The position numbers and the translations under genes are program-made. A stretch of 64,000 nucleotides of DNA from Candidatus Nitrosopumilus limneticus (GTDB lineage Archaea > Thermoproteota > Nitrososphaeria > Nitrososphaerales > Nitrosopumilaceae), in assembly GCA_022117465.1 (NCBI GenBank), contig JAHCGZ010000001.1, positions 62,001 through 126,000 of the forward strand, written 5' to 3'. The number at the start of each line of letters is the position of its first letter. Within the stretch, counting starts at the first letter, position 1. Positions 1 to 64,000 of the stretch are shown here, piece after piece. Below the pieces are notes generated by a model. That model saw nothing but the letters and a program-made list of their open reading frames with translations, did no database searches and had not been told where the DNA came from.

Positions 1-414
1 TCCAACATCATGTCTACTTTGCATATGTCTTGACAATTTTAGCCCATCATTTACTAATCCTCCAAGATATACAATTCTTTTAACACCAGATTTAGTTGCA
101 GCTTGTAAAAAATTTTCTGCCTGTATTTTTTCTCTATCTGCAAATTTTGCCCATTCTTTTTTTGAACCTTCCATAGAATGAAGTAAATAAAATGCAATTT
201 CAATTCCTTTAGTTGCAGTTTCCAAAGAATTCATATCAAAAGCATCTGCTTTCACATACCTAACATTTTGTGTATCAGGAAATTTAGATCTAGACATGGC
301 CACAACTTTAAATCCAGAATCAGATAATTTTGCCAATAATTTTTTTCCAATAAATCCTGTCGAACCAGTTACCAAAATATTATATGGATTATTTTGAGTC
401 ATAAGATCAGACAT
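1..414 (-). CDS. NAD(P)-binding epimerase / NmrA-like protein (truncated at window edge)
   Basis: Minus-strand reading from ATG at 414: MSDLMTQNNPYNILVTGSTGFIGKKLLAKL..., a Rossmann GxxGFIG motif; runs off the window start. Confidence 0.75.
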   Translation of the reverse strand, partial: MSDLMTQNNPYNILVTGSTGFIGKKLLAKLSDSGFKVVAMSRSKFPDTQNVRYVKADAFDMNSLETATKGIEIAFYLLHSMEGSKKEWAKFADREKIQAENFLQAATKSGVKRIVYLGGLVNDGLKLSRHMQSRHDVG

Positions 415-416
415 TT

Positions 417-794
417 TTAAAACACATCATTTAATTTTTTAAGTTTCATTAAATTAGTAATTTCAATATTACTACTTAATGTAATAATTTTTGCAAGTTT
501 AGGATTTGCTTTCTCACCAAGTTTCAATACAGTATCGCCTCGAAATCTAACTTCAATTGTAGTTTTTGCATTTGCCAAATTTTTCGCAAGATCCTTTGCT
601 TCAGATAGTTCTTTCAAAAAACCAGGCATTTTTTTAATTTCAATTGGAAAATCAATCACATCAATAATTTTTGTACTTCCGTCTGCTGTAAAATTAATCA
701 TTGGTGTACCGTCACAACTAACGTTAAGTGTTCCTTTATCAAGATAAGATAAAAAATTAGCGGGGAATTTGAAGTGTTTCATTCTCATCCACAC
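417..794 (-). CDS. hypothetical protein, probably co-transcribed with flanking minus genes
   Basis: 125-aa ORF directly adjoining the 795-983 ORF and the epimerase. Confidence 0.6.
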   Translation of the reverse strand: MWMRMKHFKFPANFLSYLDKGTLNVSCDGTPMINFTADGSTKIIDVIDFPIEIKKMPGFLKELSEAKDLAKNLANAKTTIEVRFRGDTVLKLGEKANPKLAKIITLSSNIEITNLMKLKKLNDVF

Positions 795-983
795 CTATTT
801 TGTTGCTGTTATGGTTAGTTTACCACTTAAGGAAATTGTACCTGTTGGAACTACTACATTGTCTTTCATAATCTTACCTGCCAACTCTAGATTGTGAAAA
901 TCATAAGTTATTGCAGCGTGTTTCTCTGTAAGTTTATCAAAGATTTCAGCAAGTAAATTTGCCCATTCTTGTTCTTCTGCCAT
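795..983 (-). CDS. small hypothetical protein, first gene of the minus-strand operon
   Basis: 62-aa ORF with TTAAATATG TATA-like sequence and TTGGCACTA element upstream. Confidence 0.6.
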   Translation of the reverse strand: MAEEQEWANLLAEIFDKLTEKHAAITYDFHNLELAGKIMKDNVVVPTGTISLSGKLTITATK

Positions 984-1032
984 TGTGAGATTTCTAGATT
1001 TGTCATATTTAACCCATGGAAAAAAATATTGA

Positions 1033-1041
1033 TAGTGCCAA
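1033..1041 (-). promoter_or_regulatory. TTGGCACTA element, 49 bp upstream of the 983 start
   Basis: tagtgccaa on + strand; TTAAATATG TATA-like box between. Confidence 0.7.
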
Positions 1042-1058
1042 AATCAGTGACTATTGCA

Positions 1059-1067
1059 TTACCACTA
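1059..1067 (+). promoter_or_regulatory. TTACCACTA variant element, 49 bp upstream of the B12-protein GTG start
   Basis: Two mismatches to TTGGCACTA but identical spacing; TTATATATC follows. Confidence 0.45.
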
Positions 1068-1116
1068 GAGAATATTATTAGCATTAGTTATATATCAACA
1101 ATAAAGAAATCGGTAT

Positions 1117-1971
1117 GTGGTATACATCAGAGCTAAAAAAGTTAAATCCGATCTATATCTCTATCTAGTCAAAAGTATATGGGATTCTAAAAAGAGTACA
1201 TCAAAACAAGAAATTATAAAATATCTAGGTAAAGCAGATAATGTAGTAAAAGATGATATTCCAGAGGAATTCAGAAATGATGCCAAAATTTTATCAGTTC
1301 TAGCATCCTACAATCCAAAGGATATTCAAAAGAGGGAGGATGCCACATTAAAATCAAAACAGCAATTATATAAAAAATTAACAGATGGAAATTTAGATGA
1401 ATGTATAAAAATTTACAAAAATTATATCGACGTATTTAATATCCCAGATTTCTTTGATAAAATCTTTAGACCAGTAATGGCAAAAATAGGAGAAGAGTGG
1501 TCAAACGGAAGATTATCTATTGCAACTGAACATGTTGCAAGTAATGTTGCCCAAACATTAGTAAAAATTATAGTAGAGCAAATATCAGGTGCAGGAAATA
1601 AAAAGAAAATAATGATATGTGTTCCAGTAGGAGAAGAGCATCATATTGGATGTGATGTTTTAGAATCATATCTAACAATAAAGGGATTCAAAGTTTTTAA
1701 TATGGGAACATCAATACCAGCAGAATCAATAATAGAATTCATAAATATGAAAAAACCAGATATCTTACTAATTTCAATAACAATCAATGACAACATATCA
1801 GCTGGACAGAGATTAGTAAAGAAAATCAGAGAGCATAGCAAAATTCCAATTTTAATTGGAGGATATGCAACACAAATTAAAAACCCTCCAAAATTTGAAG
1901 CAGAAGTAGTAGGTGATGCAAGTTTGGAAGAAATTCCAAAGATATTAAGAAAAATTGTATTACCTAATTAG
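1117..1971 (+). CDS. cobalamin (B12)-binding sensor-like protein with a transposase-N-terminus-like or HTH-like N domain
   Basis: Contains EEWSNGRLSIATEH (W-x9-EH), then E-x-H-x2-G (GEEHHIG), 41 residues, SIT, and GG (ILIGGYA): B12-binding signature. N-terminus MVYIRAKKVKSDLYLYLVKS...KQEIIKYLGKA resembles IS1634-type transposase N-termini. GTG start. Confidence 0.8.
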   Translation: MVYIRAKKVKSDLYLYLVKSIWDSKKSTSKQEIIKYLGKADNVVKDDIPEEFRNDAKILSVLASYNPKDIQKREDATLKSKQQLYKKLTDGNLDECIKIYKNYIDVFNIPDFFDKIFRPVMAKIGEEWSNGRLSIATEHVASNVAQTLVKIIVEQISGAGNKKKIMICVPVGEEHHIGCDVLESYLTIKGFKVFNMGTSIPAESIIEFINMKKPDILLISITINDNISAGQRLVKKIREHSKIPILIGGYATQIKNPPKFEAEVVGDASLEEIPKILRKIVLPN

Positions 1972-3325
1972 AATTTAAAAAAGATTCAATTTTTGGAACA
2001 CATAAAATGGAACTATGTGCGGCTGAATCTGTGCCTATTCCATAGCTAATTGTGGAATCACCTACAAAAAATAATCCACTAATTCCAGGAATCTCATGAG
2101 GCATTTTAGATTTCCAAACTTTACCAGGCTCCTTAACTACTGATTCAACTAATTTCCATGCCATGGCGCGTTCCCAAATCAATGATGAATCAAATTTTGG
2201 ATAAATTGAAGAAATTTCCTGTTTCATTTTACTTACGATATTTTTAATTTTTTCAGAATCCTCAGTTTCTGAAGGAAGGACAGGAGTTCCTGCAATAATC
2301 AAATGTTCACCAGGGGGAGAAACTGATGGAGTAATATTTGATATGAAAAAAATACCTTTAGTTACATAATTAGCACCTACTGGAAATACAACTTGACGAG
2401 TATCTAATTGAGAATTTAATGCAAAATGTACTTCAACAACTGAAGTCGTTTTATTTAATTTATCAATTTTTTGAACAAATTCTTTATCAATTATATTTTC
2501 TTCAAATAGTTGATTCAATGCAGTGTATGCAGGATAAGATATTACAACTGAATTTGTGGCAATAAGTTTTTCAGAATTTAAAGAATCAATAACAACGACT
2601 CCAGTTACTTTGGAATTTTCAATAATTATTTTTTTTACTGAGTGTTTTGTTTGAATATTACCATCTTTTTCTAAAATGAAATCAGCAAGAACATGACAAA
2701 TTGAGTCATACCCTCCATTATCAGGATATGCAAATTCACTTGTTCCACCCTTAAACGGGTTGGCTCTAATAATGGTTCTAGCAAACTCACCTAATGAGAT
2801 ATGATCTGCAGTGTCAGCAAATGCCAACATGCATACGGCTTCAAAAAATGCTTTTGTATCAGAATCCAAATTACTAGTAATTTTTGTCAATGGGACTTCA
2901 TCCCATAATTCAGTTTTTTCAATTGAAGAAAATGCTAATGGTAGTAATAACTTTAGAAGTCTTACTCTACTTTTAAACGGAATTAAAGATAATTTTAGTA
3001 AATCAATCATTCCCTTTGGATAAATATGAAATCCAGTGTCTGCATAAAATGCAATGTCATGAACCTTTGCAAGTTTTAATCTAGATTCAATTTGCAAATT
3101 CTTTAAAATTGTGAAAATTGCAGATTTTTTATAAAAAGGCATTATGTGAAAACCATTATCTAAAATGTGATTTTTGTATTCCATTGAAGTAGTTCGTCCA
3201 CCTAATTTTGCGGATTTTTCTAAGACCATTACTTTATGGCCTTTATTTACTAACATAGCACCAGCAGTTAAACCGCCAACACCTGCACCAATGATTATTG
3301 TAGGAAGAGCCACAAAAGAAATCAA
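1964..3325 (-). CDS. FAD-dependent oxidoreductase, phytoene desaturase/CrtI-like
   Basis: N-terminal IIIGAGVGGLTAGAMLVNKGHKVMVLEKSAKLGGRTTS dinucleotide-binding motif and C-terminal FVGDSTISYGIGTDSAAHSS. ORF start at 3325 is TTG; GTG at 3313 is an equally plausible start. Confidence 0.8.
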   Translation of the reverse strand: MISFVALPTIIIGAGVGGLTAGAMLVNKGHKVMVLEKSAKLGGRTTSMEYKNHILDNGFHIMPFYKKSAIFTILKNLQIESRLKLAKVHDIAFYADTGFHIYPKGMIDLLKLSLIPFKSRVRLLKLLLPLAFSSIEKTELWDEVPLTKITSNLDSDTKAFFEAVCMLAFADTADHISLGEFARTIIRANPFKGGTSEFAYPDNGGYDSICHVLADFILEKDGNIQTKHSVKKIIIENSKVTGVVVIDSLNSEKLIATNSVVISYPAYTALNQLFEENIIDKEFVQKIDKLNKTTSVVEVHFALNSQLDTRQVVFPVGANYVTKGIFFISNITPSVSPPGEHLIIAGTPVLPSETEDSEKIKNIVSKMKQEISSIYPKFDSSLIWERAMAWKLVESVVKEPGKVWKSKMPHEIPGISGLFFVGDSTISYGIGTDSAAHSSILCVPKIESFLNSN

Positions 3326-3361
3326 TTATTTTTCTATTTAATTGAGGCTAACTTTATTTTA

Positions 3362-3370
3362 TAGTGCTAA
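3362..3370 (-). promoter_or_regulatory. TTAGCACTA element upstream of the CrtI-like gene
   Basis: 48 bp from the GTG at 3313 (36 bp from the TTG at 3325); TTAAATAG at 3336-3343. Confidence 0.65.
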
Positions 3371-3379
3371 CTAAAAATA

Positions 3380-3820
3380 TTAGGATAATTTAGAATAAGA
3401 TTCAGCACAAATAATAAATTCAGACATTACAAAATTCATTCTTTTTAAAAGTAAAATTTTTAGAAATGGAATAAATTTTAAAAATCCATTTAGTTTCAAA
3501 TTTACCAAAATAGAAATGTCAGTCCCCGATGAATTTGAATTATAAGTTTCAAAAAAAGACGTACCTTTAACTGGACCAGTCAAAATAAACACTTTATGTA
3601 TATTAGGTCTAATGATTACATGTTTTGTTTTAATTTCTAAACGTCTACCTAAAAACTCAATAGATTCCAATACAATTTTTTCGTCAGATAAATCGCTAAT
3701 TACTTTTAAAGATTTAAAATATTTAGGCATAATTTTATGAAAGTTTTCAATATCTGTACTTAATTGAAAAATCACATCACGATCAAGATTACTTTTTTGA
3801 AGAAAGTTGTGTTCACTCAT
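3380..3820 (-). CDS. SRPBCC/START-like protein
   Basis: DRDVIFQLSTDIENFHKIMPKYFKSLKVI pattern typical of polyketide cyclase/SRPBCC folds. Confidence 0.5.
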   Translation of the reverse strand: MSEHNFLQKSNLDRDVIFQLSTDIENFHKIMPKYFKSLKVISDLSDEKIVLESIEFLGRRLEIKTKHVIIRPNIHKVFILTGPVKGTSFFETYNSNSSGTDISILVNLKLNGFLKFIPFLKILLLKRMNFVMSEFIICAESYSKLS

Positions 3821-4175
3821 GATATGAAATTAGTTTCAAATATTCCCATAAATTTGATTTTATTACATGCATCTCAGGATAAAACTTTTGAATTTCTAAA
3901 CATAAAATAGCTAAAGACCGCTTGACTGATTCTGTCATTATTGGATCAGTCATTGTAAATAATCTAATTGTTGTTTTATTTTTGTTAGTGATTATTTGAA
4001 TAAAAAATTCATGATGCGATTTATCAATGACGACAGTAGATAGTAATGCATTAGTTCCTCTTGTATCAATGTACAAATCATTAATTTTAATTAAAGGTGA
4101 TTTCTCAAAAATTGGTTTAAATAAAATTGAAAAATCAAAAAGATTTAGAGATTTATCTAATACTATATGAGACAT
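3813..4175 (-). CDS. hypothetical protein
   Basis: ORF overlapping the start of 3380-3820; ATG at 4175 preferred over the TTG at 4187. Confidence 0.6.
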   Translation of the reverse strand: MSHIVLDKSLNLFDFSILFKPIFEKSPLIKINDLYIDTRGTNALLSTVVIDKSHHEFFIQIITNKNKTTIRLFTMTDPIMTESVKRSLAILCLEIQKFYPEMHVIKSNLWEYLKLISYHE

Positions 4176-4224
4176 TATTTTTGTCAAAATTAATGGTATT
4201 AAAATAAAATAAAAAAAAAGCTAC

Positions 4225-4233
4225 TAGTGCTAA
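4225..4233 (-). promoter_or_regulatory. TTAGCACTA element, 49 bp upstream of ATG 4175
   Basis: tagtgctaa on + strand. Confidence 0.65.
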
Positions 4234-4250
4234 AAAAAGTTGAAAATCAC

Positions 4251-4259
4251 TAGTGCTAA
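4251..4259 (-). promoter_or_regulatory. second TTAGCACTA copy, 26 bp from the first
   Basis: Direct repeat of actagtgctaaaa. Confidence 0.55.
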
Positions 4260-4288
4260 AATATAAAATTATTTAATTTCTAGATCAA

Positions 4289-4297
4289 TTAGCACTA
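4289..4297 (+). promoter_or_regulatory. TTAGCACTA element, 48 bp upstream of tfb ATG
   Basis: ttagcactagatg; ttttaaataa box near -30. Confidence 0.7.
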
Positions 4298-4345
4298 GAT
4301 GAAAAATGTTCGATGTTTTAAATAAAATAATAACATAATGGGGTT

Positions 4346-5257
4346 ATGCAAGCAGAATTAATTCATCAGAAGAATTGTAGAAAAAACCATTTAATTACAG
4401 ATATGCATACAGGGGAGATTGCATGCTCTAGTTGTGGTGCTGTATCATTAGAACAAATATTTGATATGGGATATGAGAATTCTGCATCAAATGCAAATGA
4501 TTATCAAAACAATACACGCGTAGGAGCCAAGAGATCACTAAAGATGATCGATATGGGATTATCAACATTAATTGAATCCAATGACAAAGACGCTACAGGA
4601 AAATCATTATCAATTGAAAATAAAAGAATGTTTTATAGATTAAGAATGTGGGACAGAAATAGTCGTTCTGCAGTTACATCAAAATCATTTCAAAAAGCAT
4701 TTACATTATTAGATGCAATGGGTTCAAAACTAGGATTACCAGAATCAGTTGTAGAAGAAAGCGCTTATTTATTTAGAAAAGTTGCAGCTAGAAAAATTCT
4801 AGCAGGTAGATCAACTGCAGCTATGCTATCTGCAACAATTTATGCCACTTGTAGAATCACTGACACTCCAAGAACATTACAAGATATTTCAGATGCATCT
4901 AACATAAAGAAAAAAGTTTTGCAAAGAACATACAGGTATTTAGCAAAAGAGATGAATATTAATCCGGAAGCTTATACCCCATCTGAATTTGTCACAAGGA
5001 TAGCAAAAGGATTGAATCTTTCTGAAAAAACACAAAGGTTAGCATTTAAGATATTAGACTCGTGTGCAAAAAGACAAGTATCCACTAGTAAAAATCCCAT
5101 GGCTATGGCAGCAGCAGCCATTCACCTTGCAGCAACAATGAATTCTGAACGCATGTCACAACTCAAAATATCAAAAATTTCTGGCATAAGTGCAGTGACA
5201 ATCAGAGAAAGAAGAAAAGAGATACTAACCAAAATAGGAGATGTGTTAGTTGGGTAG
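4346..5257 (+). CDS. tfb: transcription initiation factor B (TFIIB homologue), divergent zinc ribbon
   Basis: N-terminal GEIACSSCGAVSLEQ half ribbon and two cyclin-fold repeats (AARKILAGRSTAAMLSATIYATCRI; KNPMAMAAAAIHLAATMN). Confidence 0.9.
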   Translation: MQAELIHQKNCRKNHLITDMHTGEIACSSCGAVSLEQIFDMGYENSASNANDYQNNTRVGAKRSLKMIDMGLSTLIESNDKDATGKSLSIENKRMFYRLRMWDRNSRSAVTSKSFQKAFTLLDAMGSKLGLPESVVEESAYLFRKVAARKILAGRSTAAMLSATIYATCRITDTPRTLQDISDASNIKKKVLQRTYRYLAKEMNINPEAYTPSEFVTRIAKGLNLSEKTQRLAFKILDSCAKRQVSTSKNPMAMAAAAIHLAATMNSERMSQLKISKISGISAVTIRERRKEILTKIGDVLVG

Positions 5258-5435
5258 AACTTGTAGAAATATCTGTTTGAGATATCAGGCGGATCCAGTA
5301 CCAAATAAAATTAGATACGAAATTGGGCAAAAACGATGCACATTTTGTGGTATTTTCATGAAAGACTGTGATACAAGATGTATCTGTTGTAAAGCTGTAC
5401 TAAGAACTAAACCAAGAAGTAAAAAGAAAGAATAA
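5250..5435 (+). CDS. small zinc-ribbon-like protein
   Basis: CTFCGIFMKDCDTRCICCKAVLR; overlaps the end of tfb. Confidence 0.6.
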   Translation: MGRTCRNICLRYQADPVPNKIRYEIGQKRCTFCGIFMKDCDTRCICCKAVLRTKPRSKKKE

Positions 5436-5456
5436 CCAAAATATCTATATTTTAAT

Positions 5457-6140
5457 TTATTTTTTAAAGATTCTTTTTCTTAAAACAATTACAAATAACA
5501 ACGAAGGAATACCAATTAGCATAGAAATTGCAATAACGATTGAAACATAATCATTTAGAAATAATTTTGTATCTAACCAAGCTTTTGGAAGAATGGTAAA
5601 AAAATCAGCACCAGAAAAATCCTCTATGGTTCCAATAGCTAAACTATATTTTCCAGATTGATTTTTTTCATCCAATACTAGAATAAAGTATTGACCATCA
5701 GCGGGAATTATTGATTTAACTTCTTGCCTTTCCCAGTAAGTTACTTGTCCAAATGGTTCATAAAATTCATTTCCAGGATAATCACCCTCATATAGAAATT
5801 TTTGAATATTAGATTGAATGTCAGTAGATTTAGAATTTCCAGTAAAGATATCATCATTCATTAAAACTAATGAAGGAGAATAATTTTCAAGACCCTCAAG
5901 TTTAGGAATCACAATACTAGCATAAAATGAATCTCCTTTTTTGGCATCAAAGGTATAAAATTTGGTCTCACTAACGCCTAAATTTTCATAAATTGCCCAT
6001 GAAATTTTATGATCTGGTATAACTAATGCAGAATCATAATCTCTATGAGAATCATCATGACTAATTAATTTGTGTGCTTGTACAGTAGGAGATAATGAAA
6101 ATAAAATTAGAATTGAAAATAAAAATAAAATTGTTTTCAT
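5457..6140 (-). CDS. secreted protein with C-terminal transmembrane anchor
   Basis: Signal peptide MKTILFLFSILILFSLSPTVQA and C-terminal hydrophobic helix followed by RKRIFKK. Confidence 0.7.
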   Translation of the reverse strand: MKTILFLFSILILFSLSPTVQAHKLISHDDSHRDYDSALVIPDHKISWAIYENLGVSETKFYTFDAKKGDSFYASIVIPKLEGLENYSPSLVLMNDDIFTGNSKSTDIQSNIQKFLYEGDYPGNEFYEPFGQVTYWERQEVKSIIPADGQYFILVLDEKNQSGKYSLAIGTIEDFSGADFFTILPKAWLDTKLFLNDYVSIVIAISMLIGIPSLLFVIVLRKRIFKK

Positions 6141-6190
6141 ATTATTTGATTAAAAAATTAGTATTTTAACAAAAAGATAATATCAAAATG

Positions 6191-6199
6191 TTAGCACTA
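6191..6199 (+). promoter_or_regulatory. TTAGCACTA element, 50 bp from the 6140 start (inverted relative to that gene)
   Basis: ttagcacta; GTTAAAATAC near -30 of the minus gene. Confidence 0.55.
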
Positions 6200-6267
6200 T
6201 TGAAATTAATGTAATTAATGATATTGAAAATAGATATTAAGATTCAATTGCTAAACAATGTAAAGAA

Positions 6268-6690
6268 ATGCAATATATTGAAAGTGAATTAGCTCCAGAT
6301 AAAAAAATACCAATTAGAATTGGATTCATCAAACCCAATGGATCACCTTCAATAATTTCATTATGGTACATCGACATTAATGGAAAAATTTATTGTGCCA
6401 CACAAAAAACTGCAAAAATCATACAATATTTACAAGATAATCCATTGTGTGGTTTTGAAATTGCATCAGATAGTCCACCTTACAAAGGTTCAAGAGGTGA
6501 AGGTATTGCTAAAATCATACCATCAAAAGGACAGGAAATTCTAGGCATTTTAATTAAAAAATATCTAGGAGAAAAAGAATCAACGTTATCAAAATTTCTA
6601 AAAGATCACTCTGAAAATGAAATTGCTATTGAAATTACGCCTAAAAAAATATTCCATTATGATTATTCAAAGAGAATGAAAGGAATATGA
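6268..6690 (+). CDS. pyridoxamine 5'-phosphate oxidase-like flavin-binding protein
   Basis: GSPSIISLWYIDINGKIYCATQKTAKIIQYLQDNPLCGFEI is a split-barrel PPOX pattern. Confidence 0.65.
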   Translation: MQYIESELAPDKKIPIRIGFIKPNGSPSIISLWYIDINGKIYCATQKTAKIIQYLQDNPLCGFEIASDSPPYKGSRGEGIAKIIPSKGQEILGILIKKYLGEKESTLSKFLKDHSENEIAIEITPKKIFHYDYSKRMKGI

Positions 6691-6824
6691 AAGACGATGG
6701 ATGTCCCACATGTGGTTCTAAAAATTTTGCCAATCTAGAGATGAAAAAGGATTCAGAAGGACAATCAGTATGGAGAAAACAATGTTACAAATGTAAAAAA
6801 TTTTGGCAAGGTACAATTGTTTAA
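6687..6824 (+). CDS. 45-aa zinc-ribbon microprotein
   Basis: MKDDGCPTCGSKNFANLEMKKDSEGQSVWRKQCYKCKKFWQGTIV; CxxC...CxxC; overlaps the preceding stop. Confidence 0.65.
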   Translation: MKDDGCPTCGSKNFANLEMKKDSEGQSVWRKQCYKCKKFWQGTIV

Positions 6825-6945
6825 TTTATTTGTTTACAAGTGGATAATTACGACTAACTGATTGTTTTACCACTACTGAATTTTATTTTTATGACAAGTT
6901 AAGAAAATCAAAACAATTAAGAATTGAAACACATGTAGTATAATA

Positions 6946-7221
6946 ATGTCAAATAAGGTCAAATGCGCACACATTCTAGTTGAAAAACAAAGTCAAGCTA
7001 TAGAAATATTAAAAGAAATCCAAAATGGGAAAAAATTTGGTACAGCTGCCAAAGAAATTTCCACATGTCCAAGTAGTAAAAAGGAAGGAGATCTTGGATA
7101 CTTTACAAAAGGGATGATGGTAAAAGAATTTGAAGATGTTGCATTTATGTTACAAGTGGGAGAAATATCTCAACCAGTAAAAACACAATTTGGATATCAT
7201 ATCATTAAGAGATTAGGATAA
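6946..7221 (+). CDS. parvulin-type peptidyl-prolyl isomerase (NmPin-like)
   Basis: KCAHILVEKQSQAIEIL...LGYFTKGMMVKEFEDVAFMLQVGEISQPVKTQFGYHIIKRLG. Confidence 0.9.
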   Translation: MSNKVKCAHILVEKQSQAIEILKEIQNGKKFGTAAKEISTCPSSKKEGDLGYFTKGMMVKEFEDVAFMLQVGEISQPVKTQFGYHIIKRLG

Positions 7222-7233
7222 AAAATAGATATA

Positions 7234-7509
7234 ATGACAGTATTAAGTCAAAATACATTAAACGAAATTCTAGAATATTTGGAAAAATCAATTAATAAAT
7301 TGGCTGTAGATGGAATAGACAATCTAGAAATCGAAGGAGGGTTACAAGGAATAAAAAATTTTCTAGAAAATCAATTTGACATACGTTTAGAAAATTTGTT
7401 AATTTCAAAAAATAGTAGCATTCATCATTTAGAATCAGGAATGAAAAATACCATAATACAAAAAAAACATAAAATTATAGAAAATATTTTAAAACAATTC
7501 AATAATTAA
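7234..7509 (+). CDS. hypothetical protein
   Basis: 91-aa ORF following the parvulin gene. Confidence 0.5.
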   Translation: MTVLSQNTLNEILEYLEKSINKLAVDGIDNLEIEGGLQGIKNFLENQFDIRLENLLISKNSSIHHLESGMKNTIIQKKHKIIENILKQFNN

Positions 7510-9011
7510 ATAAAAGCATCCAACCCACTTTTTACTAAGGGATTTTTATTTTTCTCCAAGACTGTAGTCATTTTTGAACCCATAGATTTTGCAGCAGAAA
7601 TTTTTCTCTTACCAATCCAATAATACGTTTCATCGATGGTATCTTTAGCAATTAATATAACTAATTTACCAGTATCTTTTCTTCCAGTTCTACCTCTTCT
7701 TTGAACAAATCGTATTGAGCTTGGAACATTATCATAAAATATTACTTGATTTACTTCTGCAATGTCCAATCCCTCTTCACCGACACGAGTTGCAACCAGA
7801 ACCTGAAATTCACCATCTCTAAATTTTTGTACTACCTCAATCTGTTTTTTTTGTTTTAATCCAGTTTCACCTGCTTTTCCAATTAAAATTCCTGCAGGTA
7901 TGTTCATTTGAATAAGTTGTTTGTAAATCATATCTACAGAGTCACGATAACTAGTAAAAATCAAGGCTTTACCTGGAACAGATTTCAAAATCTCTTTTAA
8001 TTTTAGAATTTTTGAATGTTCTATTCCATTAGATTGTGCTTTTTTTGCAAGAGCCAATGCCTGAGTAAAGTTAGGATCAGTTTCAAAGAGATCCTTTCCA
8101 CCCACACCTTTTTTTTCTTGTGCCCGTTTACAAAATTGTAAAAAAGGAGTAATGCCATGAACTTCAAGAATATTTAGAGCATAATGAATTCGAATTCCAG
8201 AAAACAATGGTTTTGCAGATTTTCTACTTTTAGATAACACAAAGGGTCTCAAGCGCAGTAATGCAGAAAGTGATTGTTGATTATTCAAAGGTAATCCATT
8301 TTTTTCAAGTATATCATATCTTTCATCCAATGCAGATTTCAATAATTTTTGAATAGATTTTAATTCTGGAGGAAGTTCAACATTAATCCATTCAGTATTA
8401 GTTTCTTGTATGTATGGTTTTACATCAGGACTACTTTCATTTCTCTCAGCTACACTTGAAATTCGTAATCTTGTTAAAATTTCAGTAGCCTTTTCTTGTT
8501 CACTAGGTAAAGTTGCAGTCATTCCTAAAAGACGAGTAGATGAATTTTTAAAATGTTCAGCTATACTAGAGTAAGCATAGTCCCCAGTGGTTCTATGAAC
8601 TTCATCAAAAATTACAAGACTGAATTGATTAGACTTGACAATATTATTACCCATGTCATTTCTAGCCACTTCAGGAGTTGCACAAATTATACGACTATTC
8701 CAAAGATCCTTTCGTTTTTCAACTGAATCTTCACCTGTAATCAATACAATATCATCAAAAGTTAAATTTTTTTGTAGAAAATCAAAATGCTGATTAACTA
8801 AAACTCGAGTAGGTGCCAAAAACAAAATTGTTCCAAAGTCCTTTAATAGATATTCTGAAATTACATGTAACGCAATAGTTGTTTTCCCAAGACCAGTAGG
8901 TAAAACAACAATACAGTTTTCATTAATTGCCTGAGCAGCAAGATTAATTTGATAATCTCGTTTTTCAACAGAGTTTTTTTGTATGAATTTTTTATCAATA
9001 TATTCAGTCAA
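7506..9011 (-). CDS. Hef/FANCM-like superfamily 2 helicase without a nuclease domain
   Basis: Motifs VLPTGLGKTTIAL, DEVHR, GMTATLP, QRRGRTGR; ends about 500 aa with no ERKxxxD nuclease motif. Confidence 0.85.
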   Translation of the reverse strand: MTEYIDKKFIQKNSVEKRDYQINLAAQAINENCIVVLPTGLGKTTIALHVISEYLLKDFGTILFLAPTRVLVNQHFDFLQKNLTFDDIVLITGEDSVEKRKDLWNSRIICATPEVARNDMGNNIVKSNQFSLVIFDEVHRTTGDYAYSSIAEHFKNSSTRLLGMTATLPSEQEKATEILTRLRISSVAERNESSPDVKPYIQETNTEWINVELPPELKSIQKLLKSALDERYDILEKNGLPLNNQQSLSALLRLRPFVLSKSRKSAKPLFSGIRIHYALNILEVHGITPFLQFCKRAQEKKGVGGKDLFETDPNFTQALALAKKAQSNGIEHSKILKLKEILKSVPGKALIFTSYRDSVDMIYKQLIQMNIPAGILIGKAGETGLKQKKQIEVVQKFRDGEFQVLVATRVGEEGLDIAEVNQVIFYDNVPSSIRFVQRRGRTGRKDTGKLVILIAKDTIDETYYWIGKRKISAAKSMGSKMTTVLEKNKNPLVKSGLDAFI

Positions 9012-9172
9012 AGGATAAAGAGAAGTTAGAATTTAGGAATTTTATGTTTTGTGTGTAAAAAATACTATGAACAGATCAATAATTAATTAAAAACTCCTAG
9101 GCATAGAATTAGAGAATTTTTGTGGTAATAACAACAAGATAAGTTTAGATAATTAGAAATTAAAAATGCATC

Positions 9173-9247
9173 ATGATTTCCAAGAGCCTGATATTGGGAA
9201 TAACTGCAATAATAGTGGGTGCGATGTTACTTGTTATTACAAGTTAG
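9173..9247 (+). CDS. 24-aa single-TM microprotein candidate
   Basis: MISKSLILGITAIIVGAMLLVITS. Confidence 0.35.
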   Translation: MISKSLILGITAIIVGAMLLVITS

Positions 9248-9264
9248 AAACTAAATCAAAATAA

Positions 9265-9375
9265 TTATTTTAAAACTGTCAAAATTGCACCAGCTATAAT
9301 GCCACCAAGTACAAGAAGAAGCATACTTTTTCCAGAAAATACAGAATCAGTGTATTTACTCCAAGTACCAGTCAT
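9265..9375 (-). CDS. 36-aa single-TM microprotein candidate
   Basis: MTGTWSKYTDSVFSGKSMLLLVLGGIIAGAILTVLK. Confidence 0.45.
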   Translation of the reverse strand: MTGTWSKYTDSVFSGKSMLLLVLGGIIAGAILTVLK

Positions 9376-9474
9376 GATTTGTAAATAATAATTCAATTGA
9401 TTAAGTTTGTGTATAACATAAGAAATTCTCAAAATATGACGTGATACAAATAGAAGTGAAAATAGAGAAAAATC

Positions 9475-9711
9475 ATGCCATTGTTGTGTAAGGTGTGTAA
9501 TGCAAGAAGATTCCCCATTGCATTTCCAGAACTAAGAGATGCACTATGGCTTTGTGAAAAATGTAAAAATTTTGTAAACATTAAGGATGAATTTGTTAGA
9601 GAATGGACTGAAGAAGAAATTAAACAAACTAAATTGAAATTGGAGAGTTTCAATAACGATATAACTATAGGAAAAACACCACAAATTAAAAGACGTGGCG
9701 GGGTAAATTAG
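9475..9711 (+). CDS. zinc-ribbon small protein
   Basis: CKVCNARRFPIAFPELRDALWLCEKCKNF. Confidence 0.65.
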   Translation: MPLLCKVCNARRFPIAFPELRDALWLCEKCKNFVNIKDEFVREWTEEEIKQTKLKLESFNNDITIGKTPQIKRRGGVN

Positions 9712-9753
9712 AAAATATATTGAAATAAATAATTTAACGTTTTTGGTGTTACC

Positions 9754-9948
9754 ATGGTTGTTCTAAATAAAAAAAATATAATTAGAAATATTATGCTTGT
9801 AATTGGCATCATATTTGCAATAGTTTTCAGTATTTCACTAATTAATGATTTAGAATTAGAAACTATTACACAGTGGACAGTGATTGTCATCATATTTTAT
9901 GATTCATTTCCTAATTATTGGAGTAGCACTCAGGATTACTCAAAATAG
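9754..9948 (+). CDS. small membrane protein
   Basis: Two hydrophobic stretches. Confidence 0.45.
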   Translation: MVVLNKKNIIRNIMLVIGIIFAIVFSISLINDLELETITQWTVIVIIFYDSFPNYWSSTQDYSK

Positions 9949-9951
9949 TGC

Positions 9952-10173
9952 TCAAATGTCTTGACCAGTAATTACCCATTCAAGTGTACGAAGTGCACCC
10001 TGATAATATTTCATGGCTGCATCAGGATCAGGTAATGTTGAAACATTAGTCAATCTCTGTTCAATATCCTTTCTAAATACCTCAATTTCTTTTTCAGTTT
10101 TCATAAAGTTCATATTAATTTTTAAAGTATAAATCAATTGTTCATAATATGTCAATTCCTTGCAAATTACCAA
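9952..10173 (-). CDS. hypothetical protein (true start probably internal, MNFMKTEK...)
   Basis: Conserved-looking soluble short ORF; the 5' part overlaps a divergent gene. Confidence 0.5.
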   Translation of the reverse strand: MVICKELTYYEQLIYTLKINMNFMKTEKEIEVFRKDIEQRLTNVSTLPDPDAAMKYYQGALRTLEWVITGQDI

Positions 10174-10364
10174 TTTTAAAAAATATTAGTTATCTTAGCG
10201 GAGCAATGTTTGCATTTTCATTGTTTATTCCGATGATTTCTAAGACACCATCAGAAATGGATACAAGCACATTAACAATTTTATCATTAACTGGAATGAT
10301 TATTTCATTTGCAATAGGAATGAGAATTAGAAAAAAATTAGCAAAAAAAAGTAGAAAATTCTAA
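10149..10364 (+). CDS. small membrane protein
   Basis: Two hydrophobic helices and basic C-terminus. Confidence 0.5.
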   Translation: MSIPCKLPILKNISYLSGAMFAFSLFIPMISKTPSEMDTSTLTILSLTGMIISFAIGMRIRKKLAKKSRKF

Positions 10365-10410
10365 AGTTACTATTGATCGCAAAAAAAATTTTGATTATCG
10401 AGAGCCATAT

Positions 10411-10959
10411 ATGGAACAGACAGACACACTTGCTATGAGTGATTCATTTGAAAGACCAAGTTGGGATGAATATTTTATGCTACAAGCAGAATTAGCAAAA
10501 TTAAGATCTAATTGTATTACTAGGCAAGTTGGTGCAGTAATTGTTAGAGACCACAGACAACTAGCAACAGGGTACAATGGAACTCCGCCAGGAATAAAAA
10601 ATTGTTTTGAAGGCGGATGTAAAAGATGTCAAGATAGAATGGAAGGAAAAATTGAATCAGGAGCAGCACTAGACCGGTGTTTATGTAATCATGCAGAAGC
10701 TAATGCAATAATGCATTGTGCAATTTTAGGGATAGAAGCTGGAGTAAAAGGTGCTATTTTGTATACAACGTTTGTTCCATGCCTTGAATGTACTAAAATG
10801 GCAATTACAATTGGAATTAAGAAATTTGTTTGTTTAGATAAATATCCTGAAACAGATTATGGTTTGTTAAAAGAAGCAGGTGTAGAAATAGTACATTTAG
10901 AAAAAACAAAAATAGCAAAATGGGCCAAAGAACTTTCAGACAAATATGAAAAAAAGTAA
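10411..10959 (+). CDS. dCMP/cytidine deaminase family (ComEB-like)
   Basis: CNHAEANAIMHC and PCLECTKMAI zinc motifs. Confidence 0.9.
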   Translation: MEQTDTLAMSDSFERPSWDEYFMLQAELAKLRSNCITRQVGAVIVRDHRQLATGYNGTPPGIKNCFEGGCKRCQDRMEGKIESGAALDRCLCNHAEANAIMHCAILGIEAGVKGAILYTTFVPCLECTKMAITIGIKKFVCLDKYPETDYGLLKEAGVEIVHLEKTKIAKWAKELSDKYEKK

Positions 10960-10967
10960 GTGATTAA

Positions 10968-13523
10968 ATGCAATCCAAAGTTTCACAAGTAGAAAAAACA
11001 AAAACAATGCTACCATCTATGCTAGTATCTGCAACATATGATGGACCAAATAAATTGGCGGTTCTAAAATTTTACGAACCAACAGAACAAAAATTATTTT
11101 TATTGAAAGATGAAACTGAACATAAACCATATTGTTTTTCAAAATTATCTCCTGACGAATTAGATTTTTTACAAGAAAGAGATGATGTGATAAAAATCGA
11201 AACAGTAAAAAAATATGATTTAATCCAAGATAAAGAAATTGAGATGTCAAAAATTATAGTGGATAATCCGCTTGTAATTGGTGGAAATAATACACAAAGC
11301 ATTAGAAATCAAATTGAAACATGGGAATCAGATATCAAATATTATGAAACTTATCTATATGACAGACAGCTGATTGTAGGAAAATATTATGAAATTACAG
11401 ATGGAGTACTCAAAACACATAATATGCAAATCTCAGATGAAGTAAAACTTGCACTAAAGAGTTTGTTGTGGGATAAAGTAGATAGTAAATGCATGACAGA
11501 TGCTGAAGAGTTTAAAGAATTTATTTCAGAGTGGGCAGATTTACTTAATCAGCCAATTCCAAAAATTAAAAGACTCAGTGTAGATATTGAAGTAGAGTTT
11601 GATCCAGGAAGATTTCCAGATCCAAAATTAGCTGAAAAAAGAATTACAGCCATAGGATTCAAAGGAACTAATGATTTTGATCAAATTTTTGTGCTCAAAA
11701 CACAAGGAACTGAGCAAGGTAATAACGAATTAAAAGAAAACATCAAAGTAACATTCTACGATTTAGATAAAGAAAAAGAAATGATTGCAGACGCATTCAA
11801 AATAATTGAAGAATTTCCATTTGTAGTGACGTACAATGGAGATGAATTTGATTTACCATATTTGTACAATAGAGCAGAAAGATTAGGAATTCAAAATGAA
11901 AATAATCCACTATACATGATGAAAGATTCTGCAACTCTAAAACATGGAGTCCATATTGATTTGTATAGAACTTTATCAAATCGCTCATTTCAAATTTATG
12001 CATTTAGTCAATCATATACAGATTTTTCATTAAACAGTGTATCAAAAGCACTTTTAGGAAAAGAAAAGATAGACTATGGAATAGATTTCAATAAATTATC
12101 ACTTTACCAAACTGCAAATTATTGTTATAATGATGCACAGTTAACTTATGAGCTTACTAGTTTCAATAGTGACCTATTGATGAACTTACTAGTAATCATT
12201 GCAAGAATTGGAAGAATGCCAATTGACGATATTGCTAGAATGGGAGTTTCACAATGGATTAGAAGTTTGTTATATTATGAACATAGGAAAAGAAACGCAC
12301 TCATTCCAAAAAGGGATGAATTAGAAAAAAGAACTGAGGGAGTAATGTCAGATGCAGTAATTAAAGATAAAAAATATCGAGGAGGATTAGTTGTTGAACC
12401 AAAAGAGGGTATACATTTCAAAGTTGTCGTAATGGATTTTGCAAGTCTGTATCCAAGTATAATAAAAATTAGAAACCTATCTTATGAAACAGTTAGATGT
12501 CCCCATCAAGAATGTAAAAAAAATACAGTTCCTCAAACAAACCACTGGACATGTTCTAAAAAAAATGGATTGACGGCTTTAATCATCGGTTCATTAAGGG
12601 ATCTTAGAGTAAATTATTACAAAAGTCTCTCGAAAAAAGAGACGTTAACAGACGAAGAAAAACAACAGTATACTGTAGTTAGTCAAGCACTCAAAGTAAT
12701 TTTAAATGCCAGTTATGGGGTAATGGGTGCAGAAATATTTCCACTATACTTTTTGCCTGCAGCAGAAGCAACAACAGCAGTTGGCAGATATACAATTTTA
12801 GAAACAATCAAAAAATGTGAAGATGCAGGAATTGAAGTTTTGTACGGGGATACTGATTCTCTGTTCGTTAAAAATCCAACTCAAGAACAAATTCAAAAAG
12901 TTATCGAGCAAGCTAAAAAGGATCATGGAGTAGATTTGGAAATCGATAAAACATACAGATATTGTGTATTAAGTAATAGAAAGAAAAATTACTTAGGTGT
13001 TACAGATTCTGGAAAAGTTGATGTTAAAGGATTAACTGGAAAGAAATCTCACACTCCAGCGTTCATTAAAAAATTATTCTATGAATTACTAGATGTTCTA
13101 TCAGTAGTTCAAACAACAGAAGATTTTGTAAAAGCAAAAAAAGAAATTTCTGAAAAAATTGCAGCATGTGGTAAAAAAGTGGAAGGAAAAGAAATTCCAC
13201 TAGAGGATTTGACATTTAATGTAATGCTAAGCAAATCACCATCAGAATACACAAAAACAATACCTCAGCACATTAGAGCAGCTAAACAATTGGAAGGAAT
13301 AAGAGAAATAAAAAAAGGAGATAAAATATCATTCATTAAAACATTAAACAAACCAGGAGTAAAACCAGTAGAATTAGCAAAAAAAGAAGAAATTGATTCT
13401 AAAAAATATATGGAATTTTTAGAAGCAACACTTGAACAAATTACTTCGTCAATGGATTTGGATTTCGATACAATTTTAAGAAAACCAAAACAAACAGGTT
13501 TAGACGAATTCTTTTGGAGTTAA
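10968..13523 (+). CDS. polB: family B DNA polymerase
   Basis: Exo motif SVDIEVEF, DFASLYPSII, KVILNASYGVMG, YGDTDSLFV. Confidence 0.95.
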   Translation: MQSKVSQVEKTKTMLPSMLVSATYDGPNKLAVLKFYEPTEQKLFLLKDETEHKPYCFSKLSPDELDFLQERDDVIKIETVKKYDLIQDKEIEMSKIIVDNPLVIGGNNTQSIRNQIETWESDIKYYETYLYDRQLIVGKYYEITDGVLKTHNMQISDEVKLALKSLLWDKVDSKCMTDAEEFKEFISEWADLLNQPIPKIKRLSVDIEVEFDPGRFPDPKLAEKRITAIGFKGTNDFDQIFVLKTQGTEQGNNELKENIKVTFYDLDKEKEMIADAFKIIEEFPFVVTYNGDEFDLPYLYNRAERLGIQNENNPLYMMKDSATLKHGVHIDLYRTLSNRSFQIYAFSQSYTDFSLNSVSKALLGKEKIDYGIDFNKLSLYQTANYCYNDAQLTYELTSFNSDLLMNLLVIIARIGRMPIDDIARMGVSQWIRSLLYYEHRKRNALIPKRDELEKRTEGVMSDAVIKDKKYRGGLVVEPKEGIHFKVVVMDFASLYPSIIKIRNLSYETVRCPHQECKKNTVPQTNHWTCSKKNGLTALIIGSLRDLRVNYYKSLSKKETLTDEEKQQYTVVSQALKVILNASYGVMGAEIFPLYFLPAAEATTAVGRYTILETIKKCEDAGIEVLYGDTDSLFVKNPTQEQIQKVIEQAKKDHGVDLEIDKTYRYCVLSNRKKNYLGVTDSGKVDVKGLTGKKSHTPAFIKKLFYELLDVLSVVQTTEDFVKAKKEISEKIAACGKKVEGKEIPLEDLTFNVMLSKSPSEYTKTIPQHIRAAKQLEGIREIKKGDKISFIKTLNKPGVKPVELAKKEEIDSKKYMEFLEATLEQITSSMDLDFDTILRKPKQTGLDEFFWS

Positions 13524-13527
13524 AATA

Positions 13528-13812
13528 ATGCAAGTAGATGGAACACTATTAACAATTCTTGGTGTTGCAGCAGGAGTTTTAATTCTAACAGGATGGGTAG
13601 ATCAAATTTACAAAGGTTACAAGTCAAAAAGCCTAAAAGATATGTCAAATTTTTTGATGATATTCATATCTGCAGGGGCAATATTATGGTTAATTTATGG
13701 AGTTGTTGTAGTAGATGTGTTCATTATAGGCACAAATATTGCAGCCATAATACTAATGATTATCATACTATTAATGAAAAAAAGATATGATAAAAAAATC
13801 AATGCATCATAG
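13528..13812 (+). CDS. SemiSWEET/PQ-loop sugar transporter-like protein
   Basis: Three TM helices with GWVDQIYKGYKSKSLKDMSNFLMIFISAGAILWLIYG. Confidence 0.75.
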   Translation: MQVDGTLLTILGVAAGVLILTGWVDQIYKGYKSKSLKDMSNFLMIFISAGAILWLIYGVVVVDVFIIGTNIAAIILMIIILLMKKRYDKKINAS

Positions 13813-13855
13813 TTCAATGAAGAATTAAATAGAATATTGAGATGATCATAAAAAG

Positions 13856-14512
13856 ATGTTTGTAATAAATTGTAAAAACTATGATGAAATATCAGGAGAG
13901 AAAATTAAAAAATTTATAAAAATTGCTGAAAAGGTTTCTAAAAAATATAAAGTAGAAATTGCTGTATCACCACCGCAACATCTAATTGGATTAGTTTCAA
14001 ATAGTACAATTCCAATTTTTGCTCAACATGTAGATGATTCCAAAATTGGAAGCACTACAGGATTTGTAATTCCAGAATTATTAAAAAAATCTAAAGTTAG
14101 TGGATCTTTAATAAATCATAGCGAGCATAGAATTTCAAGTAAGGAAATTGAAAAACTAGTTTTAAAATTAAAAGAATTAAAAATGATTTCAATAGTATGT
14201 GTTAAAGATATTGCAGAGGTAAAGAAGTATATAAAAATAAATCCAGACTTTATTGCAATAGAACCACCAGAGTTAATTGGTTCAGGAAAAGCTGTATCTA
14301 AAGAAAAACCAGAACTCATACAAAAAGCAGCAAGCATTGTAAATAATTCACACAATAAAACAAAATTACTTTGTGGTGCAGGTATTGTTTCAGGAGAAGA
14401 TGTTTCAAAAGCAATAGAGTTGGGATCAAAAGGAATACTAGTTGCAAGTGGAATAATTAAAGCAAAAGATTGGAATAAAATAATTTCTGAATTTGCAAAG
14501 GCATTAGTTTAA
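13856..14512 (+). CDS. tpiA: triosephosphate isomerase, archaeal type
   Basis: FVINCKNY, AQHVDDSKIGSTTGF, INHSEHR, AIEPPELIGSG, LCGAGI. Confidence 0.9.
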   Translation: MFVINCKNYDEISGEKIKKFIKIAEKVSKKYKVEIAVSPPQHLIGLVSNSTIPIFAQHVDDSKIGSTTGFVIPELLKKSKVSGSLINHSEHRISSKEIEKLVLKLKELKMISIVCVKDIAEVKKYIKINPDFIAIEPPELIGSGKAVSKEKPELIQKAASIVNNSHNKTKLLCGAGIVSGEDVSKAIELGSKGILVASGIIKAKDWNKIISEFAKALV

Positions 14513-14539
14513 AAAGCCAAAAAATTTACAAAATTTTGT

Positions 14540-17209
14540 ATGGTAAAAAACAAACCAGTTTATGCATTTGAAGAAGCAGATAGCAAAAAAAGAATGCTTC
14601 TAGGAGGCAAGGGTGCAGGATTAAGTGAAATGACACGCCTAAAATTGCCAGTACCACCAGGATTTACAATCACAACTGAAGTTTGTAACAAGTATTATGC
14701 TAACAATAAAAAACTTCCAAAAGATGTCATGCCTGCAGTAATGAAAAATATTGTAAAAATGGAAAAAAAGACAGGTAAAAAATGGAATTCAACTAAAAAT
14801 CCATTGTTAGTTTCTGTTCGTTCAGGTGCAGCAATTTCTATGCCTGGAATGATGGATACAATTTTGAATTTAGGATTAAATGAAAAAACAGTAGAAGGTT
14901 TTGCAGAGCAAACAAAAAATCCACGATTCTCATGGGATTCATATCGAAGATTCATTCAATTATTTGGAAAAGTAGTTTTTGGAGTAGATGATAAGAAGTT
15001 TGAGCACGTCCTAGATACTGCAAAAGAAATACAAGGTGTAACAGATGACAGTAAATTAAATGTAGAATCGTTAAAAAAAATTGTTTCAGAATATAAAAAA
15101 ATATGTGAAGAACATACAAAAAGAAAATTTCCAGATACCCCTAATGAACAACTAACTCTATCAATTGAAGCAGTTTTTAAAAGTTGGATGGGAGAAAGAG
15201 CAATTGTTTATCGTGAAAAAAATAATATTACAAAAGATATTGCAAACGGAACTGCTGTAAACATTGTTACAATGGTATTTGGAAATATGGGTGATGACAG
15301 TGCAACAGGAGTTGTTTTTACAAGAAATGGTAGTAACGGTAAAAAGGAAATTGAAGGAGAATATCTGATTAATGCACAAGGCGAAGATGTAGTTGCAGGT
15401 GTAAGAACAGGAATGAATATTGAATTATTAAAAAAAGATATGCCAAAATCATATAAAGAATTAAGCAACGCATGCACAAAATTAGAAAAACATTTCAGAG
15501 AACCACAGGACATTGAATTTACAATTGAACAAGGAAAATTTTACTTATTACAAACAAGAACTGCAAAGATGAGTGCAGCAGCGCTAGTAAAAACATCAGT
15601 AGATATGGTTAAAGAAAAATTAATTGATAAAAATAGAGCACTTACAAGAATTCCAGCACAACAATTAGAAGCATTGTTACACAGAACAATGGATGAATCT
15701 AAAATTAAAGATTTTAAGCAACTAGCAAAAGGAATCGCAGCATCACCAGGAGCTGCAAGCGGAATAGTAGTATTTGATGTAAAAAAAGCAATAGAGTTAG
15801 GAGATTCAGGAAAAAAAGTCATCCTAGTACGAAAAGAAACAAAGCCAGAGGACGTTCCAGCATTCTTTTCATCAGAAGGAATTTTGACTAGCCTCGGAGG
15901 AAAGTCATCTCATGCAGCAATTGTATCAAGAGGTATGGGAAAGCCATGCATAGTCGGATGTCCAGAATTAAAAATTGATTACGAAAATAACATTGGAACT
16001 GCAAATGGAATTACAATCAGGGAAGGAGAGACAATTACTATTGATGGAAGTGAAGGCACTGTCTTTATTGGAGAAGTTCCTACCGTAGAACCAAAAGTAA
16101 CAAAAGACTTTGAACAGATTTTGAAATGGGCTCAACAAATTAAAACACTAGGAATTAGAGCCAATGCAGATACTCCAGAAATGGCAAAACTTGCAAGAAA
16201 GTTTGGAGGTCAAGGAATTGGACTATGTAGAACAGAAAGAATGTTCAACGGAAGTGATAGAATAAATCTATTTGTGGAAATGATAATGGCTGAAAATATT
16301 GAAGAAAGAAACAAAATATTAGAAGAATTAGGAAAATTACAAAAAAGTGATTTTATTGAAATTTTAGAAGCAATGGAAGGTTACGAAGTTACAATCAGAT
16401 TACTAGATCCACCATTACATGAATTTCTACCAAATCCTGAAGAGTTAGTTGAAAAAATTCAAAAGTTAGAATCTAATGGAAATACAAATGAAGCAAACAA
16501 GGCAAAAATAATTCTAAAAAGAGCAAGAGAATTAGCAGAAATTAATCCAATGATGGGACATAGAGGAGTCAGAGTAGGAATTACTTATCCAGAAATTTAT
16601 GAAATGCAAATTAGGTCAGTATTTGAAGCATTAGTTGAGTTAACCAAGAAAAAAGTTAAAGCACATCCACAAATCATGATACCACAAATTAGTAGCATTG
16701 CAGAATTAAACCATATTAAAAAAATCTATGATAGAATTAAAAAAGAAACAGAATCAAAATACAAAATGAAATTAAAAATAAATTTCGGAACAATGATAGA
16801 GGTGGTAAGAGCAGCATTAACTGCAAATGAACTTGCAGATACTGCAGAATTTTTCAGTTTTGGAACAAATGATTTAACTCAAGGGACATTTAGTTTTAGC
16901 AGGGAAGATGTTGAAAGTAAGTTCCTACCAGAATACATGGAAAAAGAATTACTAGAAAGAAATCCATTTCAATCAATTGATGTTAACGGTGTAGGCAGTT
17001 TAATTAAAATTGGAATTGCTGCAGGTCGAGCAGTTAGAAAGAATATGGAAGTTGGGATATGTGGAGAACATGGAGGAGATCCAAGTTCTATCAAATTCTG
17101 CCACGGACAGGGACTAAATTATGTAAGTGCGTCGCCACATAGGATACCAATTGCAATAGTTGCAGCAGCCCAAGCTGCAATAGAACAGCCAAAAAGAAAG
17201 AAAAAATGA
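14540..17209 (+). CDS. ppdK: pyruvate, phosphate dikinase
   Basis: GGKGAGLSEM, GGKSSHAAIVSRGMGKPCIVG, GICGEHGGDPSS. Confidence 0.95.
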   Translation: MVKNKPVYAFEEADSKKRMLLGGKGAGLSEMTRLKLPVPPGFTITTEVCNKYYANNKKLPKDVMPAVMKNIVKMEKKTGKKWNSTKNPLLVSVRSGAAISMPGMMDTILNLGLNEKTVEGFAEQTKNPRFSWDSYRRFIQLFGKVVFGVDDKKFEHVLDTAKEIQGVTDDSKLNVESLKKIVSEYKKICEEHTKRKFPDTPNEQLTLSIEAVFKSWMGERAIVYREKNNITKDIANGTAVNIVTMVFGNMGDDSATGVVFTRNGSNGKKEIEGEYLINAQGEDVVAGVRTGMNIELLKKDMPKSYKELSNACTKLEKHFREPQDIEFTIEQGKFYLLQTRTAKMSAAALVKTSVDMVKEKLIDKNRALTRIPAQQLEALLHRTMDESKIKDFKQLAKGIAASPGAASGIVVFDVKKAIELGDSGKKVILVRKETKPEDVPAFFSSEGILTSLGGKSSHAAIVSRGMGKPCIVGCPELKIDYENNIGTANGITIREGETITIDGSEGTVFIGEVPTVEPKVTKDFEQILKWAQQIKTLGIRANADTPEMAKLARKFGGQGIGLCRTERMFNGSDRINLFVEMIMAENIEERNKILEELGKLQKSDFIEILEAMEGYEVTIRLLDPPLHEFLPNPEELVEKIQKLESNGNTNEANKAKIILKRARELAEINPMMGHRGVRVGITYPEIYEMQIRSVFEALVELTKKKVKAHPQIMIPQISSIAELNHIKKIYDRIKKETESKYKMKLKINFGTMIEVVRAALTANELADTAEFFSFGTNDLTQGTFSFSREDVESKFLPEYMEKELLERNPFQSIDVNGVGSLIKIGIAAGRAVRKNMEVGICGEHGGDPSSIKFCHGQGLNYVSASPHRIPIAIVAAAQAAIEQPKRKKK

Positions 17210-17246
17210 TACAATTTAAAACACAATAAAATCCAGTATAGTTAAA

Positions 17247-17804
17247 TTGCTTCCAAGAATTGATTCCATAAAACAAATTAGACTAAAAATTGGCATAACA
17301 CAAAAAAAACTTGCAATAATGACAGGTGTAAGCACATCAATGATTAATCAAATCGAATCAGGAACCAGCCAACCAAGTTATAATACTGCAAAAAAAATAT
17401 TTGAAAATTTAGCAAAGCTAGAGGGAGAATCATCATCACACACTGCAGGTGACTTTTGTAGTAAGGATATAATAAAATTAAAACCAACAAACACACTACA
17501 TGATGCAATTAAAAAAATGCACGAATTATCAATTAGTCAAATTCCAGTTTTTGATAATTCTACAATAGTCGGAGTAATATCTGAAGATGGGATTGTAAAA
17601 CATTTGGCAGATGTAGGAGAGGCACAATTAAAAAAATCAAAACTTGCAGATACAATGGATTCAGTACCACCAATTGTAGATTGGGATACACCAGCAAATG
17701 TACTTGTACCGTTAATTAGATATTCAAAGTGTATTTTAGTTACAAAAAATTCAAAAATTGTAGGAATTATTACAGCATCAGATACTCTAAAGATGATGGA
17801 ATAA
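17247..17804 (+). CDS. XRE-family HTH regulator with two CBS domains
   Basis: RLKIGITQKKLAIMTGVSTSMINQIESGTSQPSYNTAKKIF plus CBS repeats (ISQIPVFDNSTIVGVISEDGI; IVGIITASDTLKMME). Confidence 0.85.
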   Translation: MLPRIDSIKQIRLKIGITQKKLAIMTGVSTSMINQIESGTSQPSYNTAKKIFENLAKLEGESSSHTAGDFCSKDIIKLKPTNTLHDAIKKMHELSISQIPVFDNSTIVGVISEDGIVKHLADVGEAQLKKSKLADTMDSVPPIVDWDTPANVLVPLIRYSKCILVTKNSKIVGIITASDTLKMME

Positions 17805-18005
17805 TTTAATATTTTAAATAAAATATATTTTACTCAAAATTATCTCATCAAACTATTTTATCAATATTTAAAACTTAATGATAAGAATTTCATCAACTAT
17901 TCTGAAAATTAAAAAACCATTATTGACAAAAAAGTGTAAATATTTTTAATTTTAAAATAGCTCAAAAGTATAATGAGATAACCTATCCATCATATACTAT
18001 AATTT

Positions 18006-18481
18006 GTGAATTATCATATGGGAGCACAAGATCTTCAAAAACTATACGAAATTAAATTACAAATTCAACAAATAGATAAAAAAAATAACTATAATTTTAT
18101 CATAGATTCAGACACAAAAGAAGGTAGAACTAGATTAGTCATTGATGAGTTTGGAACATGGAATAAAACCCCAAATTTAACACAAGAACAGGCGTCAGAA
18201 TACAGAAAAAAAGGGTTTAGACAGTTTGTACCAGACTTGATTGATTTTAAAAATAAAATGATTATAGAGTATCAAGAAGAATCCAAAGGGAATCAAGGAG
18301 TTCTAAGAAGACATGGAAAAATTAACAAAAAGGTCATGATGAATTTAGCGATGAAGACAAGGACATTTTCTATGAATTAGCAAAATTTAATCAATTAAAA
18401 ATTTGGGAGAATACTCCAATTAATGAGCAAAACAGAGAATTAAGAAATTTTTTAAAAACATTTTCAAATAAAAAAATATAA
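18006..18481 (+). pseudogene. hypothetical protein interrupted by an apparent frameshift
   Basis: Frame 0 (18006-18380) continues in the -1 frame from about 18332 as GHDEFSDEDKDIFYELAKFNQLKIWENTPINEQNRELRNFLKTFSNKKI, stop 18479-18481. Confidence 0.6.
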
Positions 18482-18520
18482 TTATAAAATTAAAATTTAA
18501 TAAAAATAATTTTTTAAAGT

Positions 18521-18619
18521 TCAGGGTAGAGGTTCATGGCCACGCTTATATCCACTCCATTTACGATATTCATAATCAGTCAATGGAGCATCGCAGCCGC
18601 ATTTACATACTATTTTCAT
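18521..18619 (-). CDS. 32-aa Cys-rich microprotein
   Basis: MKIVCKCGCDAPLTDYEYRKWSGYKRGHEPLP. Confidence 0.5.
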   Translation of the reverse strand: MKIVCKCGCDAPLTDYEYRKWSGYKRGHEPLP

Positions 18620-18744
18620 AATTAGATAATAATTACATTGTATTTTTAGATTATCTTTAATCTGAACTAACTATTCATCAACATCATTTCAATAAAATGA
18701 GATCAAAAAGATCGCAAATATTGTAAAAAACAAATAATGAAAAA

Positions 18745-20469
18745 TTATTTTGCACGAAGTTTCTCTTGAATTTGAGCTAAAATCAGGGCAGCTTTATCTT
18801 TATTTTCATATGCATCAACTGTCTCATCCATAATTGCATCAATTTCATAACTTTTATCAACTAAAATACTTGCAACATGATCATCTAAAGTTCCATTTCC
18901 AATCAAATAGTATGCAAAAACGGTATTTTTTTGCCCAATTCTATGAAGTCTATCCTCTGCTTGTCTATGAATAGCAGGACTCCAATCAAGTTCTGCAAAA
19001 ATTACATATTTTGCTCTAGTCAAATTAATACCAACATTTCCAGCACGAATACCTGCAATCATTAACTTTGACTCCCCTCGCTGAAATTTATCAATCTGAT
19101 CCTGCCTAAAAGTATCAGATTGTCCACCAATAATTGAAACTGGAGTAAACTCCTGAAGACTTTCATTTAGTAATTTATGAATTACTTTATGATGACAAAA
19201 TACAACTACACTTTCTTCAATTTCCATAATATTTTTTACAAAATTAATTACATGAGGTAGTTTAGCAATTCCAGCAACTTGTCTCTCACTTTGAATTGCT
19301 CTATGGTAAGATGCAGATTTTGAGAATTCAGTTTGTGCCTCTTTTTGTTCTACCTCTAATTTTTTCCAAATTTTATCTAATTCTTCTAAATAAAATTCAG
19401 TATCAGCTGCAATTACCTCTTTGTATCGGACCTTATCTTTTAATTCTTTTAATACATCAGATTTTTTTCTGCGAAGCATGACATGTTTTTGTAATTCATT
19501 TCGAAGGGAAGCCCGTTTATTTTCTAAAACAATTGCCTTACCCTTTTCATTTACATAACAAAAATATTCACAAAATTCTTTAAAACTACCTAATAACCCA
19601 GGTTTTAAAATATCAACAATAGGCCATATTTCAGAGCCACGATTGTAAATAGGCGTTCCAGAAAGTCCAATTCTATATTTAACACTAGGTAACGCTGCAA
19701 GTTTTTTGACAGCCTTATATTTTTGAGTAGTTTTAGATCTTAAATTATGAACTTCATCGCAAACAATAGTACGAATTCCAACTTGTTCTAAATCCACAGA
19801 ACGTTTGAGAAGTAATTCATAATTTATTAAATAAATATCAGATTCAGGCAATTGTGAAGATTTACCAATTCTAATTAAAGTAACACTTGGAGATTCAGTT
19901 TCAATAACTCTACCATTTTTACTTTTCTTTTTTAAAAATTTTTCAATTTCTCGCTCCCAATTATTTAAAGTAACTAGTGGTGCAACAATAAGCACAGGAA
20001 AAGTTTGTTTTTCAGTAGATACGTAAGATAAAGTTTGGACCGTCTTCCCAAGGCCCATTTCATCTGCAAGCAGTGCATTTCCAGAAGATTTGAGTAAAAA
20101 GTCCAAGCCTTCTTTTTGAAAGTTCATCAATTTACCTCTAAACTGTTCACCAGGTTTTGCTCGTTTCAATTTATGATTTATTGGAAGTAATTTAGGTTTA
20201 GGAGCATATGTTTTTACAATTTTTCTTTGCCAGACAGTTTTGGATAAAATTTCCAAAGGGAATCGATCCATCAATAATTTTAGTTGAGTTATACTTTCAT
20301 GCGTGTCCTCAATAATTACCTCATTTTCACTTTCACCATACCATGCTTTGGAAGTTAAACTAGAGATCTTATCTATTGCTAAACTACCAGTAATTTTCCA
20401 ACACCAAAGTTTGGAATATTTGTCCTGAACATATTCCAATGTACCAAAATTTTCTAGAGAGGTTTCCAT
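18745..20469 (-). CDS. SNF2-family DEAD/H helicase
   Basis: LLADEMGLGKTVQTL, CDEVHNLRS, GLSGTPIYN, QAEDRLHRIGQ. Confidence 0.9.
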   Translation of the reverse strand: METSLENFGTLEYVQDKYSKLWCWKITGSLAIDKISSLTSKAWYGESENEVIIEDTHESITQLKLLMDRFPLEILSKTVWQRKIVKTYAPKPKLLPINHKLKRAKPGEQFRGKLMNFQKEGLDFLLKSSGNALLADEMGLGKTVQTLSYVSTEKQTFPVLIVAPLVTLNNWEREIEKFLKKKSKNGRVIETESPSVTLIRIGKSSQLPESDIYLINYELLLKRSVDLEQVGIRTIVCDEVHNLRSKTTQKYKAVKKLAALPSVKYRIGLSGTPIYNRGSEIWPIVDILKPGLLGSFKEFCEYFCYVNEKGKAIVLENKRASLRNELQKHVMLRRKKSDVLKELKDKVRYKEVIAADTEFYLEELDKIWKKLEVEQKEAQTEFSKSASYHRAIQSERQVAGIAKLPHVINFVKNIMEIEESVVVFCHHKVIHKLLNESLQEFTPVSIIGGQSDTFRQDQIDKFQRGESKLMIAGIRAGNVGINLTRAKYVIFAELDWSPAIHRQAEDRLHRIGQKNTVFAYYLIGNGTLDDHVASILVDKSYEIDAIMDETVDAYENKDKAALILAQIQEKLRAK

Positions 20470-20705
20470 AATTTGTAGCTGGTAACTTTTTTTACTCTTA
20501 TGAATCTTCAGGTTTGTTTAGATCAGTTAGAAAAAAAATAGAAAACAAGAAGAGTTAAAATATAAGATATTTCCATAGTGTTGGAGAAAATTAAAAATGC
20601 AGTTAGGCACGATTTGTAAAAATTATTCTTAATTTAATGCATGAAACAAGTATTTAAAAAAAGATTTTAACATAAGTTTAAAATTAATATAAAATAAAAT
20701 TTATT

Positions 20706-21386
20706 ATGCAATTTATTCAAAATGAAGAGCCAAATGTTCAAAAACCAATCATGATTGCAGCTATGCAAGATATGGGTAATGTAGGAAGCATCGTAATTAA
20801 TTTCATAAATAAATCACTAAAATCAAAACCATTTAGAACTGCTAAAGTGTCATTTCCAACGTATGTGATAGATAATGGTGGGTATGTAGATTTACCAAAA
20901 GAAAGTTGGGAATATAGATACACAGATGATTTAATTATATTTGGAGGAGGTAACGGCCAACCACAAGACAATAATGAATTAAATTTACTTTGTAAGGATG
21001 TAATTGATGTGGCAGAAAAATATTCTGCAAAATTCATTTACACATTAGGCGGATTTCATACAAATAGGATTTTAAAAAATAACCCTAAAACATACATTAC
21101 TACAACATCAATGGAATTAAAAAAACAGATGGAAAAATTGGAATTAGATATTACGCCGCAAAAATCAGCAATTACAGGATTTAATGGATTAATTCTTGGA
21201 TTTGCCAAAAATCATAAAATTCAAGGAATTGGCATGTATGGAGAATTAAATCAACCAGAAATTCCCCAATATAGAGCAGCAATTAGCATCATCAAAACAA
21301 TTGAAAAATTAACATATAGAAAATTAGGAAGCACCGAGGAATTGGAAATATTAGCACACGAAATGGATCAAAAATTCAGAAATTAG
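20706..21386 (+). CDS. PAC2 family protein (proteasome assembly chaperone-like)
   Basis: AMQDMGNVGSIVINFINK, YTLGGFHTNR, NGLILGFAK. Confidence 0.75.
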   Translation: MQFIQNEEPNVQKPIMIAAMQDMGNVGSIVINFINKSLKSKPFRTAKVSFPTYVIDNGGYVDLPKESWEYRYTDDLIIFGGGNGQPQDNNELNLLCKDVIDVAEKYSAKFIYTLGGFHTNRILKNNPKTYITTTSMELKKQMEKLELDITPQKSAITGFNGLILGFAKNHKIQGIGMYGELNQPEIPQYRAAISIIKTIEKLTYRKLGSTEELEILAHEMDQKFRN

Positions 21387-21517
21387 TGGGCAGTACCAAC
21401 TTCATGTGGAGCAGTATTTTCATCATGACAATCACAGGTGCATAGTAGTGTACTGTGATTATTAATGCAATCTATACACTCAAAATGTTTTCGATTTTCA
21501 CATGCAGCACAAATCAT
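21383..21517 (-). CDS. 44-aa Cys-rich zinc-binding microprotein
   Basis: MICAACENRKHFECIDCINNHSTLLCTCDCHDENTAPHEVGTAH; stop overlaps the convergent PAC2 stop. Confidence 0.55.
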   Translation of the reverse strand: MICAACENRKHFECIDCINNHSTLLCTCDCHDENTAPHEVGTAH

Positions 21518-21595
21518 AGTTAACCGTTACAAATACTTGAATTTGAATATTTCTTTAATTAAAGAGTTTTTAAGGCAAATAAATAAAACAGATTA

Positions 21596-21934
21596 TTGAA
21601 AATTTTTCATAAATCAACGTGCATTACATGTAAAAAAACTTTGACAGAAATAGAACGAATGAAAATAGATGTGGAGTCAAGAGATTTTTTCAAAGATCCT
21701 TTTACAGAAATTGAATTAAAGAAAATAATTATAATGACAGGAAAAAAACCTGTAGAATTACTTAGAAAAAGAGACAAGACATACAAAGAAATGAAATTAG
21801 ATCAAAATAAAAAAACAGACTCTGAAATAATAAAGCTCATGATAAAGTATCCTGGATTAATTTTACGTCCAATCATAGTTTTAAAAAATAAAGCTATAGT
21901 AGGTAAAATAGATCCTAAAGAGTTAAAAAATTAA
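21596..21934 (+). CDS. ArsC/Spx-family arsenate reductase-like protein
   Basis: CITCKKTLTEIE N-terminal CxxC and thioredoxin-like ArsC pattern with LILRPIIVLKNKAIVGK. Confidence 0.75.
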   Translation: MKIFHKSTCITCKKTLTEIERMKIDVESRDFFKDPFTEIELKKIIIMTGKKPVELLRKRDKTYKEMKLDQNKKTDSEIIKLMIKYPGLILRPIIVLKNKAIVGKIDPKELKN

Positions 21935-22179
21935 TCAGAATTTTCTTGTTTAAAAATTCTAATTGCCTCTAAATGTGAGCAGTTAGCCTTTTGTCCATTT
22001 CCATGATGAAATTTGTAATAATTTTTAAATCCAAAACACTCACAAGTATCACCAGTAACAAAATAAGATTTCTCTGGATCAGAGGAGGACTTTATTTGAA
22101 ATAAATCAGCCTCAATTTTTATCACATAGCCAGAGTCTACCAATTTTTTTGCTTTTTTAATAGTGTTTGAACTGCTCAT
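21931..22179 (-). CDS. standalone SWIM zinc-finger-like protein
   Basis: CECFGFKNYYKFHHGNGQKANCSHLEAI = CxC...CxH. Confidence 0.6.
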   Translation of the reverse strand: MSSSNTIKKAKKLVDSGYVIKIEADLFQIKSSSDPEKSYFVTGDTCECFGFKNYYKFHHGNGQKANCSHLEAIRIFKQENSD

Positions 22180-22231
22180 AATACAACCAAAATCTAATAA
22201 TATTATAAGCTATTTTTATCAAAAGCCAATA

Positions 22232-23290
22232 TTGAGTCTAAAAAAATACATTGCCAAACGTGCAATCACAATGTTTGGGGTACTGCTAATCACATTACTA
22301 ATCACAATAATGCTTGTTGGCTCAAACATGGATACAATTCTCAAACAAGGAGTAATGTTTCAAGTCAGATCTGAAATTACTGAAAATTCAGCAATAGTTG
22401 AAAGTTTTTCATCAGTTAAAGAATTTGAAGCATTTATTGAAAGTCAAACACAACAACGGATAAAAAACTTAGGATTGGATGAACCGTGGTATTCGCCTCA
22501 AAGAATCGGATTAGCAATGTATAAAATAATTTTATTGGATTTTGGACACGCGACTTTTCTAACAAGTGATTTAGGATCATCAGATGTAAAAGAAATTATT
22601 TTGGAGAAACTCCCAAGAACAATTTTATTATTTACAACAGCTACAATTTTAATTTCAATAGTAGGAATTTTTGTAGGAGCACTATCAGCAAGTAAAATTG
22701 GTTCCACATTAGATAGACTCACATCTAGTTTTGCAATTATTAGTTCAAGTTTTCCAGTTTGGTGGATTGGAATGTTAATGATATTTTTATTTTCGTTTAC
22801 ATATCAAATATTTCCAGCAAGAGCAACTCCAGATATTCCAGCATCAAATCCGGAATATTTGGGCGCGTTACTATACCACATGACATTACCATTAATTACA
22901 ATAGTAATGATGGGATTTGGTTCTTGGGCATATTTAGTTAGAAACTTTATGGTTGGAATTATGCAAGAGGATTTCATAATAGCAAAAAAAGCAATTGGAA
23001 TTAAACAAAATAAAATTACATACACTCATGCATTAAAAAATGCAGCACCGCCAATTGTTACAATTTTAGCACTAAGCTTATCAGGCTCTTTAGGTGGAGC
23101 AATAATTACAGAAGCCATATTTGATTGGCCAGGTATGGGTAGACTCTATTTTGAGGCTATTACAGTTATGGATTTGCCAGTAATTATTGGTGCAACTTAC
23201 ATTCTTACAGTATTTTTCCTAGTTAGTATATTCATTTCAGATTTACTTTATGGATATTTTGATCCAAGAATTAAGACCAGTACGGAGTAA
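22232..23290 (+). CDS. ABC transporter permease, DppB family
   Basis: LKNAAPPIVTILALSLSGSLGGAIITEAIFDWPGMGRL; TTG start at 22232 (MSLKKYIAKRAITMFG) preferred over the extended ORF start at 22163. Confidence 0.85.
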   Translation: MSLKKYIAKRAITMFGVLLITLLITIMLVGSNMDTILKQGVMFQVRSEITENSAIVESFSSVKEFEAFIESQTQQRIKNLGLDEPWYSPQRIGLAMYKIILLDFGHATFLTSDLGSSDVKEIILEKLPRTILLFTTATILISIVGIFVGALSASKIGSTLDRLTSSFAIISSSFPVWWIGMLMIFLFSFTYQIFPARATPDIPASNPEYLGALLYHMTLPLITIVMMGFGSWAYLVRNFMVGIMQEDFIIAKKAIGIKQNKITYTHALKNAAPPIVTILALSLSGSLGGAIITEAIFDWPGMGRLYFEAITVMDLPVIIGATYILTVFFLVSIFISDLLYGYFDPRIKTSTE

Positions 23291-23295
23291 TCAAG

Positions 23296-24663
23296 ATGAG
23301 CATTATTACACCTCAAGACATTAAAAAAGAATTTTTTAAAAGTAAGATGGGAATTGTAGGAATTTCAATTCTTATGATTTTAATTGTAACATCAATAATT
23401 ACAATAATCATAATTCCTGTAGAAACGTTTCAAGAATGGAATAACCCCGGAAATTGGATAACATATCCAAAAACAGCAATGCCAATTTGGGTAAATTTAT
23501 TCTTATTTGAAAAGATCCCAGAACATAAAATCTTAACAGAACCAAATATTCAAAATTCTTCAAATGATGAGATTAATTTGTCATCACATCAATTCAGTTT
23601 TAATTTTGGATATGATCAATTTCCAAATGATTTTATTTATTCATATTCATCAGAATATGTTAATTCACCATTACTAGAAATGTCAGTTATTCGACCAGAT
23701 GGAATTAAATTAAAATTACTTGCAACATCTCTTCCATATTCAAGTACAATTACTACTCACGAAGATAAAATATTTTCAACTGATGCCATGATAAAAAAAG
23801 AATTAAGTTTACAAGAGAATGAATTTGAATTTAAAATAGATAAATTATCGGCAGAAAATATTATTTTTTCAAAAATTAAAGTGAATGAACCTCTAAAAGG
23901 AAATTATGTATTTTTAATTAATTTGTATGAAATTAACGAAAAAAGCGAAATTACCGAATCAAATTTAATCATAGGAGGCAAAGTATTTGGAATAATGGGC
24001 ACAGATGAATTACGTAGAGACTTAGCTATTGGATTATTGTGGGGAACACCACTTGCACTATTTATTGGAATTGTTGTCTCAATTGCATCAGTGATTATGG
24101 GATTAATTTATGGGGTGTATGCTGGATTCAAGGGTAAAAAAACAGATGAAGCATTGATGAGATTTAATGATGTCATCTACGCATTACCAGTGTTGCCTTT
24201 TCTAATTATTCTTTCAGTAACAATAAGTAATAGCATATTTGTAATGATTGGATTTTTAATGATTTTTGGATGGGTAGGTATTGCAAAAGTAGCAAGAAGT
24301 ATGTCATTACAAATCAAGACACGCGGGTATGTGGAAGCTGCAACAATGATGGGTCAAAAAGATACAAAAATGATTTTAAAACATATTTTACCACAATTAC
24401 TACCATATGCATTTGCAAGTGTGGCAATATCAGTTCCAGCAGCAATCACTACTGAAGCAGGATTAAGTTTTCTAGGATTAGGCGACCCATCATTTCCAAC
24501 ATGGGGACAAATTTTACATGATGCCAATACATTTGGTGCAACTGCAAGAGGATTATGGTGGTGGATTGTACCTCCAGGAATTATGATTGCCATAACAGGT
24601 TTAGCGTTTGTATTTATTGGAAATGCCCTAGATTCAATAATAAACCCAAAATTAAAAAGATAA
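23296..24663 (+). CDS. ABC transporter permease, DppC family with large extracytoplasmic insert
   Basis: DELRRDLAIGLLWGTPLALFIG...ILPQLLPYAFASVAISVPAAITTEAGLSFLGLGDPSFPTWG. Confidence 0.85.
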   Translation: MSIITPQDIKKEFFKSKMGIVGISILMILIVTSIITIIIIPVETFQEWNNPGNWITYPKTAMPIWVNLFLFEKIPEHKILTEPNIQNSSNDEINLSSHQFSFNFGYDQFPNDFIYSYSSEYVNSPLLEMSVIRPDGIKLKLLATSLPYSSTITTHEDKIFSTDAMIKKELSLQENEFEFKIDKLSAENIIFSKIKVNEPLKGNYVFLINLYEINEKSEITESNLIIGGKVFGIMGTDELRRDLAIGLLWGTPLALFIGIVVSIASVIMGLIYGVYAGFKGKKTDEALMRFNDVIYALPVLPFLIILSVTISNSIFVMIGFLMIFGWVGIAKVARSMSLQIKTRGYVEAATMMGQKDTKMILKHILPQLLPYAFASVAISVPAAITTEAGLSFLGLGDPSFPTWGQILHDANTFGATARGLWWWIVPPGIMIAITGLAFVFIGNALDSIINPKLKR

Positions 24664-24984
24664 TTAGAAACTATAATTTCGAATTATATCTAAAGCAGAA
24701 TCATTTAATTTTATTGTGTATGTTAAGGAATTAGGATCATTTTTAGTATCTGATAAAATATCAGTGAATTTAGTTTTCTCCTCTTCAGTTGCACCTGCCT
24801 CATGAGCACACAAGTTGAAGGCTTTTAGATTTAAATTATGAGATAGAAGATGTGAGATAAATTTTTTATAATCTTCAGGATTTGACCAAGGTTTATTTTT
24901 TTCAGAACATGCTGCAATCCAAACATCAACAGAATTATGAAAAATAACTTTTTTACGAATCTCATCTAATGATAAACTATTCAT
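24664..24984 (-). CDS. hypothetical protein
   Basis: 106-aa ORF adjoining 24985. Confidence 0.55.
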   Translation of the reverse strand: MNSLSLDEIRKKVIFHNSVDVWIAACSEKNKPWSNPEDYKKFISHLLSHNLNLKAFNLCAHEAGATEEEKTKFTDILSDTKNDPNSLTYTIKLNDSALDIIRNYSF

Positions 24985-25332
24985 CTAGAAATCTGCTCTT
25001 TGCATTTTTGATCCACATCTTGGGCAAGTACCACCATTATGCTTATTTCTGCAAACAAGACAAACATACTTTACATTGGTACTATCGCCTTGACTACTAC
25101 TTCCAAAGAAACCGCCGCCTAAACCACTAGAGTTTCCGCCATAGTTGCCCATTTGTCGTTTTCTCAGATACATTGGAAGCAAAATGAAGATTGCCATAAC
25201 CAATCCAATGCTGATAAACCATGGAACACCAAGATAACCTAGAACAATTTGTAATCCAATACTAAATACAAGTGAAGCAGCTAAAAAAATATAATATCGT
25301 TTAAGTTGAGGATTCAAATTACTAGCAGTCAT
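24985..25332 (-). CDS. membrane protein with C-terminal zinc ribbon
   Basis: Two TM helices then CLVCRNKHNGGTCPRCGSKM. Confidence 0.65.
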   Translation of the reverse strand: MTASNLNPQLKRYYIFLAASLVFSIGLQIVLGYLGVPWFISIGLVMAIFILLPMYLRKRQMGNYGGNSSGLGGGFFGSSSQGDSTNVKYVCLVCRNKHNGGTCPRCGSKMQRADF

Positions 25333-25392
25333 TTAAAAAAGGTTATAAAGCTTTGTTAGTTTTTTCCATTTTCATATTACATATTTTTGTAA

Positions 25393-25791
25393 TTAATTAA
25401 TTGAAAGTGGAATAACATTGCCATTACTATCCCAAGCAAAAATGGAGTCATCATTGTAAGGAAATTTAATTATTAGAGAAATCAATCCAAAAAAATTATT
25501 CAAATCAGTTACAGAAGGTTCTGCTGAACCAGAGGGATGAGAGTGTACAACTCCAATGTAACTAGTATCAAAAGGCAAAAAAGAATGAGGAAATCCAGCA
25601 AATGTTGGTCCTGTAAAATCAAATGGAGGAATTGCTAGTCCATCAATTTTTATTTCGCCATTTCTTGATTTTCCTTTTAATATCAAAATGCATTCATTGG
25701 GATGCTTAATTTTACAATATGTAATAATACTATCTAGTACTGATTTTTCCAATAACACTTTACGTTCAATTTTTTTATTTTTAAAAAACAC
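25393..25791 (-). CDS. JAB1/MPN/Mov34 (JAMM) metalloprotease-like protein
   Basis: Motif GVVHSHPSGSAEPSVTDLNNF = HxH-x10-D with an upstream Glu. Confidence 0.8.
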   Translation of the reverse strand: MFFKNKKIERKVLLEKSVLDSIITYCKIKHPNECILILKGKSRNGEIKIDGLAIPPFDFTGPTFAGFPHSFLPFDTSYIGVVHSHPSGSAEPSVTDLNNFFGLISLIIKFPYNDDSIFAWDSNGNVIPLSIN

Positions 25792-25822
25792 AAAAAGACT
25801 TCAATTACTTAGTAAATTAGTT

Positions 25823-27112
25823 TTAAGATCTGGATATAATATATTGAGAATTAGAAAATATTCTTAATTTACCTTCAATTTTAGATATAATTTCAGGAAT
25901 GTTGGAATTTATTTCATCAATTCGAGATAAAATTTCTTTAGATTTTAGATGAGAATCATTTTCAGCATCAATATTTTTTAAAAGATCATTTTCAAGAGAT
26001 GTCAGATTTTGAGGTTTTAAATTAGTTAATTCAATTTTCATAGAATTAAAAATATTTGTATAATTTGATACTTTTTTGATAAACTCATCTAGTAATTCTT
26101 TAGTTTCAGATAATTGTAGTAAAGTTTTTTCAGTATCTTTGACAGATATAGAGCCAGAAGAAATTCCTTTTCGAATATTTTCTAAAATGATTATAATGGT
26201 ATTAGTGTTTTCAGGGACAAGTGCATCAAATGGGTCATCAACTAAAGTGGATAAAACAGTACTTTGTTCCTTATCCAATGAGGATCCATATGCATACCTA
26301 CCAAGAGGACGAGAAATTTTTGTGAATTGAGCATCAATTTCAGATTTTATATGAGATTTCTGAACAGTAAAGTCATTAAATTTATTTTGTAAATCAATAA
26401 ATTTCTTATAACTTTCTGAAGAATGAATTTCAACAAGAGAATTTTCTAAAATAAGTTTCTTATTTTCAAATAATTTTAAATTATTTAATATGTCAATGTT
26501 TCTTTTTGTTTTATCATTTAATTCTAAATGAAGAGATTTAATTTTTTTTAACAATTCACTAATTTCATTAAAAGTAGATTGCGTAGACGCATAATGTTTT
26601 AGAAGTTTTGAGATATTTTCAGAATTTTCATTAATAATTTTAAGATTATTAGTTAGTTGAATTGCATATTTTTTTGCAAAAATATGAATTACTCTAGTTT
26701 GTCTTCCTAAAACATCACCGAGTTTTTTAAGAAGTTGAGTTAAAAAATAATCTAATTTTGTTGCATCATCTATAGTTGAAACTTGCATTAGACTTTTGAC
26801 ATCTTTTTTTAAGATATCAATTACTTGTTGTTTACCTCTAACTACAATTATAGCTAAATGCTTATCAATATCATCAATATTCAAATTGTCTTTCTCAAGA
26901 ACAATACCAATTTTTATTAAATCATCAATAAGAGTAGCAGTATTATTTCTTAAATTTTTTATTTCAAAAAGTGTTTGGGATTCTCTTAATTGACTAAGAT
27001 CCGATATTATTTTAGGAACATCATCTAGTGAAATATTTTGATTAGTGGATTTACGCTCTTGAGATGACTCTATTGATGATTCAACTGGTTTTTTACCCCA
27101 TCCAAATACCAT
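25823..27112 (-). CDS. large coiled-coil protein of unknown function
   Basis: 429-aa ORF rich in K/E/L/I heptad-like patterns. Confidence 0.6.
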   Translation of the reverse strand: MVFGWGKKPVESSIESSQERKSTNQNISLDDVPKIISDLSQLRESQTLFEIKNLRNNTATLIDDLIKIGIVLEKDNLNIDDIDKHLAIIVVRGKQQVIDILKKDVKSLMQVSTIDDATKLDYFLTQLLKKLGDVLGRQTRVIHIFAKKYAIQLTNNLKIINENSENISKLLKHYASTQSTFNEISELLKKIKSLHLELNDKTKRNIDILNNLKLFENKKLILENSLVEIHSSESYKKFIDLQNKFNDFTVQKSHIKSEIDAQFTKISRPLGRYAYGSSLDKEQSTVLSTLVDDPFDALVPENTNTIIIILENIRKGISSGSISVKDTEKTLLQLSETKELLDEFIKKVSNYTNIFNSMKIELTNLKPQNLTSLENDLLKNIDAENDSHLKSKEILSRIDEINSNIPEIISKIEGKLRIFSNSQYIISRS

Positions 27113-27189
27113 TTGTTAGTTTTATCATAATGGGATTAAAAATGATTCTTTAACTAAATCTTAAAATTTAATGATAAGCGCACATATTC

Positions 27190-27651
27190 ATGGTAAGAAA
27201 GTTACAAAAATCATTTCAGACAGGAACTGTAAAGAAAATAATCAAAATCAATGCATCAAAAGACAAAGTTTGGAGAAAAATTAGCAATATAGTAGGTTTG
27301 CCTTCATGGTTAGTAGATGTAACAAAAACAGAGTATCTCTCTAAAAAGAAAAAGGGGGTTGGATCAATTAGACTAATCACATTTGAAGACGGAAATAAAA
27401 TTGAAGAACATATTGTAGCATGGGAAAATGGGAAATATTTTACATATGTTGCAACAGTAGGATTGCCATTAAGAGCATATGTTGCCACAATTTCTATTAA
27501 GAGTAAAACAAAAACAACTACACAACTAACATGGAAATCATATCTTAACAGTGAAAAAATGTCTGAAAAGCAATTTCATGAATTTTTAGTATTCATGGGT
27601 TGTTTTTATCAGGCATCATTAGAAAATTTAAAAATATTACTAGAAAAATAA
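27190..27651 (+). CDS. SRPBCC/polyketide cyclase-like protein
   Basis: KIIKINASKDKVWRKISNIVGLPSWLVDVTKTEYLS. Confidence 0.65.
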   Translation: MVRKLQKSFQTGTVKKIIKINASKDKVWRKISNIVGLPSWLVDVTKTEYLSKKKKGVGSIRLITFEDGNKIEEHIVAWENGKYFTYVATVGLPLRAYVATISIKSKTKTTTQLTWKSYLNSEKMSEKQFHEFLVFMGCFYQASLENLKILLEK

Positions 27652-27704
27652 CACTAGTTACATTTTAGGTCAAAATGTAAATACTGTGAATCACTAAAAA
27701 AATT

Positions 27705-28016
27705 ATGAGCGATATGCGGTTCATCATTTTAGGAGTTGCATTAATTTTTGTAGGTGTTATTATTTTAGGTGCATTTGGTCATGAGTACCAAGCTGCAACA
27801 ATAGAATCAAATGAATTTGGAACATGTTATGAATACTATGAGGACAAACCACCTGCAAAAATCAATTGTTCTTTTAAAATAATGGATCAAGTATTATTTT
27901 TTGGATTAGTTTTAGGATTCATCATATCTGGAATTATTTCATTGATAAAGGGAGTTAAAGGTGACTGGGATAGTAAAATAAAACCAGAAGACGCAGTTGG
28001 TCCAGGTAAGCAATAG
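27705..28016 (+). CDS. small membrane protein
   Basis: Two TM helices. Confidence 0.5.
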   Translation: MSDMRFIILGVALIFVGVIILGAFGHEYQAATIESNEFGTCYEYYEDKPPAKINCSFKIMDQVLFFGLVLGFIISGIISLIKGVKGDWDSKIKPEDAVGPGKQ

Positions 28017-28023
28017 TAATATT

Positions 28024-28248
28024 CTATGTGTCAGAATTTTTGGCATTAAAAATTAAATCTGAATCACCCTTGATGTTTTTATCAACTTGGTAATCTGTTT
28101 TTGATTTAATCATTTTTTTTCTAATATCATGCATAATTTTTTCATTATCACTAAGAACATCATAGTGATATCTTTGAATATGATCAAAATAATTTAAAAC
28201 TAAATTATCATCATCATCAAAAACTTTTTCACAATAGTCACATTTCAT
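28024..28248 (-). CDS. C2H2-type zinc-finger small protein
   Basis: CDYCEKVFDDDDNLVLNYFDHIQRYH. Confidence 0.6.
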   Translation of the reverse strand: MKCDYCEKVFDDDDNLVLNYFDHIQRYHYDVLSDNEKIMHDIRKKMIKSKTDYQVDKNIKGDSDLIFNAKNSDT

Positions 28249-28466
28249 TTTTAATAAAAATTATTTTAATTATATAAAGTGTATTCAAAATATTACTTTA
28301 ATAACAAAAAATCACTTCGTAATAGCAAAAAGCTATTTTATGGTCTTAAATGAGCATCAGAACTATTTTATTCACTTTCATAGATATGATTATAGTTCTA
28401 ATTAAAACAAAAAAATCAATTCATAATTAAAAAAATCATAGTATGAATTTACTCAATTAAAATAAA

Positions 28467-28643
28467 TTAACCGTTTAGTAGTTTTTTAATTTTTTTTAAA
28501 TTTACAACATTAGATTCATGAAACATGATCATTGATTCAGATAAGGAATTAGGCAATACAGTCTTTAAATTTTCAACTAATTCATCTCCACTTTTAATCA
28601 TTGTATCAATGAGTTTGTTAATTTCATTTTCATCTCTAACCAT
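28467..28643 (-). CDS. 58-aa hypothetical protein
   Basis: MVRDENEINKLIDTMIKSGDELVENLKTVLPNSLSESMIMFHESNVVNLKKIKKLLNG, read by eye in an ORF-track gap. Confidence 0.4.
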   Translation of the reverse strand: MVRDENEINKLIDTMIKSGDELVENLKTVLPNSLSESMIMFHESNVVNLKKIKKLLNG

Positions 28644-28684
28644 AACATAATATTAGATATTAATCATAATTAAAGATTAAAAAA

Positions 28685-28894
28685 TTACTTGTTCAGATTT
28701 TTAAAATCTAAACATTTTTGGTTAAATTCATCCAAATATGTTTTAGTATTAATTTTAGAATCTATAACATATAATTCACAAGTTTCAGGATCAATTAACT
28801 GAGTAGATTTATCATTAGTAACAAATTGTAATAATAAAATTCCAATAAGTGCTATGATCAAAATTATAGGTAATTTTTTAGAAGTTATATCCAC
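28685..28894 (-). CDS. small single-TM protein
   Basis: N-terminal TM helix. Confidence 0.4.
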   Translation of the reverse strand: MDITSKKLPIILIIALIGILLLQFVTNDKSTQLIDPETCELYVIDSKINTKTYLDEFNQKCLDFKNLNK

Positions 28895-28945
28895 AATACA
28901 CTAAAAATAATTTTTAACTTAAGCCTATTGAATTAGGAATTTTAA

Positions 28946-29176
28946 TTAGTCTTTTTTGATCAAAGTTAAAGTGGAACGAACTTTATCCAATGTTTGAATA
29001 TTCCTAGATACTACTTCACGAATCTTTTCAAAATTTTCACCTTGAATCTTTACCATCATATCATGAGTCCCAATTGTTTCAAAAACATCCACCACTTGTG
29101 GGATTTCTTTTAGTTTTTCAATTAATCCTTCTTCAGCACCCAATTCACAATTTAACATAACGTAAGCATCAGTCAC
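28946..29176 (-). CDS. standalone Lrp/AsnC ligand-binding (RAM) domain
   Basis: AYVMLNCELGAEEGLIEKLKEIPQVVDVFETIGTHDMMVKIQG. Confidence 0.8.
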   Translation of the reverse strand: MTDAYVMLNCELGAEEGLIEKLKEIPQVVDVFETIGTHDMMVKIQGENFEKIREVVSRNIQTLDKVRSTLTLIKKD

Positions 29177-29226
29177 GAAATACGAAAATATTGTTTATTA
29201 TTTAAAGATGGAGAATTTCAGGCACA

Positions 29227-29877
29227 TTACCATACTACATGAACAAGATCTTTGAGATTACGTCTAGATTTTGGAAATTTAGTTTGTTTAGGATAGCCAA
29301 TACACAATACAGATGATGGGACCAAGTCAGTTTGTAGAATATCCATTATTTTTTGTTCATCAAACATTCCAATCCAAATAGAGCTTAATCCTAAAGCTTG
29401 TGCTGCAAGTTGGGAATAGCCAGCCGCAAGAGTTGCATCTTGAATTGCAAATTTTCTAAGAATGTATGGAGGAAAATTAAATTTAACTCTAGAAGGATTT
29501 TTACAAAAAACTAGCACCACAGGTGCATCAACATATGATTGATTATTACATGCATCAACCAATAATCTTTTCTTTTCAGGACTTTTGACGTAAAATATTT
29601 CAAAACCTTGAAAATTTCCAGCACTTGGAGCAGTATCAGCAGCTGCAATAATTTTATCAATTTTTACAGTTTCTACAGGTTTATCAGAAAATTTTCTTGT
29701 TGATCTTCGCTTTTGCATTACTGCAAATAAATCAGTATCAACTACTTCAGTAGGTCCAGCTCTTAAAATAAAATCAAGTAATTGATTTGGAATTCCAGGA
29801 TCAAAGTCATCAGGTGTGTCTTGAGGTACATAACCATTAGGAGAAACTAAATCATTGTCAGGATGAAAATCCCTCAT
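29227..29877 (-). CDS. nitroreductase family protein
   Basis: FAVMQKRRSTRKFSDKPV...AADTAPSAGNFQGFEIFYV. Confidence 0.85.
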   Translation of the reverse strand: MRDFHPDNDLVSPNGYVPQDTPDDFDPGIPNQLLDFILRAGPTEVVDTDLFAVMQKRRSTRKFSDKPVETVKIDKIIAAADTAPSAGNFQGFEIFYVKSPEKKRLLVDACNNQSYVDAPVVLVFCKNPSRVKFNFPPYILRKFAIQDATLAAGYSQLAAQALGLSSIWIGMFDEQKIMDILQTDLVPSSVLCIGYPKQTKFPKSRRNLKDLVHVVW

Positions 29878-29934
29878 GAATAATGTAAAATCACAGTCTT
29901 ATTAAAGAATTAAACATTTTAAAATCTAGTAAAA

Positions 29935-30120
29935 TTATTCTGAATTAAATTGGTCACAACCAGAGGTACAAGGTTTATTCATTACTCCTTCACATTTTCC
30001 TGAATTATCATGCATGATTCTATGATGACCACAAATTTTACATTTTTCTCTAAAATGAATTATTAATTCATTTGTAGAAAGTTCAGATTTTTCTATTTTT
30101 AATTGAGTAGCACTAGTCAT
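29935..30120 (-). CDS. small Cys/His-rich protein
   Basis: CKICGHHRIMHDNSGKCEGVMNKPCTSGCDQF. Confidence 0.55.
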   Translation of the reverse strand: MTSATQLKIEKSELSTNELIIHFREKCKICGHHRIMHDNSGKCEGVMNKPCTSGCDQFNSE

Positions 30121-30161
30121 AAAAAATATCAGTCACAAGTTAGTTTAAACTTAATGATATA

Positions 30162-30243
30162 CGCCGGGAAAGGGACTCGAACCCCTGCACGCTTTCACGT
30201 AGCTGTTTTCGAGACAGCCGCCTTACCACTTGGCTATCCCGGC
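30162..30243 (-). tRNA. tRNA-Ser(CGA), class II with long variable arm
   Basis: Reverse complement GCCGGGATAGCCAAGTGGTAAGGCGGCTGTCTCGAAAACAGCTACGTGAAAGCGTGCAGGGGTTCGAGTCCCTTTCCCGGCG: 7-bp acceptor, anticodon loop CTCGAAA (CGA), variable arm ACGTG/CGTGC region, TTCGAGT T-loop. Confidence 0.92.
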
Positions 30244-30284
30244 AAAGAATCTAAAATAATCTTCATAATAAAACAAATGGGTGA

Positions 30285-30554
30285 CTAGAGCTTTGAATCA
30301 ATATCAAAAAGTTCATTATGAAATCGCTTTTTAATTTGATTTTTAGTTTTATTCCATTCTTCATCAGTTACATTATCAGTAAAAATAGAATGAAATTCAG
30401 AGAAATCATGAAGATTAAATAATGATGTGATGGTGTTACGCTCTGATTCAGTTAAGGGAAAATATGAAGTGATTTTAAAAACTGATTGATCAGAATTAAA
30501 TTTTAATTCAAAAATTTTGTCCTTTATCTTATCTGGTATATCAATCATCTTCAA
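30285..30554 (-). CDS. hypothetical protein
   Basis: 89-aa ORF. Confidence 0.45.
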   Translation of the reverse strand: MKMIDIPDKIKDKIFELKFNSDQSVFKITSYFPLTESERNTITSLFNLHDFSEFHSIFTDNVTDEEWNKTKNQIKKRFHNELFDIDSKL

Positions 30555-30664
30555 AATAAAGAATAAAAAAAGAATATTAAGTTAATTCAATCAAATCAAG
30601 GATAAAAAATTAGATCGACCATAAAAGATAAAGACAAAATACTATAAAATATTCAATTGATCAA

Positions 30665-31687
30665 ATGGGATTAAATCTAAAAGACTTGGTAGTAAGAGAA
30701 AAAACAACTCTAGAAGCTTTTTCAAATAAAATAATTGCAATTGATGCATACAATGCAATTTATCAATTTCTAGCAAGTATTAGAGGTCCAGATGGATTAC
30801 AATTAACAGATGGGGAAGGCAGAATCACAAGTCACCTTAGCGGATTATTGTACAGAAATGTAAATTTTTTATCATTAGGAATAAAACCAGTTTATGTATT
30901 TGATGGAAAACCACCATCCCTAAAAACAGCAGAAATCGAGCGTAGAAAACAAATTAAAAAAGATGCAACTGTAAAATATGAAAAAGCAATTGCGGAAGGA
31001 AATATGGAAGATGCAAGAAAATTTGCACAACAAACAACTAGCATGAAAGATGGAATGGTTAAAGAATCAAAACAATTTTTAACATATTTTGGAATTCCAT
31101 ATATTGAAGCCCCATCAGAAGGAGAAGCAACAGCTGCACATCTAACAAACACAGGACAAGCTTATGCATCAGCTAGTCAAGACTATGATTCAATTTTGTG
31201 TGGTGCAAAAAAACTTGTAAGAAATTTTACAAATAGTGGTAGAAGAAAAATTCCAAACAGAAATACATACATCGAGGTACTTCCAGAAATTATTGAAACT
31301 CAAAAAACTTTAGATTCATTAAAAATGACACGAGAAGAATTAATCGACGTAGGAATTTTAATTGGTACTGATTTTAATCCTAATGGATTTGAAAGAATAG
31401 GTCCAAAGACAGCAATGAAACTAATCAAACAGCACTCTAGACTAGAAGATATTCCACAGATTCAAGATCAATTAAAAGAAATAAAATTTCAAGAAATAAG
31501 AGAAATATTTCTAAATCCAGAGGTTGCAGATGTAGATGAGATTGTATTTAATGAAGTAGATTATGATGGAATCCTAAACTATCTAGTAAAAGAAAGAAGT
31601 TTTTCAGAGGAGCGAATTCAATCAACATTAAACAGACTAAAGAAATCTTTAGAGAAAAAAAGCCAAAATTTAGATCAATGGTTTTAA
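30665..31687 (+). CDS. fen: flap endonuclease 1 (FEN-1/XPG family)
   Basis: [44 protein letters not shown]-terminal QNLDQWF PIP box. Confidence 0.95.
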
Positions 31688-31729
31688 GAAGATTTTAATT
31701 TAATAAGTACTAAAACCAAATTTAAAAAA

Positions 31730-32257
31730 ATGACTCAAACTGAAGCAAGAAAAACACTAAAGGATGCACCAATTATGTGGAGAAGAATTAATTCAATTGG
31801 GATTATTTTAGATTGTAATTCAACATATGCTTCAAATCTAGGATACGTAAAATCAGAAATTTTAGGAAAATCAATATTTGAACATGTTCCAAAAGATTCA
31901 TGGGAGTCAATGAATGATTCTTTAAAAATTTGGTTTGAGACAGGAAAAGTTACAGATAGAAAAATTATTTTTGTTAAACAAGATAAATCAATTTTTGAGG
32001 GATTATTACAGGCTACTAGTCTATATGATGAAAATAATAATTTGATTGGAAGTAATACAGTAATTTTTAATCTAACAGAAATGAATGATGACAATATCAA
32101 AAAATATGAGGAATTCTTTAAAGAATCAAATCAGAGATTAGATGAAATAAAAGAAAAAGAATATGACCAACTAAATAAAGAATCAAAATCAGAATATGAC
32201 GGATTAAAACAAATGTTTAAAATGTTATCAGAAATAAATTTAAAAAAAATAAAATAA
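31730..32257 (+). CDS. PAS-domain protein
   Basis: GIILDCNSTYASNLGYVKSEILGKSIFEHVPKDSW. Confidence 0.75.
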   Translation: MTQTEARKTLKDAPIMWRRINSIGIILDCNSTYASNLGYVKSEILGKSIFEHVPKDSWESMNDSLKIWFETGKVTDRKIIFVKQDKSIFEGLLQATSLYDENNNLIGSNTVIFNLTEMNDDNIKKYEEFFKESNQRLDEIKEKEYDQLNKESKSEYDGLKQMFKMLSEINLKKIK

Positions 32258-34159
32258 TTATTTAGAAATACTATTTACAATTTTTTGAATTTCATATATG
32301 GAGGAAACATCGTCTAATGTACTAGTGTCTCCAATTATTTCATTATTAGCAATGCATTTTAGCAATCGTCGCATAATTTTTCCGCTTCTTGTTTTTGGAA
32401 GTTTTGAAACAAAATAGATTTGTTTAGGGGATGCAATTGCCCCAATATCATTTCTAATTTTAAGATAAAGATTTTTTTCTAAAATATTTTTATCAATAGT
32501 AATTCCATTTTTTAAAACAACAAATGCAATAATTACTTCGCCTTTAATTTCATCAGGAATTCCACAAACTGCAGATTCTGCAACATTTTCATCAGAAACA
32601 ATACAACTCTCAAGTTCAGCAGTTCCAATTCTATGACCTGCAATCTTTAAAATATCATCAGCACGTCCAAGTAACCAGAAATACCCATCATTATCCTTTA
32701 AAGCATAGTCACCAGGATAGTAAGAATTTGCAAATTTTGACCAATAGACAGTTTTGTATTTCTCGTCATCTCCCCATAAAGTCAAAAGCATTCCTGGCCA
32801 TGGATTTTTTATCAACAAGTAACCCTTAGTATTTGGCGGAACTTCATTTCCAAATTCATCAACTATCGTAATATCAGTGCCAGGGATAGGTAAAGTACCA
32901 GAACCAGGCTTTAGTGGAATCGTTTCAAGTCCAGGTAAAGATGAAATCATCATGCCACCAGTTTCGGTTTGCCACCAAGTATCAATTATTGGACATTTCT
33001 TTTTTCCAATAACCGTGTAATACCATTTCCAAACTTCAGGATTAATTGGCTCTCCAACAGTTCCAAGTAATCTTAAAGATGAAAGATCAAATGAATTTGG
33101 AATATTGTCACCAAATTTCATAAACATTCGAAGTGCAGTTGGCGTAGTATAGAAAATAGTAACATGATATTTTTGTAAAATATCCCACATCCTAGACATG
33201 TCAGGAAAGTCAGGTGCACCTTCATACATTATTTGAGTTGCACCATGAAGTAATGGAGCATAAACTACATAGCTGTGTCCAGTTATCCAACCAATATCAG
33301 CTGTACAAAAAAATACATCTGAATCTTTAATATCAAATGCCCATTTGAAAGTAGAGTAAAGATGTGTCAAATATCCACCAGTCCCATGTAAAACACCTTT
33401 AGGTTTTCCAGTGGTTCCAGAAGTGTATAAAATGTAAAGAGGATGATCACTAAATAATTTTTCAGCATCACATGAATTAGAAATATTTTTCATTAAATTC
33501 TTCCATAGTTTATCCTTAGAAGAAAGAGAAATTTTATTTTTTGTTCTTTCTAAGACAACAACATGTTCCACAAATTCAAAATCTTTAATTGCATCATCAA
33601 TTACTTCTTTAAGTTTAACAATTTTTCCTTTTCTATACCCACCATCAGCAGTTATTACAATTTTAGATTTTGAATCTTCAATTCTATCTTTAATTGATGC
33701 AGCACTAAATCCTGAAAATATAACACTATGAATAGCACCAATTCTTGCACATGCTAACATTGCAATAGGTAATTCAGGAACCATAGGAAGATAGATGGTA
33801 ACTCTATCACCTATTTTTACACCAAGAGATTTTAGAACATTAGCAAATTTTTGAACTTCAAGAAATAATTCCCCATAGGTATATGTTCTTGAATCACCAT
33901 TTTCGCCCTCCCACAAAATTGCAGGTTTTTCAGATTTCATATTTTGATGAATATCAAGAGCATTGTATGATGCGTTGATTTTACCCCCAACAAACCATTT
34001 AGCAAAAGGAGGATTCCAATCAAGAGTACGATTCCAAGGTGAAAACCAAGATAAATTATGAGCCTGTTCATCCCAAAAAGTTACAAAATCAGAGTTTGCT
34101 TTTTTCCGTAAACTTGTATTATTATTGCCTAGTCCAATTTCATATTTTTCAGACATCAA
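32258..34159 (-). CDS. acs: acetyl-CoA synthetase family, AMP-forming
   Basis: [59 protein letters not shown]. Confidence 0.85.
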
Positions 34160-34210
34160 AAAGTGTATAGAATTAGATCCTTCTAAATCTTAAAAAATAA
34201 AGTGAAAAAA

Positions 34211-35083
34211 TTATTGTGCTTCCATTCGTGCAAGCCAGTCATCATCGTGGTGAGTAGATGTTTTTGATGTCACCTGTTGGGGTGGTTCTGGAAATGCGCA
34301 TATCACTTCAGTTTCTGATCGAAATTCTGGTATAGGGGCACCATATGTTTCAATTGATCCTGTATGTATCACAGATGATTTGGTTGGTACTTCTGGAAGT
34401 ATTGTTTGAACAACTTGTTGTTGTTGTGTTGTATCCAGATATGAAACGGGAGATTCTTGAATTACTTCTGCAGGTGTAGTTATCTTTTGCTCTTCCAATT
34501 CAAGATCAGCAATTCTCTTTTGTACATTTGAAATTTCAGATTGTTCGTGTGTTACATGCTCAATTACTTCAGTTGTGCATGATTTCACAGTTTCAAATGT
34601 TGCTTCAGAGATTTCACTACTTTTGAATTGTACTTTGGCATCAAACCATAACATTTTTGCAGATCTCATTTGTGCATCTAACTCAATTAATCTTCCAACA
34701 AGTTTAGATTTGATTTCAGATTCCATTTCATCTAAAGATGCAAGTTTAGAATGGTATTTTTCATGAATGATTTCTGCGTCTTCTTTCATACTATCATTTT
34801 CTGAAACAATATCCATCAATGCCTTTAGACGACGTAAAGTTAGTTGTTTTTGACGAATGAGTCTTTGAGAGTCGAGTCTCCATTTTGGAATGAAGATGAC
34901 AGTTTCACCTTGAACTACAAGTTGCTCATATTGGATTTGCTGTAATCCTTGAGTACCGCAATCTATACCAACGGATTGAATACTACCGTCAATATCAGTG
35001 ACTGTTCCCACGACTTTACCCATGAATGTTCCGTACATGTCTTTGACGTTTTTACCGATTATTTCGATATTGTCGTTTGTCAT
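34211..35083 (-). CDS. cdvA: CdvA cell-division protein
   Basis: PRC-barrel-like N-terminus (NVKDMYGTFMGKVVGTVTDIDGSIQSVGID), coiled coil and short acidic C-terminal tail. ORF opens at 35116; MTNDNIEIIGKN at 35083 is the likely start. Confidence 0.75.
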   Translation of the reverse strand: MTNDNIEIIGKNVKDMYGTFMGKVVGTVTDIDGSIQSVGIDCGTQGLQQIQYEQLVVQGETVIFIPKWRLDSQRLIRQKQLTLRRLKALMDIVSENDSMKEDAEIIHEKYHSKLASLDEMESEIKSKLVGRLIELDAQMRSAKMLWFDAKVQFKSSEISEATFETVKSCTTEVIEHVTHEQSEISNVQKRIADLELEEQKITTPAEVIQESPVSYLDTTQQQQVVQTILPEVPTKSSVIHTGSIETYGAPIPEFRSETEVICAFPEPPQQVTSKTSTHHDDDWLARMEAQ

Positions 35084-35216
35084 GGCATTGACTAATGAGA
35101 TTTGTATAACCAACAAAGTGTAAGAAATATTTTTAGTTTTAGTAAGATTAAATTCACCAAGTTTTAATCACAGTCACAAGAGTAATTTTAAAATCTAGAG
35201 TTTTTTTATTGAAGAT

Positions 35217-35510
35217 ATGATTAAAAAAGAGGAATTAAATCAAATTCTAAGTTTTGTTGCAAGTAGATGGGATGCTACGGCAAAAGAGCCAGACAATAAA
35301 ACAATGGAAGTGTTGCCAAATGATTTTTGGATGAATTCAATTGGGGGCAAAACTGCCAAAGGAGGATTTTGGGTTACAACATTGATGTATACAGAGAATG
35401 AAGCTGATGCTGCAGGATTTAAGGAAGTATTGTTAAGATGGCAATCAAAAGGAAATGATAAAAATAAAGATAAAGGTCCAGATCTAATTCAGATTGGAAA
35501 AAAGAAATAG
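35217..35510 (+). CDS. hypothetical protein
   Basis: 97-aa ORF. Confidence 0.55.
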   Translation: MIKKEELNQILSFVASRWDATAKEPDNKTMEVLPNDFWMNSIGGKTAKGGFWVTTLMYTENEADAAGFKEVLLRWQSKGNDKNKDKGPDLIQIGKKK

Positions 35511-35541
35511 AGTATTATATTTGTGAAATTATTTATCCATA

Positions 35542-37161
35542 TTGTCTGAATTTTCAAATGAAGAAAAAAAGACTCTATCAGGACATTTTTCAAATACTGA
35601 AGATAATGTATTTGCAATCATAACTCCAAGACAAGTAGATCGAGGAGCACTCATGTCAAGATACAGCAGAACAGACAAAAGTATGAGAAGAATTTTTCTA
35701 GACGAATTTTTAAAAAATGAAAATAGGGGGGAGGAATTTTACGACAGAGTCTTACTAGAATATGGTGATGATTCAGTAGCTGAATTAGGAGAAGCACAAA
35801 TTGCAATTGAAGGGTTATCAAACATTGCAGTGAAAAAAATAGAAGATAGAAGAATTGGATTATCCTATTTAGAAAAATCATCAAGATATGTTACATGGAA
35901 TAAAAAAGAAAATGGAAAATATCGATTTTATAGAGATGAAAAAATTATGAATTCAAAATTTGCAAATATGTACGAAGATAGTTGTAATCTCTCTTTTGAC
36001 ACATATTCAAAAAATATTGAACCAATGGTGAATCATATTAGAGAAAAATATCCTATAGAAAAATATAGTTTTAAAGATTCAACAGATGCAAAAGAAAAAT
36101 TATTTGATAAATTAAAAAATGAAATTGACATTAAATCAGCAAATATGATTTACAAAAGTTCAACTAAAGCAAAAGCATTAGATATTTTACGAGGATTATT
36201 GCCAGCCTCAACTTTAACTAATGTAGGAATTACAGGAAACGGAAGAGCATTTGAATATCTTTTGACCATATTAGGCTCATCAGAATTAGATGAAGAGGTA
36301 AAACTAGCCTCAAAAATCAAGAATGAATTAGAAACAACAATCAAATCATTTGTTAAAAGAGCAGATGACAAATATGGAAAAGCATTTCAAAGTTATCTCA
36401 AAAATGTAAAAAATAAATCAAAATCAATTACGATTAAAGAAATTAAATCAAATCCAGTTAAAGGAACAATTACAAAATTAATAGATTATGAATCAGAAAA
36501 AAATGCACTTGAAACAATCATTACATCTATTATGTATGAACAATCACCCAGTACTTCATATCAAAACATAATGCAACAAGTTAAAAAAATATCTACTCAA
36601 AGAAAAATTAAGATAGTTAATGAATTTATAAATATTAGAACTAATAGAAGACATAGACCATCTCGTGCATTTGAAAATACATATTACACATTTGATTTTT
36701 GTAATAATTTTGGAATGTTTAGAGATTTACACAGACATAGAGCACTCACATTAGAAAGGCAATTACTAACAACTGATCATGGATATGTCCAACCAAAGGA
36801 AATTAAAATTGTAGGGTTAGAAAAAGAATTCAAAGAATGTATGGATAATTCAAAAACAACTTTTGAAAAAATTAGAAAGAGATTTCCAGAACAGAGTCAA
36901 TATATTGTAAATTTTGCATATAATTATCCATATTTTATGAAATTAAATTTAAGAGAAGCATGTCATTTAATTGAATTAAGAACAATACCCCAAGGACATA
37001 TTGATTATAGACAAGTTGCACAAGAGATGTTTAAACAGATTAACAAAGTACACCCAAACTTAAGTAAAATTATAAAATTTGTAGATTTAAAAGAATATGA
37101 TTTAGAAAGATTTGAATCTGAAAAAAGAACAGAAGAAAAAAGAAAAAACATGAAAAAATAG
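35542..37161 (+). CDS. duplicated ThyX-like (FAD-dependent thymidylate synthase-like) protein
   Basis: Two ThyX-like halves: [14 protein letters not shown] in the N-half, [15 protein letters not shown] in the C-half. Confidence 0.75.
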
Positions 37162-37197
37162 AACAATATTCTAATAGCAATTAATTTGAAGTAGGGT

Positions 37198-37596
37198 ATG
37201 GTTGATAAATTTATGAAAGATCCAAAAGAATGGAAAAAGCAGTTAACACCAGAAGAGTATGAAATTTGTATTAATCATGGAACGGAACCACCATTTTCAG
37301 GAAAATACAATGATAGTAAATTAAAAGGTTCTTTCAAATGCACATGTTGCGGTGAAGAACTTTTCTCATCAAATTCAAAATTTGATTCAGGCTCAGGTTG
37401 GCCAAGTTTTTGGGAACCAATATCAGAAGATAACATAGAATATGTTTCAGATACAGATTATGGAATGGTACGCACAGAAGTTAATTGTAAAAAATGTGGT
37501 TCACATCTAGGACACGTATTTGATGACGGACCAAAGCCTACAAATCAAAGATATTGTATCAATTCAATTTCCTTAAAACATGAAAAAGACATGTAG
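37198..37596 (+). CDS. msrB: peptide-methionine (R)-S-oxide reductase
   Basis: CTCCGEELFSSNSKFDSGSGWPSFWEP...CKKCGSHLGHVFDDGPKPTNQRYCINSISL. Confidence 0.95.
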   Translation: MVDKFMKDPKEWKKQLTPEEYEICINHGTEPPFSGKYNDSKLKGSFKCTCCGEELFSSNSKFDSGSGWPSFWEPISEDNIEYVSDTDYGMVRTEVNCKKCGSHLGHVFDDGPKPTNQRYCINSISLKHEKDM

Positions 37597-37641
37597 GAAA
37601 ATTGTAAAAAAAAATAAAAAAAAGAATTTAGATTTTCGAAC

Positions 37642-38928
37642 TTATTTTTGGGCTTTTAATGCATCTGCTGCTTTCTTGTCTGCTGCTTTCTTGTCTGCTG
37701 CTTTCTTGTCTGCTGCTTTCTTGTCTGCTGCTTTCTTGTCTGCTGCTTTCTTGTCTGCTGCTTTCTTGTCTGCTGCTTTCTTGTCTTCTAATGCTTTATC
37801 AGCGGTTGCTTTATCAGCACCACCCCAGATTACTTCTCCATCGTATTTTATTTGTTTTAGTCCGTTCAGAGCAATTGATGTTGTTTTAGCATCAAGTGGA
37901 ACGTAATCCAACTTTGAAGAGAATTGCTGGCCATCTGTAACCATCCAATTCATTAAATGAATTACAGCTTTTGCTTGTTCTTTGTTTTGAGTTACTTCTT
38001 TTAAATCGCCATACACTAACAAGTATGAAAAACTTGCAATTGGGTATGATTTAGGACCTGGGGCATTTACTATTGATACTTTACTCCAGTCTCCTTCTGC
38101 GTTAGGCAATTTGGGTGCAGCGCCTTCAGATGCAGCTTTAATGCTTGCTAAACTTGGTTTGATATAATCACCATATTGAGCATTTTGTATGTCTGCATAC
38201 TGCATACGTGCTTGATTTGCATAAGCAAGTTCAACATATCCAATAGAATTTGGTGTAGATTTTACAATTGCTGCAACGCCTCCATTGCCTTTACCAGCTA
38301 GTCCATTTGGCCATGAAACAGATTTACCTTTACCAACTTGTTCTTCCCAGCTTGAACTAACAGTGCTGAGGTAGTCTGTAAAGATGTATGTTGTTCCAGA
38401 ACCATCTGATCTGTGAACTGTGACTATGTCGGTCTTTGGAAGTTTATATCCAGGATTAATTTTTTTAATCGCTGAATCATTCCATTTTGTGATGCTGCCA
38501 GAAAATATCTGTGAGAGAACATCGGCATTTAATTTTAGTGCCTTGTTTGGCTCTCCAGCAAGATTATAGACTACTGCAACTCCACCTATAGTTTCAGGTA
38601 TATGGAGTGTTCCAGGGGCTAATTTTCTTTCTGCTTCTGTTAAAGGTGCATCAGATGCTGCAAAATTTACAGTCTTTTCGATGTGTTGTTTAACTCCACC
38701 ACCACTTCCAATTGATTGATAGTTGAGGTTTACGTTGTCGTGTTGTAGTTTGTACTCAACTCTCCATTTATCAATAAGAGGGTATGGAAACGTTGCTCCT
38801 GCGCCTGTCAAATCAATTTGCATATTTGGGTCAGGTGCATCAGGTGCTGTTGCTGCGTCTACATAAAGAGGAGTTATGATCGCTCCAAATGCAGTCAATA
38901 AAATCAGTAACAATGATTTTGTTTTCAT
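37642..38928 (-). CDS. pstS: phosphate ABC transporter substrate-binding protein with KKAAD-repeat C-terminal tail
   Basis: DLTGAGATFPYPLIDKW, VHRSDGSGTTYIFTDYL, plus signal peptide. Confidence 0.92.
   Translation of the reverse strand: MKTKSLLLILLTAFGAIITPLYVDAATAPDAPDPNMQIDLTGAGATFPYPLIDKWRVEYKLQHDNVNLNYQSIGSGGGVKQHIEKTVNFAASDAPLTEAERKLAPGTLHIPETIGGVAVVYNLAGEPNKALKLNADVLSQIFSGSITKWNDSAIKKINPGYKLPKTDIVTVHRSDGSGTTYIFTDYLSTVSSSWEEQVGKGKSVSWPNGLAGKGNGGVAAIVKSTPNSIGYVELAYANQARMQYADIQNAQYGDYIKPSLASIKAASEGAAPKLPNAEGDWSKVSIVNAPGPKSYPIASFSYLLVYGDLKEVTQNKEQAKAVIHLMNWMVTDGQQFSSKLDYVPLDAKTTSIALNGLKQIKYDGEVIWGGADKATADKALEDKKAADKKAADKKAADKKAADKKAADKKAADKKAADKKAADALKAQK
37666..37785. repeat. eight perfect tandem copies of a 15-bp unit (tgctgctttcttgtc) inside pstS
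   Basis: Counted directly: 8 x 15 = 120 bp, coding KKAAD on the minus strand. Confidence 0.97.
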
Positions 38929-38982
38929 TGCACTGTTTTGTTAGAAATTCTATATACAATAATTGTGCATAGATTACAATAG

Positions 38983-38999
38983 CTATATAGGCTATATAG
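38983..38999. promoter_or_regulatory. tandem CTATATAG-CTATATAG, candidate phosphate-response element upstream of pstS
   Basis: ctatataggctatatag upstream of pstS; the same 8-mer recurs at 40539-40546 and CTATATAA at 40567-40574 in the phoU-like/pstC divergent region. Confidence 0.4.
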
Positions 39000-39049
39000 A
39001 TAATCTATTCTGAAGAGCTATAACATAGTAAGTAAAAAAATAATATATT

Positions 39050-39244
39050 ATGGATTTCATATTGGTCAATCTTTTGATATGTTTTACAATATCATTTGTA
39101 ATGACATCACAATCTTCCTCAAGTAATGATAACACACGACAAGAATTACAAATAGTGAATTATATTTTTAAAATTCTTATCCATCTAAATACAATCAATT
39201 CTGACTTAAACAATGATAGGAAGAAAAAACATGAGATGATCTAG
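39050..39244 (+). CDS. small hypothetical protein
   Basis: 64-aa ORF with hydrophobic N-terminus. Confidence 0.35.
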   Translation: MDFILVNLLICFTISFVMTSQSSSSNDNTRQELQIVNYIFKILIHLNTINSDLNNDRKKKHEMI

Positions 39245-39409
39245 TTGCCAGATAAATCATGTAGAAATTGTGGAGACAGGCTTCAAATTTTTTTAAAATG
39301 TAAAGAGTGTAAAATAGTTGAACAGAAAATATGTTTCAAATGTAACAAGAAAACAGGAATCAGATACCACAGATGTTTAAAAATATCTAAAACATTAATC
39401 GCATGTTAA
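39245..39409 (+). CDS. 54-aa zinc-ribbon protein (TTG start)
   Basis: MPDKSCRNCGDRLQIFLKCKECKIVEQKICFKCNKKTGIRYHRCLKISKTLIAC. Confidence 0.5.
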   Translation: MPDKSCRNCGDRLQIFLKCKECKIVEQKICFKCNKKTGIRYHRCLKISKTLIAC

Positions 39410-39460
39410 TTAACTTCAACCAATTCTTTTAATAAAATCATTTAAAAATTTTTTAATTTT

Positions 39461-40483
39461 TTAGGATTCTTCAATAATATTTTGTACGGTTTCATCTATT
39501 ACAATTTCAGATATATCTCTTGAATATTCTGCAGTTCTTCTAATGTCTTCTAAAATTAATTTTATTATGCCTGTATCTTCATTAAACTTGAGTGAATCCA
39601 TTAGTTTTTTTTCTATTTCTATAACTTCACTTACATTTGCTGCAACATTTTCTGCCATCTGGTAATCTCTTTTGAAAAGTGCTGTAATTGAATTTTCAAA
39701 AACAATAAGAGATTCCATGCTGATATTTTGTATTTCTTTTAGGATTTTTTTATCAATTGGTGATTTTAAATATTTAATTTTTTTGGCAATAAGGACTCCA
39801 TGATCTGCAATTCTTTCTACACATTTTACTGCTGTTCTATAACCAAGACAATCAGATGGTTTTTCAAGTCCAGAATCTATCAAAACTTGGACATTTTCTA
39901 AAGCTAAATTTAAATTTCTTAGTAAATAAAGACTAAATCTATCTACCTCATCATCTATTTTTATAATTTCTTCGGCATGTTCTAAATCTAATTCATTTAA
40001 TGCCTCAATAGATTCTTGATGCATATTTTTTGCAGTTGTGTACATTCTTTGTAATGCAACACTAAATGGTAATTGCGAAAGTTGAGTTAGAACTTGTAAT
40101 GTCATTTTTTCTGAACTGGATTCAACAATCTCAGTACCCATTAATTTAGATCTTACCAAGTCTCTAATTGCACTTTTATGCGTACTTGGAATTTCAATCC
40201 CTTTTGTTTTTATCTCCATTGTTTTATATCCTGAAAGATACATTGCTATTATTTTTCGTCTTGTTGATTCTATTGAATCATTTTTTCCAATTGTTGTTAT
40301 AGCGTTATTTTTTTTATTTTGCTCTTCTTGAAATAGTGTGATTGAATTATTACGGTTTTTTATCAGTGTTATGTTTGAATTTTTTTTTAAATGTAATTCA
40401 TCAATCCATGTTTTTGGTAGAGATACAATATATGTAGATCCACCAGTTATCTGTAATCTCCTAATTTGTTTTATCTCAGACAT
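39461..40483 (-). CDS. PhoU-like regulator with AbrB/SpoVT-type N-terminal domain
   Basis: RRLQITGGSTYIVSLPKTWIDELHLKKNSNITL followed by PhoU helices. Confidence 0.85.
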   Translation of the reverse strand: MSEIKQIRRLQITGGSTYIVSLPKTWIDELHLKKNSNITLIKNRNNSITLFQEEQNKKNNAITTIGKNDSIESTRRKIIAMYLSGYKTMEIKTKGIEIPSTHKSAIRDLVRSKLMGTEIVESSSEKMTLQVLTQLSQLPFSVALQRMYTTAKNMHQESIEALNELDLEHAEEIIKIDDEVDRFSLYLLRNLNLALENVQVLIDSGLEKPSDCLGYRTAVKCVERIADHGVLIAKKIKYLKSPIDKKILKEIQNISMESLIVFENSITALFKRDYQMAENVAANVSEVIEIEKKLMDSLKFNEDTGIIKLILEDIRRTAEYSRDISEIVIDETVQNIIEES

Positions 40484-40538
40484 AGTTTGTTATTACACGT
40501 AATTAATTTTTTAAAAATATACTGCTTTACAATATAAT

Positions 40539-40546
40539 CTATATAG
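40539..40546. promoter_or_regulatory. CTATATAG element in the phoU-like/pstC divergent intergenic region
   Basis: Same 8-mer as upstream of pstS. Confidence 0.35.
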
Positions 40547-40552
40547 TTCTAA

Positions 40553-41590
40553 ATGTATACCATACACTATATAATTTATGAGCATTTTATAGATAATATT
40601 CAATCTAGATACAATTGTGTGAAGAAAAATACTATAAATTATCACAAACAGGGTGGTTTATCTGATAAAATATTCAAGATCGGTGCTACAATCGCAGGAA
40701 CGTTTGTTTTAATGATTATTGCATTGTTAGTCTTTCAATTAATTTCTGAATCATATCCGGTATGGGAAAAGGAAGGGTTTTCATTTATTATCGGTACAGA
40801 TTGGAATCCCGTTGATGGTCGTGAATCTTTTGGTGCATTACCCTATATCTTGGGCACATTAGTTGTCGCGGCAATTGCAATGTTAATAGGAGTTCCACTA
40901 AGCATTGGAATTGCAATGTTCATCTCAGATGCGCCTTCAAAAATAGGAGCTCCATTAGGAATGTTAGTTGAACTTTTAGCAGCTGTACCAAGCGTAATCT
41001 ACGGTTTATGGGGGCTGTTAATTTTTCGACTTTACTTTAAGGATTGGGTGGAACAACCATTACATGATTTATTTGGTGATTCCATATTTTTATTTTCAGG
41101 AACACCGTTTGGTCTGGATATTTTAACTGCAAGTGTAATTTTAGCCATAATGATCATACCAACAGTATCAGCAGTATCTCGTGAAATAATGAAAGCTGTT
41201 CCTCAACAACAAAAAGAAGCTGCATATATGTTGGGTGCAACAAAGTGGGAAATGTTTAAGATTGCAGTATTTCCATATTCTAAAACGGGATTGGTCGGAG
41301 CATCCATTCTTGGTCTTGGTAGAGCAGTAGGTGAAACTATGGCAGTAACAATGTTAATTGGAAATGCAACTGGCATTACCGCAATTCCTTCATCGCTATT
41401 TGGACCTAGTCAAACAACTTCTAGTATAATTGCAAATGAATTTGTTGAAGCTTCACCAGCTTCATTACATCTTCCTGCATTAATTGGCGTAGCTTTAGTT
41501 CTTTTGTTAATTGCAATTGCAATTAATGTTGTAGCACATCTTCTAGTAACTAAAATGATGAAAATAAAGGAAGGTGCAATTAACAATTGA
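40553..41590 (+). CDS. pstC: phosphate ABC transporter permease PstC (true start probably downstream of 40553)
   Basis: LAAVPSVIYGLWGLLIF, EAAYMLGATKWEMFKIAVFPYSKTGLVGASILGLGRAVGETMAVTML. Confidence 0.9.
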   Translation: MYTIHYIIYEHFIDNIQSRYNCVKKNTINYHKQGGLSDKIFKIGATIAGTFVLMIIALLVFQLISESYPVWEKEGFSFIIGTDWNPVDGRESFGALPYILGTLVVAAIAMLIGVPLSIGIAMFISDAPSKIGAPLGMLVELLAAVPSVIYGLWGLLIFRLYFKDWVEQPLHDLFGDSIFLFSGTPFGLDILTASVILAIMIIPTVSAVSREIMKAVPQQQKEAAYMLGATKWEMFKIAVFPYSKTGLVGASILGLGRAVGETMAVTMLIGNATGITAIPSSLFGPSQTTSSIIANEFVEASPASLHLPALIGVALVLLLIAIAINVVAHLLVTKMMKIKEGAINN

Positions 41591-42513
41591 CTACTAACGA
41601 ACGAAGACAAGAATATAGAACTCTTTTCAAACAAAATGTAAAAAATCGCCTATTAGTAGATAAAGTAGTTAGAATAGTTGTTTTTTCATGTGTGATTATT
41701 GCACTTATTCCATTGTGCAGTATTCTAGTAGAAGTTTTCAAAAATGGAATATCTGCCATGAGTTATGAGTTTTTGACAACAGTTCCTGGTGCTGTTGGTT
41801 CTGGTGAAGGTGGAATAGGACCTGCAATTCAAGGTACTTTAATAATAATTGGACTCTCTAGTTTAATTGGTATTCCAATAGGGGTAATGTCTGGAATATA
41901 CTTGTCTGAATATGGTGATAACAAATTGGCAAGATCCGTCAGATTCTTCAATGATGTGTTTATGGAATTTCCTTCTATCGTTCTTGGAATATTTGCATTT
42001 TTAGTAATTGTGTTAGTTCTTGGTCATTTTTCTGTCTGGGCAGGTGCGTTTGCGTTATCTTTAATCATGTTTCCTATTGTTGCTAGAACTACTGAGGAAT
42101 CTTTGAAAATGGTTCCAATTACTTATCGTGAGGCAGGAACTGCTTTGGGATTAAAAAAATGGGTTATAACATTTAGAATTGTAATTACAGCTGCAAAAAG
42201 TGGAATGATTACGGGAATTTTATTATCTGTTTCAAGAATTGGTGGTGAAACTGCTCCTTTGATAATGACTATTCTTGGAAGCAGTCAATTTTTCAGAAGT
42301 ATGGATGTACCGATGGACGCATTACCACTAAACATATACAAATTGTCTCAATTACCTTATGAGAGTGCACAATTGCAAGGTTGGGGGTCTGCATTAGTCT
42401 TAATCATAATTATTCTTGGAATTAATTTGAGTGTTAGATACTACTTTGCAAATAAAACAATAAACGGAGTTCTTGGTAAATTAATTAAACAAGGAGTATT
42501 AAATAAAAAATGA
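41587..42513 (+). CDS. pstA: phosphate ABC transporter permease PstA
   Basis: [54 protein letters not shown]. Confidence 0.9.
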
Positions 42514-43346
42514 CAATGACTTTCTCACCACAAAAAACTACTGTATCCGATAACTATGACATTCCTTCTCATTCATTTGATGCTGGAAAAAAATTCAAGA
42601 TGGTTGCTGAAAATGTAACTATTCGTTATGGGGACGTTATTGGTGTGCAAAATATTACAATGAAATTTCCAGAAAAATCAGTTACTGCTTTAATAGGACC
42701 TTCGGGTTGTGGGAAAACAACCTTTCTTAGATGTCTTAATAGAATGCATGATATGACAAAAAGTGCTAAAGTTGAAGGTAAAGTAATGATAGACGGTATT
42801 GATCTTTATGATAAATCCATAGACCCAATTTATCATAGACGAAAAGTTGGAATGGTTTTTCAAAAACCTAATCCATTTCCAACAATGTCTATTTATGATA
42901 ATGTTGTATCAGGTTTGAAATTAAACGGAGTGAGAGATAAAAAAATTCTAGATGAAATTGTAGAAGATTCACTAAAGATGGCATATTTGTGGGATGAAGT
43001 GAAAAATAATTTGAAAAAATCTGCAATTGAATTATCTGGTGGTCAACAACAAAGACTTTGCATAGCAAGAGCCTTGGCAATTCAACCTGAAGTTTTATTG
43101 ATGGATGAGCCTGCATCTGCTCTTGATCCTATTGCAACTCAAAAAATCGAAGAAACAATTACAGAACTAAAAAAAGAATACACAATAATTATTGTAACTC
43201 ATAACATGCAACAAGCTGTTAGAGTTTCAGATTATACTGGATTTATGTATCTTGGAGATTTAATCGAGTTTAGTGAAACTAGAAAATTATTCACTGATCC
43301 AAAAAATGAACTGACTTTAAAATATGTACAGGGGCAATTTGGATAA
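42510..43346 (+). CDS. pstB: phosphate ABC transporter ATPase PstB
   Basis: [51 protein letters not shown]. Confidence 0.95.
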
Positions 43347-44008
43347 TGACAAGACTAATTGATCCATCTCTTGAAAAACTATCTCTAACTATGAACGAGA
43401 TGGGTGAAATGGCAATTAAATGTGTTTCATTAGCAATTGATTCGTATATTGAAGGAAAAAATACCAATGACGAGGTTTATGAATTATCTAATTCAATTCG
43501 TAACAAGTATTTTGAAGTTGAAGATTTAATATTTGATATGTTGTTAAAATTTCAACCAGTTGCAGATGATTTCAGAATGATTCGTTCTTCAACTGAGATA
43601 TCTTATGCATTTTCAAGATTTGGAAGATATGCTTATGATATAACTCAGGTAAGAGATTTGTTTGGAGACATTTCTGAGTGTACAAATGAATCACTTGTGG
43701 AAATTACAAAAAAAGTAAAACATGTGATAAAGGAAGTTGTTCTTTCTTTTGCAGAATTAGATGTTAGAAAAGCTGTAAAAATTCAGGAAGATGAAGCGTT
43801 TATCGATAAAATATACAAGGAAAGATTACCGAAACTAATACAATCAAACAATACTAAATGCGCTCTAGCTGAATCCTTACTATTACGTTATCTTGAAAGA
43901 ATTGGGGATCATGCAGTATTCATGAGTGATGCAATAAATTATATCGTTACAGGAAAACATAGACCAAGTGAAAAGAGAATAGTTGAACATACTAAATCTT
44001 CTTTTTAA
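43346..44008 (+). CDS. phoU: phosphate transport regulator PhoU
   Basis: PhoU double-helical repeat pattern, RYLERIGDHAVFMSDAINYIVTGKH. Confidence 0.9.
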   Translation: MTRLIDPSLEKLSLTMNEMGEMAIKCVSLAIDSYIEGKNTNDEVYELSNSIRNKYFEVEDLIFDMLLKFQPVADDFRMIRSSTEISYAFSRFGRYAYDITQVRDLFGDISECTNESLVEITKKVKHVIKEVVLSFAELDVRKAVKIQEDEAFIDKIYKERLPKLIQSNNTKCALAESLLLRYLERIGDHAVFMSDAINYIVTGKHRPSEKRIVEHTKSSF

Positions 44009-44155
44009 TTCTAAACTCATATAATTTTGTGCGTAAATTATTCATTTTATAAAGAGTTTAACAACGGAAAGTACACTAAAGATATTTAATTAAACACAAT
44101 TAAGAACGAGAAATAGAGTAAAACAAATGCAGATAATAAAAAAGGGCAAAACATC

Positions 44156-45166
44156 ATGAGAATCATACTATGTGGTTTTGGAGTGGTTGCCCAAAGTTTA
44201 GTTAAATTATTTATATCAAGAGAAGAGGAGCTATATGCAAAATACGGATTAAAGCCAAGATTGCTAGCTGTGTTTGATAGCAAAGGTAGTGCAGTGGATC
44301 AATCAGGATTAAAATTAGATAATCTAATACAAATTAAGGAAAAATATGGAACGGTAAAAAATTATTCAGACAAGAATAACACAATGACAGGTATTGAGAT
44401 ATTAAAAAATATAGAAGCTGATGTTTTAATTGAAACTACACCAAGTAATTACAAAGATGCAGAACCAGGAATGACACACATAACAACTGCAATGAAAAAA
44501 GGGATGCATGTAATTTCTGTCAATAAAGGTCCATTAGCATTAGCATTTCCATCATTAGTTGAATTAGCAACATATAATCAAGTGATGTTTAAATTTAGCG
44601 GCACCGTAGGTGGTGGAACTCCAATCTTAGATTATGCAAAAAATAGTTTAAATGGAGAAAAAATTACATCTTTTGCAGGAATACTAAACGGTACAACAAA
44701 TTATATTTTATCAAATATGGCATTAGGTTTATCATTTAATGATGCACTAAAGGATGCAAAAAATAAAGGGTATGTAGAAGCTGATGAAGCATTAGATTTA
44801 GATGGATTAGATGCTGCTGCAAAATTAGTTATTCTTGCAAATTGGATAATGGGAATGAAAGTTACAATGCCAGACATAAAGTGTACAGGAATAAGAAAAG
44901 TTACAATTGATGACATTAAAAGAGCTGAAAAAAATAATTCAGTTTTAAAATTAATTGCTTCATGTGATAAGGAACTAGTGGTAAGTCCAAAAGAAATATC
45001 AAAGGAGAATCCACTAGGAGTAAACGGAACATTAAATTCAATTGCATTTACATCTGAACATTCTGGAACTCAAACAATAATTGGAAAAGGTGCAGGTGGA
45101 ACTGAAACTGCTAGTTCTATCCTAAGGGATCTTTTAGATATCAGACAAGAGATTGCAAAAAATTGA
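44156..45166 (+). CDS. hom: homoserine dehydrogenase
   Basis: IILCGFGVVAQSLVKL, SVNKGPLALAF, FSGTVGGGTPILDYAKNSLNGEKITSFAGILNGTTNYIL. Confidence 0.92.
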   Translation: MRIILCGFGVVAQSLVKLFISREEELYAKYGLKPRLLAVFDSKGSAVDQSGLKLDNLIQIKEKYGTVKNYSDKNNTMTGIEILKNIEADVLIETTPSNYKDAEPGMTHITTAMKKGMHVISVNKGPLALAFPSLVELATYNQVMFKFSGTVGGGTPILDYAKNSLNGEKITSFAGILNGTTNYILSNMALGLSFNDALKDAKNKGYVEADEALDLDGLDAAAKLVILANWIMGMKVTMPDIKCTGIRKVTIDDIKRAEKNNSVLKLIASCDKELVVSPKEISKENPLGVNGTLNSIAFTSEHSGTQTIIGKGAGGTETASSILRDLLDIRQEIAKN

Positions 45167-45639
45167 AATCAAATTTAATTTCAAAAAGTGAAACAACAAC
45201 CTTATTAAAAAAAATATCAGAAGAATGGGGGATAGAATTTCCTAAAATGAAAAATGTTAAAGTACATCAAATTTTGAATGATGCTCAAATAATTACAGGA
45301 GATGGATTAAAAATATTAAAAATAAATGATGATTATCTACCATTCTTATCTGAAACAGAGATTTTAAAAAAATTTCCTAGTGTTGAAGTAGATATGGGCG
45401 CAGTGAAATTCATGTGTAAAGGTGCAAATTTAATGAGACCAGGAATTAAAAAATTTTCAGAATTTGAAAAAGAAAAAGTTGTTTGTATTGTTGAAGAAAC
45501 ACATCATAAATTTTTAGCAGTTGGGAAATCTATTGTTTCAAGTAAGGAATTAGAAACTATGGAAAAAGGAGAAGTCATACAAAACATGCATTACATTTCA
45601 GATAAGTTCTGGGAAACAGGTAAAACGATTTACGATTAA
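45163..45639 (+). CDS. PUA-domain RNA-binding protein
   Basis: C-terminal PUA pattern VDMGAVKFMCKGANLMRPGIKKFSEFEKEKVVCIVEETHHKFLAVGKSI. Confidence 0.75.
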   Translation: MKSNLISKSETTTLLKKISEEWGIEFPKMKNVKVHQILNDAQIITGDGLKILKINDDYLPFLSETEILKKFPSVEVDMGAVKFMCKGANLMRPGIKKFSEFEKEKVVCIVEETHHKFLAVGKSIVSSKELETMEKGEVIQNMHYISDKFWETGKTIYD

Positions 45640-45647
45640 TTAAAAAA

Positions 45648-46244
45648 TTATTTTATACTTTCAGTAAATTCTTCTGTGCCATCTTTAGTAATTACAAGTA
45701 TATCTATTCCATCACCACTTGCTGAATCTCTAAGTGCTGCTGCACGAACTGCGTGTTTTGCCAATTTAATAGCTTCATCCTTAGTCATGTTTGGTTTGAA
45801 TTGAGGATCTAAAACACCTAATGCCATCTCAGCACCAGTACCAACTGCAGCATATTCATCAGGAAGTACAGAGCCTAAAGGATCAAGAGTATACATAATT
45901 GGCTTGTCAACAACACCACCTACAATTACTTGTGTAAGTAATGGGAAGTATCTTCTTTCATACATCATATTTGACATCATTTTAGCAACAGTGTTAGGAG
46001 GAACATCTCGCTTTAGATCCATTTTTCGAATTTTAGCAAGAGCTGAAATTTGTAAAGTTAAAATTTGCATATCAGCGACAAGACCAGCACAAGTTGCACC
46101 AACTTTGTCGGTGATTGAGAAAGTTTTCTTAGTTGTTTTGCTAACAAGAAAATTACCAAATGCAATTCTCTTTTCACTAGCAAAAACTACACCACCATCA
46201 AAAGTAATTCCAACAGCAGTTGCTCCAGGCATATACATTGACAT
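45648..46244 (-). CDS. psmB: 20S proteasome beta subunit, apparently lacking Thr1
   Basis: MPGATAVGITFDGGVVFASEKR...RDSASGDGIDILVI; the residue after the processing-site Gly is Ala. Confidence 0.88.
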   Translation of the reverse strand: MSMYMPGATAVGITFDGGVVFASEKRIAFGNFLVSKTTKKTFSITDKVGATCAGLVADMQILTLQISALAKIRKMDLKRDVPPNTVAKMMSNMMYERRYFPLLTQVIVGGVVDKPIMYTLDPLGSVLPDEYAAVGTGAEMALGVLDPQFKPNMTKDEAIKLAKHAVRAAALRDSASGDGIDILVITKDGTEEFTESIK

Positions 46245-46405
46245 ATATCAATTAATTTTGTCACATAATAAAGGGCTTTCTACAATTTAGATCTAATTCA
46301 TGGCTAAAATTTAAAAACAATGGATCTACCATATTGCAAAATTATGTAGTGAATCAATAGAATATAGCAATAACTTTTTAGTAGTTAAAAAAAAGATAGA
46401 GTACA

Positions 46406-46825
46406 TTGACCACTAGTGAAATTAAAGAAAAAATATTGAACGACATAGTATTTCTTGGATTAAGATTAGCAATGGGCGTAATTTTCATAATTCACGGATA
46501 TGGTAAATTTGGCAATGACGGATTTGTTGGCTGGATATCATCAATGGGAATACCAGGTGAATTAGCCATAATCATTGCATTGGCAGAAGTGATTTCAGGA
46601 ACTCTATTAATCATAGGGGTTTTAAGTAGAATTTCTGCATCAGTGATTTCAATAATTATGGTAGGGGCAATATTTCATGTAAAAGGGGCTCAAAGTATTA
46701 CAGGGGATAAAGGAATTGAATTGGATTTAATATTACTTGCAGTAGCACTAGTAATTATTGTTGCAGGACCAGGAAGAATTTCATTATCACAAGTAATTAA
46801 AAAGATTCCCAGATTCATTCATTAA
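46406..46825 (+). CDS. DoxX family membrane protein
   Basis: LGLRLAMGVIFIIHGYGKFGNDGFVGWISSMGIPG...LAEVISGTLLIIG. Confidence 0.85.
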   Translation: MTTSEIKEKILNDIVFLGLRLAMGVIFIIHGYGKFGNDGFVGWISSMGIPGELAIIIALAEVISGTLLIIGVLSRISASVISIIMVGAIFHVKGAQSITGDKGIELDLILLAVALVIIVAGPGRISLSQVIKKIPRFIH

Positions 46826-48174
46826 TTTTTTCCAAAATTTTCCATAATCAAACAAATACACTTAGTAGTTTTTTTTAACAAATCAATTCTTGCAAACTCA
46901 TTTGGAGAATGAATTCTTGAAAACATGTATGTACTTCCTATGGAGACACAAGGAGATTTCAAAATATCAACAAAAGAATACATAGGACCAGTTCCAGCAT
47001 TTGAGACATTCAAAATTGAATTTCCAAAAATCTGATCAGCTGCACTTTTTACTTGTGATACAAAAGGATTGGACGAATTAGTTCTAGCTGCAGCCTCTCC
47101 ATGATAAATTTTAATTTTTACCTCAGAGAATCCCTTAGATTTTAAGTGATTTTTTAATCTAATAACTTGTTTTTTAGGATCCATATTAGGAATTAATCTA
47201 AAATCAATTTTTACTAATGCACTTCCTGGAAGAACAGTTTTTGCACCATCTCCGGTGTATCCTGAAACAAAACCTGCAATATTACATGTAGCTTCGCCGA
47301 CTAAAGCTTTTTTTGCATTCAATCCTCTCTTGTTACCAACAAATGACTTTATTCCAAATTCTTTCTTGAATACATTTTCATCAAAAGGTTCTTTTTGGAT
47401 TATTTTTAAATCATTTTTAGATAGTGGGGATACCTCCTTGTACCAGTCTTTAATGAGAATTTTACCATCAGAATTTCTTAATGTATTTACAGCTTCAATC
47501 AATCTCCACGCAGGATTTTTAATTAACACCGCCAAGCTTGAATGAGCATCTCTAATTGATTCCTTAACAGACAATTCAACATAGAGTAGTCCTTTCATTC
47601 CAAGACCAATGATGGGTCTATTTTTTGCATCAACATAACCAAATTCCCAAATTACACCATCATTAGAAAATTTCTTTTTGTATTTTTTCAAATACTCTTC
47701 AATGTGAGTACTGCCAGTTTCCTCCTCGCCCTCAATTAGAAATTTTATGTTACAAGGAACATCTCCAGTTGTTGCTAAACAAGCCTCAACTGCCTTAATT
47801 CGAGTAATTAATTCACCTTTATCATCAGTTGAACCCCTTCCAAAAATCTTATTTCCTTTTCTAATTCCACTAAACGGAGGATCATTCCATAAATCAAATG
47901 GTTCTGCAGGTTGAACATCGTAATGATTGTAAAACATTAACGTCTTGTGTGGATTGGATTTTGATTTAATTTCAGCAAATACTATTGGAGCTACACCTTT
48001 TTTTAATCTTAAAATTTCAGATTTAAGACCAGAAGATTCCAATAAGGATTTAACTAATTTTGCACATTCTTCAATACCTTCATTTTTTGCAGATACACTT
48101 GGTTGTTGAATTAATTTTTGAAGATCAGTTATCAGAACATCCATATGATTATCTACATGTTTTAATGCATTCAT
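46822..48174 (-). CDS. M20 family metallopeptidase
   Basis: MFYNHYDVQPAEPFDLWNDPPFSG, GRGSTDDKGELITRI, EGEEETGSTHIEEYL. Confidence 0.92.
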   Translation of the reverse strand: MNALKHVDNHMDVLITDLQKLIQQPSVSAKNEGIEECAKLVKSLLESSGLKSEILRLKKGVAPIVFAEIKSKSNPHKTLMFYNHYDVQPAEPFDLWNDPPFSGIRKGNKIFGRGSTDDKGELITRIKAVEACLATTGDVPCNIKFLIEGEEETGSTHIEEYLKKYKKKFSNDGVIWEFGYVDAKNRPIIGLGMKGLLYVELSVKESIRDAHSSLAVLIKNPAWRLIEAVNTLRNSDGKILIKDWYKEVSPLSKNDLKIIQKEPFDENVFKKEFGIKSFVGNKRGLNAKKALVGEATCNIAGFVSGYTGDGAKTVLPGSALVKIDFRLIPNMDPKKQVIRLKNHLKSKGFSEVKIKIYHGEAAARTNSSNPFVSQVKSAADQIFGNSILNVSNAGTGPMYSFVDILKSPCVSIGSTYMFSRIHSPNEFARIDLLKKTTKCICLIMENFGKN

Positions 48175-48179
48175 TTCAA

Positions 48180-49043
48180 TTACATTATTTTATCAAATTG
48201 TTTCATTACATTTGGAATTGCATCAATCAAATCCATAGAAGTAATATGCAATCCTAATTTTTCTTGAACTTCTTTTCCAGCTAGACCACAAATAAAACTG
48301 GCTGCTGCTGCAGATTCCAAACTATTTCTATTTTTAGATAGTATACCAGCAACTAATCCAGATAATACGTCACCAGTACCACCAACAGTCATGGCAGGAG
48401 TATTTTTTTCACAAAGATATGTGGTATTGCCATTTGAAATGATATCAATGGAGCCCTTTAACAAAATTGTTATTGAATTATCAAGAGCATGTTTTTCTAC
48501 TAATTGTATTCGTTCATTTTTAGAATCAGAAGGAACGTCACCAAATAACCTCTTAAATTCTCCAGCGTGAGGGGTAACTACAACATTTTTGTTAGCCAAA
48601 AGAGGTAAAACTTCAGGAATTAATGCGCTGGCATCTAAAGATAATCTAACATCTCTATCCAACAAAGATTTAACGAGATGAAGTAAAGAATTTTTTTCTT
48701 GAATTGCAAGACCCATTCCAATTGTTGCAGAATGTAAATTACGAGGTAATGCTCCAACAAGTTTCTTTACAGCACCAAGAGTTAATTTTTGATCTACTAG
48801 AGGAATTACAATAAGATTTGGAGAAAGTGAACGAGTTGGAGTTACATTAATTTTTGGAACACACGTATAAACTAAATCAGTACCGCATCTAAGTGCAGCA
48901 AGTGAAGAGAACACAGGAGCACCATGGTAAATGTAACTTCCGCCAATTACAAGTACAATTCCATTATCACCTTTTCGTGATGTGGATTTTCTTGCAGGTA
49001 TAAAATTTTGAACTATAGAAGGGGAAAGAATTTGAGTTTCCAA
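48180..49043 (-). CDS. nnrD: ADP/ATP-dependent NAD(P)H-hydrate dehydratase
   Basis: VLVIGGSYIYHGAPVFSSLAALRCG, VVTPHAGEFKRLFG, MTVGGTGDVLSGLVAGIL. Confidence 0.92.
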   Translation of the reverse strand: METQILSPSIVQNFIPARKSTSRKGDNGIVLVIGGSYIYHGAPVFSSLAALRCGTDLVYTCVPKINVTPTRSLSPNLIVIPLVDQKLTLGAVKKLVGALPRNLHSATIGMGLAIQEKNSLLHLVKSLLDRDVRLSLDASALIPEVLPLLANKNVVVTPHAGEFKRLFGDVPSDSKNERIQLVEKHALDNSITILLKGSIDIISNGNTTYLCEKNTPAMTVGGTGDVLSGLVAGILSKNRNSLESAAAASFICGLAGKEVQEKLGLHITSMDLIDAIPNVMKQFDKIM

Positions 49044-49104
49044 TATACAGCATTGTAGATATTAGATGAATAAAAATTGTTTTCAAGATAAAATTTGAAT
49101 TAAA

Positions 49105-49959
49105 CTAATTTTTTGTGCTTTTTTTACGGGTTTTTGCGGCAGTTGTTGTTTTATCGGCAGTTATTGTTTTTACCGTAGTTTTTTCAAAAAAGGCTTTTCT
49201 TGCAAAACATAGGTAAGTAGTATGTCCAATACCCTGAAATGAATGTCGTGTTTTTCCTTCTCTAGCCTCTATATTTCGTATAATGTGTTCAGTTGATTCA
49301 ATGTCAGTAAATTCATTTTCAACTAATGCCATGGTTAATTTTTCTAATTGATTCATAGTCGGACATATTGCAAAAATTGAACCGCTTCCCTTTAGCATCT
49401 GTCTTACTTTAGGAATTACAATCCAAGGATCACCAAGATCAATTAATGCAACATCCATGTCAGTAAAAGGAATTTCTTTAGAAGTTTTTAAATCCAAATT
49501 ATGCTGAGTGACGTATTTAGAAACACCAGCTCTACGAATATTTTTTTCTGCAATTTTCATAAAATTTTCATCAACATCAAAAGTGTAAACATGTCCACGA
49601 GGTTTCACAATACTTGCAACAAAGGAAGTCATCGAACCACTTCCAGTTCCTATTTCAAGTATTTTTTGACCATCCTGAATTCCTGCACGTGCAGCAATGT
49701 AACCAAGATCCTTTGGATAAACAATTTGAGTACCATGTTGGATTTTCATTATGTAATCATACATTGTTGGTTCAAGTAAGTAGACGTACTTGTCTTTGTT
49801 TGTCATTAATCTAGAACCATATTCTTTACCTATAGCGTCAGCATGTTTTAGAACACCAATGTGGGTATGAAGTGATTCTTTTTTTGAAATATTCATTAAC
49901 CATTTTTTAGAATTATTGTAGAAAAATAAAACAGGAGATTTGTTTTTAATTATTGCCAT
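49105..49959 (-). CDS. trmI: tRNA (adenine-N1)-methyltransferase (TrmI) with basic Thr/Lys-rich tail
   Basis: KDLGYIAARAGIQDGQKILEIGTGSGSMTSFVAS; tail KTITADKTTTAAKTRKKSTKN. Confidence 0.9.
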   Translation of the reverse strand: MAIIKNKSPVLFFYNNSKKWLMNISKKESLHTHIGVLKHADAIGKEYGSRLMTNKDKYVYLLEPTMYDYIMKIQHGTQIVYPKDLGYIAARAGIQDGQKILEIGTGSGSMTSFVASIVKPRGHVYTFDVDENFMKIAEKNIRRAGVSKYVTQHNLDLKTSKEIPFTDMDVALIDLGDPWIVIPKVRQMLKGSGSIFAICPTMNQLEKLTMALVENEFTDIESTEHIIRNIEAREGKTRHSFQGIGHTTYLCFARKAFFEKTTVKTITADKTTTAAKTRKKSTKN

Positions 49960-50096
49960 AAGATTTTCCTAAAAATTTAAAATAAGAATCTTTGTTCACA
50001 AGAAAGTGAAATGTTACACATAATTAATGACTAGATTAGTAGTAAAATAAGAGTATATTGTATTTCAAAATATTAGTAATAAATTCTAAAAAAAAA

Positions 50097-50333
50097 TTAT
50101 TTTTTTCTTTTAATTATAATAATACCACTAACAAGAATTATTGAACCAAAAATTGTTAAAAATAAAGTAAGTAATCCAACAAAGGATAAGGTTCCAATAA
50201 TAGGAAGAAGAATCCATGGCTCATGTAAAGTAGGATCATTTAATGACTTAGATGGGAAAACCCCTGAAAATAATAAAACATCAATAATTAAAATAACTGA
50301 TCCAAAAAATATCAAATTACCTCCTAAACTCAT
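50097..50333 (-). CDS. small membrane protein
   Basis: Two TM helices. Confidence 0.5.
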   Translation of the reverse strand: MSLGGNLIFFGSVILIIDVLLFSGVFPSKSLNDPTLHEPWILLPIIGTLSFVGLLTLFLTIFGSIILVSGIIIIKRKK

Positions 50334-50548
50334 GCTAACATATCTGGAATAAATTAAGTTGATTAACTTTTGTGGTAAGTATCATGACAACAATCGTAAA
50401 TCAATGTCATTAAAGGTAAAAATAAAAATAATTAAAAAAATAATTAGATAAGTGATACATCGCAATATCTAATTAAACAAAATGATCAAGTATGAAAATC
50501 ATTACAAGAATGTGAAAATATCAATACAAAGCATAAAGTCGTATTGAA

Positions 50549-51295
50549 TTAAACTAAATTATAATGGTCATCTCTTAATTTAAAAATCATTAATTCTTTT
50601 ATCATATCAGTCAAAAATATTTCAGATTCATTTCGAGTACCATACATCAAGGGAAATTTTTCCATAAAATTCAATAAAATGTCTTTTTGAACAGGCATCT
50701 CCTCATCACCACGAATTTCTTTAAAAATATCAATTAATTTCTCTTTTTTATTATTGAGAGGATAAGGTCGTCCATATGCATCCTTAGTTAATAGACTATG
50801 ATCAATTTTAGGAACGTCTAACCCAAGAAACTGCAAAGTTTGTTTATCCATTTCATGTTTAATCACATCTTTGCGAATTTTTTCACAGAAAAAAATTAAA
50901 TCTTTTTTATGATTTACAGGTAAATTAGATAACTCAATTAAATCTAATAATTTTTTTCGATCAATTAACGAAACACTCTTAATTTTTGCTAATTGTTTTG
51001 CTGAAGATAGGAATTTATTATTTGTTACAACTATAGCGAATTGGGCAGTATATTTTTTTAATGAATCTAGAGCTCTTTGCACCGATGTAAAAGATAATTC
51101 AGATTCGGAACGTTTAGCTTGAACTGCAATTATGTATTCACCCTGTTTGAGTAGTATAGAAAAACCATTATCTTTTGAACGATTAGTTACAGTTGAAGAA
51201 TAACCTAATTTTTCAAACAAATCAATTATAAATAATTCAAATTCACGACCAGAGGTATTATCAAGTAATGATAAATCAGAAGAAATCACCATCAT
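50549..51295 (-). CDS. Mrr/restriction-endonuclease-like fold protein
   Basis: SGREFELFIIDLFEKLGYSSTVTNRSKDNGFSILLKQGEYIIAVQAKRSESELSFTSVQRALDSLKKYTAQFAIVVTNNKF. Confidence 0.7.
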   Translation of the reverse strand: MMVISSDLSLLDNTSGREFELFIIDLFEKLGYSSTVTNRSKDNGFSILLKQGEYIIAVQAKRSESELSFTSVQRALDSLKKYTAQFAIVVTNNKFLSSAKQLAKIKSVSLIDRKKLLDLIELSNLPVNHKKDLIFFCEKIRKDVIKHEMDKQTLQFLGLDVPKIDHSLLTKDAYGRPYPLNNKKEKLIDIFKEIRGDEEMPVQKDILLNFMEKFPLMYGTRNESEIFLTDMIKELMIFKLRDDHYNLV

Positions 51296-51364
51296 AAATT
51301 TAATTTCAATGACACTATTAATTTCATTTTAACTTATTAATGGCAGATAAAAAATATTATCAAA

Positions 51365-51685
51365 TTGACAGAAACACAATTAGCGGGTTCAGGAGGTTGG
51401 ATCAATGCAAATCTAACAGAGGAACAAGTAAAAAAATCAAAATTAGTTCCAAATATGGATAAACATTTTTTGGCATCACTTGAAAAACTAGACACCACAA
51501 AAATGATTAAACATTTTTGTAAACAATGTAATTCAGAATTTAATGGTCCAACTCAAATACAAATTGAAGAAAAACCAAACGAAGTAGTCGCCAATGGTTT
51601 GACTTTGATAGAAAGAGGGCAATATACATGTCATCAATGTAACTCAATCATTGGAGAGTATCGTGTTTTTCAAAAAAGTGAATAA
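51365..51685 (+). CDS. zinc-ribbon hypothetical protein
   Basis: HFCKQCNSEF...YTCHQCNSIIGEYRVF. Confidence 0.6.
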   Translation: MTETQLAGSGGWINANLTEEQVKKSKLVPNMDKHFLASLEKLDTTKMIKHFCKQCNSEFNGPTQIQIEEKPNEVVANGLTLIERGQYTCHQCNSIIGEYRVFQKSE

Positions 51686-51764
51686 CCAGAATTCATAAAA
51701 TACTACACGTGTTTTTTTAAAATTAAATAGTATTTAATAAATATCGCAATTTTTTAGTAGGATC

Positions 51765-51902
51765 ATGGCAAATATGAAATGTGTATCATGTGGAATTAGT
51801 TTCTTTTCCCCTATGGGGTCAGACAAATGTTCTAGATGTGCAGGAAAAGTATCACAAGGTAACGAGGGTCATGACTCGTGTGGCTGTGGACACAGTCATT
51901 AA
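51765..51902 (+). CDS. 45-aa Cys/His-rich protein
   Basis: MANMKCVSCGISFFSPMGSDKCSRCAGKVSQGNEGHDSCGCGHSH. Confidence 0.6.
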   Translation: MANMKCVSCGISFFSPMGSDKCSRCAGKVSQGNEGHDSCGCGHSH

Positions 51903-51953
51903 TTCTTTTTTTTTCTTTAATCAAAAATATAACTAACTAAATAAAATCAAATT

Positions 51954-52466
51954 ATGACAAAATCATCACTAGAAATGAAAAAATTAATTGAAGAATTTAT
52001 TAAAATAACCAATGTAAAATATGAAGATCAAACTGAAAAAATTAAAGAGAAAAGTGATTTAATCGATTGGCAGTTTCATGTAGGAACAAACGTAATAGTA
52101 AGTAAGAATACCAATAGAGAAGACAGAGTGCATGTTAATGTCAATATGAGATTTCCTCCAGAGGATTCAAAATTATTTAGTAGTAAAAATCCATCATTTT
52201 CAAAAACAGTAATGGAGATTAGTGAAATTTGTACAATTTGTAATATCGGACATCAATGGATTAAGGATGGAGAAATAATTGCAGGTTTAGCAATATATTC
52301 ACATATTGATGAACAGAATCTAGACAGAGTTTCATTTCATAATGTTTGGGACAATGTAGCTAGAGTTTCAGGACATGTTCAAAAAATATTACGTTCAAAT
52401 TTTAGTAATTTCTCTTCAAAAAATAACTTATCAGATGTAACAATTGATAAATCCATGTACGGATAG
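51954..52466 (+). CDS. conserved archaeal protein, possibly DUF2299-like
   Basis: 170-aa soluble ORF; family recalled with low certainty. Confidence 0.5.
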   Translation: MTKSSLEMKKLIEEFIKITNVKYEDQTEKIKEKSDLIDWQFHVGTNVIVSKNTNREDRVHVNVNMRFPPEDSKLFSSKNPSFSKTVMEISEICTICNIGHQWIKDGEIIAGLAIYSHIDEQNLDRVSFHNVWDNVARVSGHVQKILRSNFSNFSSKNNLSDVTIDKSMYG

Positions 52467-52665
52467 AATATAAAAAATGATATTTTCAACTTGGCTTAAA
52501 TTCAATAGTTTAGAAATAAAATTATGAATTAGATTCTAATTTTTTATTTAATATCACATGACTGAAAAATACAAGTATGAGTTATTGAGAAGTATTTTTG
52601 AGTTTAAAAACGATGTTTCCTATTACCAAAATATACATACACGGATTAAATGATGAATAAATGAA

Positions 52666-52965
52666 ATGATTTCTTTTGAATATAGGGTACTAAGTGAATA
52701 TAAATTAAAAATATCTAAAGTGGACACATTAGCTAAATCAATTATGGAACACAGGGAACCTAAAGGAGTTGAAGCAACAGAAGCATCAGAGTTTCTAGAT
52801 GTATTAGTTAATGAAATAGATGGATTCTATAAAGATCATAGCGAGATTCTATCAAAGAATGGAAAAAAACCACATGCACGTTCACGATTGCCAGAGACTA
52901 AAGAATGGATTGATAATATTCAAAGATTTTATGAATTAAATCCACGACAAAGACAAAAAAAATAA
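52666..52965 (+). CDS. hypothetical protein
   Basis: 99-aa ORF. Confidence 0.5.
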   Translation: MISFEYRVLSEYKLKISKVDTLAKSIMEHREPKGVEATEASEFLDVLVNEIDGFYKDHSEILSKNGKKPHARSRLPETKEWIDNIQRFYELNPRQRQKK

Positions 52966-52974
52966 TTTAAGATT

Positions 52975-53130
52975 TTATTGGGATAATAATTCCCAATCAT
53001 TTTTTCCACATTTACATTGTTTTCCATATGAAATTAGATAATCCATAAATTCTAAATCAGTACAAGGTCCTTGATCAGGAATAATAACTTTTGAGGAACA
53101 TTTTCTACATTTAGCGATAAAATTATCCAT
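52975..53130 (-). CDS. 51-aa zinc-ribbon protein
   Basis: MDNFIAKCRKCSSKVIIPDQGPCTDLEFMDYLISYGKQCKCGKNDWELLSQ. Confidence 0.55.
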   Translation of the reverse strand: MDNFIAKCRKCSSKVIIPDQGPCTDLEFMDYLISYGKQCKCGKNDWELLSQ

Positions 53131-53175
53131 CAATTTCACATCAGAAAAAAATTAATTCACTTAACTTTAAGAAAA

Positions 53176-53577
53176 TCAAAAGTTTTTAGATTCAACAAAT
53201 TCAACAATTGAAAGAATTTCTCCCATTTCTACAAGATGACCGTAACTTGTATTTTTTGCATTTTTCATAGGTTTGTTATCAACACTAATGAAAAGCATGT
53301 TACCGTCATAAAGTGGGATAGTAATTCTTTTAATTTTTGCATAAGACGTAATTGAGTACATACCATCACCAGTGTATTTGGAAGCAGAAGCATAAGTGTC
53401 CCATTCTTTTCTAGAACTAGACATAGTAGCTTTAGTTTTTTCTATAGGAACAATATTTGAAACCCCATTTCTTTGACTATTCCAAAGTAACTGACCACTT
53501 GCATCAGATACAGCAGCAAACCTTACAGATTCATTAAAATCCATTATCATGTTCAAAAGTTGTTCATATTTGTCCAT
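53176..53577 (-). CDS. Thaumarchaeal conserved protein, paralogue of 53653-54060
   Basis: MDKYEQLLNMIMDFNESVRFAAVSDASGQLLWNS...SYGHLVEMGEILSIVEFVES. Confidence 0.7.
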   Translation of the reverse strand: MDKYEQLLNMIMDFNESVRFAAVSDASGQLLWNSQRNGVSNIVPIEKTKATMSSSRKEWDTYASASKYTGDGMYSITSYAKIKRITIPLYDGNMLFISVDNKPMKNAKNTSYGHLVEMGEILSIVEFVESKNF

Positions 53578-53627
53578 TAACTGTTCAGCGAAATTTTACT
53601 TAATATAATATTCGAAATTTAAAATTC

Positions 53628-53636
53628 TAGTGCCAA
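53628..53636 (-). promoter_or_regulatory. TTGGCACTA element, 50 bp upstream of 53577 start
   Basis: tagtgccaa on + strand; TATTATATTA near -30. Confidence 0.7.
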
Positions 53637-53652
53637 ATTATTTGTAAAATAA

Positions 53653-54060
53653 TTATTCTTCAAAAGTATTAACAAAATCAACAATAGACATTATTTTACC
53701 CATTTCGACATAGCGACCGTAACTTTTTGTTTTTGTCTTTTGGAGAGGAGTATTATCAACATATATCATTAGTAAATGAAATGCATCTAATGGAACAGTG
53801 ACTTGTTTAATTTTTGAAAAAGATGCGATATGATACATTGCTCGACCAAGATCATCAGAATCTTCAATTTTACAGCGTTGTATCCAGTCAGAAGATTCAC
53901 GAGCTAGAGTTTTTTTAATTTCAGGTAAAGGTACTTGAATTTTTGACTCATCACGAATTGTATTCCATAAAATATTTCCAGTGGTGTCACTAATAGCTGT
54001 GAATAAAATTGATTGATCATAATCCATCAACATATGAAGAAGTTTCTCATATCGTGACAT
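53653..54060 (-). CDS. Thaumarchaeal conserved protein, paralogue of 53176-53577
   Basis: MSRYEKLLHMLMDYDQSILFTAISDTTGNILWNT...SYGRYVEMGKIMSIVDFVNT. Confidence 0.7.
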   Translation of the reverse strand: MSRYEKLLHMLMDYDQSILFTAISDTTGNILWNTIRDESKIQVPLPEIKKTLARESSDWIQRCKIEDSDDLGRAMYHIASFSKIKQVTVPLDAFHLLMIYVDNTPLQKTKTKSYGRYVEMGKIMSIVDFVNTFEE

Positions 54061-54113
54061 ATTGTAAATTAAATATTTCTAGAATAAAAACAATTGTTTA
54101 GAGAGAGAAATAA

Positions 54114-54122
54114 TTGGCACTA
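54114..54122 (+). promoter_or_regulatory. TTGGCACTA element, 49 bp upstream of DICT1-photolyase genes
   Basis: taattggcactagaatt; TTTATAT at -30 to -24. Confidence 0.75.
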
Positions 54123-54171
54123 GAATTATCAATAAAATTAATTTATATCTGATTTTATTATTAAAAATGCT

Positions 54172-54726
54172 ATGAAAAACCCATATGAGGATTTTGTACA
54201 TCAAGTATGGGAAGAATTTCCACAATTAGCTGAGTGGCATAATTTAGATAATGAAATTCTACCAATATGGAAATTAGAACAATTCATTGAAGTAGGTTAC
54301 CATAATTTTGATGCAGAGAGAAAACCACTGTATCATCTAAGTAAAATAATTGAAAAATATGCTCAAGAAAATAAACAGCCATTACTAGCAACATTTGAAA
54401 AAATTGCAAAATTTTCATATGTAAAAGAGAGATATCAAGAAATGGTAAAAGATATGCCTAAAGTATGGATAATTGCAGATTTTGACGACGAGGTAATACC
54501 AACTGATGTCATACTGCCAAATTCAGAATTTCTAAGTTGTAGCAATACAAACTTGGCAAATGTTTGGTCAGTATTTACCAGAGGACCCTATGGACCATTT
54601 GGTCTAATAGCTGAAGAATACAAAGATGGAAAATTTAGAGGATTTTTTACACTTAATTCCAATGTATGCAGATATGCTCTAAATGTAATGGGTAATACAC
54701 TAGGAGCTAAATTCGATATCCAATAA
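54172..54726 (+). CDS. DICT-like sensory domain protein (paralogue 1)
   Basis: PLLATFEKIAKFSYVKERYQEM...VWIIADF...VWSVFTRGPYGPFGLIAEEYKDGKFRGFFTLN; pattern recalled from DICT domains. Confidence 0.6.
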   Translation: MKNPYEDFVHQVWEEFPQLAEWHNLDNEILPIWKLEQFIEVGYHNFDAERKPLYHLSKIIEKYAQENKQPLLATFEKIAKFSYVKERYQEMVKDMPKVWIIADFDDEVIPTDVILPNSEFLSCSNTNLANVWSVFTRGPYGPFGLIAEEYKDGKFRGFFTLNSNVCRYALNVMGNTLGAKFDIQ

Positions 54727-54747
54727 TATCAAAAATAAAAATAACCA

Positions 54748-56094
54748 ATGTTTAAAAAATCACTATTCATTTTTCGTAGAGATTTAAGATTAGAAGATAA
54801 TATAGGATTAATACAGTCTTTACAAAATTCTGAAGAAGTAATTCCTTGTTTTATCTATGATGAAAATTTGATAAGAAATTTTAAAGATTCAGAATTTAGA
54901 TGGAATTTTCTTAACGAATCATTATCGGAATTAGATACAGAATTAATTAAAAAAGGAAGTAAATTGCAAATATTAGAAGGAACCCCAGAAAAAATAACAG
55001 ATAGGATAATTAAAAAAATTAACATAAATGCAGTGTTTCTAAATACAGATTTTACTAGTTATTCACGAAAACGAGACGAACAAATATACCAGAATTGTAA
55101 AAAAAATAAAATAGAATTTCACAGTACATTAGATTTTTTACTTCATAATCCGAATGAAATAAAAACAAATGAAGGTTCACCATATACCATTTATTCATTT
55201 TTTTATAATAAAGCAAAACAGATACCAATTAGAAAAATATTTAAAAATAATAATAAAAATTATTCAAAAGAGATTATTTCAGAGGATAAAATTAAAAAAA
55301 GCAAAGTAAAAAATCATGAGATCATAGGAGGGCGTAAAGAAGGCTTGAAGATTTTAAAAAACTTAGACAAATTCAAAAATTATGACAAAACAAGAGATTT
55401 CCCAGGATTAAATCAAACAACAATGCTTTCAGCACATAACAAATTTGGAACAATTTCAATTAGAGAAGTTCACGACCAAATTAAACAAGTTTTAGGCTCA
55501 GATCATACAATAATGGGAGAAATATACTGGAGAGAATTTTTTAGCTACATATTATTTCATTTCCCACATACTCAAAAAACATCATTTAGACAAAAATTCC
55601 AAAAAATTCCATGGTCAAAATCTACTGAATCTTTTAAAATATGGTGTGAAGGAAAAACCGGATTTCCGATTGTGGATGCAGGAATGAGGCAATTAAATAA
55701 AACAGGATTCATGCATAATAGAGTAAGAATGATCGTAGCATCATTTCTAACAAAGGATCTACATATTGATTGGAGATTAGGAGAAAAATATTTTGGGCAA
55801 AAACTAATCGATTATGATCCTGCAGTCAATTCAGGTAATTGGCAGTGGGCTGCATCTACAGGATGTGATTCAGTACCATATTTTCGAATTTTTAACCCAT
55901 GGAGACAACAAGAAAGATTTGATTTGAATTGTGATTATATTAAAAAATGGGTTCCAGAATTAGAAAAAACTGAATCAAAAATAATTCATAATTTATGGAA
56001 AGAATTTCCAAAAAATTTAGAATATCCAAAACCAATGTTAATTCATAAAATTGAAGCAGAAAAAACAAAAATAATTTTTAAATCTCAAAAATAA
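54748..56094 (+). CDS. phrB: class I deoxyribodipyrimidine photolyase / cryptochrome family
   Basis: FIFRRDLRLEDNIGL, GRKEGLKIL, WREFFSYILFHFP, GKTGFPIVDAGMRQLNKTGFMHNRVRMIVASFLTKDLHIDWR, DYDPAVNSGNWQWAASTGCD. Confidence 0.95.
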   Translation: MFKKSLFIFRRDLRLEDNIGLIQSLQNSEEVIPCFIYDENLIRNFKDSEFRWNFLNESLSELDTELIKKGSKLQILEGTPEKITDRIIKKININAVFLNTDFTSYSRKRDEQIYQNCKKNKIEFHSTLDFLLHNPNEIKTNEGSPYTIYSFFYNKAKQIPIRKIFKNNNKNYSKEIISEDKIKKSKVKNHEIIGGRKEGLKILKNLDKFKNYDKTRDFPGLNQTTMLSAHNKFGTISIREVHDQIKQVLGSDHTIMGEIYWREFFSYILFHFPHTQKTSFRQKFQKIPWSKSTESFKIWCEGKTGFPIVDAGMRQLNKTGFMHNRVRMIVASFLTKDLHIDWRLGEKYFGQKLIDYDPAVNSGNWQWAASTGCDSVPYFRIFNPWRQQERFDLNCDYIKKWVPELEKTESKIIHNLWKEFPKNLEYPKPMLIHKIEAEKTKIIFKSQK

Positions 56095-56103
56095 AAAAAA
56101 TAA

Positions 56104-56112
56104 TTGGCACTA
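56104..56112 (+). promoter_or_regulatory. TTGGCACTA element, 49 bp upstream of DICT2
   Basis: taattggcactattt; TTATATA near -28. Confidence 0.75.
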
Positions 56113-56161
56113 TTTAAATAAATTATTACTGAATTATATACTGATAAAAAATACTCAACGC

Positions 56162-56713
56162 ATGACACAACATTTTATGAGTTTTATTGATGACATATGG
56201 AATAAATTTCCAACATTTAAAGAAATAAAAAATACTGATCTTACAAATCATAATTTATTATGGACACTTGATGAATATAGAAATGCAAATTATGTAAATT
56301 TTCAAACAGGTAAAAAAGAACTTTACAGATTAAGCATTTTAATAGAAAATTATGCAGTCGAGCATGACACTACATTATTGGCAACTTTTGAAACTGAAGC
56401 AAGATACAAGTATGTAGAAGAAAGATACACGGAAATTCTTGATAAAATTTCAAAGGCATGGATAATTGGTAATTTCAATAATCAATTTTTACATCAACGT
56501 CCTCCTGCATCTGCAGAAATAGTTAGTTGTGATGGAACAAATATTTCTCCAATGTGGATTGTGATTACAAAAGGTGAAAAAGGACCATTTGGATTAGTAG
56601 CTGAAGATCTTGGAGATAGTGATTACAGAGGATTTTTTACATCAAATGTGGACATTCTAGAAAAAGTAATTGAAGATATCAATGAACAATTAAAAATTAA
56701 AATTGTAATATAG
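56162..56713 (+). CDS. DICT-like sensory domain protein (paralogue 2)
   Basis: TLLATFETEARYKYVEERYTEI...AWIIGNF...MWIVITKGEKGPFGLVAEDLGDSDYRGFFTSN. Confidence 0.6.
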   Translation: MTQHFMSFIDDIWNKFPTFKEIKNTDLTNHNLLWTLDEYRNANYVNFQTGKKELYRLSILIENYAVEHDTTLLATFETEARYKYVEERYTEILDKISKAWIIGNFNNQFLHQRPPASAEIVSCDGTNISPMWIVITKGEKGPFGLVAEDLGDSDYRGFFTSNVDILEKVIEDINEQLKIKIVI

Positions 56714-56752
56714 TAAAATATTGAAAAATTAATATAAAAAAATAAAGTGTCC

Positions 56753-58402
56753 TTAAAATTTTGCTCTAATTCCAATAATTACAACAGCTGGAATTCCAAC
56801 ATACATTCCAAGATTCAATGCAATTAATGAAATTCCAATTCCTAAAACTTCAGACTCTGAATTTGCATTTTCCATTAAAGATAATGAACTGATCAATGGA
56901 GTTATTGCAATTTTTACTGCTTCTTTAAAGACTGGTGACTCTCTTTCCCAGTCTGCAATTGTAGGGCTAAATGAATAGTAAATCTCATTAAATGTATCCA
57001 TAAATGCAGAACCTGATTCTGTTTGCAATAATGAATTATCTCTAATTTCTCTAAGTAGTTGAACTTGTGGTGCTAGTTCTGTTCCATAGGTGGCTGTTGC
57101 AATTAGACAACCACCTCCTTTCTCTTCAGTTCTAATCACTTGACAAATTCCATTTACATCTTGAGTTCCAGTTCCACATATTGGAATTAATTGAGATTCT
57201 ACACTGGATTCACTCGTAGATTCTAAATTTGGTTCTTCTTCAATTATTTCTTCAGTTGGTTTTTCTTCAATGATTTCTTCAATTATTTCTTCAATTGGTT
57301 CTACAGTTGGGTTTACTTCAATTATTTCTTCAGTTGGTTCTTCTTTAATTATTTCTTCAATTATTTCTTCAGTTAGCTCTTCTGATACTATCTCATATTG
57401 AGTATTATCATAAAAGAGGCTCAAGGTATTTTCAAGTGTTCCAAATTTAACATTAAAAACATAGATTCCATCTGTTTTCCATAGTGTATCCATAGCAAAC
57501 GTTGTTAGTAAAAAGGATCCATTTGATGCTGGCCCTAGTGTTCCAGATGAGATTATTTTATTTTCAGGGGATTTTATTGCATAAATAAGAGCCGTGTTTA
57601 TCATTGCGTTTGAATCATAATTTTCAATTTGACCATTTATTGTAATTTTGTTTCCATGTTGATATGTTTGTGAATTAGAATTCATGGTAATTTTTAATTC
57701 GTTATTTTGAATAATTGGTGAGTAATTTTCTACACTTACTTCTTCGGTGACTTTTTCACTTTCCAATACTTCAATTGTAAAAGGTAAAATAAAATCAGCT
57801 AGATTGTAATCAACATCAGCAATTTTTAAGCCAACTTGAGTTTGAGGCATTACTTGATTCATATTCATAGAATATGTAATTAGTAATTCTTTTTCATAAT
57901 AAAGATGAGGACCAACATATTCATGAAATGATTCAGTAAATAGTCTTGTTTCTATAGTAGGGGCATTCCAAGAAATTGTTTCTTCATAACTATATGTGAG
58001 ATCTTCTTTATTTTGATACCAGTCATAAATGGATAATCCTACTTGATTATAGTCATCATAATTTGTTGCAAAATACGTGTTTATGCCGCTAGGTTTTTTT
58101 GCATAATTTGTGATAAATTTAGATTCTACAATATTTGACAAATCCTTATCATCACCTAAACTTATAGTAACATCAATTTTATCACCAACATTTGTTTGAA
58201 TATTTCTAATCTCATTATCTGAAACACGTATTACAATTGGTTTCTCTGAATTTATGGATACTTTAATTTCATTATGTATATGAGGAGACCAACGTTCATT
58301 ATCATAATCGGCAAATGAATCTTGAATCACAATACCTGAACCCCCTACAATTAATACTGTTACAGCAATAAGACTAAATGCAAACTTGGAATACAATATC
58401 AT
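56753..58402 (-). CDS. secreted protein with Glu-rich repeat linker and CFI-box-like C-terminal domain
   Basis: Signal peptide from M at 58402 (MILYSKFAFSLIAVTVLIVGG); EEIIEE/PTEEIIE repeats; GGCLIATATYGTELAPQVQLLREIRD; C-terminal TM. Confidence 0.75.
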   Translation of the reverse strand: MILYSKFAFSLIAVTVLIVGGSGIVIQDSFADYDNERWSPHIHNEIKVSINSEKPIVIRVSDNEIRNIQTNVGDKIDVTISLGDDKDLSNIVESKFITNYAKKPSGINTYFATNYDDYNQVGLSIYDWYQNKEDLTYSYEETISWNAPTIETRLFTESFHEYVGPHLYYEKELLITYSMNMNQVMPQTQVGLKIADVDYNLADFILPFTIEVLESEKVTEEVSVENYSPIIQNNELKITMNSNSQTYQHGNKITINGQIENYDSNAMINTALIYAIKSPENKIISSGTLGPASNGSFLLTTFAMDTLWKTDGIYVFNVKFGTLENTLSLFYDNTQYEIVSEELTEEIIEEIIKEEPTEEIIEVNPTVEPIEEIIEEIIEEKPTEEIIEEEPNLESTSESSVESQLIPICGTGTQDVNGICQVIRTEEKGGGCLIATATYGTELAPQVQLLREIRDNSLLQTESGSAFMDTFNEIYYSFSPTIADWERESPVFKEAVKIAITPLISSLSLMENANSESEVLGIGISLIALNLGMYVGIPAVVIIGIRAKF

Positions 58403-58662
58403 GAAAAAACTAGTTATCAAACAACTTTAAACATTCTGCTATTAAATTAATTATTAATTTAATGTTCAATTACTACAATCATACAACTAGTAGTAATTTT
58501 ATTCTCAGATACCCTGGTTACTAGAGTTAACCACTAATTTAGGCACAAAAATCAAAAAATTATCAAATACCAACCTATTTCTAAAACTAGTAAAATCAAG
58601 AATTAGGTTTGCACGCCTGAGATTATATGTTAAGTGACTTAGTTGCTAAATATACAATTCTC

Positions 58663-58686
58663 CAGTGGTAACTTCGGTTACCACTG
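58663..58686. other. perfect 10-bp inverted repeat with TTCG loop
   Basis: CAGTGGTAAC-TTCG-GTTACCACTG read directly. Confidence 0.9.
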
Positions 58687-58726
58687 ACATACATTTGACA
58701 ACAAGAGAATGTTTAGTTAAAGTAGA

Positions 58727-58924
58727 TTACTTTTTTGAATCCAAATTATCTTTTACTTTATTTTGAATCACAATAATACATTGATGACAAATTATAGATT
58801 CATTAGACATACTTGATATAATATCATTATTTTGAAAATCAGAATCATATGTCATACAAATTATCAATTTATTTGACCAAACTTCAAAATCTAGTTTTTC
58901 TTTTCCACAAATAAAACAATTCAT
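58727..58924 (-). CDS. small Cys-containing protein
   Basis: MNCFICGKEKLDFEVW...NESIICHQCIIVIQN. Confidence 0.55.
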   Translation of the reverse strand: MNCFICGKEKLDFEVWSNKLIICMTYDSDFQNNDIISSMSNESIICHQCIIVIQNKVKDNLDSKK

Positions 58925-58976
58925 GTACTGTATAGACTCAATTGTAACTTAAGGGAAATAATAAAATAATACATGA

Positions 58977-59099
58977 TCAACACATTACATCCTTGCAATG
59001 TGGCATCAGAAAAGACATTATGATAAATCCACCAAACACAGTAATGCCCAAGGTAAGGGATAATCCAATGAGTAATGTTTTCTTATCATCTAATTTCAT
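58977..59099 (-). CDS. 40-aa single-TM protein
   Basis: MKLDDKKTLLIGLSLTLGITVFGGFIIMSFLMPHCKDVMC. Confidence 0.45.
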   Translation of the reverse strand: MKLDDKKTLLIGLSLTLGITVFGGFIIMSFLMPHCKDVMC

Positions 59100-59172
59100 T
59101 ACCATAAACCAAAATTAATCATTGAAGTATATCAATATAATTAAGAAAAATTACTGGTGGTAAAAATTAAAT

Positions 59173-59367
59173 TTATGGAGCAGATAATGATTCATCATTT
59201 AAACAATTTACAAGTTTTTCACTATAATGACCATATTGGTCCATGCATGTAACAATCAAAGTTTCTAGTTCACGTTCTTGAATATATTGATTATAATATT
59301 CATACCCAAAAGTTCCAATTGCAATACTTACTAAAGCAAGTATTGTAATACTTAAAATAAATCTCAT
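59173..59367 (-). CDS. small single-TM protein
   Basis: N-terminal TM helix MRFILSITILALVSIAIGTFGYEYY. Confidence 0.45.
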   Translation of the reverse strand: MRFILSITILALVSIAIGTFGYEYYNQYIQERELETLIVTCMDQYGHYSEKLVNCLNDESLSAP

Positions 59368-59471
59368 ATTTTTTTAACAAAAGAATGAGGTTAAGAGGAT
59401 TTATTAAATTTTCAAAATATTGTTAAATTAAAACATAATAGTGATAAAATAGGCACAAATTAATCTAAAAA

Positions 59472-61358
59472 CTACATTTTATTTGGTGCAGAGATTCCAA
59501 GTAAATCTAAGGCTTTCTCCAAAGTTAAATTAAAAGAATGCACTAAACAAATACGTGATGATTTCAATGCACTATTATCAGAATCTAGAACTTTGACATG
59601 TTCATAAAATGAATTAAAGGAGACGGCTAAATCATGGCAGTATCTAGCAATTACTTTAGGAGCAAAATTATTTGCAGCATCACGTACTTGTAAATTAAAA
59701 AGACCAATTGTCTTAACTAAATCAAGTTCGGATTTTTCTTTGAGTAATGAGAAATCAACATCAGTATTTGGTTTAATTCCAGATTTTTCTAAGATTCTTG
59801 ATGCTCGTGCATATGCATATTGAATGTATGGTGCAGTGTCACCTTCCAAACTTAGAGATTTTGTTAAATCAAATATAATTATTTTATCTAAATCCTGTTT
59901 AATCATTTCATATCTCAATGTTCCAATAGATACAGATTGGGCAATTTCTTCAATTTCTGAATCACTTATTTCAGAATGGCGTTTTTTAGTTTCTTCAACA
60001 ATTTTTTGTTTTAATAATTCACATACAGAGTCAGCGCTCACATACAATCCTTTTCTACCAGACATCTGAGTTTGCTTTCCATCAGTTTCCAATCCTAGAG
60101 TTTTTGCAGTATCAGAACTTAATGTCACAGATTCATAACCAAGATGGACATAACTATTTGGAGTAGAATTAAATTTTTCCATCATAATAGTAATAATTTT
60201 TTGTAATCTTTCTTGACGCGAATCAATTACAGTGACAACTTTCGGAGCAGTGAAATTTTGAGAAATGGCATTCTCATTATTCAAACTAGTTTGCCAGAGA
60301 GTTTTAGAATTAGGTTGAAGAGCATCATATTTTTGATAGTAAAATGGGTCTTCTAACAAGCCTAATTTCCATGCGGCATAAGGGATGTCCTTGGCAATGT
60401 ATGTAGCAGTTCCGTTACTTCTAACAATTACTTTATCTTCATCCTTGCCATCACCACGAATTACCCAACATTGCGCATTTTTGCCCTCATTTTCAAACTC
60501 TATGAGACCCATATCTTTGAGTTTTTCAAAGATTTTAGACCATAATCCTGAACGAATTATTTGAGATTCAAAATTAAGGCAATCATAAGATACATTGAGA
60601 TTCCAACATGTTTGTAATTGACCTGCTAAAACTTTTCTAGTAATCATATCTCCAAATTTAGCAGTTTCAGAATTACCGTTTTCAAGTTCTTTTAAAGTAT
60701 TTTTTCTTATTTCTTCAAGAGAAGAATCATGTTCGTACTTTTGAGTAGTTTTAACATACACATCATCTCCACAATAATGATCAAACTTTTTTCCATTTGG
60801 AGGTTCTTCATTAAATCCAAAATGTTTGAATCCTACAATAATATCTGCTACTTGTAAACCAGAGTCATCGATGTAATTTAGAACATTGACATTGTAATTA
60901 GCTTTAGTTAAAATTCTAGAAACAGTATCACCAACTACAATATTTCTAATATGGCCAATGTGTAATGCTTTGTTAGGGTTAACACTTGTATGCTCAACTA
61001 CAATGTTTGAATTATTTCCAATATCAACATCACCATAGGTATCAAGATAGGATTCAGATAAAATTAACCGGCTTAATTTTGTCCAATCAGCAAAAAAGTT
61101 AAGATAACCCGATGGATGTGCTTCAGTTTTTAAAACTAATACACTTTCACATGTAGAATATTTTTCAGATAAAATTTGAGTAATTTCTTTAGGATTTTTT
61201 TTCATTTCTTTTGCAAGTAAAAATGCAATGTTAGAACTAACATCACCAAATCCAGGTTTTGCGACTTCCACAGAAAACGAAAAATCAGGAATTGAAAGAT
61301 CATTTAATATTAATTTAAGATTATTTTCAATTTCTTCAATAATTGATTGAAATGTCAT
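59472..61358 (-). CDS. argS: arginyl-tRNA synthetase
   Basis: HTSVNPNKALHIGHIRNIVVGD, MSGRKGLYVSADSV, YIQYAYARASRIL. Confidence 0.95.
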   Translation of the reverse strand: MTFQSIIEEIENNLKLILNDLSIPDFSFSVEVAKPGFGDVSSNIAFLLAKEMKKNPKEITQILSEKYSTCESVLVLKTEAHPSGYLNFFADWTKLSRLILSESYLDTYGDVDIGNNSNIVVEHTSVNPNKALHIGHIRNIVVGDTVSRILTKANYNVNVLNYIDDSGLQVADIIVGFKHFGFNEEPPNGKKFDHYCGDDVYVKTTQKYEHDSSLEEIRKNTLKELENGNSETAKFGDMITRKVLAGQLQTCWNLNVSYDCLNFESQIIRSGLWSKIFEKLKDMGLIEFENEGKNAQCWVIRGDGKDEDKVIVRSNGTATYIAKDIPYAAWKLGLLEDPFYYQKYDALQPNSKTLWQTSLNNENAISQNFTAPKVVTVIDSRQERLQKIITIMMEKFNSTPNSYVHLGYESVTLSSDTAKTLGLETDGKQTQMSGRKGLYVSADSVCELLKQKIVEETKKRHSEISDSEIEEIAQSVSIGTLRYEMIKQDLDKIIIFDLTKSLSLEGDTAPYIQYAYARASRILEKSGIKPNTDVDFSLLKEKSELDLVKTIGLFNLQVRDAANNFAPKVIARYCHDLAVSFNSFYEHVKVLDSDNSALKSSRICLVHSFNLTLEKALDLLGISAPNKM

Positions 61359-61359
61359 A

Positions 61360-62055
61360 CTATATCTCAGATAATTTGGGGGCTAATTTGTCTAGTGCTT
61401 CAAGAACTCCATCACCACTGCATCCAGATACAGTCATAGTGGCCTCAGAACGTACTGCATCAGAGGCATTACCAAGAGCAATACTAGTTTTTGCAACTTT
61501 AAACAACGGAATATCAGTAGCACTATCTCCAATGGCAATAACATCATCAGCAACAATATTGAATTTCTTCATTAATTCTGTAAAACCAGTTCCTTTGTCA
61601 ATGCCCTTGGAATTAATATGAATTGCATATTGACTGTCAGATAGTTTAACATCAAAATTATTTTCAGAAAGAATTTTTCTTGCATCAGCCATATCAAAAG
61701 TTCGCTCTAAAACAACTTCAGTCAATCGAGGAAATACAGGTTTTTTTTTAACCCCATCCAAATTATTTTTAATTAATTCAAATGCATTATTGCATTCGAC
61801 AATATTTCCCAATAACATATGATCATTAGCATCAAAAGCAATACAACCACCATTTTCACCAACGGCAATTTTTCTAGTTCCACCAAATACTGAAAGTAAA
61901 TACGCTTCAACAGAAGATCTGCCAGTTACATAGATTACATCATGACCCATGTTAGTTAATCTTCGAAGTGCCTCTAAGGCATCAAGATGAATTCTGCCTC
62001 CACCATTTTCAGTAATAGTTCCATCAATATCAATTGCGAAAATTTTCTTTTTCAT
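61360..62055 (-). CDS. HAD-family phosphoglycolate phosphatase, archaeal type
   Basis: FAIDIDGTITENGG, GENGGCIAF, VIAIGDSATDIPLFKVAKTSIALGNA. Confidence 0.85.
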   Translation of the reverse strand: MKKKIFAIDIDGTITENGGGRIHLDALEALRRLTNMGHDVIYVTGRSSVEAYLLSVFGGTRKIAVGENGGCIAFDANDHMLLGNIVECNNAFELIKNNLDGVKKKPVFPRLTEVVLERTFDMADARKILSENNFDVKLSDSQYAIHINSKGIDKGTGFTELMKKFNIVADDVIAIGDSATDIPLFKVAKTSIALGNASDAVRSEATMTVSGCSGDGVLEALDKLAPKLSEI

Positions 62056-62205
62056 GAAATTCTATTTTTATTACTAAATAATAATTAATTACACCAATTT
62101 CATTACTAAACAGCTTAATCTTAGTGGGGATAAATAGAAAGGCATAAAATTTACTTTACCATTTTCTTAGAAGCAATATTCAGTAAACTGATTTAACTAA
62201 CAGTT

Positions 62206-62781
62206 TTGTGTATCAAATCAATATTGACTACTAAATACGACGATTTAATCTTGAAAAACACTCCAAATTGGCGTTCCATTAGTGATATTACAAAAAAAGT
62301 AGGAGGAGACAAAAGTGAAGTAATGAAAGCTTGTGAAAGATTAGTTGAAATAGATTATCTTCAAACCAATCCAAATAAAAATAAAATAATGTATAAAAGA
62401 AAAAACGAATTACAAGACGAATTTAATTTTCTAATAATGATGGATAAGTTTGAGGCAAATCAAAAAATTGAATTGAATCGTCTAAAACAAATTCCTACTT
62501 TAATGATGACAGATGGTAAAAGATTTAGATCTAAAGGAATTGAATTAATGGAGAATATTTTAGAACAAATAGATAGGGCATCCATGGTCAAAATAAGATT
62601 AAAACATCAAAAGGAAATAGAATTAATTTCGTCTAATGTTGCAAATAATAGAATCAAGATATTAGATAATTACATTGAAAAAATAACTATTGCCCTAATG
62701 AATAAACATAAAGAAGAATACACTATAAATGCAATTGAAGAATACTTTCAAAACCATAATAAAAAAATGGATATCAATTAA
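62206..62781 (+). CDS. winged-helix-like protein
   Basis: NWRSISDITKKVGGDKSEVMKACERLVEIDYLQTNP helix-turn-helix-like. Confidence 0.5.
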   Translation: MCIKSILTTKYDDLILKNTPNWRSISDITKKVGGDKSEVMKACERLVEIDYLQTNPNKNKIMYKRKNELQDEFNFLIMMDKFEANQKIELNRLKQIPTLMMTDGKRFRSKGIELMENILEQIDRASMVKIRLKHQKEIELISSNVANNRIKILDNYIEKITIALMNKHKEEYTINAIEEYFQNHNKKMDIN

Positions 62782-63853
62782 TCAAAATCTTTTTAGAAAT
62801 TTTAGAAGAAAGTACTACAGCAAGAATGCCCATTAAAATTGCAGGAATCATAGTATAAATTAAAACAGTTTGAATTAATTCAAAATAAACAAAATAGATT
62901 AAACTGGGTGATACTAATTTACCCAATAAAATTTCATTATATGTATACATCACATATGGATAATACACCATATAGAATACAGACCCAACCAACCCACCAG
63001 CAAAAAACATAGAGAGTTTAGAACGATTCAATTTAAGAAAAATATCAACAATTACAAACGGAATTAAGTTAAGAGCGTAGAATTGAACAGTGTCAGACAT
63101 TGCAAAATTAGGAATTATTGCAGTTGTGCTATAAATTAACAAAAATAAACCTCCCAAAATGCTGATTAATCCAAATTGATAATTTGATAGTCTAAAAATC
63201 AAAGTAATCGAAAATGAAATTAAAAAAGGATACGCCAAAGAGGCAATGATGAAAGCAATAGTTGGTTCAGGATTAAATTCAAAAAAATCAGTACTAGAAA
63301 AAGGTAAAGATAATGAGGAAATTATTCCAGATGCAGATAACCAAATAGGAATTACTGCTAAAATTAACAAATATTGTGAAACATATTGTGAATTATTAAA
63401 TTTCAAATATCTGGAAATGCCAATCATCCCACCAATACTACATAGAAACATTCCAGTTATCAAAGTAAAATGAGGGGGACTAAGTAATCCATCTAAACCA
63501 AAATACGAATGCCAGATAAAATCTAAAGGTCCAGCACCAGTAAGTAATCCAATACCAATTAATTGAATTTTAAATGATAAAAAATAAGAATTTTTAAATT
63601 TTTGCAAATTTCTCCAACCAATAAAAGATAAAATCACACCAAGCAAAGACACAGCAACTCCTGAATACATTAAAGCATGAGGAGGAGAGAAAAACGATTC
63701 AGGTTTACTAAGCAAATGATTTGTAATATCCCAGCTTCCACCAACAGTTACTAAAAGAATTCCAAGACTAGTCAAGATACTGCCAATTAAGAAAATAATT
63801 TCAGATCTAATTTTTAGAAAGGATTCTGATGAGTTTGAGGTAGAAAAGATCAT
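62774..63853 (-). CDS. polytopic membrane protein
   Basis: About nine TM helices. Confidence 0.7.
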   Translation of the reverse strand: MIFSTSNSSESFLKIRSEIIFLIGSILTSLGILLVTVGGSWDITNHLLSKPESFFSPPHALMYSGVAVSLLGVILSFIGWRNLQKFKNSYFLSFKIQLIGIGLLTGAGPLDFIWHSYFGLDGLLSPPHFTLITGMFLCSIGGMIGISRYLKFNNSQYVSQYLLILAVIPIWLSASGIISSLSLPFSSTDFFEFNPEPTIAFIIASLAYPFLISFSITLIFRLSNYQFGLISILGGLFLLIYSTTAIIPNFAMSDTVQFYALNLIPFVIVDIFLKLNRSKLSMFFAGGLVGSVFYMVYYPYVMYTYNEILLGKLVSPSLIYFVYFELIQTVLIYTMIPAILMGILAVVLSSKISKKILIN

Positions 63854-63878
63854 ATCATTAATTATAATTTACAAAATA

Positions 63879-64000
63879 TTAGGGATTAACAGTTACCGAA
63901 TGAACTAGAACATATTCATTTTGTTGATCCAAAATTCCAGAATGAGGGTAATGAGAAAGTTCACTTGTATGAGGAATACCAATTGATTTAACATAGATAT
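63879..64000 (-). CDS. C-terminal fragment of a protein truncated at window end
   Basis: Minus-strand reading ...IYVKSIGIPHTSELSHYPHSGILDQQNEYVLVHSVTVNP*. Confidence 0.4.
   Translation of the reverse strand, partial: IYVKSIGIPHTSELSHYPHSGILDQQNEYVLVHSVTVNP

Follow-up and report, generated by a model that had tools for sequence, protein, structure and literature searches.

A conserved promoter box and a candidate CarH-like B12-dependent regulator of a light-protection regulon, including a TFB paralogue, in ammonia-oxidising archaea

Known B12-dependent light regulators and the archaeal candidate

CarH and the class I LitR proteins are bacterial regulators that combine a MerR domain with a four-helix and a Rossmann cobalamin domain. 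The motif Wx9EH together with the cobalamin motif defines CarH homologues, which have been described from bacteria (PMC8156234), and bacterial light regulons of the LitR/CarH type contain photolyase and oxidoreductase genes (PMC9758184). In the LitR-LitS system of Streptomyces, a B12 regulator has a basal specificity factor, the ECF sigma factor LitS, as its target, with carotenoid genes downstream (PMC12705666). Photocobilins and AerR are B12 photosensors that lack MerR. In the open-access literature we found no earlier description of an archaeal sensor, operator or circuit of the kind considered here, and no report on how ammonia oxidisers sense light or on the purpose of individual TFBs. 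Photolyases are known in surface ammonia oxidisers (PMC10232715).

We analysed a stretch of 64,000 nucleotides from Candidatus Nitrosopumilus limneticus (the window; Table 1). The product of gene 1117-1971 contains B12-binding_2 (four-helix) and B12-binding (Rossmann) domains, as CarH and class I LitR do. Wx9EH (W128, E138, H139) is present in 49 of 49 homologues, and the cobalamin motif ExHx2G-x41-SxT/V-x22-27-GG appears as E173xH175xxG178, S220xT222 and G248G249; both motifs are invariant in the homologues except for one G178D. The His after the Trp, a cobalt ligand in light-exposed Thermus CarH, is absent. In a Foldseek search with the predicted fold, photocobilins and CarH came first, with the match limited to the two B12 subdomains; overall, the structures superpose poorly (TM about 0.36, rmsd 13). 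AerR was among the PDB sequence matches. The partner domains of photocobilins and AerR differ from the one found here, and the archaeal protein is clearly tied to a promoter element and a regulon.

In contrast to its bacterial counterparts, the protein has no MerR domain: Pfam found only the two B12 domains and nothing credible in residues 1-68, and no known DNA-binding domain matched the N-terminus credibly in Pfam or PHROGs. The predicted model (mean pLDDT 87; pTM 0.46, with the domain arrangement unsure) places three strands there, forming a domain that Pfam does not recognise and that probably binds DNA. This domain may resemble transposase N-termini. The NCBIfam CarH equivalog NF052513 gave 53.9 bits against a cut-off of 400, and covered residues 81-229 only. 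The operator differs as well. That of CarH consists of tandem 11-bp nAnnTnnACAn repeats at the -35 element, whereas the box described here, TTAGCACTAG, does not resemble nAnnTnnACAn and occurs in pairs before the TATA box. Because neither the MerR domain nor the CarH-type operator is present, we do not assign the protein to the CarH/LitR family; we infer that it works like CarH. A paralogue on contig 2 of the same genome (L115, 4887-5747(-)) has a similar N-terminus and the lower-ligand His motif, without Wx9EH, an arrangement beside the B12 protein that is reminiscent of CarA beside CarH.

As in the LitR-LitS system, a basal specificity factor is among the predicted targets. Here it is a TFB (TFIIB family) in place of a sigma factor, and other genes carry a box of their own, so their control does not require the TFB. 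The tfb product has a zinc ribbon and two TFIIB repeats; PF00382 matched in two stretches (E 9.1e-36), with the zinc ribbon below its curated cut-off and NF001658 below its own. There are four TFB matches in the genome, and tfb is one of several paralogues, as in the expanded TFB families of ammonia-oxidising archaea (PMC7554672). That paper leaves the control of individual TFBs open, whereas here one paralogue receives a predicted regulator and signal.

Three boxes between divergent genes and their conservation

A preliminary description of this DNA reported three boxes ahead of tfb, two direct copies 26 bp apart and one inverted, and their positions agree exactly: ACTAGTGCTAAAA occurs without mismatch at 4223-4235 and 4249-4261, and the inverted copy AATTAGCACTAGA at 4287-4299. 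The start-proximal boxes lie 48 nt from the ATG of the 4175(-) gene and 47 nt from that of tfb, within one of the 49 and 48 bp given previously. If the window is modelled as a first-order Markov chain, the 8-mer TAGTGCTA is expected 1.4 times per 64 kb, counting either strand, and three copies within 75 bp have a chance probability of about 2e-6 per window. The three boxes are real and not due to chance, for which conservation is stronger evidence than this calculation.

Table 1. Boxes, promoter elements and genes of the proposed regulon in the window.
Feature	Position	Strand	Remark
62-aa conserved protein	795..983	-	regulon member; 417-794 gene next
Box 1 (TTGGCACTAT) of divergent 795-983(-) gene	1032..1041	-	
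Box 1 (TTACCACTAG) of B12 gene	1059..1068	+	
Box 2 (TTAGCATTAG) of B12 gene	1078..1087	+	directly before TATA box TTATATA
B12-binding protein	1117..1971	+	proposed light sensor/regulator; about 3 kb from tfb boxes
FAD-dependent carotenoid-desaturase-like amine oxidoreductase	1964..3325	-	regulon member
Box 1 (TTAGCACTAT) of desaturase-like gene	3361..3370	-	
146-aa conserved protein, unknown function	3380..3820	-	probably in operon with 120-aa gene
120-aa conserved protein, unknown function	3813..4175	-	regulon member
Probable TATA box (TTTTAATA) of 4175(-) gene	4197..4204	-	
Box 1 (TTAGCACTAG), promoter of 3813-4175(-) gene	4224..4233	-	
Second upstream box (TTAGCACTAG)	4250..4259	-	26 bp further up; CTAGTGGTAA here in relatives
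Box 1 (TTAGCACTAG) of tfb promoter	4289..4298	+	
Probable TATA box of tfb (TTTAAATA)	4317..4324	+	nearly invariant in relatives
tfb, TFB paralogue with TFIIB repeats, 303 aa	4346..5257	+	regulon member
Box (TTAGCACTAT) between 5457-6140(-) gene and 6268(+) PPOX-like gene	6191..6200	+	recurs in relatives
Box 1 (TTGGCACTAG) of 53176-53577(-) 133-aa gene	53627..53636	-	
Box 1 (TTGGCACTAG) of 54172(+) gene	54114..54123	+	photolyase next
DNA photolyase	54748..56094	+	second gene of probable box-controlled unit 54172-56094
Box 1 (TTGGCACTAT) of 56162(+) 183-aa gene	56104..56113	+	

Absence of the sites from orthologous tfb promoters had been named as the observation that would speak against them; the comparison was run, and the boxes are conserved in relatives. 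In about ten close relatives, CTAGTGCTAA/CTAGTGGTAA/TAGTGCCAA and TTAGCACTAG/TTACCACTAG stand at corresponding places before the orthologous tfb while the spacers have diverged. These copies are often one-base variants (CTAGTGGTAA, TAGTGCCAA, TTACCACTAG), and the tfb TATA box TTTTAAATAAAAT is nearly invariant. Note that in the tfb-region alignment the middle box is off by one column, which makes its column identities there meaningless. More distant Nitrosopumilus keep CTAGTGCCAA/CTAGTGCTAA and TTAGCACTAG, with one or two boxes recurring. In other genera a box precedes tfb or a short leader or ORF ahead of it (G036, G022, G039), or lies within 59 bp of tfb in the opposite orientation (G019).

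The earlier suggestion that the boxes control a TFB paralogue is supported by the place that the box keeps ahead of tfb in relatives and by its vicinity to tfb in other genera. That suggestion was too narrow, since the two start-proximal copies belong to different promoters of one larger regulon, which includes the B12 gene, the desaturase, the photolyase and others. Cooperative binding at multiple boxes, likewise proposed earlier, is plausible. The usual same-strand pair in these promoters (box 1, followed by a weaker box 2 that adjoins the TATA box) is 18-19 bp apart, compared to 26 bp at the tfb locus.

A 61-aa cysteine-rich (zinc-ribbon-like) protein encoded after tfb (window 5250-5435) is conserved in relatives; some genomes have a small ORF ahead of tfb in its stead. 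An SRPBCC-like assignment of the 120-aa and 146-aa proteins found no support in Pfam.

Promoter anatomy, regulon content and co-occurrence with the B12 gene

In regulon genes of the Nitrosopumilaceae, TTAGCACTAG lies 47-51 bp ahead of the start codon and some 20 bp upstream of the TATA box. Their promoters follow one pattern: TTAGCACTAG, a gap of 8-9 bp, a second and weaker copy adjoining the TATA box, TTAAATA, about 25 bp and the start codon, the last distance suggesting leaderless transcripts. The consensus of the paired boxes is (A/T)NTTAGCACTA(G/T). For boxes oriented toward their gene (33 sites), the distance to the start codon peaks sharply at 48-51 bp. Matrix matches at 45-51 bp were found at the regulon loci for 49 of 80 B12 genes, 32 of 43 desaturase genes, 39 of 61 genes of the PSW protein, 15 of 21 62-aa genes, 17 of 35 120-aa genes and 17 of 46 tfb genes. 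Among the 383 remaining genes at these loci only 14 had such a match, and some of these 14 could be regulon members that escaped recognition. Across the organism's own genome (1.19 Mb, TTRSCACTAK allowed) there are 8 box promoters, 7 of them inside the window, versus 1 for the reversed control.

In the neighbourhoods and remote sites examined in ammonia-oxidising archaea, the box precedes the same gene families: the B12-binding protein, the desaturase-like FAD enzyme, the 120-aa/146-aa pair, the 62-aa protein, a secreted PSWIKNNAGWW protein divergent from DUF1722, photolyase-linked genes, a pyrimidine-dimer glycosylase (in relatives), a UbiX-like flavoprotein and the TFB. Pfam confirms photolyase, Pyr_excise and DUF1722 among them. 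With the desaturase-like enzyme, these tie the regulon to light protection, and the presence of carotenoid-type and photolyase genes is shared with CarH and class I LitR, as is a box before the regulator's own gene. A matrix scan of the window added, at regulon distance, the photolyase unit and the genes with starts at 56162 and 53577.

A second box cluster surrounds the photolyase (window 53176-56713), comprising the 133-aa gene, a 184-aa gene with the photolyase, and the 183-aa gene, each unit with TTGGCACTA(G/T) 48-49 bp before the start. The eighth box promoter of the genome lies on contig 2 (L288, about 1555-1590(-)) before a 121-aa protein of unknown family, and a second box there points the opposite way, toward a 189-aa gene resembling the photolyase-linked 183-184-aa family.

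Box promoters co-occur with the B12 gene. In a sample of 61 Nitrosopumilaceae genomes, the 23 with the B12 gene contained 86 composite promoters versus 14 reversed-control matches, and the 38 without it 11 versus 33; kinship among the genomes means that P values overstate independence, and the association is to be read as strong, not as independent. The contrast holds inside genera (G000, G046 and G059, with the B12 gene, versus G011 and G030; G032 and G048 versus G014), and another within-genus comparison gave six matches in G035 versus two in G018 and none in G051. The 10-mer CTAGTGCTAA separates the genomes less well than the composite promoter (114 versus 22 with the B12 gene, 81 versus 57 without). 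One genome, G041 (L101), runs counter to the rule: this TFB and four box promoters are present, and the B12 gene was not detected in the 120-contig assembly. This reflects either an assembly gap or another box-binding factor.

The B12 gene itself is preceded by the box in the Nitrosopumilaceae and, often by a pair of boxes, in further families of their class. At four loci of Nitrososphaeria outside the marine family (L276, L278, L283, L287), the neighbours of the box are B12, desaturase-like or photolyase genes, and some of these loci have it paired ahead of the TATA box. Thus, the system is probably older than the marine family.

Proposed mechanism, alternatives and significance

As established from the genome sequences, the anatomy and fixed position of the box, its conservation, the regulon content, the signature motifs and the co-occurrence point to a quite probable reading: the boxes serve as operators for an archaeal CarH-like, B12-dependent light-sensing regulator (1117-1971) that controls a light/UV-protection regulon including the TFB. 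The protein would bind the box, sense light and act as a repressor. In the dark, the AdoCbl-bound form on box 1, and on box 2 where present, would shut the promoter by hindering TFB/TBP. In the light, AdoCbl would be cleaved and the regulon released, including the carotenoid-type desaturase, the photolyase, the pyrimidine-dimer glycosylase in relatives, the B12 gene itself and the TFB paralogue. The TFB could widen the response, as the sigma factor LitS does for LitR in Streptomyces; since the other genes carry their own boxes, it would add to the response and not carry it.

The sign of control could be the opposite. In an activator version of the main reading, which draws on the same confidence and which we entertain tentatively, the B12 protein, or the form of it exposed to light, would sit at box 1 and bring in TBP/TFB or RNA polymerase. 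In many genes and species the box-to-TATA distance hardly varies, also at promoters such as that of tfb in which box 2 has decayed, and repressor sites usually allow more variation in spacing. However, box 2, where there is one, lies against the TATA box in the BRE position, a placement in keeping with occlusion, and CarH itself is a dark repressor (PMC8156234). It is unlikely that the boxes bind some other regulator sharing habitat or regulon with the B12 protein, such as an oxidative or UV stress sensor. The genome G041 would fit such a factor, but within genera the number of boxes goes with the presence of the B12 gene, and that gene has the box in front of it in different families.

We consider it improbable that the box is a special BRE-like promoter element read by the TFB paralogue acting like a sigma factor. 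The TFB is linked, its own promoter has a box, and box 2 occupies the BRE position; yet box promoters are equally frequent in the B12-positive genomes G025, G032 and G048, for which the search gave no close orthologue of the TFB, the B12 gene of other families has a box in front of it, and box 1 is too far upstream of the TATA box for a BRE. As the main idea, the TFB as box reader was dropped since boxes are kept where the TFB is missing. That the boxes are mere chance repeats of AT-rich intergenic DNA is vanishingly improbable. The bare 8-mer is not enriched genome-wide (33 versus 31 for the reversed control), and enrichment appears only by position and context; against chance stand the position conserved across genera, the fixed distance and the regulon specificity.

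Returning to the B12 regulator, we find it fairly likely that ammonia-oxidising archaea possess their own distinct class of B12 photoreceptor transcription factor, in which a CarH-type sensor is joined to a new DNA-binding domain and light-switches a DNA-repair and carotenoid regulon together with a dedicated general transcription factor. Light shapes the distribution of ammonia oxidisers in lakes and in the ocean, and the locus offers a concrete candidate sensor, operator and set of targets for an archaeal light response. If true, this would extend B12 photoreceptor regulators to the Archaea, with a different DNA-binding part.
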